A stretch of DNA of 37,662 nucleotides from a virus. Positions 1 through 37,662 of this stretch are shown here, one piece after another; position 1 is the stretch's first letter; each line of letters begins with the position of its first letter. The notes under the pieces are model-generated. The model saw only the letters and a program-made list of their open reading frames with translations, was not told the origin of the DNA and ran no database searches. Where the stretch lies: positions 1-37,662 of the IMG/VR virus record IMGVR_UViG_3300044643_001392; one strand, written 5' to 3'. The position numbers were made by a program, and so were the translations under genes.

Positions 1-2
1 CA

Positions 3-1046
3 TTTGCGTCTGGAGGAATTGGTGGTGTAACTGACCCAGGTGCAGACACACTGGGCAACATCCCAACAGCAACACTAGGAGTAACAAGTGGTCCAAATGC
101 CGTAAATCCTTCGGGTGATGCGGCAAGTGGTATCCTACGCCCTGAACAGGCACGTCGTTTTATTGACTACGTATGGGACGCTACTATTCTCGCCAAAGAT
201 GGTCGTCGTGTAACTATGCGAGCCAACTCTATGGAACTTGAAAAAGTTAACGTAGGCGAACGTGTAATTCGTGCAGCAGCTCAGGCTGATGCCGTATACA
301 CAAACACAGGTGCAACATTCTCAAAGGTCGAACTTTCTACCAAGAAAATTCGTCTGGACTGGGAAGTTTCAGCTGAAGCACTAGAAGACAACGTTGAAGG
401 AGGTGCTCTCGAAGATCACCTAGTTCGCTTGATGACAAATGCATTTGCAAATGACATCGAAGATCTAGCTATCAACGGTACTGGCACTGGCTCAGACGCA
501 TTCCTATCCATCATGGACGGATTTGTTAACAAGGCTACTACTGGAGACGCACACGAAGCAGTTGTAACAGTTGCGGACAACGCATGGACACCAGACGTAA
601 TGCAGAAGATTATTCTTGCATTGCCAAGGAAGTACCGTGCACTTAAGAGCAATCTTAAGTTCTATGCTGGTACAGACGCATTCCAGGGAATTGTTAAGAA
701 CAACGGTACCCTATCAGATGCAATTGCTGAGGCACTAGGTCAGAACGGTAATACCCAGGCTAATACCCAGGCTTACCTTGACGGCCAGGGCCAGACATTC
801 GGTGGTGCTCGCACTACTCGTGTTCTAGGCATTGATGTTCAGGAAGTTCCTTACTACCCTGCAGGATATGTAGACCTTACATTCCCACAGAACCGTGTAT
901 GGGGTTTCCAGAGAGACATCACAGTGAACCGCCAGTATGTTCCTAAGAAGGACACTATTGAATACACCGTATTCGTACGTTTTGGTATTCAGTGGGAGGA
1001 AGAGGACGCAATTGCGTTCGCTGACTCAAACTCTAGCGATTCCTAA
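3..1046 (+). CDS. Major capsid protein (HK97-fold), 5'-truncated by window edge
   Basis: The protein forms the icosahedral shell. The reading frame is open from base 3, with no stop before the first internal ATG at 216, and the upstream residues (RPEQARRFIDYVWD, then AKDGRRVTMR) read as a normal capsid N-terminal arm, so the gene starts outside the window. Visible features are an acidic E-loop-like stretch (WEVSAEALEDNVEGGALEDH) and a C-terminal beta-rich segment ending VRFGIQWEEEDAIAFAD, a common ending for phage capsid proteins. Arginine codons are nearly all CGN, unlike the AGA/AGG-rich neighbours, which suggests selection for high expression. An intrinsic terminator follows directly. The fold assignment rests on recognisable sequence character and gene order, not on a search. 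Confidence 0.85.
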   Translation, partial: FASGGIGGVTDPGADTLGNIPTATLGVTSGPNAVNPSGDAASGILRPEQARRFIDYVWDATILAKDGRRVTMRANSMELEKVNVGERVIRAAAQADAVYTNTGATFSKVELSTKKIRLDWEVSAEALEDNVEGGALEDHLVRLMTNAFANDIEDLAINGTGTGSDAFLSIMDGFVNKATTGDAHEAVVTVADNAWTPDVMQKIILALPRKYRALKSNLKFYAGTDAFQGIVKNNGTLSDAIAEALGQNGNTQANTQAYLDGQGQTFGGARTTRVLGIDVQEVPYYPAGYVDLTFPQNRVWGFQRDITVNRQYVPKKDTIEYTVFVRFGIQWEEEDAIAFADSNSSDS

Positions 1047-1064
1047 AGTCTAACGCAACCTATT

Positions 1065-1103
1065 AAAGGGGGCAGGTGAGTAAAATCTCCTGCTCCCTTT
1101 TTT
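1065..1103 (+). terminator. Intrinsic terminator after the capsid gene
   Basis: A 12-bp stem is formed by AAAGGGGGCAGG (1065-1076) and CCTGCTCCCTTT (1089-1100), with a single G-U pair and a 12-nt loop. A T-run follows to 1103. It lies 18 nt after the capsid stop codon and would separate the abundant capsid mRNA from the connector genes. Confidence 0.85.
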
Positions 1104-1109
1104 AATATC

Positions 1110-1118
1110 TGTTATAAT
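1110..1118 (+). promoter_or_regulatory. Extended -10 promoter for the connector genes
   Basis: TGTTATAAT is a perfect extended -10 (TG-N-TATAAT). It sits immediately after the capsid terminator and about 24 nt ahead of the next start codon. No -35 hexamer is visible at the right distance, where the terminator hairpin lies. The same nine bases recur in the gaps at 5709 and 22042. Confidence 0.65.
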
Positions 1119-1142
1119 TAAAAGATAAAGAAGGAGACTTAA

Positions 1143-1583
1143 GTGTCAGAAAAAAATATAGATGTAGCTCCTGCCCAACTACAAGATGGCGAATCACTAA
1201 TTCCACACCCACTTGTTGAAAAATACAAAGAAGCAGTAGAAGAGCTTAAAAATAAACATATTGAAGAGTCTAAAGAGTCAGAAATCAATAACGTAATTTC
1301 CTTTGACAAGCTGGCCACAAGCCCTAACCCATCAGTTGTATCAAACGACGATAATGTTATTGGTTCTGGTAGTGCGGATAGAAAAGAAACTGCCAAGCAA
1401 GAGCCAGTTATTGAAAAAGAAAGCGTAGCCGTATACTCTACAAAAAATGTTACTTGGTCTGGAGTTGGTCAGGTTTCTAAGGGGTATAATATTGTCACTA
1501 AGCAAGCCGCAGAAAAATGGGCAGAACGTGACCACATTAGAATTGCAACTCCAGAAGAAGTTGCTGGAGAGTACGGAATTTAA
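1143..1583 (+). CDS. Capsid-adjacent small protein, function unknown
   Basis: This 146-residue protein starts at GTG, chosen because AAGGAG (1131-1136) lies six bases upstream. The N-terminal two thirds is charged and low in complexity (EELKNKHIEESKESE) and probably disordered. The last 45 residues look folded and end KWAERDHIRIATPEEVAGEYGI, a type of C-terminus I associate with small proteins that follow the capsid gene in actinophages. It could be a head decoration or head-tail joining factor. It shares its stop-start junction with the adaptor gene (TTTAATGG), so the two are translationally linked. No catalytic motif is seen. Confidence 0.75.
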   Translation: MSEKNIDVAPAQLQDGESLIPHPLVEKYKEAVEELKNKHIEESKESEINNVISFDKLATSPNPSVVSNDDNVIGSGSADRKETAKQEPVIEKESVAVYSTKNVTWSGVGQVSKGYNIVTKQAAEKWAERDHIRIATPEEVAGEYGI

Positions 1584-2470
1584 TGGAAATTTTAAGGGTT
1601 CTGCCATATCAAGACGTAAATATTACATTTACAATTCCAGCTGCTTATGTTTTAAATGAGGCTTTTGTGGCAACGATTACTGATCTAGCGGACCTTTCTT
1701 TTACAACAAAAACCGTAACAGACAATGCAAACTATGTTTGGACAATAGGTCTATCTGGTAAATATGATACAGACTATCGTGTTGTAATTACAGATGCATC
1801 TGGTGATGTCATTCACGATGAAACATATGAGATACGTAGACCATATGTCAATCCAGATACCTTGGGCACAACCGCCTCAGAAATTGCGGAATATACTAAG
1901 TATGAAGAAATTGCAAGAGCAATTCTTGACTCTGTTATTCCAGAAGGATTTTACTACAAAAAAAGAACCCTGGAAGTTGTTGGTCTCGGGGCAGACTACA
2001 TCCCCTTGTGGTGGGAAGCAAAAAGAATTTTATCCGTCTATGAAAATAATGTTTTAGTTGAAGATCGTACTTATGAAATAACTAGAGATAAAACTGCAAT
2101 AACAGAAACAGTTCTTGACGGAGTTAATCGTAATGAGCAGGCTCTATTAATTTTGCCAGCAGCAGCCTCAGACCTTGTAGACACCGTTCTGCCGCCTCTG
2201 CGGGGCTTTCCTAATGGATACGACTACAAGTTTGTTTTAGAGGTGGGATACCCTACAGTGCCCTCAGACGTCGTTAGAGCAGCAACTCTGCTTATTGACG
2301 ATATTAAGTGTGGCAGAAATGACTACTACCAAAGATATATTTCTGCCTATAACACAGACCAGTTTAGACTACAGTTTGATAGCAGGGTATTCGAGGGAAC
2401 AGGAAACATCATAGTAGACAAGATACTTTCAAAGTATGCTAAGTCTATTACTAGACTTGGAGTCTTATAA
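1583..2470 (+). CDS. Probable head-tail adaptor (connector) protein
   Basis: At 295 residues this is long for an adaptor. Residues 1-90 are beta-rich and Ig-like (VNITFTIPAAY, then YRVVITDASGDVIHDETYEI). The C-terminal part carries the hydrophobic and helical pattern typical of portal-docking adaptors (PSDVVRAATLLIDDIKCGRNDYYQRY). Adaptors bind under the portal and seat the closure protein. The call depends mainly on position, first gene of the neck cluster, and on that C-terminal pattern. The N-terminal Ig-like domain appears to be an addition. Confidence 0.6.
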   Translation: MEILRVLPYQDVNITFTIPAAYVLNEAFVATITDLADLSFTTKTVTDNANYVWTIGLSGKYDTDYRVVITDASGDVIHDETYEIRRPYVNPDTLGTTASEIAEYTKYEEIARAILDSVIPEGFYYKKRTLEVVGLGADYIPLWWEAKRILSVYENNVLVEDRTYEITRDKTAITETVLDGVNRNEQALLILPAAASDLVDTVLPPLRGFPNGYDYKFVLEVGYPTVPSDVVRAATLLIDDIKCGRNDYYQRYISAYNTDQFRLQFDSRVFEGTGNIIVDKILSKYAKSITRLGVL

Positions 2471-2919
2471 TGGCTACCTGCGAAAATACGTCAATTATTT
2501 TTCCAATGCTTGCAGACGTATACTACCCAATTGTTGACCAAGGAGCATATGGAAATGTTCAAAAAACTTGGATTCACGATAGAACAATTGCCTGTAATTT
2601 TAATTCAGCAGGAACAGCTTGGAAAGAAGACATAAAGCCTAACGCAAACATTACACAGGATAGCATAATGCTAGGCAGAGTAAAAACAGACATTCGGTTT
2701 TCAAATGAAAATGCTCAAAATTCAATTACAAACATTATTGTGACTAACATAAAAGACAGAAATCTTAATGAGGTTTTTTTAGAAACAGCAGGCCCAAGAG
2801 CTGGAAGGTCTACCCTATTTGAGGTAGCAACTGTTGAGCCTTTTATGGGGCCATTTGGATCAGTAGAGTATTACAAGGTTGTTGTTCGTAGATCAGAGAA
2901 TCAGGCGGCAGACCTATGA
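2470..2919 (+). CDS. Probable head-closure (stopper) protein
   Basis: The 149-residue protein is beta-rich, with DQGAYGNVQKTWIHDRTIACNF near the N-terminus, which resembles the small barrel of phage stopper proteins that plug the connector channel after packaging. It starts one base before the end of the adaptor gene (TATAATGG) and overlaps the next gene by four bases, as expected for stoichiometric neck components. The assignment rests on gene order and overall character; a different neck role is possible. Confidence 0.5.
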   Translation: MATCENTSIIFPMLADVYYPIVDQGAYGNVQKTWIHDRTIACNFNSAGTAWKEDIKPNANITQDSIMLGRVKTDIRFSNENAQNSITNIIVTNIKDRNLNEVFLETAGPRAGRSTLFEVATVEPFMGPFGSVEYYKVVVRRSENQAADL

Positions 2920-3593
2920 GGATTAAGTTTGATGGAAGACAGTTTGGCAGAGACATGAAAAACATGATGGACTATTCAGCTGGATTCCTAGATGGTATAC
3001 AGATGGGCAAGCAACAGCTTATGCACTCTCTAGGAGTTCAAACAATAGAAATTTTAAAAAGCTATATAGACTCTAACGCAAAGGTAAACCCATCAATACT
3101 TCATCACGTTTATGAGTGGAATAGGATCGGTAGTCCGACCGCAAGACTTTATGACATAGGATATTCCGTAAGCAATCTGGGGCTCTCTTTTAACTCTTCT
3201 TTTAGACAGTCTACAACCATTCAAAATGGGTCAAACACACCGTTTTATGACAAGGCACGAATTATGGAAGAGGGTATTCCTGTTACCATAGTTCCAGTAA
3301 ATGCTCAGGTATTAAGGTATATGGATAATGGAGAAGAAGTCTTTACAAAAGGACCAGTGTATGTTCAAAATCCTGGAGGAAATACTGAAGGAAAGTTTCA
3401 AGAAGTTTTTGATAACTTCTTCAATAAATACTTTACTCAAGCTTTCTTGAGGGCCAGCGGTATGGCAGCTTATCTGGAAAACCCTACAGTATATAAAAAG
3501 AATTTGTCAAAAGGAAAAAGAACTGGCAAGGCAGGCGGAGTGTCTACTGGATATCGCTGGGTAGCAAATGCGGGGGTGGCTAAGGTTGGCTAA
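2916..3593 (+). CDS. Probable tail-completion protein (HK97 gp10-like)
   Basis: This 225-residue protein has an N-terminal helical region (MGKQQLMHSLGVQTIEILKSYIDS), a middle beta part, and a basic Gly/Lys-rich tail (KKNLSKGKRTGKAGG). That layout matches gp10/gpZ-type proteins that complete the tail end before joining to the head. PFYDKARIMEEGIPVTI, preceding a second conserved block, is typical of such proteins in actinophages. It starts inside the last codons of the stopper gene (ATGA-type overlap). Confidence 0.5.
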   Translation: MRIKFDGRQFGRDMKNMMDYSAGFLDGIQMGKQQLMHSLGVQTIEILKSYIDSNAKVNPSILHHVYEWNRIGSPTARLYDIGYSVSNLGLSFNSSFRQSTTIQNGSNTPFYDKARIMEEGIPVTIVPVNAQVLRYMDNGEEVFTKGPVYVQNPGGNTEGKFQEVFDNFFNKYFTQAFLRASGMAAYLENPTVYKKNLSKGKRTGKAGGVSTGYRWVANAGVAKVG

Positions 3594-4191
3594 TGACTCA
3601 TTACTAAATACTCCAGTGTTATGGATAAACAAGTATCTTCAAAGCAAGATTCTAGATAGTACTAGCTTAGATACTCCATTTTTTCCAACTCTGCCTTCTA
3701 CAATTAATGACTTAACTTCTTATTTTCCTACTGGTGGAACAATGGCTACCTGGGACAGACTAATTAAAATGAACAAGAAGAGTTTTCCACACATTAAGTG
3801 TGAGCAGATTATGTACTACTTCTACGCAAACGGAGAAAACCCTATTGAAAAGATGGTTCAGATTCAAGAGCAGGTTTTGAGACTAATGGACCGTGGCGAT
3901 GAAACAGCTCAAGAAGTAAATAACTGGTCAGCAAATAGGCAGATAAATTTGGGCAGATTTGACAGTAGTGGTAATCCAACTGACCCAGAATTGCTTGTAG
4001 ATAACATGTTCTATTTTCACGATTTTAAGGTGTATCAGCTAGAAGAGTCTAGAGACATAATTGACTTCGGAACTGCTAGAACCTATGGCGGTAACAAGAT
4101 TATTATTGAATATGACTACCACCAGATGCCAAGCATGACTAATTCAGACTGGGTTCCAGAAAGAATTTTACCAGTAAAACAGATTATTTAA
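3568..4191 (+). CDS. Probable tail terminator protein
   Basis: By position, last neck gene before the tail tube gene, this 207-residue protein should cap the tail tube and bind the head. Motifs are not diagnostic; GEQ-type helical segments (IEKMVQIQEQVLRLMDRGDE) and a beta C-terminus (NKIIIEYDYHQMPS) are seen. The start is uncertain. ATG 3568 gives a 26-nt overlap with the preceding gene and an odd N-terminus (MRGWLRLAND). TTG 3586 gives ANDSLLNTP after the initiator, with GGGGG (3572-3576) nine bases upstream, and is a good alternative. ATG 3593 is out of frame. Confidence 0.5.
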   Translation: MRGWLRLANDSLLNTPVLWINKYLQSKILDSTSLDTPFFPTLPSTINDLTSYFPTGGTMATWDRLIKMNKKSFPHIKCEQIMYYFYANGENPIEKMVQIQEQVLRLMDRGDETAQEVNNWSANRQINLGRFDSSGNPTDPELLVDNMFYFHDFKVYQLEESRDIIDFGTARTYGGNKIIIEYDYHQMPSMTNSDWVPERILPVKQII

Positions 4192-4197
4192 ATAAGC

Positions 4198-4206
4198 TGA
4201 TATACT
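4198..4206 (+). promoter_or_regulatory. Extended -10 promoter for the tail tube gene
   Basis: TGATATACT matches TG-N-TATAMT. It lies in the 65-nt gap before the tail tube gene and would give a leader of about 45 nt holding the ribosome site GAGGTG. No -35 match is visible. Confidence 0.55.
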
Positions 4207-4256
4207 TAAGCTTGAGGAAACACGCCTATTATCTATAAAAAGAAGAGGTGAAATAA

Positions 4257-4925
4257 ATGGCATATACAAGAGGTACAAGCACCAACATTATTGTTGGAGC
4301 AGCTGCTTTGTTTACTTACGAAGCAGGAGTATTGACAGACGCAGGTCTTCCAGCTTATGAAGCTGAAGGATCTGTTGGAAACACAACAGGAACATATCGT
4401 GAAACCCTAGCTGACTCTGCAGCCTTCCGTAACGTTGGTTATACAATGAACGGTCTAGAGCTACAGTTCCAGCCAGATTTTGGCGAGGTACAGGTTGATC
4501 AGGTTCTTGACGTTGCAAAGCTATACAAGCAGGGTATGCAGGTTAACCTGAACACTGCTTTTGCTGAAGCAACACTAGAGAACTTGCTGTTCTCCTTGGC
4601 TGGTAGAGATGCAGATCTCACATCAAGCGCAGGAGCAACAGGAATTAAGGTTGGATCCCCAACCCTAAACCTATCAGCAGGTGACATCGGTGAGTGTCCA
4701 GTTGAGCGTGGCCTAGTTGCTGTTGGTCCAGGTACAGGTGACTGTGACCCAGACGAGCAGATTGAGCGTATTTACGTTGCATACCGTGCACTTTCTATTG
4801 AGAGTGTTACAGTTTCTGCAAAGCGTGATGAGCCAACTATGTACGAGGTTTCATTCCGTCTACTGCCAAACGATGCTGCATCCTACGGTAAGATCGTAGA
4901 CCGCACTATCCCAGCAGTATCGTAA
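4257..4925 (+). CDS. Major tail tube protein
   Basis: This 222-residue protein has the size and position of a siphovirus tube subunit and is rich in Ala, Gly, Thr and Val. It has the tube-like sequence FGEVQVDQVLDVAKLYKQG, followed by conserved-looking ATLENLLFSLAGRDADL and a C-terminal EPTMYEVSFRLLPNDA strand. Of ten arginine codons seven are CGT and one CGC, the same strong bias as in the capsid gene and unlike the AGA-rich genes around it. It has its own promoter upstream and terminator downstream, so it is an independent transcription unit for an abundant product. AAGAGGTG lies ahead of the ATG. Confidence 0.85.
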   Translation: MAYTRGTSTNIIVGAAALFTYEAGVLTDAGLPAYEAEGSVGNTTGTYRETLADSAAFRNVGYTMNGLELQFQPDFGEVQVDQVLDVAKLYKQGMQVNLNTAFAEATLENLLFSLAGRDADLTSSAGATGIKVGSPTLNLSAGDIGECPVERGLVAVGPGTGDCDPDEQIERIYVAYRALSIESVTVSAKRDEPTMYEVSFRLLPNDAASYGKIVDRTIPAVS

Positions 4926-4943
4926 TACAAACTAACAACGCAG

Positions 4944-4981
4944 AGTTACCCAGTCTTTTTAGGCTGGGTAATTTTGTTTTT
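4944..4981 (+). terminator. Intrinsic terminator after the tail tube gene
   Basis: AGTTACCCAG (4944-4953) pairs with CTGGGTAATT (4964-4973), including one G-U pair. Two further pairs extend the stem inward and leave a TTTTTA loop. The run ATTTTGTTTTT follows. It stands 18 nt after the stop codon, the same spacing as at the capsid gene. Confidence 0.85.
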
Positions 4982-4985
4982 GCGG

Positions 4986-4991
4986 TATACT
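4986..4991 (+). promoter_or_regulatory. -10 element giving a leaderless chaperone mRNA
   Basis: TATACT ends six bases before ATG 4998, so transcription should begin at or next to the start codon. There is no Shine-Dalgarno sequence in the intervening TATATA. The expected -35 region falls in the terminator hairpin and has no match. Confidence 0.6.
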
Positions 4992-4997
4992 TATATA

Positions 4998-5699
4998 ATG
5001 GCAACAACAATATATAAAACGGGAAAAGTCAGCTTAATTGACGGTACTGAGATTAACCTATCTCCATTAAAAATAAAGTATCTTAGAGAATTTATGGAAG
5101 CCTTTGAGCTTGTAAAAACTGCAGATAGCGATGAAGAAGCTATCATATTTCTGTCAAATTGTGCTGCTATATCAATGCAACAGTACCATCCCAAAATAGC
5201 AACAATTGCCGAGCTAGAAGATTCTATGGATTTGCCAGGAATATACAAGGTCTTAGAAATTGCTGCTGGAATAAAAATTAATGAAGATTCTGAAGACTCT
5301 GTAAAAGATCAGGCTGGGGATGGCGGATCTTCTTGGGACAAGCTTGATTTAGCTAAGCTTGAAGCAGAAGCTTTTTTGCTGGGCATTTGGAAAGACTACG
5401 AAGAATTAGAAATTAGCATGTCTATGCCAGAGCTCCTAATAACCTTAGAGTCAAAAAGAGAACTTGACTATCAAGAAAAGAAGTTCCTGGCCGCTATTCA
5501 GGGGGTTGACATAGATAAGAACAATAGCCAAGCTCCAGAGAATAAGTGGGAAGACATGAAGGCCAGAGTGTTCAGTGGTGGAAAAGCTAAGGACGGAAAT
5601 GACGTCTTAGCCCTCCAAGGAGTTAATGCTCAAAAGGCTGGTTTTGGAATTGGAATGGGCCTTGGATATGAAGACTTGACTAAAAAGCCTAAAAAATAA
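4998..5699 (+). CDS. Tail assembly chaperone, long form (fused G-T-like)
   Basis: The protein is 233 residues from ATG 4998. The frame is open further upstream (from 4974), but those codons lie in the terminator and promoter, and the sequence from MATTIYKTGKVSLIDGTE aligns with the start of the next gene. Residues 1 to about 98 match that short paralogue (LIDGTE, PLKI, LR-FM--FE, QY-P, LED--DLP--YK--E-A-G-K). Residues from about 110 onward form a separate domain (LAKLEAEAFLLGIWKDYEELEISMSMP) ending in a basic tail, as in gpGT-like chaperones of lambda-type tails that deliver the tape measure to the tube. No frameshift is needed to make the long form. Confidence 0.7.
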   Translation: MATTIYKTGKVSLIDGTEINLSPLKIKYLREFMEAFELVKTADSDEEAIIFLSNCAAISMQQYHPKIATIAELEDSMDLPGIYKVLEIAAGIKINEDSEDSVKDQAGDGGSSWDKLDLAKLEAEAFLLGIWKDYEELEISMSMPELLITLESKRELDYQEKKFLAAIQGVDIDKNNSQAPENKWEDMKARVFSGGKAKDGNDVLALQGVNAQKAGFGIGMGLGYEDLTKKPKK

Positions 5700-5707
5700 A
5701 GCTTTTT
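5682..5707 (+). terminator. Weak hairpin ahead of the short chaperone gene
   Basis: AAAAAGC (5682-5688) pairs with GCTTTTT (5701-5707) around a 12-nt loop that includes the stop codon of the long chaperone gene. With only two G-C pairs it would be weak, perhaps partial. The T-run is the 3' arm itself. Confidence 0.3.
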
Positions 5708-5708
5708 G

Positions 5709-5717
5709 TGTTATAAT
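5709..5717 (+). promoter_or_regulatory. Extended -10 promoter for the short chaperone gene
   Basis: TGTTATAAT, identical to the element at 1110, lies in the 52-nt gap between the two chaperone genes. The leader of about 28 nt contains GGAAGG. No -35 at 16-18 nt is seen (TTGACT at 5676 is 30 nt away). Confidence 0.65.
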
Positions 5718-5751
5718 TAATAAAGCCTCATAGCGGAAGGAATACAAAAAT

Positions 5752-6072
5752 ATGAGTACAGAAGTATACGAAGAGAAAACAATTAAGTTAATTGACGGAA
5801 CAGAAGTTAAGGTGCGCCCACTAAAGATTTCTTTGCTACGTCCATTTATGAAAAAGTTTGAGGGTATTACAGCAGTAGCAGAAGACAACGACAAGTCTAT
5901 GAGCCTACTGATGGAATGTGTTCAAATTGCAATGAGACAGTACAAGCCAGAAATGGCTGAAGATTTAAAGGCTTTGGAAGATAATCTAGATCTTCCAACA
6001 GTCTACAAGATTGTAGAAGAAGCATCTGGGGTTAAGCTCTCAGAGGCATCTCTTGGTCTTGTAAATGCCTAA
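5752..6072 (+). CDS. Tail assembly chaperone, short form (G-like paralogue)
   Basis: This 106-residue protein corresponds to the N-terminal domain of the preceding long chaperone and stops where the shared domain ends (EEASGVKLSEASLGLVNA). Shared positions include LIDGTE near residue 14, PLKI, LR-FM--FE, the QYKPEM segment and LEDNLDLPTVYKIVEEA. In lambda-like phages gpG is the short form and is made in excess over gpGT. Here the equivalent of gpG appears to have its own gene and promoter. It is followed within 20 nt by the tape measure gene, the usual chaperone position. Ribosome site GGAAGG lies 11 nt before ATG. Confidence 0.7.
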   Translation: MSTEVYEEKTIKLIDGTEVKVRPLKISLLRPFMKKFEGITAVAEDNDKSMSLLMECVQIAMRQYKPEMAEDLKALEDNLDLPTVYKIVEEASGVKLSEASLGLVNA

Positions 6073-6091
6073 GTAAAGAGGGTGCTAGTGG

Positions 6092-9000
6092 ATGGCTGAA
6101 GACGCCAATGCCAGAATAAGAGTCGATATTGACACAGCCGCAGCGCTGGCCAATATTAAGAATCTCCAACGGCAGATATCAACTTTCCACACCTCTCTGG
6201 CAAAGTCCAGTGCGCAGGCTACTGCATCTTCTTTACAGTTGCAGCAAAGCCTAATTAATGGTATAAATAAGACTGGTCAATTTTCTGCTGGTATTAAAAC
6301 TATAAAAACTACCACAGACTCTTTTACCAATTCGCTTCAAAAAAATAAACTCTCTATGGGGGAATACTTTAGGTATTCTGCTGCAGCCACAAAGAGCTTT
6401 GGAAGATTTTTCTCATCAGAGTTTGAGACAATAAACAAGGTAGCACGTGAACGTGTTAAGGATTTGCAGACCCAGTATATTAAAATGGGTAGAGATGCAA
6501 ATGGAGCGATGCGAGCCATTGCGGTTAGACCGCTATCGCTTGACATGGAAAACCTAGCAACAAAAACTCAAATTGCTGCTCAGCGCCAAGCCCTTCTTAA
6601 TCAAATGCTTAAGCAGGGATCTACTAATCTTCTAAACTTTGGTAAGAATACCCAGTGGGCTGGTCGTCAGCTTATGGTTGGTTTTACCGTACCCCTAATA
6701 ATGCTTGGTAGCGTTGCAGCTAAAACATTCATGGACATGGAAAAGCAAGCTGTAAGATTTAAGCGTGTCTATGGCGAAATGTTTACTACAACAGAGGAAA
6801 CCAATAAGGCTCTTCAGGATATAAAGAATCTTGCAAATGAGTTTACAAAGTATGGTGTCGCTGTATCAAAAACTATGGAACTGGCTGCTGACATTGCAGC
6901 TACTGGCAAGATGGGTGCAGAGCTTACCGCTCAAGTTGCAGAAACAACAAGGCTAGCCGTGCTTGGTGGGGTAGAGCAAGCAGAGGCCCTACAAGCAACA
7001 ATATCATTAACAGACGCCTTTGGAGTTTCTGCAGAAGATCTAGCAGGGAAGATTGATTTCCTAAACGCTGTTGAAAACCAAACTATTACTTCTATTGAAG
7101 ACCTAACCATTGCTATTCCCAAAGCTGGTCCAGTCGTACAACAGCTTGGTGGAGATGTTGAAGACCTTACGTTCTTCCTAACAGCTATGCGTGAGGGTGG
7201 AATCAATGCCTCTGAAGGTGCTAACGCACTAAAGTCTGGTCTTGCAGCTCTTATTAACCCAACTGGAAAAGCGTCCGAGATGCTTGCAGGGTTTGGTATT
7301 AACATCAAGGGCATTGTTGAAGCAAATGCTGGAGATGTAAAAGGTCTAGTTATAGACTTTGCTTCAGCACTCGATGAGCTAGCCCCCCTAGATCGTGCAC
7401 GAGCAATTGAACAGCTATTTGGAAAGTTTCAATTCTCTCGTCTATCAACTTTATTCCAAAACGTTATTAAGGATGGAAACCAAGCAAGTCGTGTCTTAAA
7501 GCTAACAAATGCCACCACTGCTGAACTAGCAGTTCTTTCCGAAAGAGAGCTTAAGAAAATTGAAGACTCTCCAATGTTTAAATTCCAAAAAGCTTTGGAA
7601 GACATTAAAGTAACTCTCGTACCACTTGGCGAGGCATTCCTAAAGGCAGTTACCCCACTGCTAGAGTTTGGAACTAGCGTACTTAAAAAGTTTGATGAGC
7701 TAGATGAAGGCGCAAAGGGATTTGTTGTTGGCCTAACAGCTATTGCTGGAGTAATTGGTCCAATATTCCTAATGGGCTTTGGTCTTATTGCTAACGGTGT
7801 AGCAAACGTAATAAAGGGATTTGTATTCTTTAAAACCGCAATGAATAAAGCTGGAAGTGCTAGCACACAGCTAGGAATGCAAACTGAGTACATGACTCAG
7901 CAACAGCTAGAGGCAGCTGCAGTAGCAGCCTCTCTAGATCAGGTGCATACAAAACTAAAACAAACATTTACTTCTGAAGCAGCAGCTATAAATGGATTGA
8001 CTGCCGCATACGAAAGAGCAATCTTAAAGCAAGCTGCTTTTGCTGGAACTCCAATGGCTATAGGAAGAGGAGCAAAATCTCCTAAGAAGCTAGCTTCTGG
8101 AATTCTTTCAGTGCCTGGGCCAAAGGGTGCTGGAGACGTTGTTCCAGCCATGCTCTCTCCTGGAGAAGCAGTTATCCCAGCAGAAAAAGCAGAAAAATAT
8201 CGTGGATTTATTCAAGCATTAATTTCTGGAAATATTCCTGGGTTTAGAAACGGTACGGGCGACGTAGACTATGTTAGGGCAATTGCAAAAAGAGAAGTTG
8301 CGGGTAGTGGGTTCAGTAGCTCTCCAGACGAGGTCAGAAGGCAAACCGAACTAAAGTCCTGGGCTGGCATGGATAAAGAAATGGCTGCCAAAAAAGCAGA
8401 ACTTGAAAAAATGAGACAAGAGGGAAGAAAAATTTCTTCAAGTCAAGAACGATCTCTCCTTAAAGCAACTCCAGATGCTGCTCACGTTAAGCAGTCTAGC
8501 TACAAGATTTCAGTAGCTGGAAGACAAGTCCCCACCAAGTCCTGGATGGCCAGGAGCTTGCTGGCAGATGACCCAATGGTTAATAGGTACGCTGCTCAAG
8601 CTAATCTAGAAAAAGGCGGCGGCGGAACAAAAAGCACCCAGAATGCTTTAAAGGGCATGATGGATCCAAAGGGGCAAGAGGCTCTAGCCAAAAAGCTGGG
8701 CGTATCGCAAAAAGAACTTAACAAACAGTTAAAGCTGTTAAGTCAGGGAATATCTCCTTCTACTGCTGGCGGATCAAAAGTTATGCAAGAGCTGGCAAGA
8801 AGAGATCCAAAACCAAATCAAGGAAGGCTTGCTGCGTCAGTTCTAAAATCTAGGGATGATTTTGCAAAGAAGAATCCAGGAAAAGGTTTTTATGAAACAT
8901 TAGGAAGTAGAAAATACGATCCTTCTAAGGATGAAGCTGTTAAGAAAAATCAAGAAGCGGCAACAGCAAAGGCTGACGCTAGGGCAAAGGCCAAAGTTGA

Positions 9001-12000
9001 CAAACTTACTAAAGCTCAAAAAGACGAGTCTGCTAGGGCATTCGCAAAATCTCAAGAAGCAGAAAAAGCAAAAACAAGTGCTACCGCAAAACAAGCTTCT
9101 GTAATTAACAAAGAAACAAAAGCTACAGAAAAAGCAACAAAAGAAAAAGTTGCAGCTACAAAGGCAGTAAAAGAAAACAAAAAAGAAACAGTCAAAGAGA
9201 CTAAGGCAAAGCAAAAGCTGGCAACCCCTGCTGGTCCAGGACAGTCTCAAAGAATTACAGCTAGAGAAACAAAAGCTGGCACACGTTACTACTCTGGAAA
9301 CAAATTAGTTGCAGACCAAAAAGCTGGACAAACAACCTATAACAGACAGCAGGGGGCTGCAAAGGGTGTAGAGACAAGAAGGGCTAATGCTGCACTAAGG
9401 TCCCAGGCTCCTCAAGCTCAGCAAAGAGGCTCTGGTGGTGGAAGGGCTGGTATGGTTGGCATGGTGGCTTCTGGAGCCGTAATGGGTGGGTCAATGTTGC
9501 CTGGTGCCGCAGGAAAAGTTGCACAAGACCTAATGATGCCAATCATGGCACTTTCAATGATTTTGCCAATGTTGCCAGGCCCAGTAGCTATTGCAGTTGC
9601 TGCTATTTCTGGATTGGCCATGGCTGCCTTTGCTCTAAAGGGTGCATTTGACACCGCTCAAAAAGAGGCGATAGAATTAACAGAAACTTTGGGCTCTGGT
9701 TCAAAAGCAATTCTTGCTTATGCAGAATTTGCAGGAACGGCATCAGCTGGAGAAGTTATGGATAAGCAAAGAGCCAATAACGCTTCTCCCTTTTCTGTTC
9801 AGCAGGGTAAAACAACATTTGGAGAATCTTTTGTAACTAGCGAACAGGGTAAGGGTATGCTAGAGTCACTAAGAAAGAGTGTTGCAACTTCTGGGTCTTC
9901 TGCAACACAAGCTCAACTTGTAAATCAGCTAGGAACTGCCGTTGCCTCTGGGGCATTAAATGAAGCACAAGCAAGAAGCATTGCAGCTAGTATTGGAAAA
10001 GAATTAGGGAATCAATCTTTTGGCATTAACGTTAATGCAAAGCTCATTGAAATATTCGGTCCAAATGGAGAAAATCTTATAAACGAGCCCCTTGAGGTTA
10101 GAGTAAAAATGATAGAGCAAACTCAGGATCAGGTTGGAGCTACTATAAAAGCTGGCCAGGTTCGAAGCTCTACTGCAACTCCTTTAGTTAGCGAAGGACT
10201 TGCGTTATCCGCAGCCCTAGGGGCTACTGGCTTAATGGCAAACGCTGTTCCAGTAGTCGGACAAGTTGCCAGTGGAATACTTCTTGCATCGTCTGCAGCA
10301 GTCCTTTTAGGAACTGGTATTGCAGCTGGAGTAGACAGAATGGCAAAGCTGGGAGAAGTCTCTGGTACCAATGTTGCCATGGGAATGATTGCTATGCAGC
10401 AGCAGCAAGAAATGGTAGACTCTCTAGATCTAGAATATCAGAAACGAATTGCCAATGCCGTTGCAGCTGGGGACGTGGCAAGAGCAGAAGAGCTTACAAC
10501 ACAGCATATACGAGACAGGGAAGCCCTTCTTATCAAGAATGCGGAAACAACTCAAATGGTTCTTGACAACTTTGCTAAGCAAGACGTGTTTTTTGGACAA
10601 GGTGCTTATATGGATGCAGCCAAGAAGGCTGTTGATGTGGCTTACGCAGACGATCCCGTTAAGGGACAGATTGCTAAGGGTGCTACGGGACAAATAGGCA
10701 GTGCAGCCTTAGACCAAACTCAAAAGTACCAGATGACGCTCATGCTTGCAAGCAAGGAGCTAGACCCAATGGTTGCTACTCAGCTACTATCTAGTTTTGG
10801 TAATGATGGCGAACAGTTGACGAAGGTCCTTAATATCATGACCAACATCGGATCCGCTGATGGAAATCGTGCAATCGCATTAATGAATGCGTTTGTTGAT
10901 AAAGATGGCGAGGCTTTGCCAGATCAACAAAAAACATTTATTGCAAATATAGAGTCTAAAACTCCAGCACAAGCTCAAAAAGCCTTGGCCATGTTTGAAG
11001 AAGTGGCAAAGCTGGGTGGAGCTAACGTTCTTGAAGCTAGCGTAATTATGCAATTCTACAATAAGAATCCACAAGCACAGAAAAAAATGGAAGACATGAT
11101 AGAGCAAATAAACTCTTATGGGGGAGAGTTGACCATGGACTTTGTTCAAAATCTAGTTGGAGAAGCACAGTTTGAAGCCTTTAAACAAAACCAAGCTTAT
11201 TTCGAAAGTCTGGACAATGAACAAAGAAAAGACTATGTTTCTGCATTTGTTAATACCATGGAGTTGCGTGGTGATAAGGATATGCAAGATGCTTGGAGAG
11301 CATGGCAGAAAACACTACCTGCAGATCAAAAGGCTAGGGCCTTTGAAGACTTTGCAACTGTTACTGCAGTAAGAGTTACTGAGGCTGGGAAAGACGCATC
11401 GGCGGTAGACATAGAACAAGAAGACACTAGCGGAGGCGGTGGCGGAGGACCATCTGCATCCCCACTAGACGACCTCTTGAAAAAACTTAGAGATATTCGT
11501 AAAAACCAAATTGGTGTAACCAAGGGCTTTGAAGCATCAGCTAACGCAATCAATAAGTTGTTTGGAGGCGGAGCTGGAATCAATCTTTTCAGCGGTATTG
11601 AAAATGACATGAGACGACTAGGGGCTGGAGAAGACCTAATCAGCCTTATAGCTGGAATGGATCCAGAAGAGTTTGAAAAGAAAAAGAATACCCTATTTAA
11701 TTTTGACAAGCAAACTGGAGAAATTATAGGATTTAAAAATCAGTTAAAGAATATTGGAAAAGCTCTTTCTGCAATCGCTATTGGTCAATATGTTAACCAG
11801 CAGCAGAAACAGGCTCAAGAGTCAAAGAATCAGGTATTAGCATTTAACCAGTTAAGGTCGTCTGGATATTCTGTTGCAGAAGCGTATGAAGCAATTCAGG
11901 ATGCAGCGCTTGCCGCAGGCATAGTTGCTGGAGATTACACCCAACAACAAATAGCTGAGATGCTTGCATTACAGAGAGCAACTGCAGAAGCAGCAAAGCA

Positions 12001-13543
12001 ATTTGAAAGGCTAACTCCAGAAGGAAAACAACAGGTTTTTGATGAAGGCTTTAATAAGGCAATGGAAGCGTTTGACGTTCAAGAGAAAAAACTAACTCTA
12101 GAGTATGAGCTAAAGATAGCAGATGATCAAAAAATTATTGAAGATGCTCAAAATCAGATAGATGGAATAAGATACCAGCTTGACGATTACGAAGCAGATT
12201 TGCGTGGTATTGAGCAGCAAGAGGATGCTATTAACAAGACTTATGACGATAAGCTAGAAGCACTAGAAAAGGTACGCAAAGCAAATCAAAAAGTTCTTGA
12301 TCAAGAAAAGGGCAAGCTATCAGTTGCAGAAGCCATTACTCGTGGCGATCTTTCTGCAGCAGCTAGGGCTATTCAGGACGTAAGACAAACTTCTGCTTCT
12401 GGATACTTCTCAAGTCAAACTGACGCACTTAACCAGGGAAGGCAAAATGCCCTTGACGCAATTAGAGGCGAAAATGGACTATCTAGAATTGAAATACAAG
12501 AAAGAATAGAAACTCTTACAAATCAGATATTTGAAATTGAAGAAAACTCTATAGAGCCAGCAACAGAAAGAGTCCGCTTGGCTGGAGTAGAGCTAGCATC
12601 AAGAATTAAAGAGCTAGAAGTTTTGGACAAAACAAAAACTGAATGGGAAACTATTAAGAACAATATTGATTTCGCTAGAGTAAATAGTAAAACTTACAAA
12701 GATGCAATTATAGAAGCCGAAAAAATTGTTCAAAAGGTTCTAGATGCTTGGAATGAAATTGAGAAGCCAAAGAGCACTGTTTATACAGTAACGACAGTTC
12801 GAGAGGGAGATGTAAGCCCTGGAGGCCCAGGCGGTCCAGGCGGTCCAGGAAACCCAGGCCCAGACCCACTAGATCCAAGCGCTGACACCCCAGCAGCTCA
12901 GGCAAATAGGATTAGACAAGCATTAAATAACGCTACCACTGCCCCTAAAGTTTCTAAGGCACTTAGAGACGCAGCTGGAGTAACTATGTCTAATGCCGAT
13001 AGAGCAGAGGCATTAATAAATAGCTACCTTGCAAAAATAACAAAAGCTCAGGCAGACGCTATTCTTTCCAAGGCTGGCGTTACTGGAAGAAGCGGAGGCG
13101 GAAGTAATGCTAACCGATTCTTGGCTAATGGAGGAAGGGTTATGTCCTACATGTCAGATGGGGGATCTCCGTTAGGCTCAGATACCGTACCAGCAATGTT
13201 AACTCCTGGAGAATTTGTAGTAAGAAGACCTATGGTTAGGAAGTATGGAACAGATTTATTTAACAAGATTAACTCTGGATCCTTTAGCAATGTTCAGGGC
13301 ATGTCTAGTCCAAACATTCAAAACATAACAACCCCAATGTTTAACTCTACAGGACCTTCTGTATCAGTTGATAAAAACTCTGTGCCATCTACACAAGTTC
13401 TCTCACCATCTTCGAATTCAGTGTATAATTATAACTTAAGTGTAAACGTTGCGTCTCAGTCAGACCCTAACTCAATTGCACAAACCGTGATGGGTCAAAT
13501 TAGAATGATTGACTCTCAAAGAATAAGGGGCAACAGGTTCTAA
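6092..13543 (+). CDS. Tail tape measure protein, very long
   Basis: The 2483-residue protein sets tail length and is ejected with the DNA. Residues about 185-465 form the TP901-type tape-measure core (GRQLMVGFTVPLIML, AAKTFMDMEKQAVRFKRVYG, then the ISLTDAFGVSAEDLAG region). Hydrophobic stretches occur near residues 545-585, 1145-1190 and 1365-1420 and may insert into the host membrane. Residues 950-1046 are a Lys/Ala/Glu-rich helix-prone block. GGGGGG occurs near 1785 and a Gly-Pro repeat (GGPGGPGGPG) near 2245. The motif D-x-VPAML-x-PGE occurs at 682 and again at 2364. No peptidase or muramidase motif was recognised. AGAGGGTG precedes ATG. At about 0.15 nm per residue the tail would be near 370 nm. 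Confidence 0.95.
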   Translation: MAEDANARIRVDIDTAAALANIKNLQRQISTFHTSLAKSSAQATASSLQLQQSLINGINKTGQFSAGIKTIKTTTDSFTNSLQKNKLSMGEYFRYSAAATKSFGRFFSSEFETINKVARERVKDLQTQYIKMGRDANGAMRAIAVRPLSLDMENLATKTQIAAQRQALLNQMLKQGSTNLLNFGKNTQWAGRQLMVGFTVPLIMLGSVAAKTFMDMEKQAVRFKRVYGEMFTTTEETNKALQDIKNLANEFTKYGVAVSKTMELAADIAATGKMGAELTAQVAETTRLAVLGGVEQAEALQATISLTDAFGVSAEDLAGKIDFLNAVENQTITSIEDLTIAIPKAGPVVQQLGGDVEDLTFFLTAMREGGINASEGANALKSGLAALINPTGKASEMLAGFGINIKGIVEANAGDVKGLVIDFASALDELAPLDRARAIEQLFGKFQFSRLSTLFQNVIKDGNQASRVLKLTNATTAELAVLSERELKKIEDSPMFKFQKALEDIKVTLVPLGEAFLKAVTPLLEFGTSVLKKFDELDEGAKGFVVGLTAIAGVIGPIFLMGFGLIANGVANVIKGFVFFKTAMNKAGSASTQLGMQTEYMTQQQLEAAAVAASLDQVHTKLKQTFTSEAAAINGLTAAYERAILKQAAFAGTPMAIGRGAKSPKKLASGILSVPGPKGAGDVVPAMLSPGEAVIPAEKAEKYRGFIQALISGNIPGFRNGTGDVDYVRAIAKREVAGSGFSSSPDEVRRQTELKSWAGMDKEMAAKKAELEKMRQEGRKISSSQERSLLKATPDAAHVKQSSYKISVAGRQVPTKSWMARSLLADDPMVNRYAAQANLEKGGGGTKSTQNALKGMMDPKGQEALAKKLGVSQKELNKQLKLLSQGISPSTAGGSKVMQELARRDPKPNQGRLAASVLKSRDDFAKKNPGKGFYETLGSRKYDPSKDEAVKKNQEAATAKADARAKAKVDKLTKAQKDESARAFAKSQEAEKAKTSATAKQASVINKETKATEKATKEKVAATKAVKENKKETVKETKAKQKLATPAGPGQSQRITARETKAGTRYYSGNKLVADQKAGQTTYNRQQGAAKGVETRRANAALRSQAPQAQQRGSGGGRAGMVGMVASGAVMGGSMLPGAAGKVAQDLMMPIMALSMILPMLPGPVAIAVAAISGLAMAAFALKGAFDTAQKEAIELTETLGSGSKAILAYAEFAGTASAGEVMDKQRANNASPFSVQQGKTTFGESFVTSEQGKGMLESLRKSVATSGSSATQAQLVNQLGTAVASGALNEAQARSIAASIGKELGNQSFGINVNAKLIEIFGPNGENLINEPLEVRVKMIEQTQDQVGATIKAGQVRSSTATPLVSEGLALSAALGATGLMANAVPVVGQVASGILLASSAAVLLGTGIAAGVDRMAKLGEVSGTNVAMGMIAMQQQQEMVDSLDLEYQKRIANAVAAGDVARAEELTTQHIRDREALLIKNAETTQMVLDNFAKQDVFFGQGAYMDAAKKAVDVAYADDPVKGQIAKGATGQIGSAALDQTQKYQMTLMLASKELDPMVATQLLSSFGNDGEQLTKVLNIMTNIGSADGNRAIALMNAFVDKDGEALPDQQKTFIANIESKTPAQAQKALAMFEEVAKLGGANVLEASVIMQFYNKNPQAQKKMEDMIEQINSYGGELTMDFVQNLVGEAQFEAFKQNQAYFESLDNEQRKDYVSAFVNTMELRGDKDMQDAWRAWQKTLPADQKARAFEDFATVTAVRVTEAGKDASAVDIEQEDTSGGGGGGPSASPLDDLLKKLRDIRKNQIGVTKGFEASANAINKLFGGGAGINLFSGIENDMRRLGAGEDLISLIAGMDPEEFEKKKNTLFNFDKQTGEIIGFKNQLKNIGKALSAIAIGQYVNQQQKQAQESKNQVLAFNQLRSSGYSVAEAYEAIQDAALAAGIVAGDYTQQQIAEMLALQRATAEAAKQFERLTPEGKQQVFDEGFNKAMEAFDVQEKKLTLEYELKIADDQKIIEDAQNQIDGIRYQLDDYEADLRGIEQQEDAINKTYDDKLEALEKVRKANQKVLDQEKGKLSVAEAITRGDLSAAARAIQDVRQTSASGYFSSQTDALNQGRQNALDAIRGENGLSRIEIQERIETLTNQIFEIEENSIEPATERVRLAGVELASRIKELEVLDKTKTEWETIKNNIDFARVNSKTYKDAIIEAEKIVQKVLDAWNEIEKPKSTVYTVTTVREGDVSPGGPGGPGGPGNPGPDPLDPSADTPAAQANRIRQALNNATTAPKVSKALRDAAGVTMSNADRAEALINSYLAKITKAQADAILSKAGVTGRSGGGSNANRFLANGGRVMSYMSDGGSPLGSDTVPAMLTPGEFVVRRPMVRKYGTDLFNKINSGSFSNVQGMSSPNIQNITTPMFNSTGPSVSVDKNSVPSTQVLSPSSNSVYNYNLSVNVASQSDPNSIAQTVMGQIRMIDSQRIRGNRF

Positions 13544-14256
13544 TGGCAACTAATGCATACATGACAAATAGGAAAAAGTATAGTCGTCCGCAAGCAATGC
13601 TTTGGGCAAACAATCCAGGTAATGCTGTTGGTGGGTTCTATATTCCGTCGGGATTTGAAGTTGGACAAACTAGGCCAACAACTGCAACAGAAGAAGAGTT
13701 GCTTAATGAGTTCTTAATTTTATCAGACGATAATCGATCGGCTTTGCAGTTTAACTCGCTAAGAATTGAAAAAAAGGAAAGAATGATAAATGGTAGGATG
13801 AGGTCATACCATGTTGCAGATAAGATAGAGTTGTCTACTTCTTGGAGCATGCTCCCATCTAGATCATTTTCTGACTTTCCAGGATTTGATGAGTATGGAA
13901 GACAGCAAGAGTTAGTAACCTCTATAGACCATGATAGTAATCCCATAACGCCAAATCAAACTATTCAGCTTAGTGGATCACCCCTATATAAAGATCAGCA
14001 ATACACCTCTGACGGCGGAGCTGGCGGGTTGGAAATACTTGATTGGTATACCAACTACAAGGGCCCTTTTTATGTTTATCTTGCCTATGATAAATATACA
14101 GAATTTTCTGACCAAGACACACTAAAGTATTCTAGGTTGGGCCAGTATAATGAAATTCTTGAAATGTATATTTCTAGCTTTACTTACTCAGTTGAAAAAC
14201 GTGGGGGATCAAACCACGATTTATGGAACATAAGCGTAAGCCTAGAAGAGGTTTAA
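13543..14256 (+). CDS. Probable distal tail (Dit-like) protein
   Basis: The 237-residue protein is encoded straight after the tape measure gene (TAATG overlap), the normal slot for the distal tail protein that joins the tube to the tip hub. It is beta-rich and aromatic (LEILDWYTNYKGPFYVYLAYDKY), ends in a strand with HDLWNISVSLEEV, and has a basic segment (RIEKKERMINGRMRSYHV). These are compatible with a Dit-like barrel, but the family cannot be confirmed by eye. It could instead be another minor tail protein. Confidence 0.55.
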   Translation: MATNAYMTNRKKYSRPQAMLWANNPGNAVGGFYIPSGFEVGQTRPTTATEEELLNEFLILSDDNRSALQFNSLRIEKKERMINGRMRSYHVADKIELSTSWSMLPSRSFSDFPGFDEYGRQQELVTSIDHDSNPITPNQTIQLSGSPLYKDQQYTSDGGAGGLEILDWYTNYKGPFYVYLAYDKYTEFSDQDTLKYSRLGQYNEILEMYISSFTYSVEKRGGSNHDLWNISVSLEEV

Positions 14257-17200
14257 ATGTTTGAAAGCAAAGAGCTAAACGATCATCTTAGTACTTCTTC
14301 TACAATAAAGTCTCGTGCTGCAGTTATTGCAGAATGGAACATGAATTTCTTTGAAAATATTGCAGATATTGGAAACTACAGATACCGTCCACTTCTTGGA
14401 ATTGCTCAAAAATACGGATCAATACCAAACATCTATGACCCAAAAGACCTAGGAAACTTTTACACTGGCGCAACAGATGCTGATGTTTTAGTAGATGGTG
14501 GTTTTGAAGAGGATGGCCAAACTCCAGTTGTTTTTAAACCTAAAAAAGAAAAAGAAAAACTTTTATTTTCTCTAGAAGAGTGTTTTGGAAAGTTTAGGCC
14601 AAGGTCTGGAATCAACAAACTTAGATACGGAATTACTGGAAAATACCTACATCACAGTAATGTTGACATGTTTAATCGGCCAAGATACTATATGCCAGAC
14701 AAGAATGATACTTTTAAATACTGGACCTCATATAGGACTGAGGATGGAAAAGAGTACGGAATTGCAAACAATACTCTTAATGGCAATTACCACGTAGAAG
14801 ATGTAGCCCCATATGTTGTATATAAAGAAGAAATTCCAGTAAACAGGATTGTTGTAAAGACGCAAACCAATGTTGGAAATGTTGATCTTGGACCATTCTC
14901 CAACTCATCTGGAATATTTGCAGATCCATTTTTTGGAGAGGAAAATAAAACAACCCCAGTAAAATGGAAAATCCAATATCTAAAAAACAATATTTGGCTA
15001 GACGCAATTTCCTTTAATAAAAACTCTGTACGCTATAATGGCGATGCCATAATCGGAACAGATGGATACTTAGAAATTGGGTATGGACTTATTGTTCCAG
15101 ATAGTTTTAGGTCAAACTTTATAAATAATGGAATCCTAGCCTCCACAACTATGCTTCCAACAGAAAATGAAAATGGTCAGGCCTACCTTGTAAAACAAAA
15201 CACGAATGACCTTGGGCGATACTATATTTGGAAAGACAGTGGCTACCTTGAATTTCACCCAGAATATGGTTGGTACGTAGTAGATGAAAACGTAGACCAG
15301 CTTACAAACTTTGTAACAGATACAACAAGCCCTAAGAAATACAATACAGCTCAGGCTGGTATTTTAGACTATGAAGAGTTTTTGTTTATTTCAGGAATCA
15401 GGGTAGTTGTTGAAACAATGAATCGTTTTGGAGCAACCCTAGACCTAATAGAACTTTCTCCAAGACTAACAGTAGATCTAACTGAAAAAACAGTAGCATA
15501 CTCAGTAACTAAAAATGCTTCAGATCTTGGGGTAAGTGGTTTGCCAGTTGGTCAGCTACTTGCATCTAATGGAGAGCTGTCCCTCTTTGACTATGACCAG
15601 TCTTTTAATCAAAATAATATTTGGAATCCAAAAACTGGAACTGGAAGCATTATTGCAAAATACATAAACAAAAATATTCAAATAAAGTTTTATGAGATAA
15701 TCTCAGATGTTACTGTCATAGATAATGAAGAAAATAAGATTAAAAAAAGTTTTTATGTTCCAATAAAAACATTGTATTCAGAATCTTTTCCACAGTCAAA
15801 CCTAAAGAGTAGAGAGCTTAAGCTATCACTAAGAGACCTTTTCTTCTATTTTGAGTCTCAGTCAGCCCCAGAGCTTTTGATTCCAAACGCATCCTTGTCA
15901 TACGCACTTGCAACAATTTTTGACAGCATAGGTTTTAGCAACTACTCCTTTAAAAGACTTGACGGAGAAAGCGATCCAATTATTCCATACTTCTTTGTTT
16001 CTCCAGATAAAACTATAGCAGAGGTATTAAACGATCTAGCCATAGCAACACAGACCGCAATGTATTTTGACGAGTACAACAACTTTGTTATGATGAGCAA
16101 AAACTACTCCTTGCCAACTGAAGAAGAAAGGCAAACAGATGTAATTTTGCTGGGATCAAATACTGATCCAAAGTTAACCACAACAGAACAAATTCGTGAT
16201 GCTCAACCAAGACAATTAGAGAACATTATAGACATAGCCTCTCAGGATAACAACATCTATAATGATGGAAAAATAAGCTATATTGCAAGATACATCCAGA
16301 AATCTATGGGCTCAATCAAGCAGGCCTATGTAGCAGACAAAAATATTTCTTGGATATATAAGCCAGCCCTGCTTTGGGAAGTATCTGGCACAGAAAATCT
16401 AAAGCCAACAAATGGACAAACAGCTACTGGAAATAAGTATGCCCTAGCAGCTATACCACTAAATTCAGATTTAAATGATCAAGTACCAGCAGTTCTAAAT
16501 CATGAACTTGTTAATAATATTATTGATTTTGGCGATGGCATTTTGTACATTGGAAGATATAACGGATACTTTTATTCTAATGGAGAGGTCGTTAGATACG
16601 ACGCAGTAGAATACAATGTTTCGGTTTTGCCATCAAGCGTGGTAGACTCTAATTTTACTGGAGGAAACGTTTGGATATCTAGTCCACAAGAATACGAAGA
16701 CTATTTTTCTAAACTTTCTTTTAACGGAAAGATTTACCCAACTGGCCGTGCAAGAATTTATGCAGAGCCAAACTATGAAACTTTTGATGGAATAACAAGA
16801 ATGTCTAATGGCTCAGTAGCCAAGCACGGTAGGGGGCAGTTTGGAACAACAGTTGTAAATCACACAGCTGGCCTAAACCCATACTGGACAAATAATGAAA
16901 ATGTTTATGGCTGTAAAATGAAGTCTGCTTATCTATTTGGAAACCTTGCTTTTGAAGGTGACACCAGTGCTGGTACAGCTGGAGTAAGCAAATCTCTAGC
17001 TACAAAAGCCTCAAGATCTAGCGTAATTAAAAACTATCTTTCTTTTTCTCATAATGAAGAAACCTCTAATAAGAATAAACTCTCTTCAACTTCAGAAACT
17101 GTTCAGGCTTCGGCTCTTGTATTTAACGGTCCGTCTTTTTCATCACAAGAAACCCCCATTGACTTTATTTCCTATGTAAACAAACCTCTTAGTGGTTCTT

Positions 17201-19476
17201 TTAAACATTTTGGAACAAGAATGAGAATTGTCGGTAAACTTGAAAATAACGAGAAATCTGTTCAAACTCCAGCTGGGGCCACAACATACTTTAACGTTCC
17301 TACTACAACTCCAGATGAAAATAAAACTATTTCTGGGGGAAGTGGTGGAATTGCAACATTGTTAAATCCAGAAAATAACAATGGGTATTATTTTGAAATA
17401 GCAGCATTGTCAGAAAAAAACATAGACCTATATAAAAGAAGTACCCCTAACATCAAAAAAAGCATAACCCGCTTTGATGCTACCACAACCAGCGTTGCAA
17501 CTGTTTATGTATCTTCCGCAGCCACTAGCTATCCAGTCGGCAGTAAGGTTATGATATCTTCTGGAAAATCTGCTACTTCTAGCCCAGTAAATTTGCCAGT
17601 ATATGCATTAGGAACTTGGACTGTAACTGCAGCAACATCTACCACAATAACAATAAGTGGATCTGGGTTTACTGTTGCAAATACTACAGGAATTAATCAA
17701 ACTGAAAATATTTCTTTGGCCCCCGCTACTTATAGTGCCGATGGAATATCCAATATATTTTTCTATAAACTATTAAAAAATACCAGCTATGATATTCAGA
17801 CTCCTGTGAGAGACCCCCTAGCACTACCAACCCCAACAGCAACAAGTTTAACTTTGGACAATAATCTTCCTGCAGTTGCTACAGAAACAACTTTAACAGC
17901 TTCAACCAACTCACCACTAATATTGCCATCTGGCAGTCTTGCTCCTTCCATCGTTCAGGCTGGGCAAAGAGTTTTGCTAAGGGGACAAACAATTACCTCA
18001 CAAAATGGTTATTATAAATTAACCAATGCTGGAAATAATCCGCCAACAATTGTTGTAACCAGCCCTACCACCTTTGTTATGCCATTGCCAACTAGCGGCA
18101 CAATTCCTGATTATGTTTCTGGTGGTTATGTATCTCGGCATGTTGAAGATGGACAATTTGGTATTGCGGTTGTATATGAAATTAGTCAAATCACTAAGAA
18201 CGTATCTACTTTAACCTATACAACAACGACGCCTCACGGCTATACAACTGGTAATCGTGTTATTATTTCTGGGGTAAATCCTCCAATATATAACTCTGGG
18301 CCACCATCAAAATGGGTTTTAACTAAAGATGAAGACGCAATACCAGTCAGACTTTGGAGTGGACTTTCTTCAATTATTGTTGATGACGGAAATTTTGCTG
18401 GCCAGTCTAGGGTAATAGCTGAGGAGTATACAACGGTATACGACCTTGCAATAGAGTATGAAGATCTAGAAAAATCTAGAAGATTTTACCTATATCTAAA
18501 TGATACTCAGGTTGCTGTCGTAGATGACCCAGACCCCCTTCCGCTAAATAATGCAAACAACATGTCTTTATTTGTTCGTGGTGGTTCTCACTGTATGTTT
18601 GAAAACGTATATGCTCTAGCTAATAACTATAGTCAAAACTCAGATGTTTCTTTGGGTCCAATTGCAAATAAAATTTTTACAAATAAAACTGATATATCGT
18701 CTAACGAAGCATTCAGAAAATATTCAATTAACGGTATTGTCCAGCCAACCTTTCTTTCTGGAATAAGTCCAGCGCAGCCACCACAGTATAATATTTTTTA
18801 TGAGGAGTTTGGAAGTATTCTTAGAGAAATGGCATACTTTAACGTCAAATATGATAAGGCATATCCAGCTTTATATTCGATGGTATCTCCAACCTTTAAC
18901 AAGCTTCGTGGATATACCGTATCTGGATTTTTTGGAGGAGCCTATGGGGCAGAGTTCCTAATCTTTAATGCTACAGATACCTTCTTGTTCTTAGATGAAA
19001 CTGTAGGAAACTACCTAAGAATTCAAGGAATTACTTTTACCCAAGATTCTCGCTACGAACTAACGGTAGATAATTATTTTGAAAAAACTGCAAATTTTGC
19101 TAACCCTCAGATAAAAGAAGATATGACTATCTTATCTCCAACTACCCAAAAAGAGCTTTACAATGATATAAAGACTAGCAGAATAACTTATGGCAGAAAT
19201 CAATTCTTGCTTGACTCTATCTATATTCAAAGCGCTGATACAGCTAACAATCTGATGAAATGGATAATATCAAAAATAATGAAGCCGAGAAAATCTGTGG
19301 GAGTTAACATTTTTGCTAACCCAACAATACAGCTAGGAGATATAGTTTCTATAAACTATTCCGATAGCTCTGACGAGGTAGCCTTTGAACCAGAAAAAAG
19401 ATTTGTAGTATACAGCATAGACTACGCAAAAGATTCTTCTGGACCAAGCATGAGCCTATATTTGAGTGAGGTGTAG
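14257..19476 (+). CDS. Tail tip hub / minor tail protein with lectin-like region
   Basis: At 1739 residues this is the second largest protein. The middle N-terminal part (about 525-625) reads ELLIPNASLSYALATIFDSIGF and DKTIAEVLNDLAIATQTAMYFDE, a pattern I associate with actinophage minor tail proteins that form the tip hub. Residues about 980-1060 and 1162-1460 look like a concanavalin-A-like (LamG) sandwich (YYFEIAALSEKNIDLY, then FFYKLLKN, then VYDLAIEYEDLEKSRRFYLYLND). It is interrupted by beta modules at about 1069-1160 and 1190-1345, including PHGYTTGNRVIISG at 1326. The C-terminus (IQLGDIVSINYSD near 1691) resembles hub C-termini. It is the best candidate for host-surface binding. It abuts the previous stop codon and has GAAGAGG upstream. 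Confidence 0.75.
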   Translation: MFESKELNDHLSTSSTIKSRAAVIAEWNMNFFENIADIGNYRYRPLLGIAQKYGSIPNIYDPKDLGNFYTGATDADVLVDGGFEEDGQTPVVFKPKKEKEKLLFSLEECFGKFRPRSGINKLRYGITGKYLHHSNVDMFNRPRYYMPDKNDTFKYWTSYRTEDGKEYGIANNTLNGNYHVEDVAPYVVYKEEIPVNRIVVKTQTNVGNVDLGPFSNSSGIFADPFFGEENKTTPVKWKIQYLKNNIWLDAISFNKNSVRYNGDAIIGTDGYLEIGYGLIVPDSFRSNFINNGILASTTMLPTENENGQAYLVKQNTNDLGRYYIWKDSGYLEFHPEYGWYVVDENVDQLTNFVTDTTSPKKYNTAQAGILDYEEFLFISGIRVVVETMNRFGATLDLIELSPRLTVDLTEKTVAYSVTKNASDLGVSGLPVGQLLASNGELSLFDYDQSFNQNNIWNPKTGTGSIIAKYINKNIQIKFYEIISDVTVIDNEENKIKKSFYVPIKTLYSESFPQSNLKSRELKLSLRDLFFYFESQSAPELLIPNASLSYALATIFDSIGFSNYSFKRLDGESDPIIPYFFVSPDKTIAEVLNDLAIATQTAMYFDEYNNFVMMSKNYSLPTEEERQTDVILLGSNTDPKLTTTEQIRDAQPRQLENIIDIASQDNNIYNDGKISYIARYIQKSMGSIKQAYVADKNISWIYKPALLWEVSGTENLKPTNGQTATGNKYALAAIPLNSDLNDQVPAVLNHELVNNIIDFGDGILYIGRYNGYFYSNGEVVRYDAVEYNVSVLPSSVVDSNFTGGNVWISSPQEYEDYFSKLSFNGKIYPTGRARIYAEPNYETFDGITRMSNGSVAKHGRGQFGTTVVNHTAGLNPYWTNNENVYGCKMKSAYLFGNLAFEGDTSAGTAGVSKSLATKASRSSVIKNYLSFSHNEETSNKNKLSSTSETVQASALVFNGPSFSSQETPIDFISYVNKPLSGSFKHFGTRMRIVGKLENNEKSVQTPAGATTYFNVPTTTPDENKTISGGSGGIATLLNPENNNGYYFEIAALSEKNIDLYKRSTPNIKKSITRFDATTTSVATVYVSSAATSYPVGSKVMISSGKSATSSPVNLPVYALGTWTVTAATSTTITISGSGFTVANTTGINQTENISLAPATYSADGISNIFFYKLLKNTSYDIQTPVRDPLALPTPTATSLTLDNNLPAVATETTLTASTNSPLILPSGSLAPSIVQAGQRVLLRGQTITSQNGYYKLTNAGNNPPTIVVTSPTTFVMPLPTSGTIPDYVSGGYVSRHVEDGQFGIAVVYEISQITKNVSTLTYTTTTPHGYTTGNRVIISGVNPPIYNSGPPSKWVLTKDEDAIPVRLWSGLSSIIVDDGNFAGQSRVIAEEYTTVYDLAIEYEDLEKSRRFYLYLNDTQVAVVDDPDPLPLNNANNMSLFVRGGSHCMFENVYALANNYSQNSDVSLGPIANKIFTNKTDISSNEAFRKYSINGIVQPTFLSGISPAQPPQYNIFYEEFGSILREMAYFNVKYDKAYPALYSMVSPTFNKLRGYTVSGFFGGAYGAEFLIFNATDTFLFLDETVGNYLRIQGITFTQDSRYELTVDNYFEKTANFANPQIKEDMTILSPTTQKELYNDIKTSRITYGRNQFLLDSIYIQSADTANNLMKWIISKIMKPRKSVGVNIFANPTIQLGDIVSINYSDSSDEVAFEPEKRFVVYSIDYAKDSSGPSMSLYLSEV

Positions 19477-19478
19477 TT

Positions 19479-20399
19479 ATGGCACTTAGTAAAGACTCAA
19501 ACTCAAGAATACAAAGAGTTGCTGCACCAGCAGCAAAGCCAACGGCACAACAAGTAGGAAAGTCCCCAGATCAAATAGAGAGGGAGGTTGCAGCAAAAGC
19601 TGCTCAAATAAAGAGAGACCAGGAGGCAAGTGCTGCAGCCTTTAAAGCCTCTAAGCTAGGTATTTCTGGATTTAATAGTATGACAGACTCCAAGGCTACG
19701 GCTGCGGCCAAACCTTCAGCTCCTTCAACCCCTTCGGCCCCTTCAGCCCCATCACGACCCGCTGCTCCAGCGGTAGATCAGGGAGCCCTGGACAGGGCAG
19801 CCCAGGCAGAAAGAGATAGGCTGGCTCAACTGGAAAGAGAAAGACAGGCCCAGCTCGAAAGAGAACGACTTGAAAGAGAAAGGCAGGAAGCGGTAGAGCG
19901 AGCCAAGCAAGAGGCTATTGCCAGAATGCCAATACCACTCGTTCCAGCTACAAGAGAACCAGTCAAGTATGCGACACCAGAAGATGTCCTTATTGATGAA
20001 AACGATGTGCCGATAGAATTAATCCTTAAACTAACTTTAGAAAAAATTGGCGGCTTAGAATTAATAAACCTTGTAAGACACGATACTGTTAATGGACAAA
20101 ACATAATCTATAGGCCAATAAAAAACGTTTCTCAGTTGGCAATTGATTATAACCCACAAAACATGGTAAAGATGCCAGGCTCTGGAGAAGAATATTTTAA
20201 GAATTTTGCAATAAAGCTAGAAAATCATATAGAGCAAACTACAAACGAAGACCCACCCCTAGTAGCCTACATTGATCCAATTACTAAAAATGTTATAATT
20301 GATGTAATTAACACTAAGGCAGATTACGAAATAGAGGTCCAAATGGTCTCTTCTGGAAAAGTTTTTGATGGTACAATATATGAAGAGGATTATTCATGA
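19479..20399 (+). CDS. Minor tail protein with Ala/Pro linker and charged coiled coil
   Basis: The 306-residue protein has three parts. Residues 1-100 are Ala/Lys/Pro-rich, including a Ser-Ala-Pro run (PSAPSTPSAPSAPS). Residues 105-150 are a strongly charged coiled-coil candidate built on repeats of QLERERQ. Residues 150-306 are a folded beta/alpha domain (EDVLIDENDVPIELILKLTLEKIGGLELINLVRHD). It lies between the hub and the fibre-like genes, so a tip or fibre-attachment role is likely. GAGGTG lies seven bases before the ATG, and the gene ends in an ATGA overlap with the next. Function not recognised. Confidence 0.65.
   Translation: MALSKDSNSRIQRVAAPAAKPTAQQVGKSPDQIEREVAAKAAQIKRDQEASAAAFKASKLGISGFNSMTDSKATAAAKPSAPSTPSAPSAPSRPAAPAVDQGALDRAAQAERDRLAQLERERQAQLERERLERERQEAVERAKQEAIARMPIPLVPATREPVKYATPEDVLIDENDVPIELILKLTLEKIGGLELINLVRHDTVNGQNIIYRPIKNVSQLAIDYNPQNMVKMPGSGEEYFKNFAIKLENHIEQTTNEDPPLVAYIDPITKNVIIDVINTKADYEIEVQMVSSGKVFDGTIYEEDYS
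20291..20299 (+). promoter_or_regulatory. Possible internal promoter before the fibre genes
   Basis: TGTTATAAT lies inside the coding sequence of the coiled-coil tail protein, with TTGATC (20272-20277) 16 nt upstream of the hexamer. It could feed the fibre-like genes from 20396, with a leader of roughly 90 nt. Being intragenic, it may be chance. Confidence 0.3.
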
Positions 20400-21577
20400 T
20401 TACAGATGTTGGCAAAAACCTATTGGCTAAGTACCTTATTGGACAGGCTCCATCTTACGCAACTCATATTGCTATTGGTTGTGGACCAACCCCTAAAGCT
20501 ATAACCTATGACCCAACCAGCGAGGACATAACCGACATCCTAGCAAAGAAAAATTTAGACTTTGAAATGTTTCGTGTTCCAATTAGCTCAAGGGGATATG
20601 TAAATGAAAATGGCGATTCTAAAATTGTTTTAACAGCCGAACTACCAACGATTGAAAGATACGAAATTACAGAAATAGGAATTTATTCTGCTGCATCAAA
20701 TCCAACTGCTGGAGCATACGATAGTAAAACCGTTTATTCTTTTTCAACAGCAGAAAACTGGGAGTATCACACAGCAACTGCAGCATCCACGATTGAGGTG
20801 GTTAATACCCCCTTGGCGCAAGACCCTCTAGAGAAAGCAATAATTACTCCTAGAGTTCCCGCAGTCTTTCAAACCAATGCTGACAATACAACCCTTCTTG
20901 ACATTAATAGGCTAAATAGATATGAGTCTTGCAGGTATTTAAATAACACAATATTTATCCCAGGAAATGAGTCAACCCTATCTATTCCTTCAGGATCAAG
21001 GATGGTAGCCACTAATGGATCAAATCATATACACTTGACTGGAGCAAGTCTTGATTTTAATAAAAATTCAGCAAGTGATGAGCTAAAGCTTGCATTTTCT
21101 ATTGTTAATAAAAGTGCAACGCCTACAGCAAATGGCTTTCACCCGACAAGAGTAAAGCTGTTAGTTGAGTTTGCAGATAGCGATGCTGAAGAAGCAACAA
21201 ACTATGCTCAGTTCCAAGTAGACATAACTAACGGAGTTGGTGGCTATGATTTTGCAACCAATAGATATATTGTTGTAACCAAGCAATTAAAAGATTTAAT
21301 CAAAAGCACAAGCTTTACTTGGAATACTGTTAACGTTGTAAAAATTTGGGCATCGGTATTGGGAGCTGGGGGAACACCAACCTCAGACTACTACGTAGCT
21401 CTCGACGCAATTAGGCTAGAAAATACTTCTTCTATTAATCCATTATACGGAATGACTGGCTATTCCGTAGTAAGATCTCCAGATATTCTTCCAATTGTAA
21501 AAGTTTCAAATACTGCAAACCTAGTAGAGTTTCGTTTTGCACTAGATGTAGATCTGGGTACTGGAAATGCCAGCTAA
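20396..21577 (+). CDS. Tail tip / receptor-binding-type protein
   Basis: The 393-residue protein opens with MITDVGKNLLAKYLIGQAP and SYATHIAIGCG, a start I associate with phage tip or fibre proteins of actinophages. The middle contains beta strands typical of fibre shafts. Residues 180-365 read as a carbohydrate-binding-type jelly roll (LDFNKNSASDELKLAFSIVNK, later YYVALDAIRLEN). It probably attaches to the tip complex by its N-terminus and presents the C-terminal module to the host. The binding role is inferred from fold character and position. It overlaps the next gene by 11 nt. Confidence 0.6.
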   Translation: MITDVGKNLLAKYLIGQAPSYATHIAIGCGPTPKAITYDPTSEDITDILAKKNLDFEMFRVPISSRGYVNENGDSKIVLTAELPTIERYEITEIGIYSAASNPTAGAYDSKTVYSFSTAENWEYHTATAASTIEVVNTPLAQDPLEKAIITPRVPAVFQTNADNTTLLDINRLNRYESCRYLNNTIFIPGNESTLSIPSGSRMVATNGSNHIHLTGASLDFNKNSASDELKLAFSIVNKSATPTANGFHPTRVKLLVEFADSDAEEATNYAQFQVDITNGVGGYDFATNRYIVVTKQLKDLIKSTSFTWNTVNVVKIWASVLGAGGTPTSDYYVALDAIRLENTSSINPLYGMTGYSVVRSPDILPIVKVSNTANLVEFRFALDVDLGTGNAS

Positions 21578-22028
21578 AAAGGTAACTATTGAAAAAAAGG
21601 ACTTGCCACCACTTTCTCCAAATGGGGAGTACCTAATTCGATACCGAGTTATTTCGGAAGATAAGAATAGAACATCCCCCTGGTCTCCCATATACACCTT
21701 AGATGCAAAACCTTTTATAGAAGATGTACTTGGGGGCCTTCAGTTGTCTGACACCTCTTTAGCAATTACAGCAATTTGGGAAGAATCTCCCGTAGCTTCA
21801 TCATATGATGTTTTTGTAAGTTTTGGCATATATAATACTGGAACCTCAACGTTTGCTTGGGGCAGCTATGCCTATCATGGATCTTCATTATCTCAATCTT
21901 ATTCTTTTTTAAGACCTTCTGCTGCCACTGGTATACGTGTCAAGATACAGCTTGCTGGGATAGAAAAGGTATTAAGCCCTGCCCTAGAGATTTGCAATAT
22001 AGAAGATTTTGTAGTTAGCCTCTCATAA
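21567..22028 (+). CDS. Small tail protein with fibronectin-III-like domain
   Basis: The 153-residue protein has the alternating pattern of an Fn3/Ig-like fold: YLIRYRVISEDKNRTSPWSPIYTLD in the first half and ITAIWEESPVASSYDVFVSFG in the second. The latter corresponds to the Trp- and Tyr-containing strands of Fn3 modules. Such domains are common on phage tips and are thought to bind loosely to cell-surface sugars. It is translationally coupled to the gene before it and is followed by a promoter-bearing gap. Confidence 0.6.
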   Translation: MPAKKVTIEKKDLPPLSPNGEYLIRYRVISEDKNRTSPWSPIYTLDAKPFIEDVLGGLQLSDTSLAITAIWEESPVASSYDVFVSFGIYNTGTSTFAWGSYAYHGSSLSQSYSFLRPSAATGIRVKIQLAGIEKVLSPALEICNIEDFVVSLS

Positions 22029-22041
22029 ACCCGTTTGTTTG

Positions 22042-22050
22042 TGTTATAAT
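22042..22050 (+). promoter_or_regulatory. Extended -10 giving a leaderless fibre-gene mRNA
   Basis: TGTTATAAT ends five bases before ATG 22056. The 27-nt gap holds nothing else and has no Shine-Dalgarno sequence (TAACT precedes the ATG), so the transcript should begin at the start codon. No -35 match. Confidence 0.65.
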
Positions 22051-22055
22051 TAACT

Positions 22056-22499
22056 ATGGCAAGAATACCAACACCAGACAGAGGACAGCCTCTAGACGTA
22101 AATTATGTCTATCAAATAGTTGAAGCAATCAATGATTTATCTTCTCAGATATCTTCTGCAAGATATAAGTATGCATCGATAGATACATCAGAGGGCCGCC
22201 AAAGTACACTGCTTACGGATACAAAAGTGGTGGCTGGAGAGCATGTTATTTATCCAACCCTAACAAATGTAACTGCAGAAACAGACCAATCTTTTACATA
22301 CTCTTTTAAGGGTGAATACAAGTATCCTCCAATTGTCACAGCTACCCCAGTTCTTATCGAGGGAACATCATCTGGAAAAGATGTGTCTGTAGTTATTTCA
22401 AGCGTTACTAACTCGGCAGTAAATGGAATTGTTCGTTTTAATAGCCCAGGACAGCTAGCCGTTAAGGTTCATATTATTGCTGTCGGTATTCCAAACTAA
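22056..22499 (+). CDS. Small tail fibre-like protein, leaderless start
   Basis: The 147-residue protein begins with a short helical segment (VNYVYQIVEAINDLSSQISSARYKY) that could form a trimeric coiled coil. A beta domain follows (FTYSFKGEYKYPPIVTATPVLIEG, ending LAVKVHIIAVGIPN) that resembles the receptor-binding heads of short fibres of the H-type lectin kind. It is the last gene of the tail block and has its own promoter, so it can be made apart from the rest of the tail. The fibre role is inferred; the family is not confirmed. Confidence 0.55.
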   Translation: MARIPTPDRGQPLDVNYVYQIVEAINDLSSQISSARYKYASIDTSEGRQSTLLTDTKVVAGEHVIYPTLTNVTAETDQSFTYSFKGEYKYPPIVTATPVLIEGTSSGKDVSVVISSVTNSAVNGIVRFNSPGQLAVKVHIIAVGIPN

Positions 22500-22501
22500 C
22501 A

Positions 22502-23044
22502 ATGGCTAAAAGACACGGCCAAGTCGACATGGTAGAGTATAACTCTTTACCAGTTATTCCAGGAAACAAGAAGGTTTGGTTTTTAAACGGAGACCTAATA
22601 AGAGTTCATCACTTAAACAAGTCTAATGGAATCATGTCAGTTTACAATATTGTAAAAGATAGGATTGAGAGTTGTTTGATTTCAGATTTTAAAAAAAATA
22701 GGGAGAGGGCTTATACTGTTGGAGAAACAGCCTCACTAGTAAATCGTCATAAGAAGTATATGCCAAGCTTGATGAAGCGTGAAATTATTCCTCATCCTAC
22801 TGGATCCCAAAAAGGCGGGGGAACTGGATGGCAAGTAAGATCCTATTACGCAGAATCACAGGTAAAAGAAATTCGTGATATACTAGCTACCTACCACATG
22901 GGTAGACCAAGAAATGATAAGCTAATAACCAACGATATAACTCCTAGCCGTCAGGAATTGACAAGGCGTCTGGGAGATGGTATACTGACTTATACGAAAA
23001 CAGAAGATGGTAGATTTATTCCAATTTGGAATGAAAGCATATAA
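22502..23044 (+). CDS. MerR-like helix-turn-helix DNA-binding protein
   Basis: The 180-residue protein has a winged-helix section at about residues 74-130 (YTVGETASLVNRHKKYMPSL, then the wing GGGTGWQVRSYYAESQVKEI). In MerR-type proteins YTVGETA corresponds to the recognition helices, and the Arg-Tyr-Tyr segment marks the end of the wing. An N-terminal beta part (VWFLNGDLIRVHHLNKSNG) looks like a small separate domain. It lies at the boundary between tail and replication genes and is a candidate switch between early and late expression. No strong ribosome site is seen before the ATG, which follows the fibre stop codon by two bases. Confidence 0.65.
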   Translation: MAKRHGQVDMVEYNSLPVIPGNKKVWFLNGDLIRVHHLNKSNGIMSVYNIVKDRIESCLISDFKKNRERAYTVGETASLVNRHKKYMPSLMKREIIPHPTGSQKGGGTGWQVRSYYAESQVKEIRDILATYHMGRPRNDKLITNDITPSRQELTRRLGDGILTYTKTEDGRFIPIWNESI

Positions 23045-23059
23045 TAGAAGGAACTGGGT

Positions 23060-23269
23060 ATGGAAAACGAAAGCACTAGAGTAAAAGTTGGGTTAGGATA
23101 CACTCTTAACCTTGGCAACTTTCAGTCACTAAGAATTGACCTAGAGGTATCAGATAGCAAGCGAGACAGCGAAAACACTGGAGAAGCCTTTGAACGTGTC
23201 TATGAATTTGTAGAAAACAAGCTAGCAGAAAAGGTTAAAGAAGCCTCTTCTGAAATCGACAGCAAGTAA
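23060..23269 (+). CDS. Small conserved-type protein beside DnaB, function unknown
   Basis: The 69-residue protein has a beta N-terminus (VKVGLGYTLNLGNFQSLRIDLEVSD) and an amphipathic C-terminal helix (AFERVYEFVENKLAEKVKEA). The pattern recalls small unannotated proteins located near replication genes in actinophages. A good ribosome site (AGAAGGAA) precedes ATG, and the stop codon overlaps the next start (TAATG). A part in helicase loading or ssDNA handling is possible on location alone. Confidence 0.65.
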   Translation: MENESTRVKVGLGYTLNLGNFQSLRIDLEVSDSKRDSENTGEAFERVYEFVENKLAEKVKEASSEIDSK

Positions 23270-23577
23270 TGGCTGAGCGTAAATACCGAATGGCTTTGCT
23301 TAGTAGGTATAGTAAACTACACAAAGCTAGGTATGAAGAAAAGCCAATCGTAAATCTTAACGTAGAGCAATGGGCTGCAGATGCCTTGATAGAGTCTTTT
23401 ACCCTAGAGATTTGTTACGATATGCTAGACTACTATTTTGAAGTAAGCCCTAACCCATCTTGGAAGTATTTTGCAAACTACGCAGAAACAATTATAGAAT
23501 CTAGAGAAAGAATTGTTCAGGACTTAAGGGAAAGATCTGAAAGACGACAAAAAGCGAAGGAATGGTTAAGTGAGTAA
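23269..23577 (+). CDS. Small helical protein ahead of helicase, function unknown
   Basis: The 102-residue protein is strongly helical, with acidic and aromatic middle sections (EQWAADALIESFTLEICYDMLDYYFE) and a very basic/charged C-terminus (RERIVQDLRERSERRQKAKEWL). It overlaps the helicase start by eight bases (GTGAGTAATG), so the two are co-translated. A helicase-loader or accessory role fits the position but no motif supports it. Confidence 0.6.
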   Translation: MAERKYRMALLSRYSKLHKARYEEKPIVNLNVEQWAADALIESFTLEICYDMLDYYFEVSPNPSWKYFANYAETIIESRERIVQDLRERSERRQKAKEWLSE

Positions 23578-24790
23578 TGTAGAGGCTAAGCTAATATCTG
23601 CAGTCTTAAAAGACAAACAGGTCCACGTTTTGCTGCAAGCAAACGTAGAAAACCTATTGCGCACTCACACAGATGTTTGGCAGTTCATTAGAAAATATTC
23701 TGAGGTAAATGGATCCGTTCCCCCAACAACCCTAGTTGTAGAAAAATTTAGAGACTTCTCTACTACAGAAGATGTAGGTTCAACAAAGCACCACCTAGAA
23801 GAATTACAAGCAGAGTATCTTAATGCTAGTCTAAAAGATATCCTTATGACAACAGCTGCAGATGTCCAAAGTGGCAAAGGCCCAGAAGCACTAGAAGAGC
23901 TAATCACAAAAACATCAGAGTTAAAAAAGAATACGGCTGTTATTCGTGACATTGACGTCACAGATATTGACTCTGCTGTAGCTTACTTTGAGAATGTGCA
24001 AAGACAGAAAGAGCTGGGCATACTTGGAATTAAAACTGGTTTGCCAGGTTTTGACAACTACCTCCCTTCTGGAATTATGCCAGGACAGCTAGGAGTGTTC
24101 CTTGCTTATCCAGGTATTGGAAAGTCTTGGCTATCTCTTTACTTTGCTGTTCAAGCTTGGAAGCAGGGCAAGTCTCCAATGGTCATCAGCCTTGAGATGT
24201 CGGAGACAGAAGTTCGTAATCGTGTATTTACTATTATGGGCGAGGGTCTTTGGTCGCACCGTAAGATAAGTAACGGAGAAATAGATATTGAAGACCTTAA
24301 GCGTTGGCACAAGGTAAACGTCGAGGGTAAGCCAGAGTTTCACATCATTTCTAATGATACTGGTGGAGACATTACCCCATCGGTTCTTCGTGGAAAGATA
24401 GATCAGTATAAGCCAGACTTTGTTATTGTTGACTATCTACAGCTAATGAGTCCTAATCAAAAGTCAGATAACGAAACTGTAAGAATGAAGAACTTGTCTC
24501 GTGAGCTAAAGCTTATGGCTATTGGAGAAGAAGTTCCAATTATGGCTATTTCTTCTGCCACGCCAGATGATGTTACAAAGCTAGACACCGTCCCTACGCT
24601 GGGTCAGACAGCTTGGTCACGTCAAATTGCCTACGATGCCGACTGGGTCCTAGCAATGGGTAGAGCTGCTAATAGCGATATCCTAGAATGTGTATTCAGG
24701 AAAAACCGTAATGGATTTATGGGAGACTTCCTTGTTCAAGCTGACTTTGACAAGGGATGGTACAAATATAAAGATTATGAAGATAAGTAG
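23570..24790 (+). CDS. dnaB: DnaB-like replicative helicase
   Basis: The 406-residue protein unwinds DNA at the phage fork. A short N-terminal helical domain (residues 1-130) is followed by a RecA-type ATPase: Walker A AYPGIGKS at 179-186, the following strand MVISLEMSETEVRNR, and Walker B VIVDYLQLM with D288. Further C-terminal motifs include LGQTAWSRQIAYDADWVLAMGR. It is shorter than E. coli DnaB (471 residues), mainly at the N-terminus. The start is GTG, chosen for the eight-base overlap with the previous gene; AGCGAAGGAA lies upstream. Confidence 0.9.
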   Translation: MSNVEAKLISAVLKDKQVHVLLQANVENLLRTHTDVWQFIRKYSEVNGSVPPTTLVVEKFRDFSTTEDVGSTKHHLEELQAEYLNASLKDILMTTAADVQSGKGPEALEELITKTSELKKNTAVIRDIDVTDIDSAVAYFENVQRQKELGILGIKTGLPGFDNYLPSGIMPGQLGVFLAYPGIGKSWLSLYFAVQAWKQGKSPMVISLEMSETEVRNRVFTIMGEGLWSHRKISNGEIDIEDLKRWHKVNVEGKPEFHIISNDTGGDITPSVLRGKIDQYKPDFVIVDYLQLMSPNQKSDNETVRMKNLSRELKLMAIGEEVPIMAISSATPDDVTKLDTVPTLGQTAWSRQIAYDADWVLAMGRAANSDILECVFRKNRNGFMGDFLVQADFDKGWYKYKDYEDK

Positions 24791-24791
24791 T

Positions 24792-24797
24792 TATAAT
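24792..24797 (+). promoter_or_regulatory. -10 element giving a leaderless mRNA
   Basis: TATAAT ends five bases before ATG 24803 in the 12-nt gap after the helicase gene. No Shine-Dalgarno sequence is present (GGTTT precedes the ATG). The nearest -35-like TTGACA (24747) is 39 nt away and so not usable. Confidence 0.5.
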
Positions 24798-24802
24798 GGT
24801 TT

Positions 24803-25129
24803 ATGGACAGTTTACACCATAAACCGATTAAGAGCTTCTTCCTAGATGGCATCATCTATGACGATTCAACAATTGCACGACTAAAAATAGAATACATAAA
24901 ACTATTACTAGTTGAAATGAAAACTTTGGGGTATGTGCCAAGGCTAGACCTTGACCCAGACTTCACAATAAGGTATAATAAAGAAGTACAAATATTTGAA
25001 TTTAAATTAACGACATATGGAATATACGTAGGAAAGAAAAAAACACAGTGGATAATAGGACTAGACGGAACAAGAGTAATCTATACACAAAAGAGCAAGT
25101 TGAAAGAGTTCTTGAGGGATCGGGTATAG
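24803..25129 (+). CDS. Unknown protein between helicase and primase
   Basis: The 108-residue protein is mixed alpha/beta (SFFLDGIIYDDSTIARLKIEYIKLLLVEMKTLGY, then a beta hairpin FEFKLTTYGIYVGKKKTQWIIG). It looks like a compact folded domain ending in a basic helix. Its last 82 nt overlap the start of the primase gene in another frame, and both frames read as sensible protein there. No function is recognised; placement suggests a replication accessory role. Confidence 0.6.
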   Translation: MDSLHHKPIKSFFLDGIIYDDSTIARLKIEYIKLLLVEMKTLGYVPRLDLDPDFTIRYNKEVQIFEFKLTTYGIYVGKKKTQWIIGLDGTRVIYTQKSKLKEFLRDRV

Positions 25130-25992
25130 ACGTTCAGTCTGAGGTTGATTCCGACTTTATAATCTTCTGCCCATTTCACAACAACTATCGTAGCCCAGCT
25201 GGAGAAGTAGACAAAAAGAGTGGTATCTTTTATTGCTTCTCTTGTCACAAAACATCAGATCTTGTGGAGTTTGTAATGTTTACATCTGCAAGAACATACT
25301 TTGAGTCAGTTCGTTTTATAAAAAGCAAAGAGCAGCAAACAGATCTTGAGCAAGAGATGACAAGGCAGCTACATACCAGGCAAGAGTATGTTCCCTACGA
25401 TGAGCTGCAAGTTAAAAAACTTCACCTTCAAGCTATGGACTCTCCAAGAGCTAGCACCTACTTTAATGGTAGAAAAATTAATAAAGAATCTATGGCAAAG
25501 TTTGGCCTAGGCTTTTCAGAAAATTTTGATATGGTCACTGTTCCAGTTCACTCCCCAGACGGAATGCTCTTGGGTTTTGTTGGCAGATCAATTGAGGGTA
25601 AAGAGTTTAAGAATACTCCAGGACTTCCCAAGAGCAAAACCCTGTTTAACATAAATCGTGTAAAAACTGCAGAGCAGGTTTATGTGGTAGAATCTTCTTT
25701 CGATGCAATTAGGCTAGATCAGGTTGGCCTTTCTGCAGTCGCAACGCTAGGGGCAAACGTCTCTGGTATGCAAATAGAACTTCTTCAGAAATATTTCAAT
25801 AACATTATTGTTATTGCAGATAATGATGAGGCAGGCGGTAATATGAAAAACAGGCTGCTAGAAAAGCTTGGCTCTCGTGTTTCCGTAATACAACTAGATA
25901 ATAAGTATAAAGACATTGGTGATATGTCGGACGAAGACATAAAGTTATTAGACTTTAAGTTTGACAACGCTATTGCCAATATGCTAAAATAA
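25048..25992 (+). CDS. dnaG: DnaG-type DNA primase (CHC2 zinc finger plus TOPRIM)
   Basis: The 314-residue protein makes RNA primers. The zinc site is C41-x2-H44 with C63-x2-C66 (FCPFHNNYRSP, then FYCFSCHKTSDLVEF), the CHC2 finger that reads template. The TOPRIM domain has E215 (VVESSFDAI) and D258/D260 (IADNDEAG), which bind the catalytic metals. The C-terminal helicase-binding domain of bacterial DnaG is absent, which is common in phage primases. The start is GTG 25048, since no other start codon lies between it and the zinc finger; AGGAAAG is upstream. It overlaps the preceding gene by 82 nt. Confidence 0.9.
   Translation: MDNRTRRNKSNLYTKEQVERVLEGSGIDVQSEVDSDFIIFCPFHNNYRSPAGEVDKKSGIFYCFSCHKTSDLVEFVMFTSARTYFESVRFIKSKEQQTDLEQEMTRQLHTRQEYVPYDELQVKKLHLQAMDSPRASTYFNGRKINKESMAKFGLGFSENFDMVTVPVHSPDGMLLGFVGRSIEGKEFKNTPGLPKSKTLFNINRVKTAEQVYVVESSFDAIRLDQVGLSAVATLGANVSGMQIELLQKYFNNIIVIADNDEAGGNMKNRLLEKLGSRVSVIQLDNKYKDIGDMSDEDIKLLDFKFDNAIANMLK
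25961..25990 (+). promoter_or_regulatory. Strong promoter for the SSB-polymerase operon
   Basis: TTGACA (25961-25966), 18 nt spacer, then TAAAAT (25985-25990) with an upstream TG (25982-25983). The -35 is a perfect consensus. It sits at the end of the primase gene and gives a leader of about 25 nt with AGGAG before the SSB start. Among the best sigma70-type matches in the window. Confidence 0.75.
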
Positions 25993-26021
25993 TAAATAAC
26001 AAATAAAATAGGAGAAATAAT

Positions 26022-26678
26022 ATGAGCGTAACAAAGGGATTAAAAGATATCAACGCCCTGCTTGACAGACCAAAATACGAAGGAACTGGAAGCAAAGTTC
26101 GCTGGCTAAAGCTAGCTGACGGACAAGCTGTAAAGATCCGCTTTATTGAAGAGCTAGACGAAGACTCGTCAAACTATGACGCAAAAAGAGGTCTGGCAAT
26201 TGTAGTAAAAGAACACACAAATCCAAAGGACTACAAGCGTAAGGCTGTAGACACAATGGAAACAGAAGGCCGTGACTGGGCAGAAGAGATGCACCGTAAA
26301 GATCCAAAGGCTGGCTGGAAAGCACGTCTTCGTTTTTACTGCAACGTTCTTGTCGATGACGGAATTGAAGACCCATATGTCGCAATCTGGTCTATGGGTA
26401 TTAGCAAGCAGTCTGCTTTCAACACAATTCGTGAGTATGCTCTAGAAACTGGAAGCATTTCGAACCTAAGCTGGAAGCTAAAGCGCAGTGGTCAAGGAAC
26501 AGAAACAACCTACACGTTGTTCCCGTCTGGACCAGACACAGAGCCGTATAGTTGGGGTGGCGTTGAGGCATTCCCACTAGAGCTAGCTCTTAGAAATATT
26601 CCATATTCGGAGCAGGAAGCTTTCTATCTAGGCTTTGACACTCCATCATTAACATCAGCTACCAATATTGACTGGTAG
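26022..26678 (+). CDS. Single-stranded DNA-binding protein (phage type)
   Basis: The 218-residue protein protects ssDNA at the fork and during recombination. The N-terminal region (LDRPKYEGTGSKVRWLKLADGQAVKIRFIEEL) fits the opening strands of an OB fold. A basic, possibly DNA-binding part (HTNPKDYKRKAVDTME, RKDPKAGWKARLRFYCNVLVDDG) follows. The C-terminus ends with an acidic/aromatic tip (TSATNIDW), reminiscent of the protein-binding tip of SSBs. It follows a strong promoter and a good ribosome site (AGGAG). Phage-type SSBs diverge greatly, so this call rests on character and operon context. Confidence 0.7.
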   Translation: MSVTKGLKDINALLDRPKYEGTGSKVRWLKLADGQAVKIRFIEELDEDSSNYDAKRGLAIVVKEHTNPKDYKRKAVDTMETEGRDWAEEMHRKDPKAGWKARLRFYCNVLVDDGIEDPYVAIWSMGISKQSAFNTIREYALETGSISNLSWKLKRSGQGTETTYTLFPSGPDTEPYSWGGVEAFPLELALRNIPYSEQEAFYLGFDTPSLTSATNIDW

Positions 26679-26691
26679 TAGGTAATAATAC

Positions 26692-29600
26692 ATGGGGTAT
26701 GTTGGCTTACACGTTCACACGCACTACTCGCTTTTTGATGGAATTGCAACTCCTCAAGAGTACGTAGATCGTGCTTCAGAACTAGGGATGCCTGCCATTG
26801 CAATCACTGACCACGGTTCTTTGTCTGGACACAGAGAAATGTATCGTGCTGCAAAAGAAAAAGGTATCAAGCCAATACTTGGCGTAGAAGGATATATAAC
26901 GGAGGATCGTTTTGACCGTCGTGATAAAGACGAAAGAACAGGGCCATTAGACCTTGTTTATAACCACCTTGTCCTTCTTGCCAAGAACCCCAAAGGTTTA
27001 GAAAACCTAAATAGACTAAATGAAATTGCTTGGACTGAGGGATTTTTTAAGAAGCCAAGAATTGATTGGAAAGTCTTAGAGCAATATAAAGAAGGCATAA
27101 TTGTTACCTCTGGGTGCCTTAGCGGTGTCTTGGCTAAAGCAATTGAGGCTGGAGATTTAGCCTTTGCAAAAACACATATTAAGTGGTGTAAGGATACTTT
27201 TGGTGATGACTATTACCTAGAGGTAATGCCACACAACCCACCAGAGATGAATAAGACAATTCTTGAGCTTGCCGATGAGTTTAAGATTAAGCCTGTAGTA
27301 ACTCCAGACTGCCACCACTCAGATCCAGGGCAGAAAGAAATTCAAGAACTAAAGCTTATTCTTAATACTTATTCTAATAAGGTTGAAAAAGATGCAACCT
27401 ATGAAAAGTCTAAAAAGTTTAACAATTTGATGGACCGCCTAGATTACCTTTATGGTGCAGACAGGCAGATGAGCTTTAACAACTTTGAGATTCATTTACT
27501 TTCTTATGAGGAAATGAGAAGTGCCATGGAGGCTCAGGGTATTGACAGAGACGACATGTATGAAAACACTCTTGAAATAACAAACAAGATTGAAGAGTAT
27601 GACATTAAAGACCACATGAACCTATTGCCAGTTCAGTACAAAGACCCAGATAAAGAATTAAAGACTTTGGCTATTGAAGGACTAAAAGCCAGAGGGCTAG
27701 ATGGCAATGCCGAATATCTAGATAGGCTTGAAGAAGAGCTTAAGGTAATTAAAGATAAAAACTTTGGACCATACTTTCTTGTTGTGCGCTCTATGATTGC
27801 ATGGGCAAAGAAGGAAGACATCATGGTTGGTCCAGGACGAGGATCGTCTGCGGGATCTTTGCTTTGTTACTCTCTGGGCATTACAGACATTGACCCAATT
27901 AAGCATGGCCTTCTGTTCTTCCGATTTATTAATCCAGAACGTAATGACTTCCCAGATATTGATACAGACATCCAGGATAACCGTCGTGAAGAAGTTAAAG
28001 ATTATCTTGTTCGTCAATATCGTCACGTTGCATCTATTGCAACATTCTTATCTTTTAAGGATAAGGGTGTAGTAAGAGACATTGCACGTGTACTAAATAT
28101 TCCTTTGCCAGACGTAAACAAGGTTATGAAACTTGTAGACACTTGGGATGAATACTGTAGCTCAAAGTCTACTGCGGAGTTCCGTGAGAAGTATCCAGAG
28201 ATTGAAAAGTATGGAGAGCAACTACGTGGACGAATTCGTGGTACTGGTATTCATGCTGCTGGAGTTGTAACCTCTAAAGAACCAATCTTTAGGTATGCGC
28301 CAATGGAAACCAGATCATCTCCTGGCTCTGACGAAAGAATTCCAGTAGTTGCAGTTGACATGGCTGAGGCCGAAAGAATTGGATTAATTAAGATTGATGC
28401 TTTGGGTCTAAAAACTTTGAGTGTGCTACAGGACACCCTAAAGATTATTGAACATAGAAATGGAAAAAAGATTGATCTCCTATCTATCCCAATGGAAGAT
28501 TTAAAAGTTTACGAAATGCTCTCTTCTGGATACACCAAAGGAGTTTTCCAATGTGAAGCTACGCCATACACAAACTTGCTGGTAAAAATGGGTGTCAAAA
28601 ACTTTAATGAGCTAGCAGCTTCCAATGCGTTGGTTCGTCCAGGCGCTATGAATACAATTGGTAAAGACTATATTGCTCGTAAGCATGGAAAGCAAAATAT
28701 TTCTTATCACCACCAAGTTATGAAAAAGTTTACAGAAGATACTTACGGATGTATCCTTTATCAGGAACAAGTTATGCAAGCTTGTACAGAGCTCGGTGGA
28801 ATGACCATGGCAGAAGCAGACCAAGTTCGTAAGATCATTGGTAAGAAGAAAGACGCCAAAGAGTTTGATAAGTTTAAGGATAAGTTCATAGACGGATCAT
28901 CTAAGTTTATGGCACCCAACTTGGCAAGAGATCTTTGGCACGACTTTGAAGCCCACGCAGGGTACTCGTTCAACAAGTCTCACGCTGTAGCCTACTCAAC
29001 CCTGTCTTATTGGACAGCATGGTTAAAGTTCTATCACCCACTAGAATTTATGTATTCCTTGCTTAAGAATGAAAAAGATAAAGATACCAGAACAGAATAC
29101 TTGATTGAGGCAAAGCGTATGGGGATTGCCGTAAAGCTACCGCACGTAAACGACTCCGACGCTGACTTTAAAATTGAGGGCAAGGGAATTCGTTTTGGAC
29201 TAACCGCTATCAAGTACATCTCCGATAACATTGCTTCTAAGTATATTGCTCAGAGACCATTCAAAAACTATAAGCATCTAGAAGAATTTACCCATACAAA
29301 AGGAAGTGGTGTCAACAGCAGGTCCTTGCAGGCCTTGCGTGTAATTGGTGCTGCAACCTTTGAAGATAACTCTAGAAACGAAGAAGAAATTAAAGAAAAT
29401 CTTTATGAGTTTCTGAATCTTCCAGAGTTTAATATCACAGTGCCATCTCACTATTACGCTTTCATCAATCCTGTAGAAGAGTTTGAAGAAAAGGGTGCGT
29501 TTGTTTTGATGGGAATGGTAAAATCAATTAAGCGTGGAAAAGGCTGGTCACGAGTAGAAGTACTAGATAAAACTGGAAGCGTAGGAATATTTGATGAAGA

Positions 29601-29970
29601 GCAAACAGTTATTGAGGCTGGCAGGAGTTACCTTCTTCTATGTGATAACAATAGGATTGTTACTGCCATTCCCGTGGATGAAATAAAACAATCTAGTAAT
29701 GCCTTAGTAAAGTTTTTGGGGTATAAGCAATTGCCCTACAAAGATGAAGAAATGTTTGTAGTTTCTTTTAAGCCAAGGATAACTAAGGCTGGTAAAAAGA
29801 TGGCTTCCCTTACCCTTGCAGATAGTTCTAGAAACCTACACTCAGTAACCGTTTTCCCAACAACCTTTCCAAAAGCATACATGAAGATCCAAGAGGGTTC
29901 ATCATACGACTTTTCGTTTGGAAAAACAAAAGACGGAACAATAATTATGGAGGATGTAAATGATATATAA
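26692..29970 (+). CDS. dnaE: DNA polymerase III alpha subunit (DnaE) with PHP domain
   Basis: The 1092-residue protein is the phage's replicative polymerase, of the bacterial C family. The N-terminal PHP domain has HVHTHYSLFDG at 7-17, D40/H41 in ITDHGSLSGH, and CHHSD, and so keeps the metal ligands used for proofreading-type activity. The palm carries PDIDTDI with D424 and D426, the catalytic aspartates. A helix-hairpin-helix-type and fingers region follows (GCILYQEQVMQACTELGG, YSFNKSHAVAYS). Residues from about 936 form an OB fold (LMGMVKSIKRGKGWSRVEV). It is near full length for DnaE and encodes no separate clamp-binding partner nearby. It overlaps the next gene by 11 nt. Confidence 0.95.
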   Translation: MGYVGLHVHTHYSLFDGIATPQEYVDRASELGMPAIAITDHGSLSGHREMYRAAKEKGIKPILGVEGYITEDRFDRRDKDERTGPLDLVYNHLVLLAKNPKGLENLNRLNEIAWTEGFFKKPRIDWKVLEQYKEGIIVTSGCLSGVLAKAIEAGDLAFAKTHIKWCKDTFGDDYYLEVMPHNPPEMNKTILELADEFKIKPVVTPDCHHSDPGQKEIQELKLILNTYSNKVEKDATYEKSKKFNNLMDRLDYLYGADRQMSFNNFEIHLLSYEEMRSAMEAQGIDRDDMYENTLEITNKIEEYDIKDHMNLLPVQYKDPDKELKTLAIEGLKARGLDGNAEYLDRLEEELKVIKDKNFGPYFLVVRSMIAWAKKEDIMVGPGRGSSAGSLLCYSLGITDIDPIKHGLLFFRFINPERNDFPDIDTDIQDNRREEVKDYLVRQYRHVASIATFLSFKDKGVVRDIARVLNIPLPDVNKVMKLVDTWDEYCSSKSTAEFREKYPEIEKYGEQLRGRIRGTGIHAAGVVTSKEPIFRYAPMETRSSPGSDERIPVVAVDMAEAERIGLIKIDALGLKTLSVLQDTLKIIEHRNGKKIDLLSIPMEDLKVYEMLSSGYTKGVFQCEATPYTNLLVKMGVKNFNELAASNALVRPGAMNTIGKDYIARKHGKQNISYHHQVMKKFTEDTYGCILYQEQVMQACTELGGMTMAEADQVRKIIGKKKDAKEFDKFKDKFIDGSSKFMAPNLARDLWHDFEAHAGYSFNKSHAVAYSTLSYWTAWLKFYHPLEFMYSLLKNEKDKDTRTEYLIEAKRMGIAVKLPHVNDSDADFKIEGKGIRFGLTAIKYISDNIASKYIAQRPFKNYKHLEEFTHTKGSGVNSRSLQALRVIGAATFEDNSRNEEEIKENLYEFLNLPEFNITVPSHYYAFINPVEEFEEKGAFVLMGMVKSIKRGKGWSRVEVLDKTGSVGIFDEEQTVIEAGRSYLLLCDNNRIVTAIPVDEIKQSSNALVKFLGYKQLPYKDEEMFVVSFKPRITKAGKKMASLTLADSSRNLHSVTVFPTTFPKAYMKIQEGSSYDFSFGKTKDGTIIMEDVNDI

Positions 29971-30289
29971 CTCATTAGATAATTTGGCAAAAGATATTCA
30001 CACTACGGCAGTAGAAAAAGGATTTTGGCCAGACAAGGTGGATGATATTTTTATTGCCAAACAGATGATGATGATTGTATCAGAAGTGGTAGAGGCGATG
30101 GAGGCTATTCGCAAGAATAAGGGAAAGCAAGAAGTTGCTGATGAAATGGCAGACATTATAATCAGAACACTTGACTTATACCAAGGATTGGTGGATAATG
30201 GATATGTCGACCAAGAGCTACAGGTAGCTCTAAACAATAAGACTAGTTTTAACAAGTCACGACCAGAAAGACATGGAGTAAAGTTTTAA
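29960..30289 (+). CDS. MazG-like nucleotide pyrophosphohydrolase
   Basis: This 109-residue all-alpha NTP-PPase has the metal-binding pair ExxE (E42, E45 in SEVVEAMEAI) and ExxD (E62, D65 in DEMADIIIRTLD), separated by one helix, the hallmark of MazG. Such enzymes hydrolyse (d)NTPs to monophosphates. In phages they may clean the nucleotide pool or lower host alarmone signals. GGAGG lies ahead of ATG, inside the end of the polymerase gene. It ends in a TAATG overlap with recA. Confidence 0.85.
   Translation: MIYNSLDNLAKDIHTTAVEKGFWPDKVDDIFIAKQMMMIVSEVVEAMEAIRKNKGKQEVADEMADIIIRTLDLYQGLVDNGYVDQELQVALNNKTSFNKSRPERHGVKF
30171..30199 (+). promoter_or_regulatory. Possible promoter for recA inside the mazG-like gene
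   Basis: TTGACT (30171-30176), 17 nt spacer, GATAAT (30194-30199), each one mismatch from consensus. It lies within coding sequence about 90 nt ahead of recA. The spacing is right, but the match may be accidental. Confidence 0.35.
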
Positions 30290-31296
30290 TGACAACTATA
30301 GAAGAAGCGTTTGCACTGTTAGATCCAAAGATTAGAAAAAGAATTGCCTCTGGGGTAGGAGTTAAAACAGAACTACAGCCTACGCCAAGCGTTGGCCTTA
30401 ATAGAGCACTGGGCGGTGGCTTTCCATATGGAAGACAGGTTCTTCTTTGGGGAAGCAAGTCTAGTGCAAAGTCTTCGCTCTGCTTGCAAACGATTGCTAT
30501 GGCACAGAAAGAGGGAAAGCTTTGTGCTTGGGTAGATGCAGAAATGTCCTATGATGAAGATTGGGCAAAAAAGCTTGGGGTAGACACATCTAAACTTATA
30601 TACTCTGAGGCCAGAAGTGTAAACGACATGGTAGATGTTGGTGTTGCACTTCTTCATGCAGGGGTAGATATTATTGTAATCGATAGTATTAGCTCTCTTC
30701 TCCCAGCCGTATACTTTGAAAAAGATTCTGATGAGCTAAAGGCTTTGGACCAGACCAAGCAAATTGGGGCAGAGTCTAAAGACTTAAAACACGCTTGGTT
30801 AATGCTAAACTATGCAAATAATCGTGAAAAGCCCGCTCTAATTATTGCAATTTCTCAAGCAAGAAATAACATTACCGCAATGTATACCCAGTCAGTGCCA
30901 ACTGGTGGTCTAACCACTCAGTTTATGTCTTCAACTATCGTTAAGTTGTTTTCTTCAAGCTCTGACTCTAAAGCTATAAAGGGCAAGATCAAGGTTGGAG
31001 ACAAGCTAATTGAACAAAAGCTTGGCAGAAGGGTTCTATGGGAAGTCCAGAACTCAAAAACCTCTGCCCCAGGAGATACTGGAGAATATGACTTCTACTT
31101 CAGAGGCGACACAATCGGCATAGACGGGATTGGGGACCTAGTGGACACTGCAGAGATGTTAGGGGTTGTAGAGCGCTCAGGGGCCTGGTACATCCTCCCA
31201 GACGGGTCTAAGGTCCAGGGTAGAGATGGTTTCGTAAATAAGGTCAAAGAAGACAAAGACCTTGAAGCCTCTATTAGAAGCAAGCTAGATGTCTAA
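30289..31296 (+). CDS. recA: RecA-family recombinase with variant Walker A
   Basis: The 335-residue protein drives strand exchange for recombination-dependent replication and repair. The ATPase core is clear: LLWGSKSSAKSSLCLQTIA around 52-69, Walker B-like VDIIVIDSISSLLP, and the L2-like segment NNITAMYTQSVPTGGLTTQFM. The P loop reads GSKSSAKS, with Ala60 where canonical GxxxxGK[ST] has glycine. The C-terminal part (GDLVDTAEMLGVVERSGAWY) is the usual RecA lid region. It is shorter than E. coli RecA (353 residues). Its end overlaps the next small gene by eight bases. Confidence 0.9.
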   Translation: MTTIEEAFALLDPKIRKRIASGVGVKTELQPTPSVGLNRALGGGFPYGRQVLLWGSKSSAKSSLCLQTIAMAQKEGKLCAWVDAEMSYDEDWAKKLGVDTSKLIYSEARSVNDMVDVGVALLHAGVDIIVIDSISSLLPAVYFEKDSDELKALDQTKQIGAESKDLKHAWLMLNYANNREKPALIIAISQARNNITAMYTQSVPTGGLTTQFMSSTIVKLFSSSSDSKAIKGKIKVGDKLIEQKLGRRVLWEVQNSKTSAPGDTGEYDFYFRGDTIGIDGIGDLVDTAEMLGVVERSGAWYILPDGSKVQGRDGFVNKVKEDKDLEASIRSKLDV

Positions 31297-31465
31297 ATAT
31301 ATAGTTATTAGCGGTAAATTCCCTTGTCATACTTGCAAGAAAGAGGTAACGTCTTTGCGTTGCTATGGAGAAGATCAGCTACTTAGCTGGATGTGTGAAG
31401 ACAAACACCTAACAAACGTAAGCTTAAAGTCAAAACGAAAGAAGGATTATGAGCGAGAAAAGTGA
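31289..31465 (+). CDS. 58-residue zinc-ribbon-like protein
   Basis: A small gene lies between recA and the nuclease gene. It has ATG 31289 and stop 31463-31465, overlaps the recA end by eight bases and the next gene by 17. The protein has a C-x2-C pair (FPCHTCKKEV), a third cysteine (LRCYGED) and a fourth followed by His (WMCEDKHL), which together could bind one zinc. The C-terminus is very basic (KSKRKKDYEREK). It may be a nucleic-acid-binding adaptor. The tight overlaps at both ends support it as real despite its size. Confidence 0.65.
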   Translation: MSKYIVISGKFPCHTCKKEVTSLRCYGEDQLLSWMCEDKHLTNVSLKSKRKKDYEREK

Positions 31466-31730
31466 AAGCAAAAGGCTTGGAGCTAAGCAGCACAAGAATT
31501 CTGGCAGGGGGCTTCACAAGGGCGACGCTTCTTGGGAAAACTTTACCGTTGACTTTAAGGAAGTTGGCAAGTCGTTTACCCTAAACAAAGATGTCTGGGC
31601 AAAGGCAACTACGGATGCGATTAAGAATAACAACGATCCAGCAATCGTAGTCGTACTAGGAGAGTCTGGAATGAAAACAAGATTAGCAATTATAGAATTA
31701 TCAATACTAGAAGAACTGACAGGAAAATAA
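31449..31730 (+). CDS. Probable PD-(D/E)xK nuclease (Holliday-junction-resolvase-like)
   Basis: The 93-residue protein has the pattern KNSGRGLHKGDASW, then VDFKEVGKSFTLNKDVW, and later PAIVVVLGE and RLAIIEL. The acidic residue in GDA and the D-x-K of VDFK match the PD-(D/E)xK core. The order resembles small phage resolvase-like proteins that carry an RKGD motif with an E-x-K strand. It would cut branched DNA during replication or packaging. It has no helical extension, so it may need a partner. GAAGGA precedes the ATG. Confidence 0.55.
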   Translation: MSEKSESKRLGAKQHKNSGRGLHKGDASWENFTVDFKEVGKSFTLNKDVWAKATTDAIKNNNDPAIVVVLGESGMKTRLAIIELSILEELTGK

Positions 31731-31733
31731 AAA

Positions 31734-32348
31734 ATGAAAATACTACTACTAGATATAGAAACAACACCAATGCAGGTCTATGCGTGGGGCCTTTGGGACC
31801 AGAACATCAGCATTGATCAAATCATCAAGAGCACAGAGATGCTATGCTTTGGTGCAAGGTGGCTAGATGGAAAGAAGGTAATCTTTAAATCCGTTCACCA
31901 CGATGGCAAGAAAGAAATGCTAAAAGAGTTGCACAAGCTAATGGACGAGGCAGACTTGTTAGTTGGCTGGAACTCTGCAGCTTTTGACCACAAGCATATT
32001 AATCGAGAGTTCTTAGAGAATAAGATGGCACCGCCATCACCTACAAAAGACCTAGATCTTATGAGCATCACAAAGGCTAACTTCTTGTTCCCATCGAACA
32101 AGCTAGACTATGTGGCACAAAAGCTAGACGTTGGTGCCAAGGTAAAGCACTCTGGATTTAAGCTATGGATTCGCTGTATGGAAGGCGATAAAAAAGCTTG
32201 GAAAGAGATGAAAGAATACCAGATTCAGGATGTGAATCTTCTGGTAGATCTATACCAAGAGCTGCTTCCTTGGTTTGTTGGCAAGGCAAGTGCAACAACA
32301 AAAGAAAAGATAGCTATCTCTGGGTATGACAGGGAATCTGAGGTATAA
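31734..32348 (+). CDS. DnaQ-like DEDDy 3'-5' exonuclease
   Basis: The 204-residue protein has all three exonuclease motifs: ExoI LLLDIETTP (D7, E9), ExoII WNSAAFDHKHI (D85), and ExoIII Y162-x3-D166 (YQIQD). That places it in the DEDDy branch of the RNase H-like 3'-5' exonucleases. It may proofread for the C-family polymerase, which does not contain a DnaQ-like domain, or trim recombination ends. AGGAAAAT precedes the ATG, and the gene follows the nuclease gene by three bases. Confidence 0.85.
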   Translation: MKILLLDIETTPMQVYAWGLWDQNISIDQIIKSTEMLCFGARWLDGKKVIFKSVHHDGKKEMLKELHKLMDEADLLVGWNSAAFDHKHINREFLENKMAPPSPTKDLDLMSITKANFLFPSNKLDYVAQKLDVGAKVKHSGFKLWIRCMEGDKKAWKEMKEYQIQDVNLLVDLYQELLPWFVGKASATTKEKIAISGYDRESEV

Positions 32349-32349
32349 T
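32344..32349 (+). promoter_or_regulatory. -10 element giving a leaderless mRNA
   Basis: TATAAT overlaps the stop region of the exonuclease gene and ends six bases before ATG 32356. The six bases between (ATTATT) contain no ribosome site. No -35 match at 17 nt (TGGGTA). Confidence 0.6.
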
Positions 32350-32355
32350 ATTATT

Positions 32356-32661
32356 ATGGAACAACAGCAAACAACTATCGATTCAATTAACGGACTATCT
32401 GAAATTGCAGAGTATATGCAGGATGAGGAGCTAAACACAGCTCTTACCTTTATTGCCAAGGTAATTATTAAGCCAGATATCCCTATTAACGTAGTGACAA
32501 TAGAGATTGTAAGATTACAGGCTATTGCCGCTAAGATGGCATTCAAGGCTACTTGGATGGCTAACGTAGATAAGTCAGATCGTGGCAAGAAAAATCTATA
32601 CTATACTGCTGCAGAAGCAATCAACAACCTTGTCTCTGCCTTGAAATATATCGCTAGATAG
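32356..32661 (+). CDS. Small helical protein of unknown function, leaderless start
   Basis: The 101-residue protein is all-alpha, with ELNTALTFIAKVIIKPDIPINVV and AFKATWMANVDKSDRGKKNLYYTAAEAINNLVSALKYIAR. The last part is a pattern I recall from unannotated actinophage proteins near nuclease genes. ATG 32356 is chosen because the -10 element TATAAT would otherwise lie in coding sequence (an in-frame ATG exists at 32326). No catalytic residues are evident. It precedes a Cas4-like nuclease with its own promoter, so a link to DNA end processing is possible but unproved. Confidence 0.65.
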   Translation: MEQQQTTIDSINGLSEIAEYMQDEELNTALTFIAKVIIKPDIPINVVTIEIVRLQAIAAKMAFKATWMANVDKSDRGKKNLYYTAAEAINNLVSALKYIAR

Positions 32662-32669
32662 TGTATACT
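32641..32669 (+). promoter_or_regulatory. Good promoter for the Cas4-like nuclease gene
   Basis: TTGAAA (32641-32646), exact 17-nt spacer, TATACT (32664-32669) preceded directly by TG. The leader would be about 20 nt and carries no clear ribosome site, so initiation on the nuclease gene is unusual too. Part of the promoter lies in the end of the preceding gene. Confidence 0.65.
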
Positions 32670-32695
32670 AGAGGTATATAGAAAGACTTTAAACA

Positions 32696-33502
32696 ATGAC
32701 AAAAAGCTTGCTGCAACAAATAATGATAAAGACAGAACAAAAGATTGCCTCTAGGCCTTCTTTTCTAGACCAGGCAGCACTTATTGAAAAGATTAAGTCT
32801 GGCTATATTGTCAATCGTGTAGATAAGTTTACCACAAAGACTAGCTTTGCCCCATCAACTATCGCATACTCTCACGGGGAATGTCCTAGATACTGGTATC
32901 TTGCCTTTAGTGGTGCCATGTTTACAGACAATGCAGATGCATATGGCGGAGCAAACATGACTGCTGGAACAAAGTCACACGAAAGAATCCAGAAAGCTAT
33001 GGGCGATGCTGGCATTCTTAAGGATTCAGAATTTAAGATAACATCATCAGATCCACCAATCTTTGGTTATGGAGACGTTGTGCTAGATTGGGATGGTCAA
33101 GATCTTCTTGGAGAGATTAAGACTATGCCCAACGAAGGCTTTGAATATAGGAAAATTGCAGGAAAACCTAAGTCTGGCCATCTAATACAGCTACTTATTT
33201 ATATGAAAATTTTAAACAAAAGTAAAGCTGTAATGATTTATGAAAATAAAAACAATCATGAACTTTTGATTTTTCCTGTAGAACTAAATGAGTATTCTTT
33301 TAAGTGGGTAGAGAACGCTTTTGAATGGATGAGAACAGTTAGAAAGGCTTGGGAAGATAAAGCCCTGCCAGAGAAAAACTATAGGTCCAATTCAAAAATT
33401 TGCAAGACTTGTCCGATTCGGGCAACTTGTGATGTAGCGGGTACTGGGGAGATAAAGATTAAATCCTTGGAGCCGCTAGATGAAGCATTGTCAATGGTGT
33501 GA
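32696..33502 (+). CDS. Cas4/RecB-like iron-sulfur exonuclease
   Basis: The 268-residue protein is of the PD-(D/E)xK superfamily. Nuclease residues are H in TKSHERI, D127 (GYGDVVLDW) and the E140-x-K142 of GEIK. Cysteines C63 (ECPRYWYL), C236, C239 and C245 (CKTCPIRATC) match the four ligands that hold a 4Fe-4S cluster in Cas4/AddB-type nucleases. It probably resects DNA ends for RecA-mediated recombination or degrades host DNA. No CRISPR array or cas1/cas2 is present here, so this is a stand-alone phage form. The C-terminus overlaps the next gene by 23 nt. Confidence 0.85.
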   Translation: MTKSLLQQIMIKTEQKIASRPSFLDQAALIEKIKSGYIVNRVDKFTTKTSFAPSTIAYSHGECPRYWYLAFSGAMFTDNADAYGGANMTAGTKSHERIQKAMGDAGILKDSEFKITSSDPPIFGYGDVVLDWDGQDLLGEIKTMPNEGFEYRKIAGKPKSGHLIQLLIYMKILNKSKAVMIYENKNNHELLIFPVELNEYSFKWVENAFEWMRTVRKAWEDKALPEKNYRSNSKICKTCPIRATCDVAGTGEIKIKSLEPLDEALSMV

Positions 33503-33764
33503 CCTAGGTTTTGAAACCAAGGTTTCTTATCAAATATATTGTTCTGCAGAGTGTAGAGATTTAGCTACAAAACAAAAAATTGCAGAGAGGTATCAGCTTT
33601 CTAGAATTAGTCGCAGAACTGGCAAGCCCAGGAAGTGCAAGAAGTGTGAGCAAAATTTGTCAATCTACAATGACGATCCAATCTGTAGCAAGTGTTTAAT
33701 TAATCCAATAGACATATCTATTGCTTTAAAGGACATAAAAAGGTTGTCTAATGGTAAATCTTAA
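33480..33764 (+). CDS. Double zinc-finger protein
   Basis: The 94-residue protein has two Cys4 sites: C-x2-C (HCQWCDLGF) with YCSAEC, and C-x2-C (KCKKCEQN) with ICSKC. A basic helix between them (ATKQKIAERYQLSRISRRTGKPRK) looks nucleic-acid-binding. This arrangement recalls small zinc proteins adjacent to resolvase genes in actinophages. It is embedded between the nuclease and RuvC-like genes, with 23- and 14-nt overlaps. Regulatory or architectural DNA/RNA binding is likely; no enzymatic residues are seen. Confidence 0.75.
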   Translation: MKHCQWCDLGFETKVSYQIYCSAECRDLATKQKIAERYQLSRISRRTGKPRKCKKCEQNLSIYNDDPICSKCLINPIDISIALKDIKRLSNGKS

Positions 33765-34326
33765 TCTATTAAAAGACCTACCCAAAAACATTTGTGCTAT
33801 TGATGCCAGCACAAACAACCTAGCCTTTGCTATTTTTAACGACAAGTCCCTAGTCGCTTTTGGAAAGATTAGCTTTAAAGGATTAGATACCTACTCTAAG
33901 GTTGGAGATGCTGCAAGAAAGTCATTGGCCTTTTTTGAAAAGTTTGACATTGATGCAATTGTTATTGAGCACACCGTTTTTATGAACAGCCCCAAGACTG
34001 CTGCAGACCTTGCTCTTGTTCAGGGTGGCCTTTTGGGGGCAGCAAGAATTGTGGGCATCAAGAAGTTTGGCTCTGTGAGTCCAATTACTTGGCAAAACTT
34101 TATAGGAAATAAAAAACTAACTACCCCAGAAAAACTAGAGGTAGCTAAGAATAATCCAAACAAAGCTCCTTCCACACTCAAAACAATTGAGAGAGAGTTT
34201 CGCAAACAAAGAACTATTAAGTTTGTGAACACCTACTACGACAAAAAGATAGATGACAACGATGTTGCTGATGCAGTAGCAATTGGGCACTATGCTGTGA
34301 ATAATCCAGGAAAGATTGGTTTGTAA
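33751..34326 (+). CDS. RuvC-like Holliday-junction resolvase
   Basis: The 191-residue RNase H-fold nuclease has D18 in NICAIDASTNN, E73 in AIVIEHT, and an acidic cluster at 168-174 (DDNDVAD) on the final helix, which together give the RuvC catalytic tetrad. Helix segments LALVQGGLLGAARIVG and SVSPITWQNFIG match RuvC-like phage enzymes. It resolves recombination or replication junctions before packaging. It is the second candidate junction nuclease in this cluster; the other is a PD-(D/E)xK-type protein about 2 kb upstream. Confidence 0.85.
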   Translation: MVNLNLLKDLPKNICAIDASTNNLAFAIFNDKSLVAFGKISFKGLDTYSKVGDAARKSLAFFEKFDIDAIVIEHTVFMNSPKTAADLALVQGGLLGAARIVGIKKFGSVSPITWQNFIGNKKLTTPEKLEVAKNNPNKAPSTLKTIEREFRKQRTIKFVNTYYDKKIDDNDVADAVAIGHYAVNNPGKIGL

Positions 34327-34349
34327 AAATGGCAGCGAAGCTGTATACT
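34321..34349 (+). promoter_or_regulatory. Possible promoter within the small HTH gene
   Basis: TTGTAA (34321-34326), 17-nt spacer, TATACT (34344-34349) with TG just upstream. Its hexamer lies inside the 51-residue HTH gene, so it could only drive the next gene (34481 onward) and the terminase block. The -10 shares CTGTATACTAG-type flanks with the 32664 element. Confidence 0.4.
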
Positions 34350-34484
34350 AGTGAAGCATGGCTTAAAAAAAGATATTGGCTGGACAAAAAAAGTCCAGAA
34401 GATATTGCAAAAGAATGTGGAACAAGCGTAGAAACTATATATGTTTACCTAGCAAAATTTGGACTAAGAAAGAGTAGAAGATGA
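34329..34484 (+). CDS. 51-residue helix-turn-helix protein
   Basis: ATG 34329 follows the RuvC-like stop codon by two bases, and the stop (TGA 34482-34484) overlaps the next start by four bases (ATGA). The protein reads as one HTH unit: WLKKRYWLDKKSPEDIAKE, then CGTSVETIYVYLAKFGLRK, with turn residues CGTS between the two helices. This is the shape of homeodomain-like or resolvase-type HTH domains. It may be a small repressor or a terminase or resolvase accessory factor. Recognition is by the HTH pattern only. Confidence 0.7.
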   Translation: MAAKLYTSEAWLKKRYWLDKKSPEDIAKECGTSVETIYVYLAKFGLRKSRR

Positions 34485-34753
34485 GCATACAAACAGAAAA
34501 AGATATTGAGAGAGTTTCAGATCAAGTAAAAGAATTATTAATTTCTAAGAATAGATCTTACGGAGACTCTGCACTACATCCTTCGAGAATATTCTCAAAG
34601 ACCGACAACGTAGAGCAGCTGCTTGTCCGCATTGACGACAAGCTTTCTCGCATACAGAATGGGCACGACTGGCCAGGGGATAACGAGATTGATGACTTGC
34701 TAGGATATCTGATCCTACTAAAGATTGCAAAAGAAAGATCTTCTAGTGAATAA
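34481..34753 (+). CDS. Nmad1/DUF1599-type protein
   Basis: The 90-residue protein contains KNRSYGDSALHPSRIFSK, VEQLLVRIDDKLSRIQNG and EIDDLLGYLILLKIAKE, a near-textbook match to the family called nucleotide-modification-associated domain 1 (DUF1599). The invariant Y-G-D, DDKL-R and D-L-GY positions are all visible. The family is found in phages with modified DNA and is otherwise uncharacterised. No base-modifying enzyme is seen in this window. It is helical and acidic, and AAAGAG lies upstream. Confidence 0.8.
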   Translation: MSIQTEKDIERVSDQVKELLISKNRSYGDSALHPSRIFSKTDNVEQLLVRIDDKLSRIQNGHDWPGDNEIDDLLGYLILLKIAKERSSSE

Positions 34754-35027
34754 AAGAAGGCTTGCTCCAATTAAGGAAACCAAGTTTGAAAGAATAAAAG
34801 AAATGCAGATTGGAACTAGGACCCTTATCTCTGGAGAGATTATTAAAATTGCTGGAGAGTACGGCTCAAGATTTAGGTTTGATAGTCTTGTGACTAATAA
34901 AGAAACTGGCTCTCAGTGGGTAGACTGCTTTGAACTTAGCAAGGGAGTGATTTCTGGATGGAGATCGTTTAAATCTGATAGAATTAGACTAATGCCAATA
35001 AAAAGGGGTAAAAAGAATGTCGACTGA
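34746..35027 (+). CDS. Small beta-rich protein upstream of terminase
   Basis: The protein is 93 residues from GTG 34746, which gives an eight-base overlap like the one at the helicase gene. TTG 34725 in the same frame would give 100 residues and cannot be ruled out. It has a beta core (GTRTLISGEIIKIAGEYGSRFRFDSLVTNKETG, then WVDCFELSKGVISGWRSF) and basic ends, resembling a small RNA- or DNA-binding barrel. It precedes the small terminase gene with a 10-nt overlap. No family is recognised. Confidence 0.6.
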   Translation: MNKRRLAPIKETKFERIKEMQIGTRTLISGEIIKIAGEYGSRFRFDSLVTNKETGSQWVDCFELSKGVISGWRSFKSDRIRLMPIKRGKKNVD

Positions 35028-35550
35028 AGATAACCTAATTGAACACCTAGACAAGGTTAATAAGGTCGTAGAAGAATACCTAAAGGGTAGCGAAGCAACG
35101 CAAATATCCAAAGAGCTTGACATACCAAGACAAAAGGTTGTTAGCTATATAAACGAGTGGAAGCAGATGGCTTCTGATAACGCAGCTATTCGTGCAAGAG
35201 CCAAAGAGGCTTTGGTTGGCGCAGACACACACTACAACAAACTAATTAATAAAGCTTATGAAGTTATTGATGATGCAACTACAACTGCAAACCTAAGTGC
35301 AAAAACTGCTGCTATTAAACTAGTTCTTGACATTGAGGCAAGAAGAATTGACATGCTTCAAAAAGCTGGGTTACTTGAAAACAAAGAGTTGGCAGAAGAA
35401 ATGCTTGAGATTGAAAGAAAGCAAGATGTTCTTGTGAACATTCTTAAAGACATTGCTTCGGAATACCCACAAATACGAGACGAGATTATGCGCAGGCTAT
35501 CTGCTGTTTCAAAAAACAAAGAGGTAATTACAATTGTCAGCGATGTTTGA
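35017..35550 (+). CDS. Probable small terminase subunit
   Basis: The 177-residue protein has an N-terminal HTH (YLKGSEATQISKELDIPRQKV, then VSYINEWKQM), as in small terminases that recognise the packaging site, and a long helical C-terminal part (KTAAIKLVLDIEARRIDMLQKAG, then LVNILKDIASEYPQIRDEIMRRL) for oligomerisation. It is directly followed, with overlap, by the large terminase, which strongly supports the role. AAAGGGGT precedes ATG. Confidence 0.75.
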   Translation: MSTEDNLIEHLDKVNKVVEEYLKGSEATQISKELDIPRQKVVSYINEWKQMASDNAAIRARAKEALVGADTHYNKLINKAYEVIDDATTTANLSAKTAAIKLVLDIEARRIDMLQKAGLLENKELAEEMLEIERKQDVLVNILKDIASEYPQIRDEIMRRLSAVSKNKEVITIVSDV

Positions 35551-37318
35551 TGACTTCTTAGAAGTTTTAAAAGACAGCAACTTTGACGAGACGCCAGTTG
35601 ATGCAAAAACATTTGTAGAAGGCGAAGACTATCTTGCTCAACCACCACTGTCAGATGTTCAATACGATATTGTCGAAGCTATGAGTCAAATTTATAAACT
35701 AGAAGATTTAATTAATTTAATGGGACAGGAAGAGGGTACAAAATATTACAAAAAGTATACAAAAAATGAGGTTATTCTTCAGCTTGGTAAAGGATCTGGC
35801 AAGGATTTTACGTCTACTGTTGCGTGTTCTTACATCGTATACAAGCTCCTTTGTCTTAAGGACCCAGCGAGATACTTTGGAAAGCCAGCTGGCGATGCGA
35901 TTGATATCATTAACGTGGCGATTAACGCTCAGCAAGCTAAGAATGTTTTCTTTAAGGGTTTCAAAAATAAAATAGAGAGATCTCCTTGGTTTGCTGGAAA
36001 GTTTTACGCAAAGGCTGAGTCAATTGAATTTGATAAAGCTATCACGGTTTACTCTGGACATTCAGAGCGTGAATCTCATGAGGGTCTTAACCTTATCTTG
36101 GCAGTCCTAGATGAGATATCTGGATTTGCACAAGAAATTGGTGGCGGTAATGATCAAGGCAAAACCGCCGATAACATTTATAAAGCGTTCCGTGCATCTG
36201 TAGATTCTCGATTCCCAGATCTTGGAAAAGTAGCGTTGCTATCATTCCCACGTTTTCCAGGGGACTTTATTTCTCAAAGATACGACTCAGTGATTGCAGA
36301 AAAAGAAAGCATTGCCAAAACTCATACCTTTATAATGAACCCAGACTTGCCAGAAAATGCTGAGGGCAACTCTCTAAAAATTGATTGGGATGAGGACATT
36401 ATTATCTCATACAAATATCCAGGGGTGTTTGCACTAAAGAGACCAACTTGGGTTGTCAATCCAACCAGAACTATTGACGACTTTAAATTAGCCTTCTACA
36501 CAGACATTGGCGATGCAATGCAGAGATTTGCATGTGTTCCCACCTTCGCATCTGACGCATTTTTTAAACAGCGTGAGAAGGTTAGAGCCTGCATGACAAT
36601 TAGAAATCCAATTGATTCCTCAAAAAGATTTGACGAAGCATTCAAACCAGATCCAGAGAAAAAATATTTTGTTCATGCCGACCTTGCACAAAAGCATGAC
36701 AAGTGTGCGGTAGCAATTGCTCACGTAGAAAAATGGGTATCTGTTCAAGTCATGAAAGATTATGAGCAGGTTGTTCCAATGGTTATTGTAGATGCTGTTG
36801 TCTACTGGGAACCAAGAGTTGAAGGCCCCGTAAACCTTTCTGAAGTAAAGCAATGGATTCAAAACTTACGTAGACAGGGATTCGATCTAGGAATGGTTAG
36901 CTTTGACCGTTGGCAATCTTTTGATATACAGAACGAGCTAAAGTCCGTTGGTATTAAAACTGAAACGGTATCTGTAGCAAAGAAACATTACGAAGATATG
37001 GCAATGCTTATGTACGAAGAAAGACTAGCCATGCCAGCAATTGAGCTACTTTTTGAGGAGCTAACAGAATTAAAGATTATGAAAAACAATAGGGTAGACC
37101 ACCCAAGGAAAAGCTCCAAGGACTTAGCTGACGCTGTTTGTGGCGCAATCTTTGGTGCAATATCGCATACGCCAAGGGATCAAAATCTTGAAGTAGATAT
37201 CCACACCTTCAGAGATAGGCCCAAGACTCAGCTTGACACTGGTAAGGACAATGTGATACAATATAAGCCTATCCCGAAAGACATCAAAGACTATCTGGAT
37301 AGTTTCGAAATAATCTAA
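35534..37318 (+). CDS. terL: Large terminase subunit
   Basis: The 594-residue packaging motor and nuclease has the ATPase P loop GKGSGKD at 85-91 and Walker B AVLDE with D193/E194. The nuclease starts at HADLAQ with D383 and continues MVSFDRWQS, then DHPRKSSKDLADAVCGAIF, whose Asp residues complete the RNase H-type site. TTG 35534 is taken as the start because GAGGT (35521-35525) sits eight bases ahead. ATG 35543, giving 591 residues and an eight-base overlap, is an alternative. Its 3' end contains a near-consensus promoter for the following gene. Confidence 0.95.
   Translation: MSAMFDDFLEVLKDSNFDETPVDAKTFVEGEDYLAQPPLSDVQYDIVEAMSQIYKLEDLINLMGQEEGTKYYKKYTKNEVILQLGKGSGKDFTSTVACSYIVYKLLCLKDPARYFGKPAGDAIDIINVAINAQQAKNVFFKGFKNKIERSPWFAGKFYAKAESIEFDKAITVYSGHSERESHEGLNLILAVLDEISGFAQEIGGGNDQGKTADNIYKAFRASVDSRFPDLGKVALLSFPRFPGDFISQRYDSVIAEKESIAKTHTFIMNPDLPENAEGNSLKIDWDEDIIISYKYPGVFALKRPTWVVNPTRTIDDFKLAFYTDIGDAMQRFACVPTFASDAFFKQREKVRACMTIRNPIDSSKRFDEAFKPDPEKKYFVHADLAQKHDKCAVAIAHVEKWVSVQVMKDYEQVVPMVIVDAVVYWEPRVEGPVNLSEVKQWIQNLRRQGFDLGMVSFDRWQSFDIQNELKSVGIKTETVSVAKKHYEDMAMLMYEERLAMPAIELLFEELTELKIMKNNRVDHPRKSSKDLADAVCGAIFGAISHTPRDQNLEVDIHTFRDRPKTQLDTGKDNVIQYKPIPKDIKDYLDSFEII
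37233..37262 (+). promoter_or_regulatory. Near-consensus promoter inside terL, aimed at secreted-protein gene
   Basis: TTGACA (37233-37238), 18-nt spacer, TACAAT (37257-37262) preceded by TG (37254-37255). It has the same layout as the promoter at 25961. Transcription would start near 37269, about 70 nt ahead of the signal-peptide gene, with 50 nt of terminase coding sequence in the leader. Confidence 0.7.
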
Positions 37319-37337
37319 AATAAGGAGATCCAAAAAT

Positions 37338-37662
37338 ATGACTTCGTTCAAGAAGCCACTAATTGCTATTGCTTCTGCAGTAGCCCTAGTAGGAACTATG
37401 CTAATTGCTGGTCCTGCCATTGCATCATCTGCTACACTAACGGTTGCTGGATCGTCTCCAGCCTCTGCAGGAACCTCATCTGCAAGTGCAATTGCACTCC
37501 CCGTCCCATCCGACAATGACGTAAGCTCTGCTGACGCACTTCGCATTTCCCTGTCTGGCGTAACTGCTGGCAGCAATGTTGTTGTGACTGCTACCAATGC
37601 AAAGATTGTCACAGCTGTTACTTCTGGTTCTACCACCGTAAAGGTCGACTCTGGAGTGTCTA
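37338..37662 (+). CDS. Secreted Ser/Thr/Ala-rich protein, 3'-truncated by window edge
   Basis: The first 108 residues are present. Residues 1-29 are a classical Sec signal peptide: basic MTSFKK, hydrophobic LIAIASAVALVGTMLIAG, then the AxA site A27-I28-A29. The mature part starts SSATLTVAGSS and is Ser/Thr/Ala/Val-rich beta sequence (LRISLSGVTAGSNVVVTATN), like actinobacterial surface or adhesin-type proteins. TAAGGAGAT lies ahead of ATG. Codons are richer in C than nearby genes (CTC, CCC, GTC, TCC, ACC), as in the capsid gene or a host gene. It may be a host-derived surface protein, a superinfection-blocking factor, or a virion protein routed through the membrane. The remaining sequence is outside the window. 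Confidence 0.8.
   Translation, partial: MTSFKKPLIAIASAVALVGTMLIAGPAIASSATLTVAGSSPASAGTSSASAIALPVPSDNDVSSADALRISLSGVTAGSNVVVTATNAKIVTAVTSGSTTVKVDSGVS

Follow-up and report, generated by a model that had tools for sequence, protein, structure and literature searches.

A putative exported-protein cassette behind the terminase gene of a viral lineage, with a promoter overprinted on the 3' end of terL

Introduction

In the virus described here, the gene for the large terminase subunit (terL) is followed directly by a gene for a protein with a predicted Sec-type signal peptide, and this gene, together with a promoter written into the 3' end of terL and a terminator-like hairpin past its own stop codon, almost certainly constitutes an autonomous exported-protein cassette, as judged from comparative sequence evidence. 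A signal-peptide protein fills the same slot in all 71 readable loci of a sample chosen through terL, and in 32 of them it is of other sequence types, which is new relative to the sequence-only reading of this DNA. No description of this slot protein was found in the literature as far as titles and abstract openings go, and the main texts of PMC6802176, PMC9878933, and PMC12143481 contain no mention of secreted, signal-peptide, Ig-like, S-layer, or superinfection. The protein might act as an exported, wall-bound coat of infected cells, including a role in superinfection exclusion; this is our leading idea, drawn from sequence and a structural model, and it is put forward tentatively, at somewhat less than an even chance.

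Gene Order, Lineage, and Host

The window, that is, the whole 37,662-nucleotide stretch of viral DNA that was analysed, opens within the major capsid gene (PF05065, 1.8e-7) and proceeds from structural genes through replication genes to terL and the first 108 codons of the secreted-protein gene. The features at this end of the window are as follows.

35534..37318, + strand: terL, large terminase subunit, 594 aa, with a TTG start as listed (phrog_17415, 1.6e-12; phrog_2699, 5.4e-4)
37233..37238, + strand: -35 hexamer TTGACA, inside terL (sequence; codon invariance of terL ends)
37254..37262, + strand: extended -10 element TGA-TACAAT, inside terL, with TACAAT at 37257-37262 and a spacer of 18 nt (sequence; codon invariance)
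37316-37318, + strand: terL stop codon
37322..37327, + strand: putative ribosome-binding site AAGGAG (sequence; A/G-rich runs stand alike before the starts of most relatives)
37338..37661, + strand: secreted-protein gene up to codon 108, where the window ends (sequence)
37338..37424, + strand: predicted Sec-type signal peptide, 29 codons (KK in the n-region, long hydrophobic core, A-x-A end)
37425..37661, + strand: start of the mature protein, predicted first Ig-like domain, incomplete in the window (AlphaFold model of the mature L002 protein)

The sequence-only reading had reported a signal-peptide protein after terL, and this is borne out: the open reading frame starts 19 nt past the terL stop, and its N-terminus, MTSFKKPLIAIASAVALVGTMLIAGPAIAS, has the classical n/h/c layout of Sec signal peptides with an A-x-A end. 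Cleavage likely follows A-I-A, which we take by rule to be the site, and PANA stands at the corresponding place in 14 of 17 aligned relatives. The full gene, which that reading had proposed to obtain, was found at L002:10001-10879, where it encodes 292 aa, the first 108 of which are identical to the window copy.

It had also been held that the slot behind terL is the usual place of portal or head genes, and this did not survive comparison. In the relative G004, the portal gene (phrog_12, 7e-55) lies beside those for the head protease and capsid at about 44-48 kb, about 38 kb away from terL at 84-85.7 kb. The 10-14 kb shown past terL in three annotated relatives, the Streptomyces phages Yaboi, Gilson, and Coruscant, likewise contain no portal gene; HNH, hypothetical, and tRNA genes are among those found there. 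The earlier surprise at the gene position therefore stemmed from a general rule on portal genes after terL that does not hold in this lineage. Among the matches listed, the window TerL is 54-55.5% identical to Streptomyces phage TerL across the whole query. Yaboi, Gilson, and Coruscant, members of the Stanwilliamsviridae, are thus similar to the present phage in their TerL (54-55% identical, TerL being the only protein compared) and in having terL close the replication block, but they carry other genes after terL, and the secreted protein is without a match in the phage collection (three slot members against 50,697 annotated phage records).

The actinobacterial regulator WhiB was found in 12 of 17 contigs and, among 14 control genomes, only in Corynebacterium glutamicum, which points to actinobacterial hosts; the available parts of papers on freshwater phages use WhiB as a host pointer in the same way (PMC6802176, PMC10202952, PMC9878933). 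The Phage_integrase and Resolvase families gave no match in the 17 contigs, some of which are incomplete, and the phages are probably lytic. Past the cassette terminator, L002:11026-13322 contains open reading frames that by eye look like a ribonucleotide reductase (681 aa) and a thioredoxin (83 aa), and slightly further downstream, at L002:13511-14788, there is a 426-aa open reading frame with long PEP/PSP repeats and no PHROG match.

Promoter, Terminator, and Likely Timing

The TTGACA-N18-TGA-TACAAT promoter had been proposed from the letters of one phage, and the comparison of relatives upholds it through the sequence itself, through scores against controls, and through codon invariance in terL; on these comparative grounds the predicted promoter in the 3' end of terL is real. 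The scoring set consisted of 79 distinct 130-nt upstream stretches, taken from those loci, 107 out of 135, in which terL adjoins the gene, and, as these loci were found through the protein, the counts on the 79 stretches and on the 68 terL ends below describe protein-carrying phages. A score of at least 12 of 13 is reached in 65 of the 79 stretches (66 with L034, whose site is cut by the stretch), in contrast to 0 of 1859 control windows within terL bodies, where the top score of 11 occurs in four windows. Synonymous shuffles of the window's own terL reached a score of 12 in 9 of 5000 cases.

The codon test used terL 3' ends of 600 nt, 102 of which were available and 68 of which were left after dropping those at least 95% alike. 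Of the 174 columns that have a common residue, only five are restricted to one codon, and each of these lies over the -35 or the extended -10 element. Where the common residue is kept, the -35 codons are CTT in 37 of 37 and GAC in 64 of 64 ends, and those of the extended -10 element are GTG (64/64), CAA (40/40), TAT (59/59), and ATA (62/63), whereas most of the conserved residues nearby are encoded by two to four codons each. In L052 and L055, terL has lost its internal site (no score above 9 in the last 130 nt) and a promoter scoring 12 is present just past the stop, a relocation that fits selection on the promoter rather than on TerL residues and makes these two loci a natural control for overprinting. 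L108 has a promoter site at the terL stop in addition to a retained 11-point site inside terL.

The terL-chosen sample, made up of the best 80 matches to one TerL, of which a single one has a terL stretch identical to that of a locus found earlier, shows that the strong promoter is not universal. Scores of at least 12 occur in 13 of its 71 readable loci and of at least 11 in 29, compared with 0 and 3, respectively, of 1360 controls. The 39 loci with the two-Ig family account for 10 and 26 of these; the 32 loci with other proteins account for three at either threshold, their usual -35 is TTGCAG, and 23 of them score only 9, a value common among controls.

At the other end of the cassette, L002 has GGAAAGGGGGGCTAAAATCCCCCCTTTTC followed by TATTTTT, starting 13 nt past the gene stop. 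A terminator-like hairpin follows the gene in 127 of 141 distinct downstream stretches and is absent in 14, as compared with 11 of 404 control windows, and among the rows listed it lies mostly 12-20 nt past the stop. The conserved promoter in terL and the terminator past the stop together indicate a monocistronic unit, so that the gene could be expressed apart from its neighbours, as had been predicted from the promoter.

Other promoter-like sites in the window matching at 11 of 12 positions are at 22958, 24951, and 25961. The last (25961-25990) reads TTGACA-N18-TAAAAT with TG before the -10 and lies in the 3' end of the open reading frame 25048-25992, just before the single-strand-binding-protein gene at 26022-26678; G004 has a matching site before its single-strand-binding-protein gene plus two more in like positions. 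The sites at 22958-22986 and 24951-24979 lie inside open reading frames of the replication region and have counterparts in G004 at 71737 and 73740-73746, by position only. Overprinting of promoters may be habitual in these phages. On the + strand of G002, 16 strict sites (score of at least 11) were counted where 2.4 are expected, and only three of them fall within the first 20 kb, which hold the structural block; when the right half of the window was scanned more loosely, there was no excess over chance (43 found, 41.3 expected). Because the strict sites lie largely outside the structural block, their distribution suggests that the cassette is transcribed with replication and accessory genes rather than with late genes.

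The C-rich codon use reported for the gene holds for its two-fold NNY codons only, in which the fraction of C is 0.74 and ranks second among the 65 genes of G002 (0.40 overall); in its four-fold boxes T prevails (C/(C+T) 0.19), and T makes up 0.41 of third positions. In two-fold NNY codons the gene thus resembles the most biased genes of the window's phage, the capsid gene having 0.73 C. In G004, the bias of the slot gene is moderate (rank 12 of 111), and family-wide the median NNY C is 0.42 compared with 0.36 for terL, being above terL in 112 of 156 pairs. Codon bias was considered as a proof of high expression and rejected as such, as it is clear in the window's phage and weak family-wide and thus gives minor support only. 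A tail-region protein at 4257-4922 of the window, which matches phrog_2175 (protein with Ig domain) and shows a weak match to a major tail protein, has a codon bias near that of the capsid gene and is perhaps the tail tube.

Structure of the Predicted Protein

Structure prediction, which the sequence-only reading had named as a check, gave two Ig-like domains. The AlphaFold model of the mature L002 protein (m380675a04c4f, 29 sequences, mean pLDDT 89.3) shows two beta-sandwich domains, which are followed by a helix (225-253) and then a short tail, and on sequence and model together the 292-aa protein is predicted to comprise a signal peptide, two Ig-like domains, a C-terminal helix, and a basic tail. 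The best match among solved structures is FdeC (Z 11.6, rmsd 4.1, 176 residues aligned), and further matches are invasin (Z 11.2, rmsd 7.3), one domain of InvE (Z 10.7), and domains of the S-layer protein SbsC (Z 9.6-10). However, bacterial galactosidases have Ig-like domains that reach almost the same scores (Z 10.0-10.4), and the fold is therefore to be called "Ig-like" and not "adhesin."

The Pfam family Big_1 (PF02369) is matched in 5 of 17 members (best 1.8e-5, E up to 0.1), not including L002, and in 4 of 10 slot proteins of other type, all under the 34.9-bit cut-off. Neither Pfam nor PHROG gave a family for the window fragment, nor did Pfam give one for the complete L002 protein. When solved structures were searched by sequence, two matches were obtained, with E 0.23 and 0.33, each of them to a coiled-coil protein. 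The likeness of the mature part to host surface proteins, as claimed earlier, stands with respect to the fold shared with FdeC, invasin, and SbsC but not with respect to homology: two weak pattern scans of bacterial genomes, one for the whole protein and one for the mature part, each with two short patterns and the first pair both from the signal peptide, gave no confirmed homologue, and the likeness comes from the fold.

Since Ig-like domains are common in phage structural proteins, the protein could also be a virion component or a decoration that ends on particles, and several of its BFVD matches are named tail or structural proteins. The best PHROG for L002 is phrog_10610 at 0.058, with no function named, and the search with 17 members gave few weak matches, with no named function and no structural name. 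This, together with an N-terminus that by rule resembles a signal peptide in every one of the 172 slot proteins tested and a separate transcription unit far from the structural block, makes a virion role improbable in our view. We likewise give little credence to a host-envelope factor for lysis, nutrient capture, or wall remodelling. Such a factor would suit an exported protein of wall type with peptidase- and amidase-like open reading frames, named by reading only, several kb downstream; however, the cassette terminator separates the gene from these, the architecture is Ig-like, and neither the 17 family members nor the 10 other slot proteins searched matched an enzyme family.

The last 14 residues have a net charge of at least +3 in 157 of 158 complete slot proteins of both kinds, and this charge suggests binding of the tail to the cell wall. 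An LPXTG-like motif and a long second hydrophobic stretch, both looked for as signs of a sortase anchor, occur in none of the 158. No S-layer anchor family is among the Pfam matches of 17 members, although a family search misses other anchor types. Cysteine is absent from the L002 protein, and the mature part is Cys-free in 149 of the 158. With neither sortase nor membrane anchor in 158 sequences, no lipid cysteine in most mature parts, and a C-terminal helix that in the model could make oligomers, the protein might instead be released as a decoy to which receptor-binding proteins of rival phages, or phage-binding debris, would attach. The nearly universal basic tail rather suggests retention at the wall, and a free decoy would be costly through dilution in lake water, so that we consider a released decoy quite unlikely and prefer the wall-bound coat.

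A model of the slot protein of other type from L179 (mean pLDDT 63.8, and for that reason used for outline only) has beta domains followed by a C-terminal helix. In L194:4450-6138 and L201:3153-4838, a Cys-containing CVKG..CPxGYKKK tail replaces the NxLAxKWNK tail; it is possibly a different surface-attachment motif and may be akin to host secreted proteins.

Distribution and Exchange of Versions

In this lineage, the slot after terL is fixed, and its content varies. In the terL-chosen sample, the 71 readable loci (of 80) comprise 39 with the two-Ig family and 32 with other types; two of the nine unreadable loci show the start of a signal-peptide protein and seven end too soon. The 32 other-type proteins all begin with MNS[FL]K[KR] and have a signal-peptide-like N-terminus; 30 are 532-587 aa long, that of L224 has 464 aa, and that of L183 is cut by the contig end. 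Pooled scans gave 175 terL loci with more than 400 nt past the stop, of which 172 fit the start rule and three (L028-L030) begin with MNSFKNPLIAIASAVAL, this set being biased because part of it was found through the protein. Among loci found through the protein, terL adjoins the gene in 58 of 58 and then in 48 of 76 new loci. Relatives of the protein are encoded in at least 541 stretches of one viral collection, with one gene copy per contig (24/24), the second rows of six contigs being pieces of the same gene.

A second lineage carries the gene elsewhere. Among 12 contigs with the gene away from terL, 11 have a terL at 53-58% identity; in nine contigs in which both could be placed without crossing a contig end, the gene lies 6-19 kb downstream of terL, and a different small gene directly follows terL in the six loci readable there.

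Whole versions appear to be exchanged between close relatives. L171 (587 aa) and L174 (351 aa) are 0.91 alike in the last 900 nt of terL and 0.84 in the downstream DNA, but only 0.54 in the 300 nt past the signal peptide (gapped, probably near background), with the last 66 nt again 0.91 alike. In all, seven such pairs were read, and the downstream DNA, measured in five, is alike in three (0.84, 0.88, 0.90) and unlike in two (0.52, 0.54); in the six pairs other than L171/L174, the last 66 nt are 0.55 to 0.89 alike. The presence of unrelated versions behind near-identical terL genes indicates cassette exchange. The mature part also changes faster than terL, mean identity being 0.54 versus 0.82 in the 0.80-0.85 terL bin (755 pairs). 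Such rapid change and exchange would also be compatible with a role in anti-grazing, as a decoy, or in receptor binding.

The first of these would have the exported protein alter the surface of infected cells, by coating or aggregation, such that protists take fewer of them before lysis. The same anatomy that suggests exclusion would serve here, with folds of adhesin and S-layer type, and the available part of PMC7669872 ties the resistance of planktonic Actinobacteria to grazing to small size and the S-layer. Grazing by itself, however, leaves the exchange of versions between near-identical phages unexplained, and we regard an anti-grazing coat as unlikely compared with a coat directed at rival phages.

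Comparison with Known Systems

The cassette is similar in outline to Ltp of Streptococcus phage TP-J34, which, according to the available part of PMC3952083, is specified by a small separate gene of the phage, carries a signal sequence for its export, and is displayed on the surface of the host cell; export in the present case is predicted. There are also differences. In the same source, Ltp comes from temperate phages in which it lies beside the integrase gene, unlike the 17 contigs here, which lack integrase and resolvase matches, and its mature part starts with a lipoprotein cysteine (PMC3952083). The L002 signal peptide ends in A-x-A, and the lipid-attachment cysteine shared by Ltp and Llp was not found after it, in keeping with the Cys-free mature parts described above. 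Llp of phage T5 is a lipoprotein that is placed on the surface and stops re-infection by acting on the receptor. The likeness to Llp is one of working idea only, that of a surface-placed phage protein.

The Big_1 adhesins, including FdeC, invasin, InvD, and intimin, share the tandem Ig-like sandwiches, and FdeC and invasin are the best solved matches. These adhesins are anchored by outer-membrane barrels in Gram-negative cells, whereas the slot protein has two domains only, followed by the C-terminal helix and basic tail. S-layer proteins (SbsC, SbsB, Sap, EA1) are likewise exported and built of Ig-like domains, but the slot protein is much shorter, and S-layer anchor families are lacking from its Pfam matches.

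Possible Role and Concluding Remarks

The preferred reading, a wall-bound coat, can be put as a sequence of conditional steps. The main RNA polymerase of the host would read the cassette promoter before or apart from the late genes, as it would the similar promoter of the single-strand-binding-protein gene, and Sec would export the slot protein. The C-terminal helix and the strongly basic tail would hold it on the anionic cell wall with no lipid, sortase, or membrane anchor, leaving the Ig-like domains to face outward. The protein would then coat the infected cell and hide or mimic the receptor used by rival phages, resulting in superinfection exclusion, and shifts in rivals or hosts would account for the swapping of whole versions among near-identical phages.

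Blocking of superinfection, one of the roles suggested earlier, is possible and is the one that we prefer; adhesion of debris, suggested alongside it, found no support. One feature fits it less well: among 29 family members, mean pairwise identity is 0.62 for domain 1, 0.51 for domain 2, 0.53 for the helix, and 0.59 for the tail, so that the outer domain changes less than the inner one, in poor agreement with a simple picture of a tip meeting the rival. A broader statement, in which freshwater actinophages exchange exported coats in a slot reserved for them, between an overprinted promoter and a terminator, and infected cells thereby wear a phage-specific coat against rivals or grazers, is likewise conceivable, and we hold it with slightly more doubt.

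Overall, the cassette illustrates clearly how a promoter superimposed on a conserved gene can be recognised from its invariant codons, and other phages can be screened for the same signal. If the proposed role is true, it would be routine for phages of common lake bacteria to remodel the surface of the cells that they infect, and the pressure of rival phages in nature would be recorded in the exchange of versions. If the coat reading is true, this exchange would be a viral counterpart of bacterial antigenic variation.
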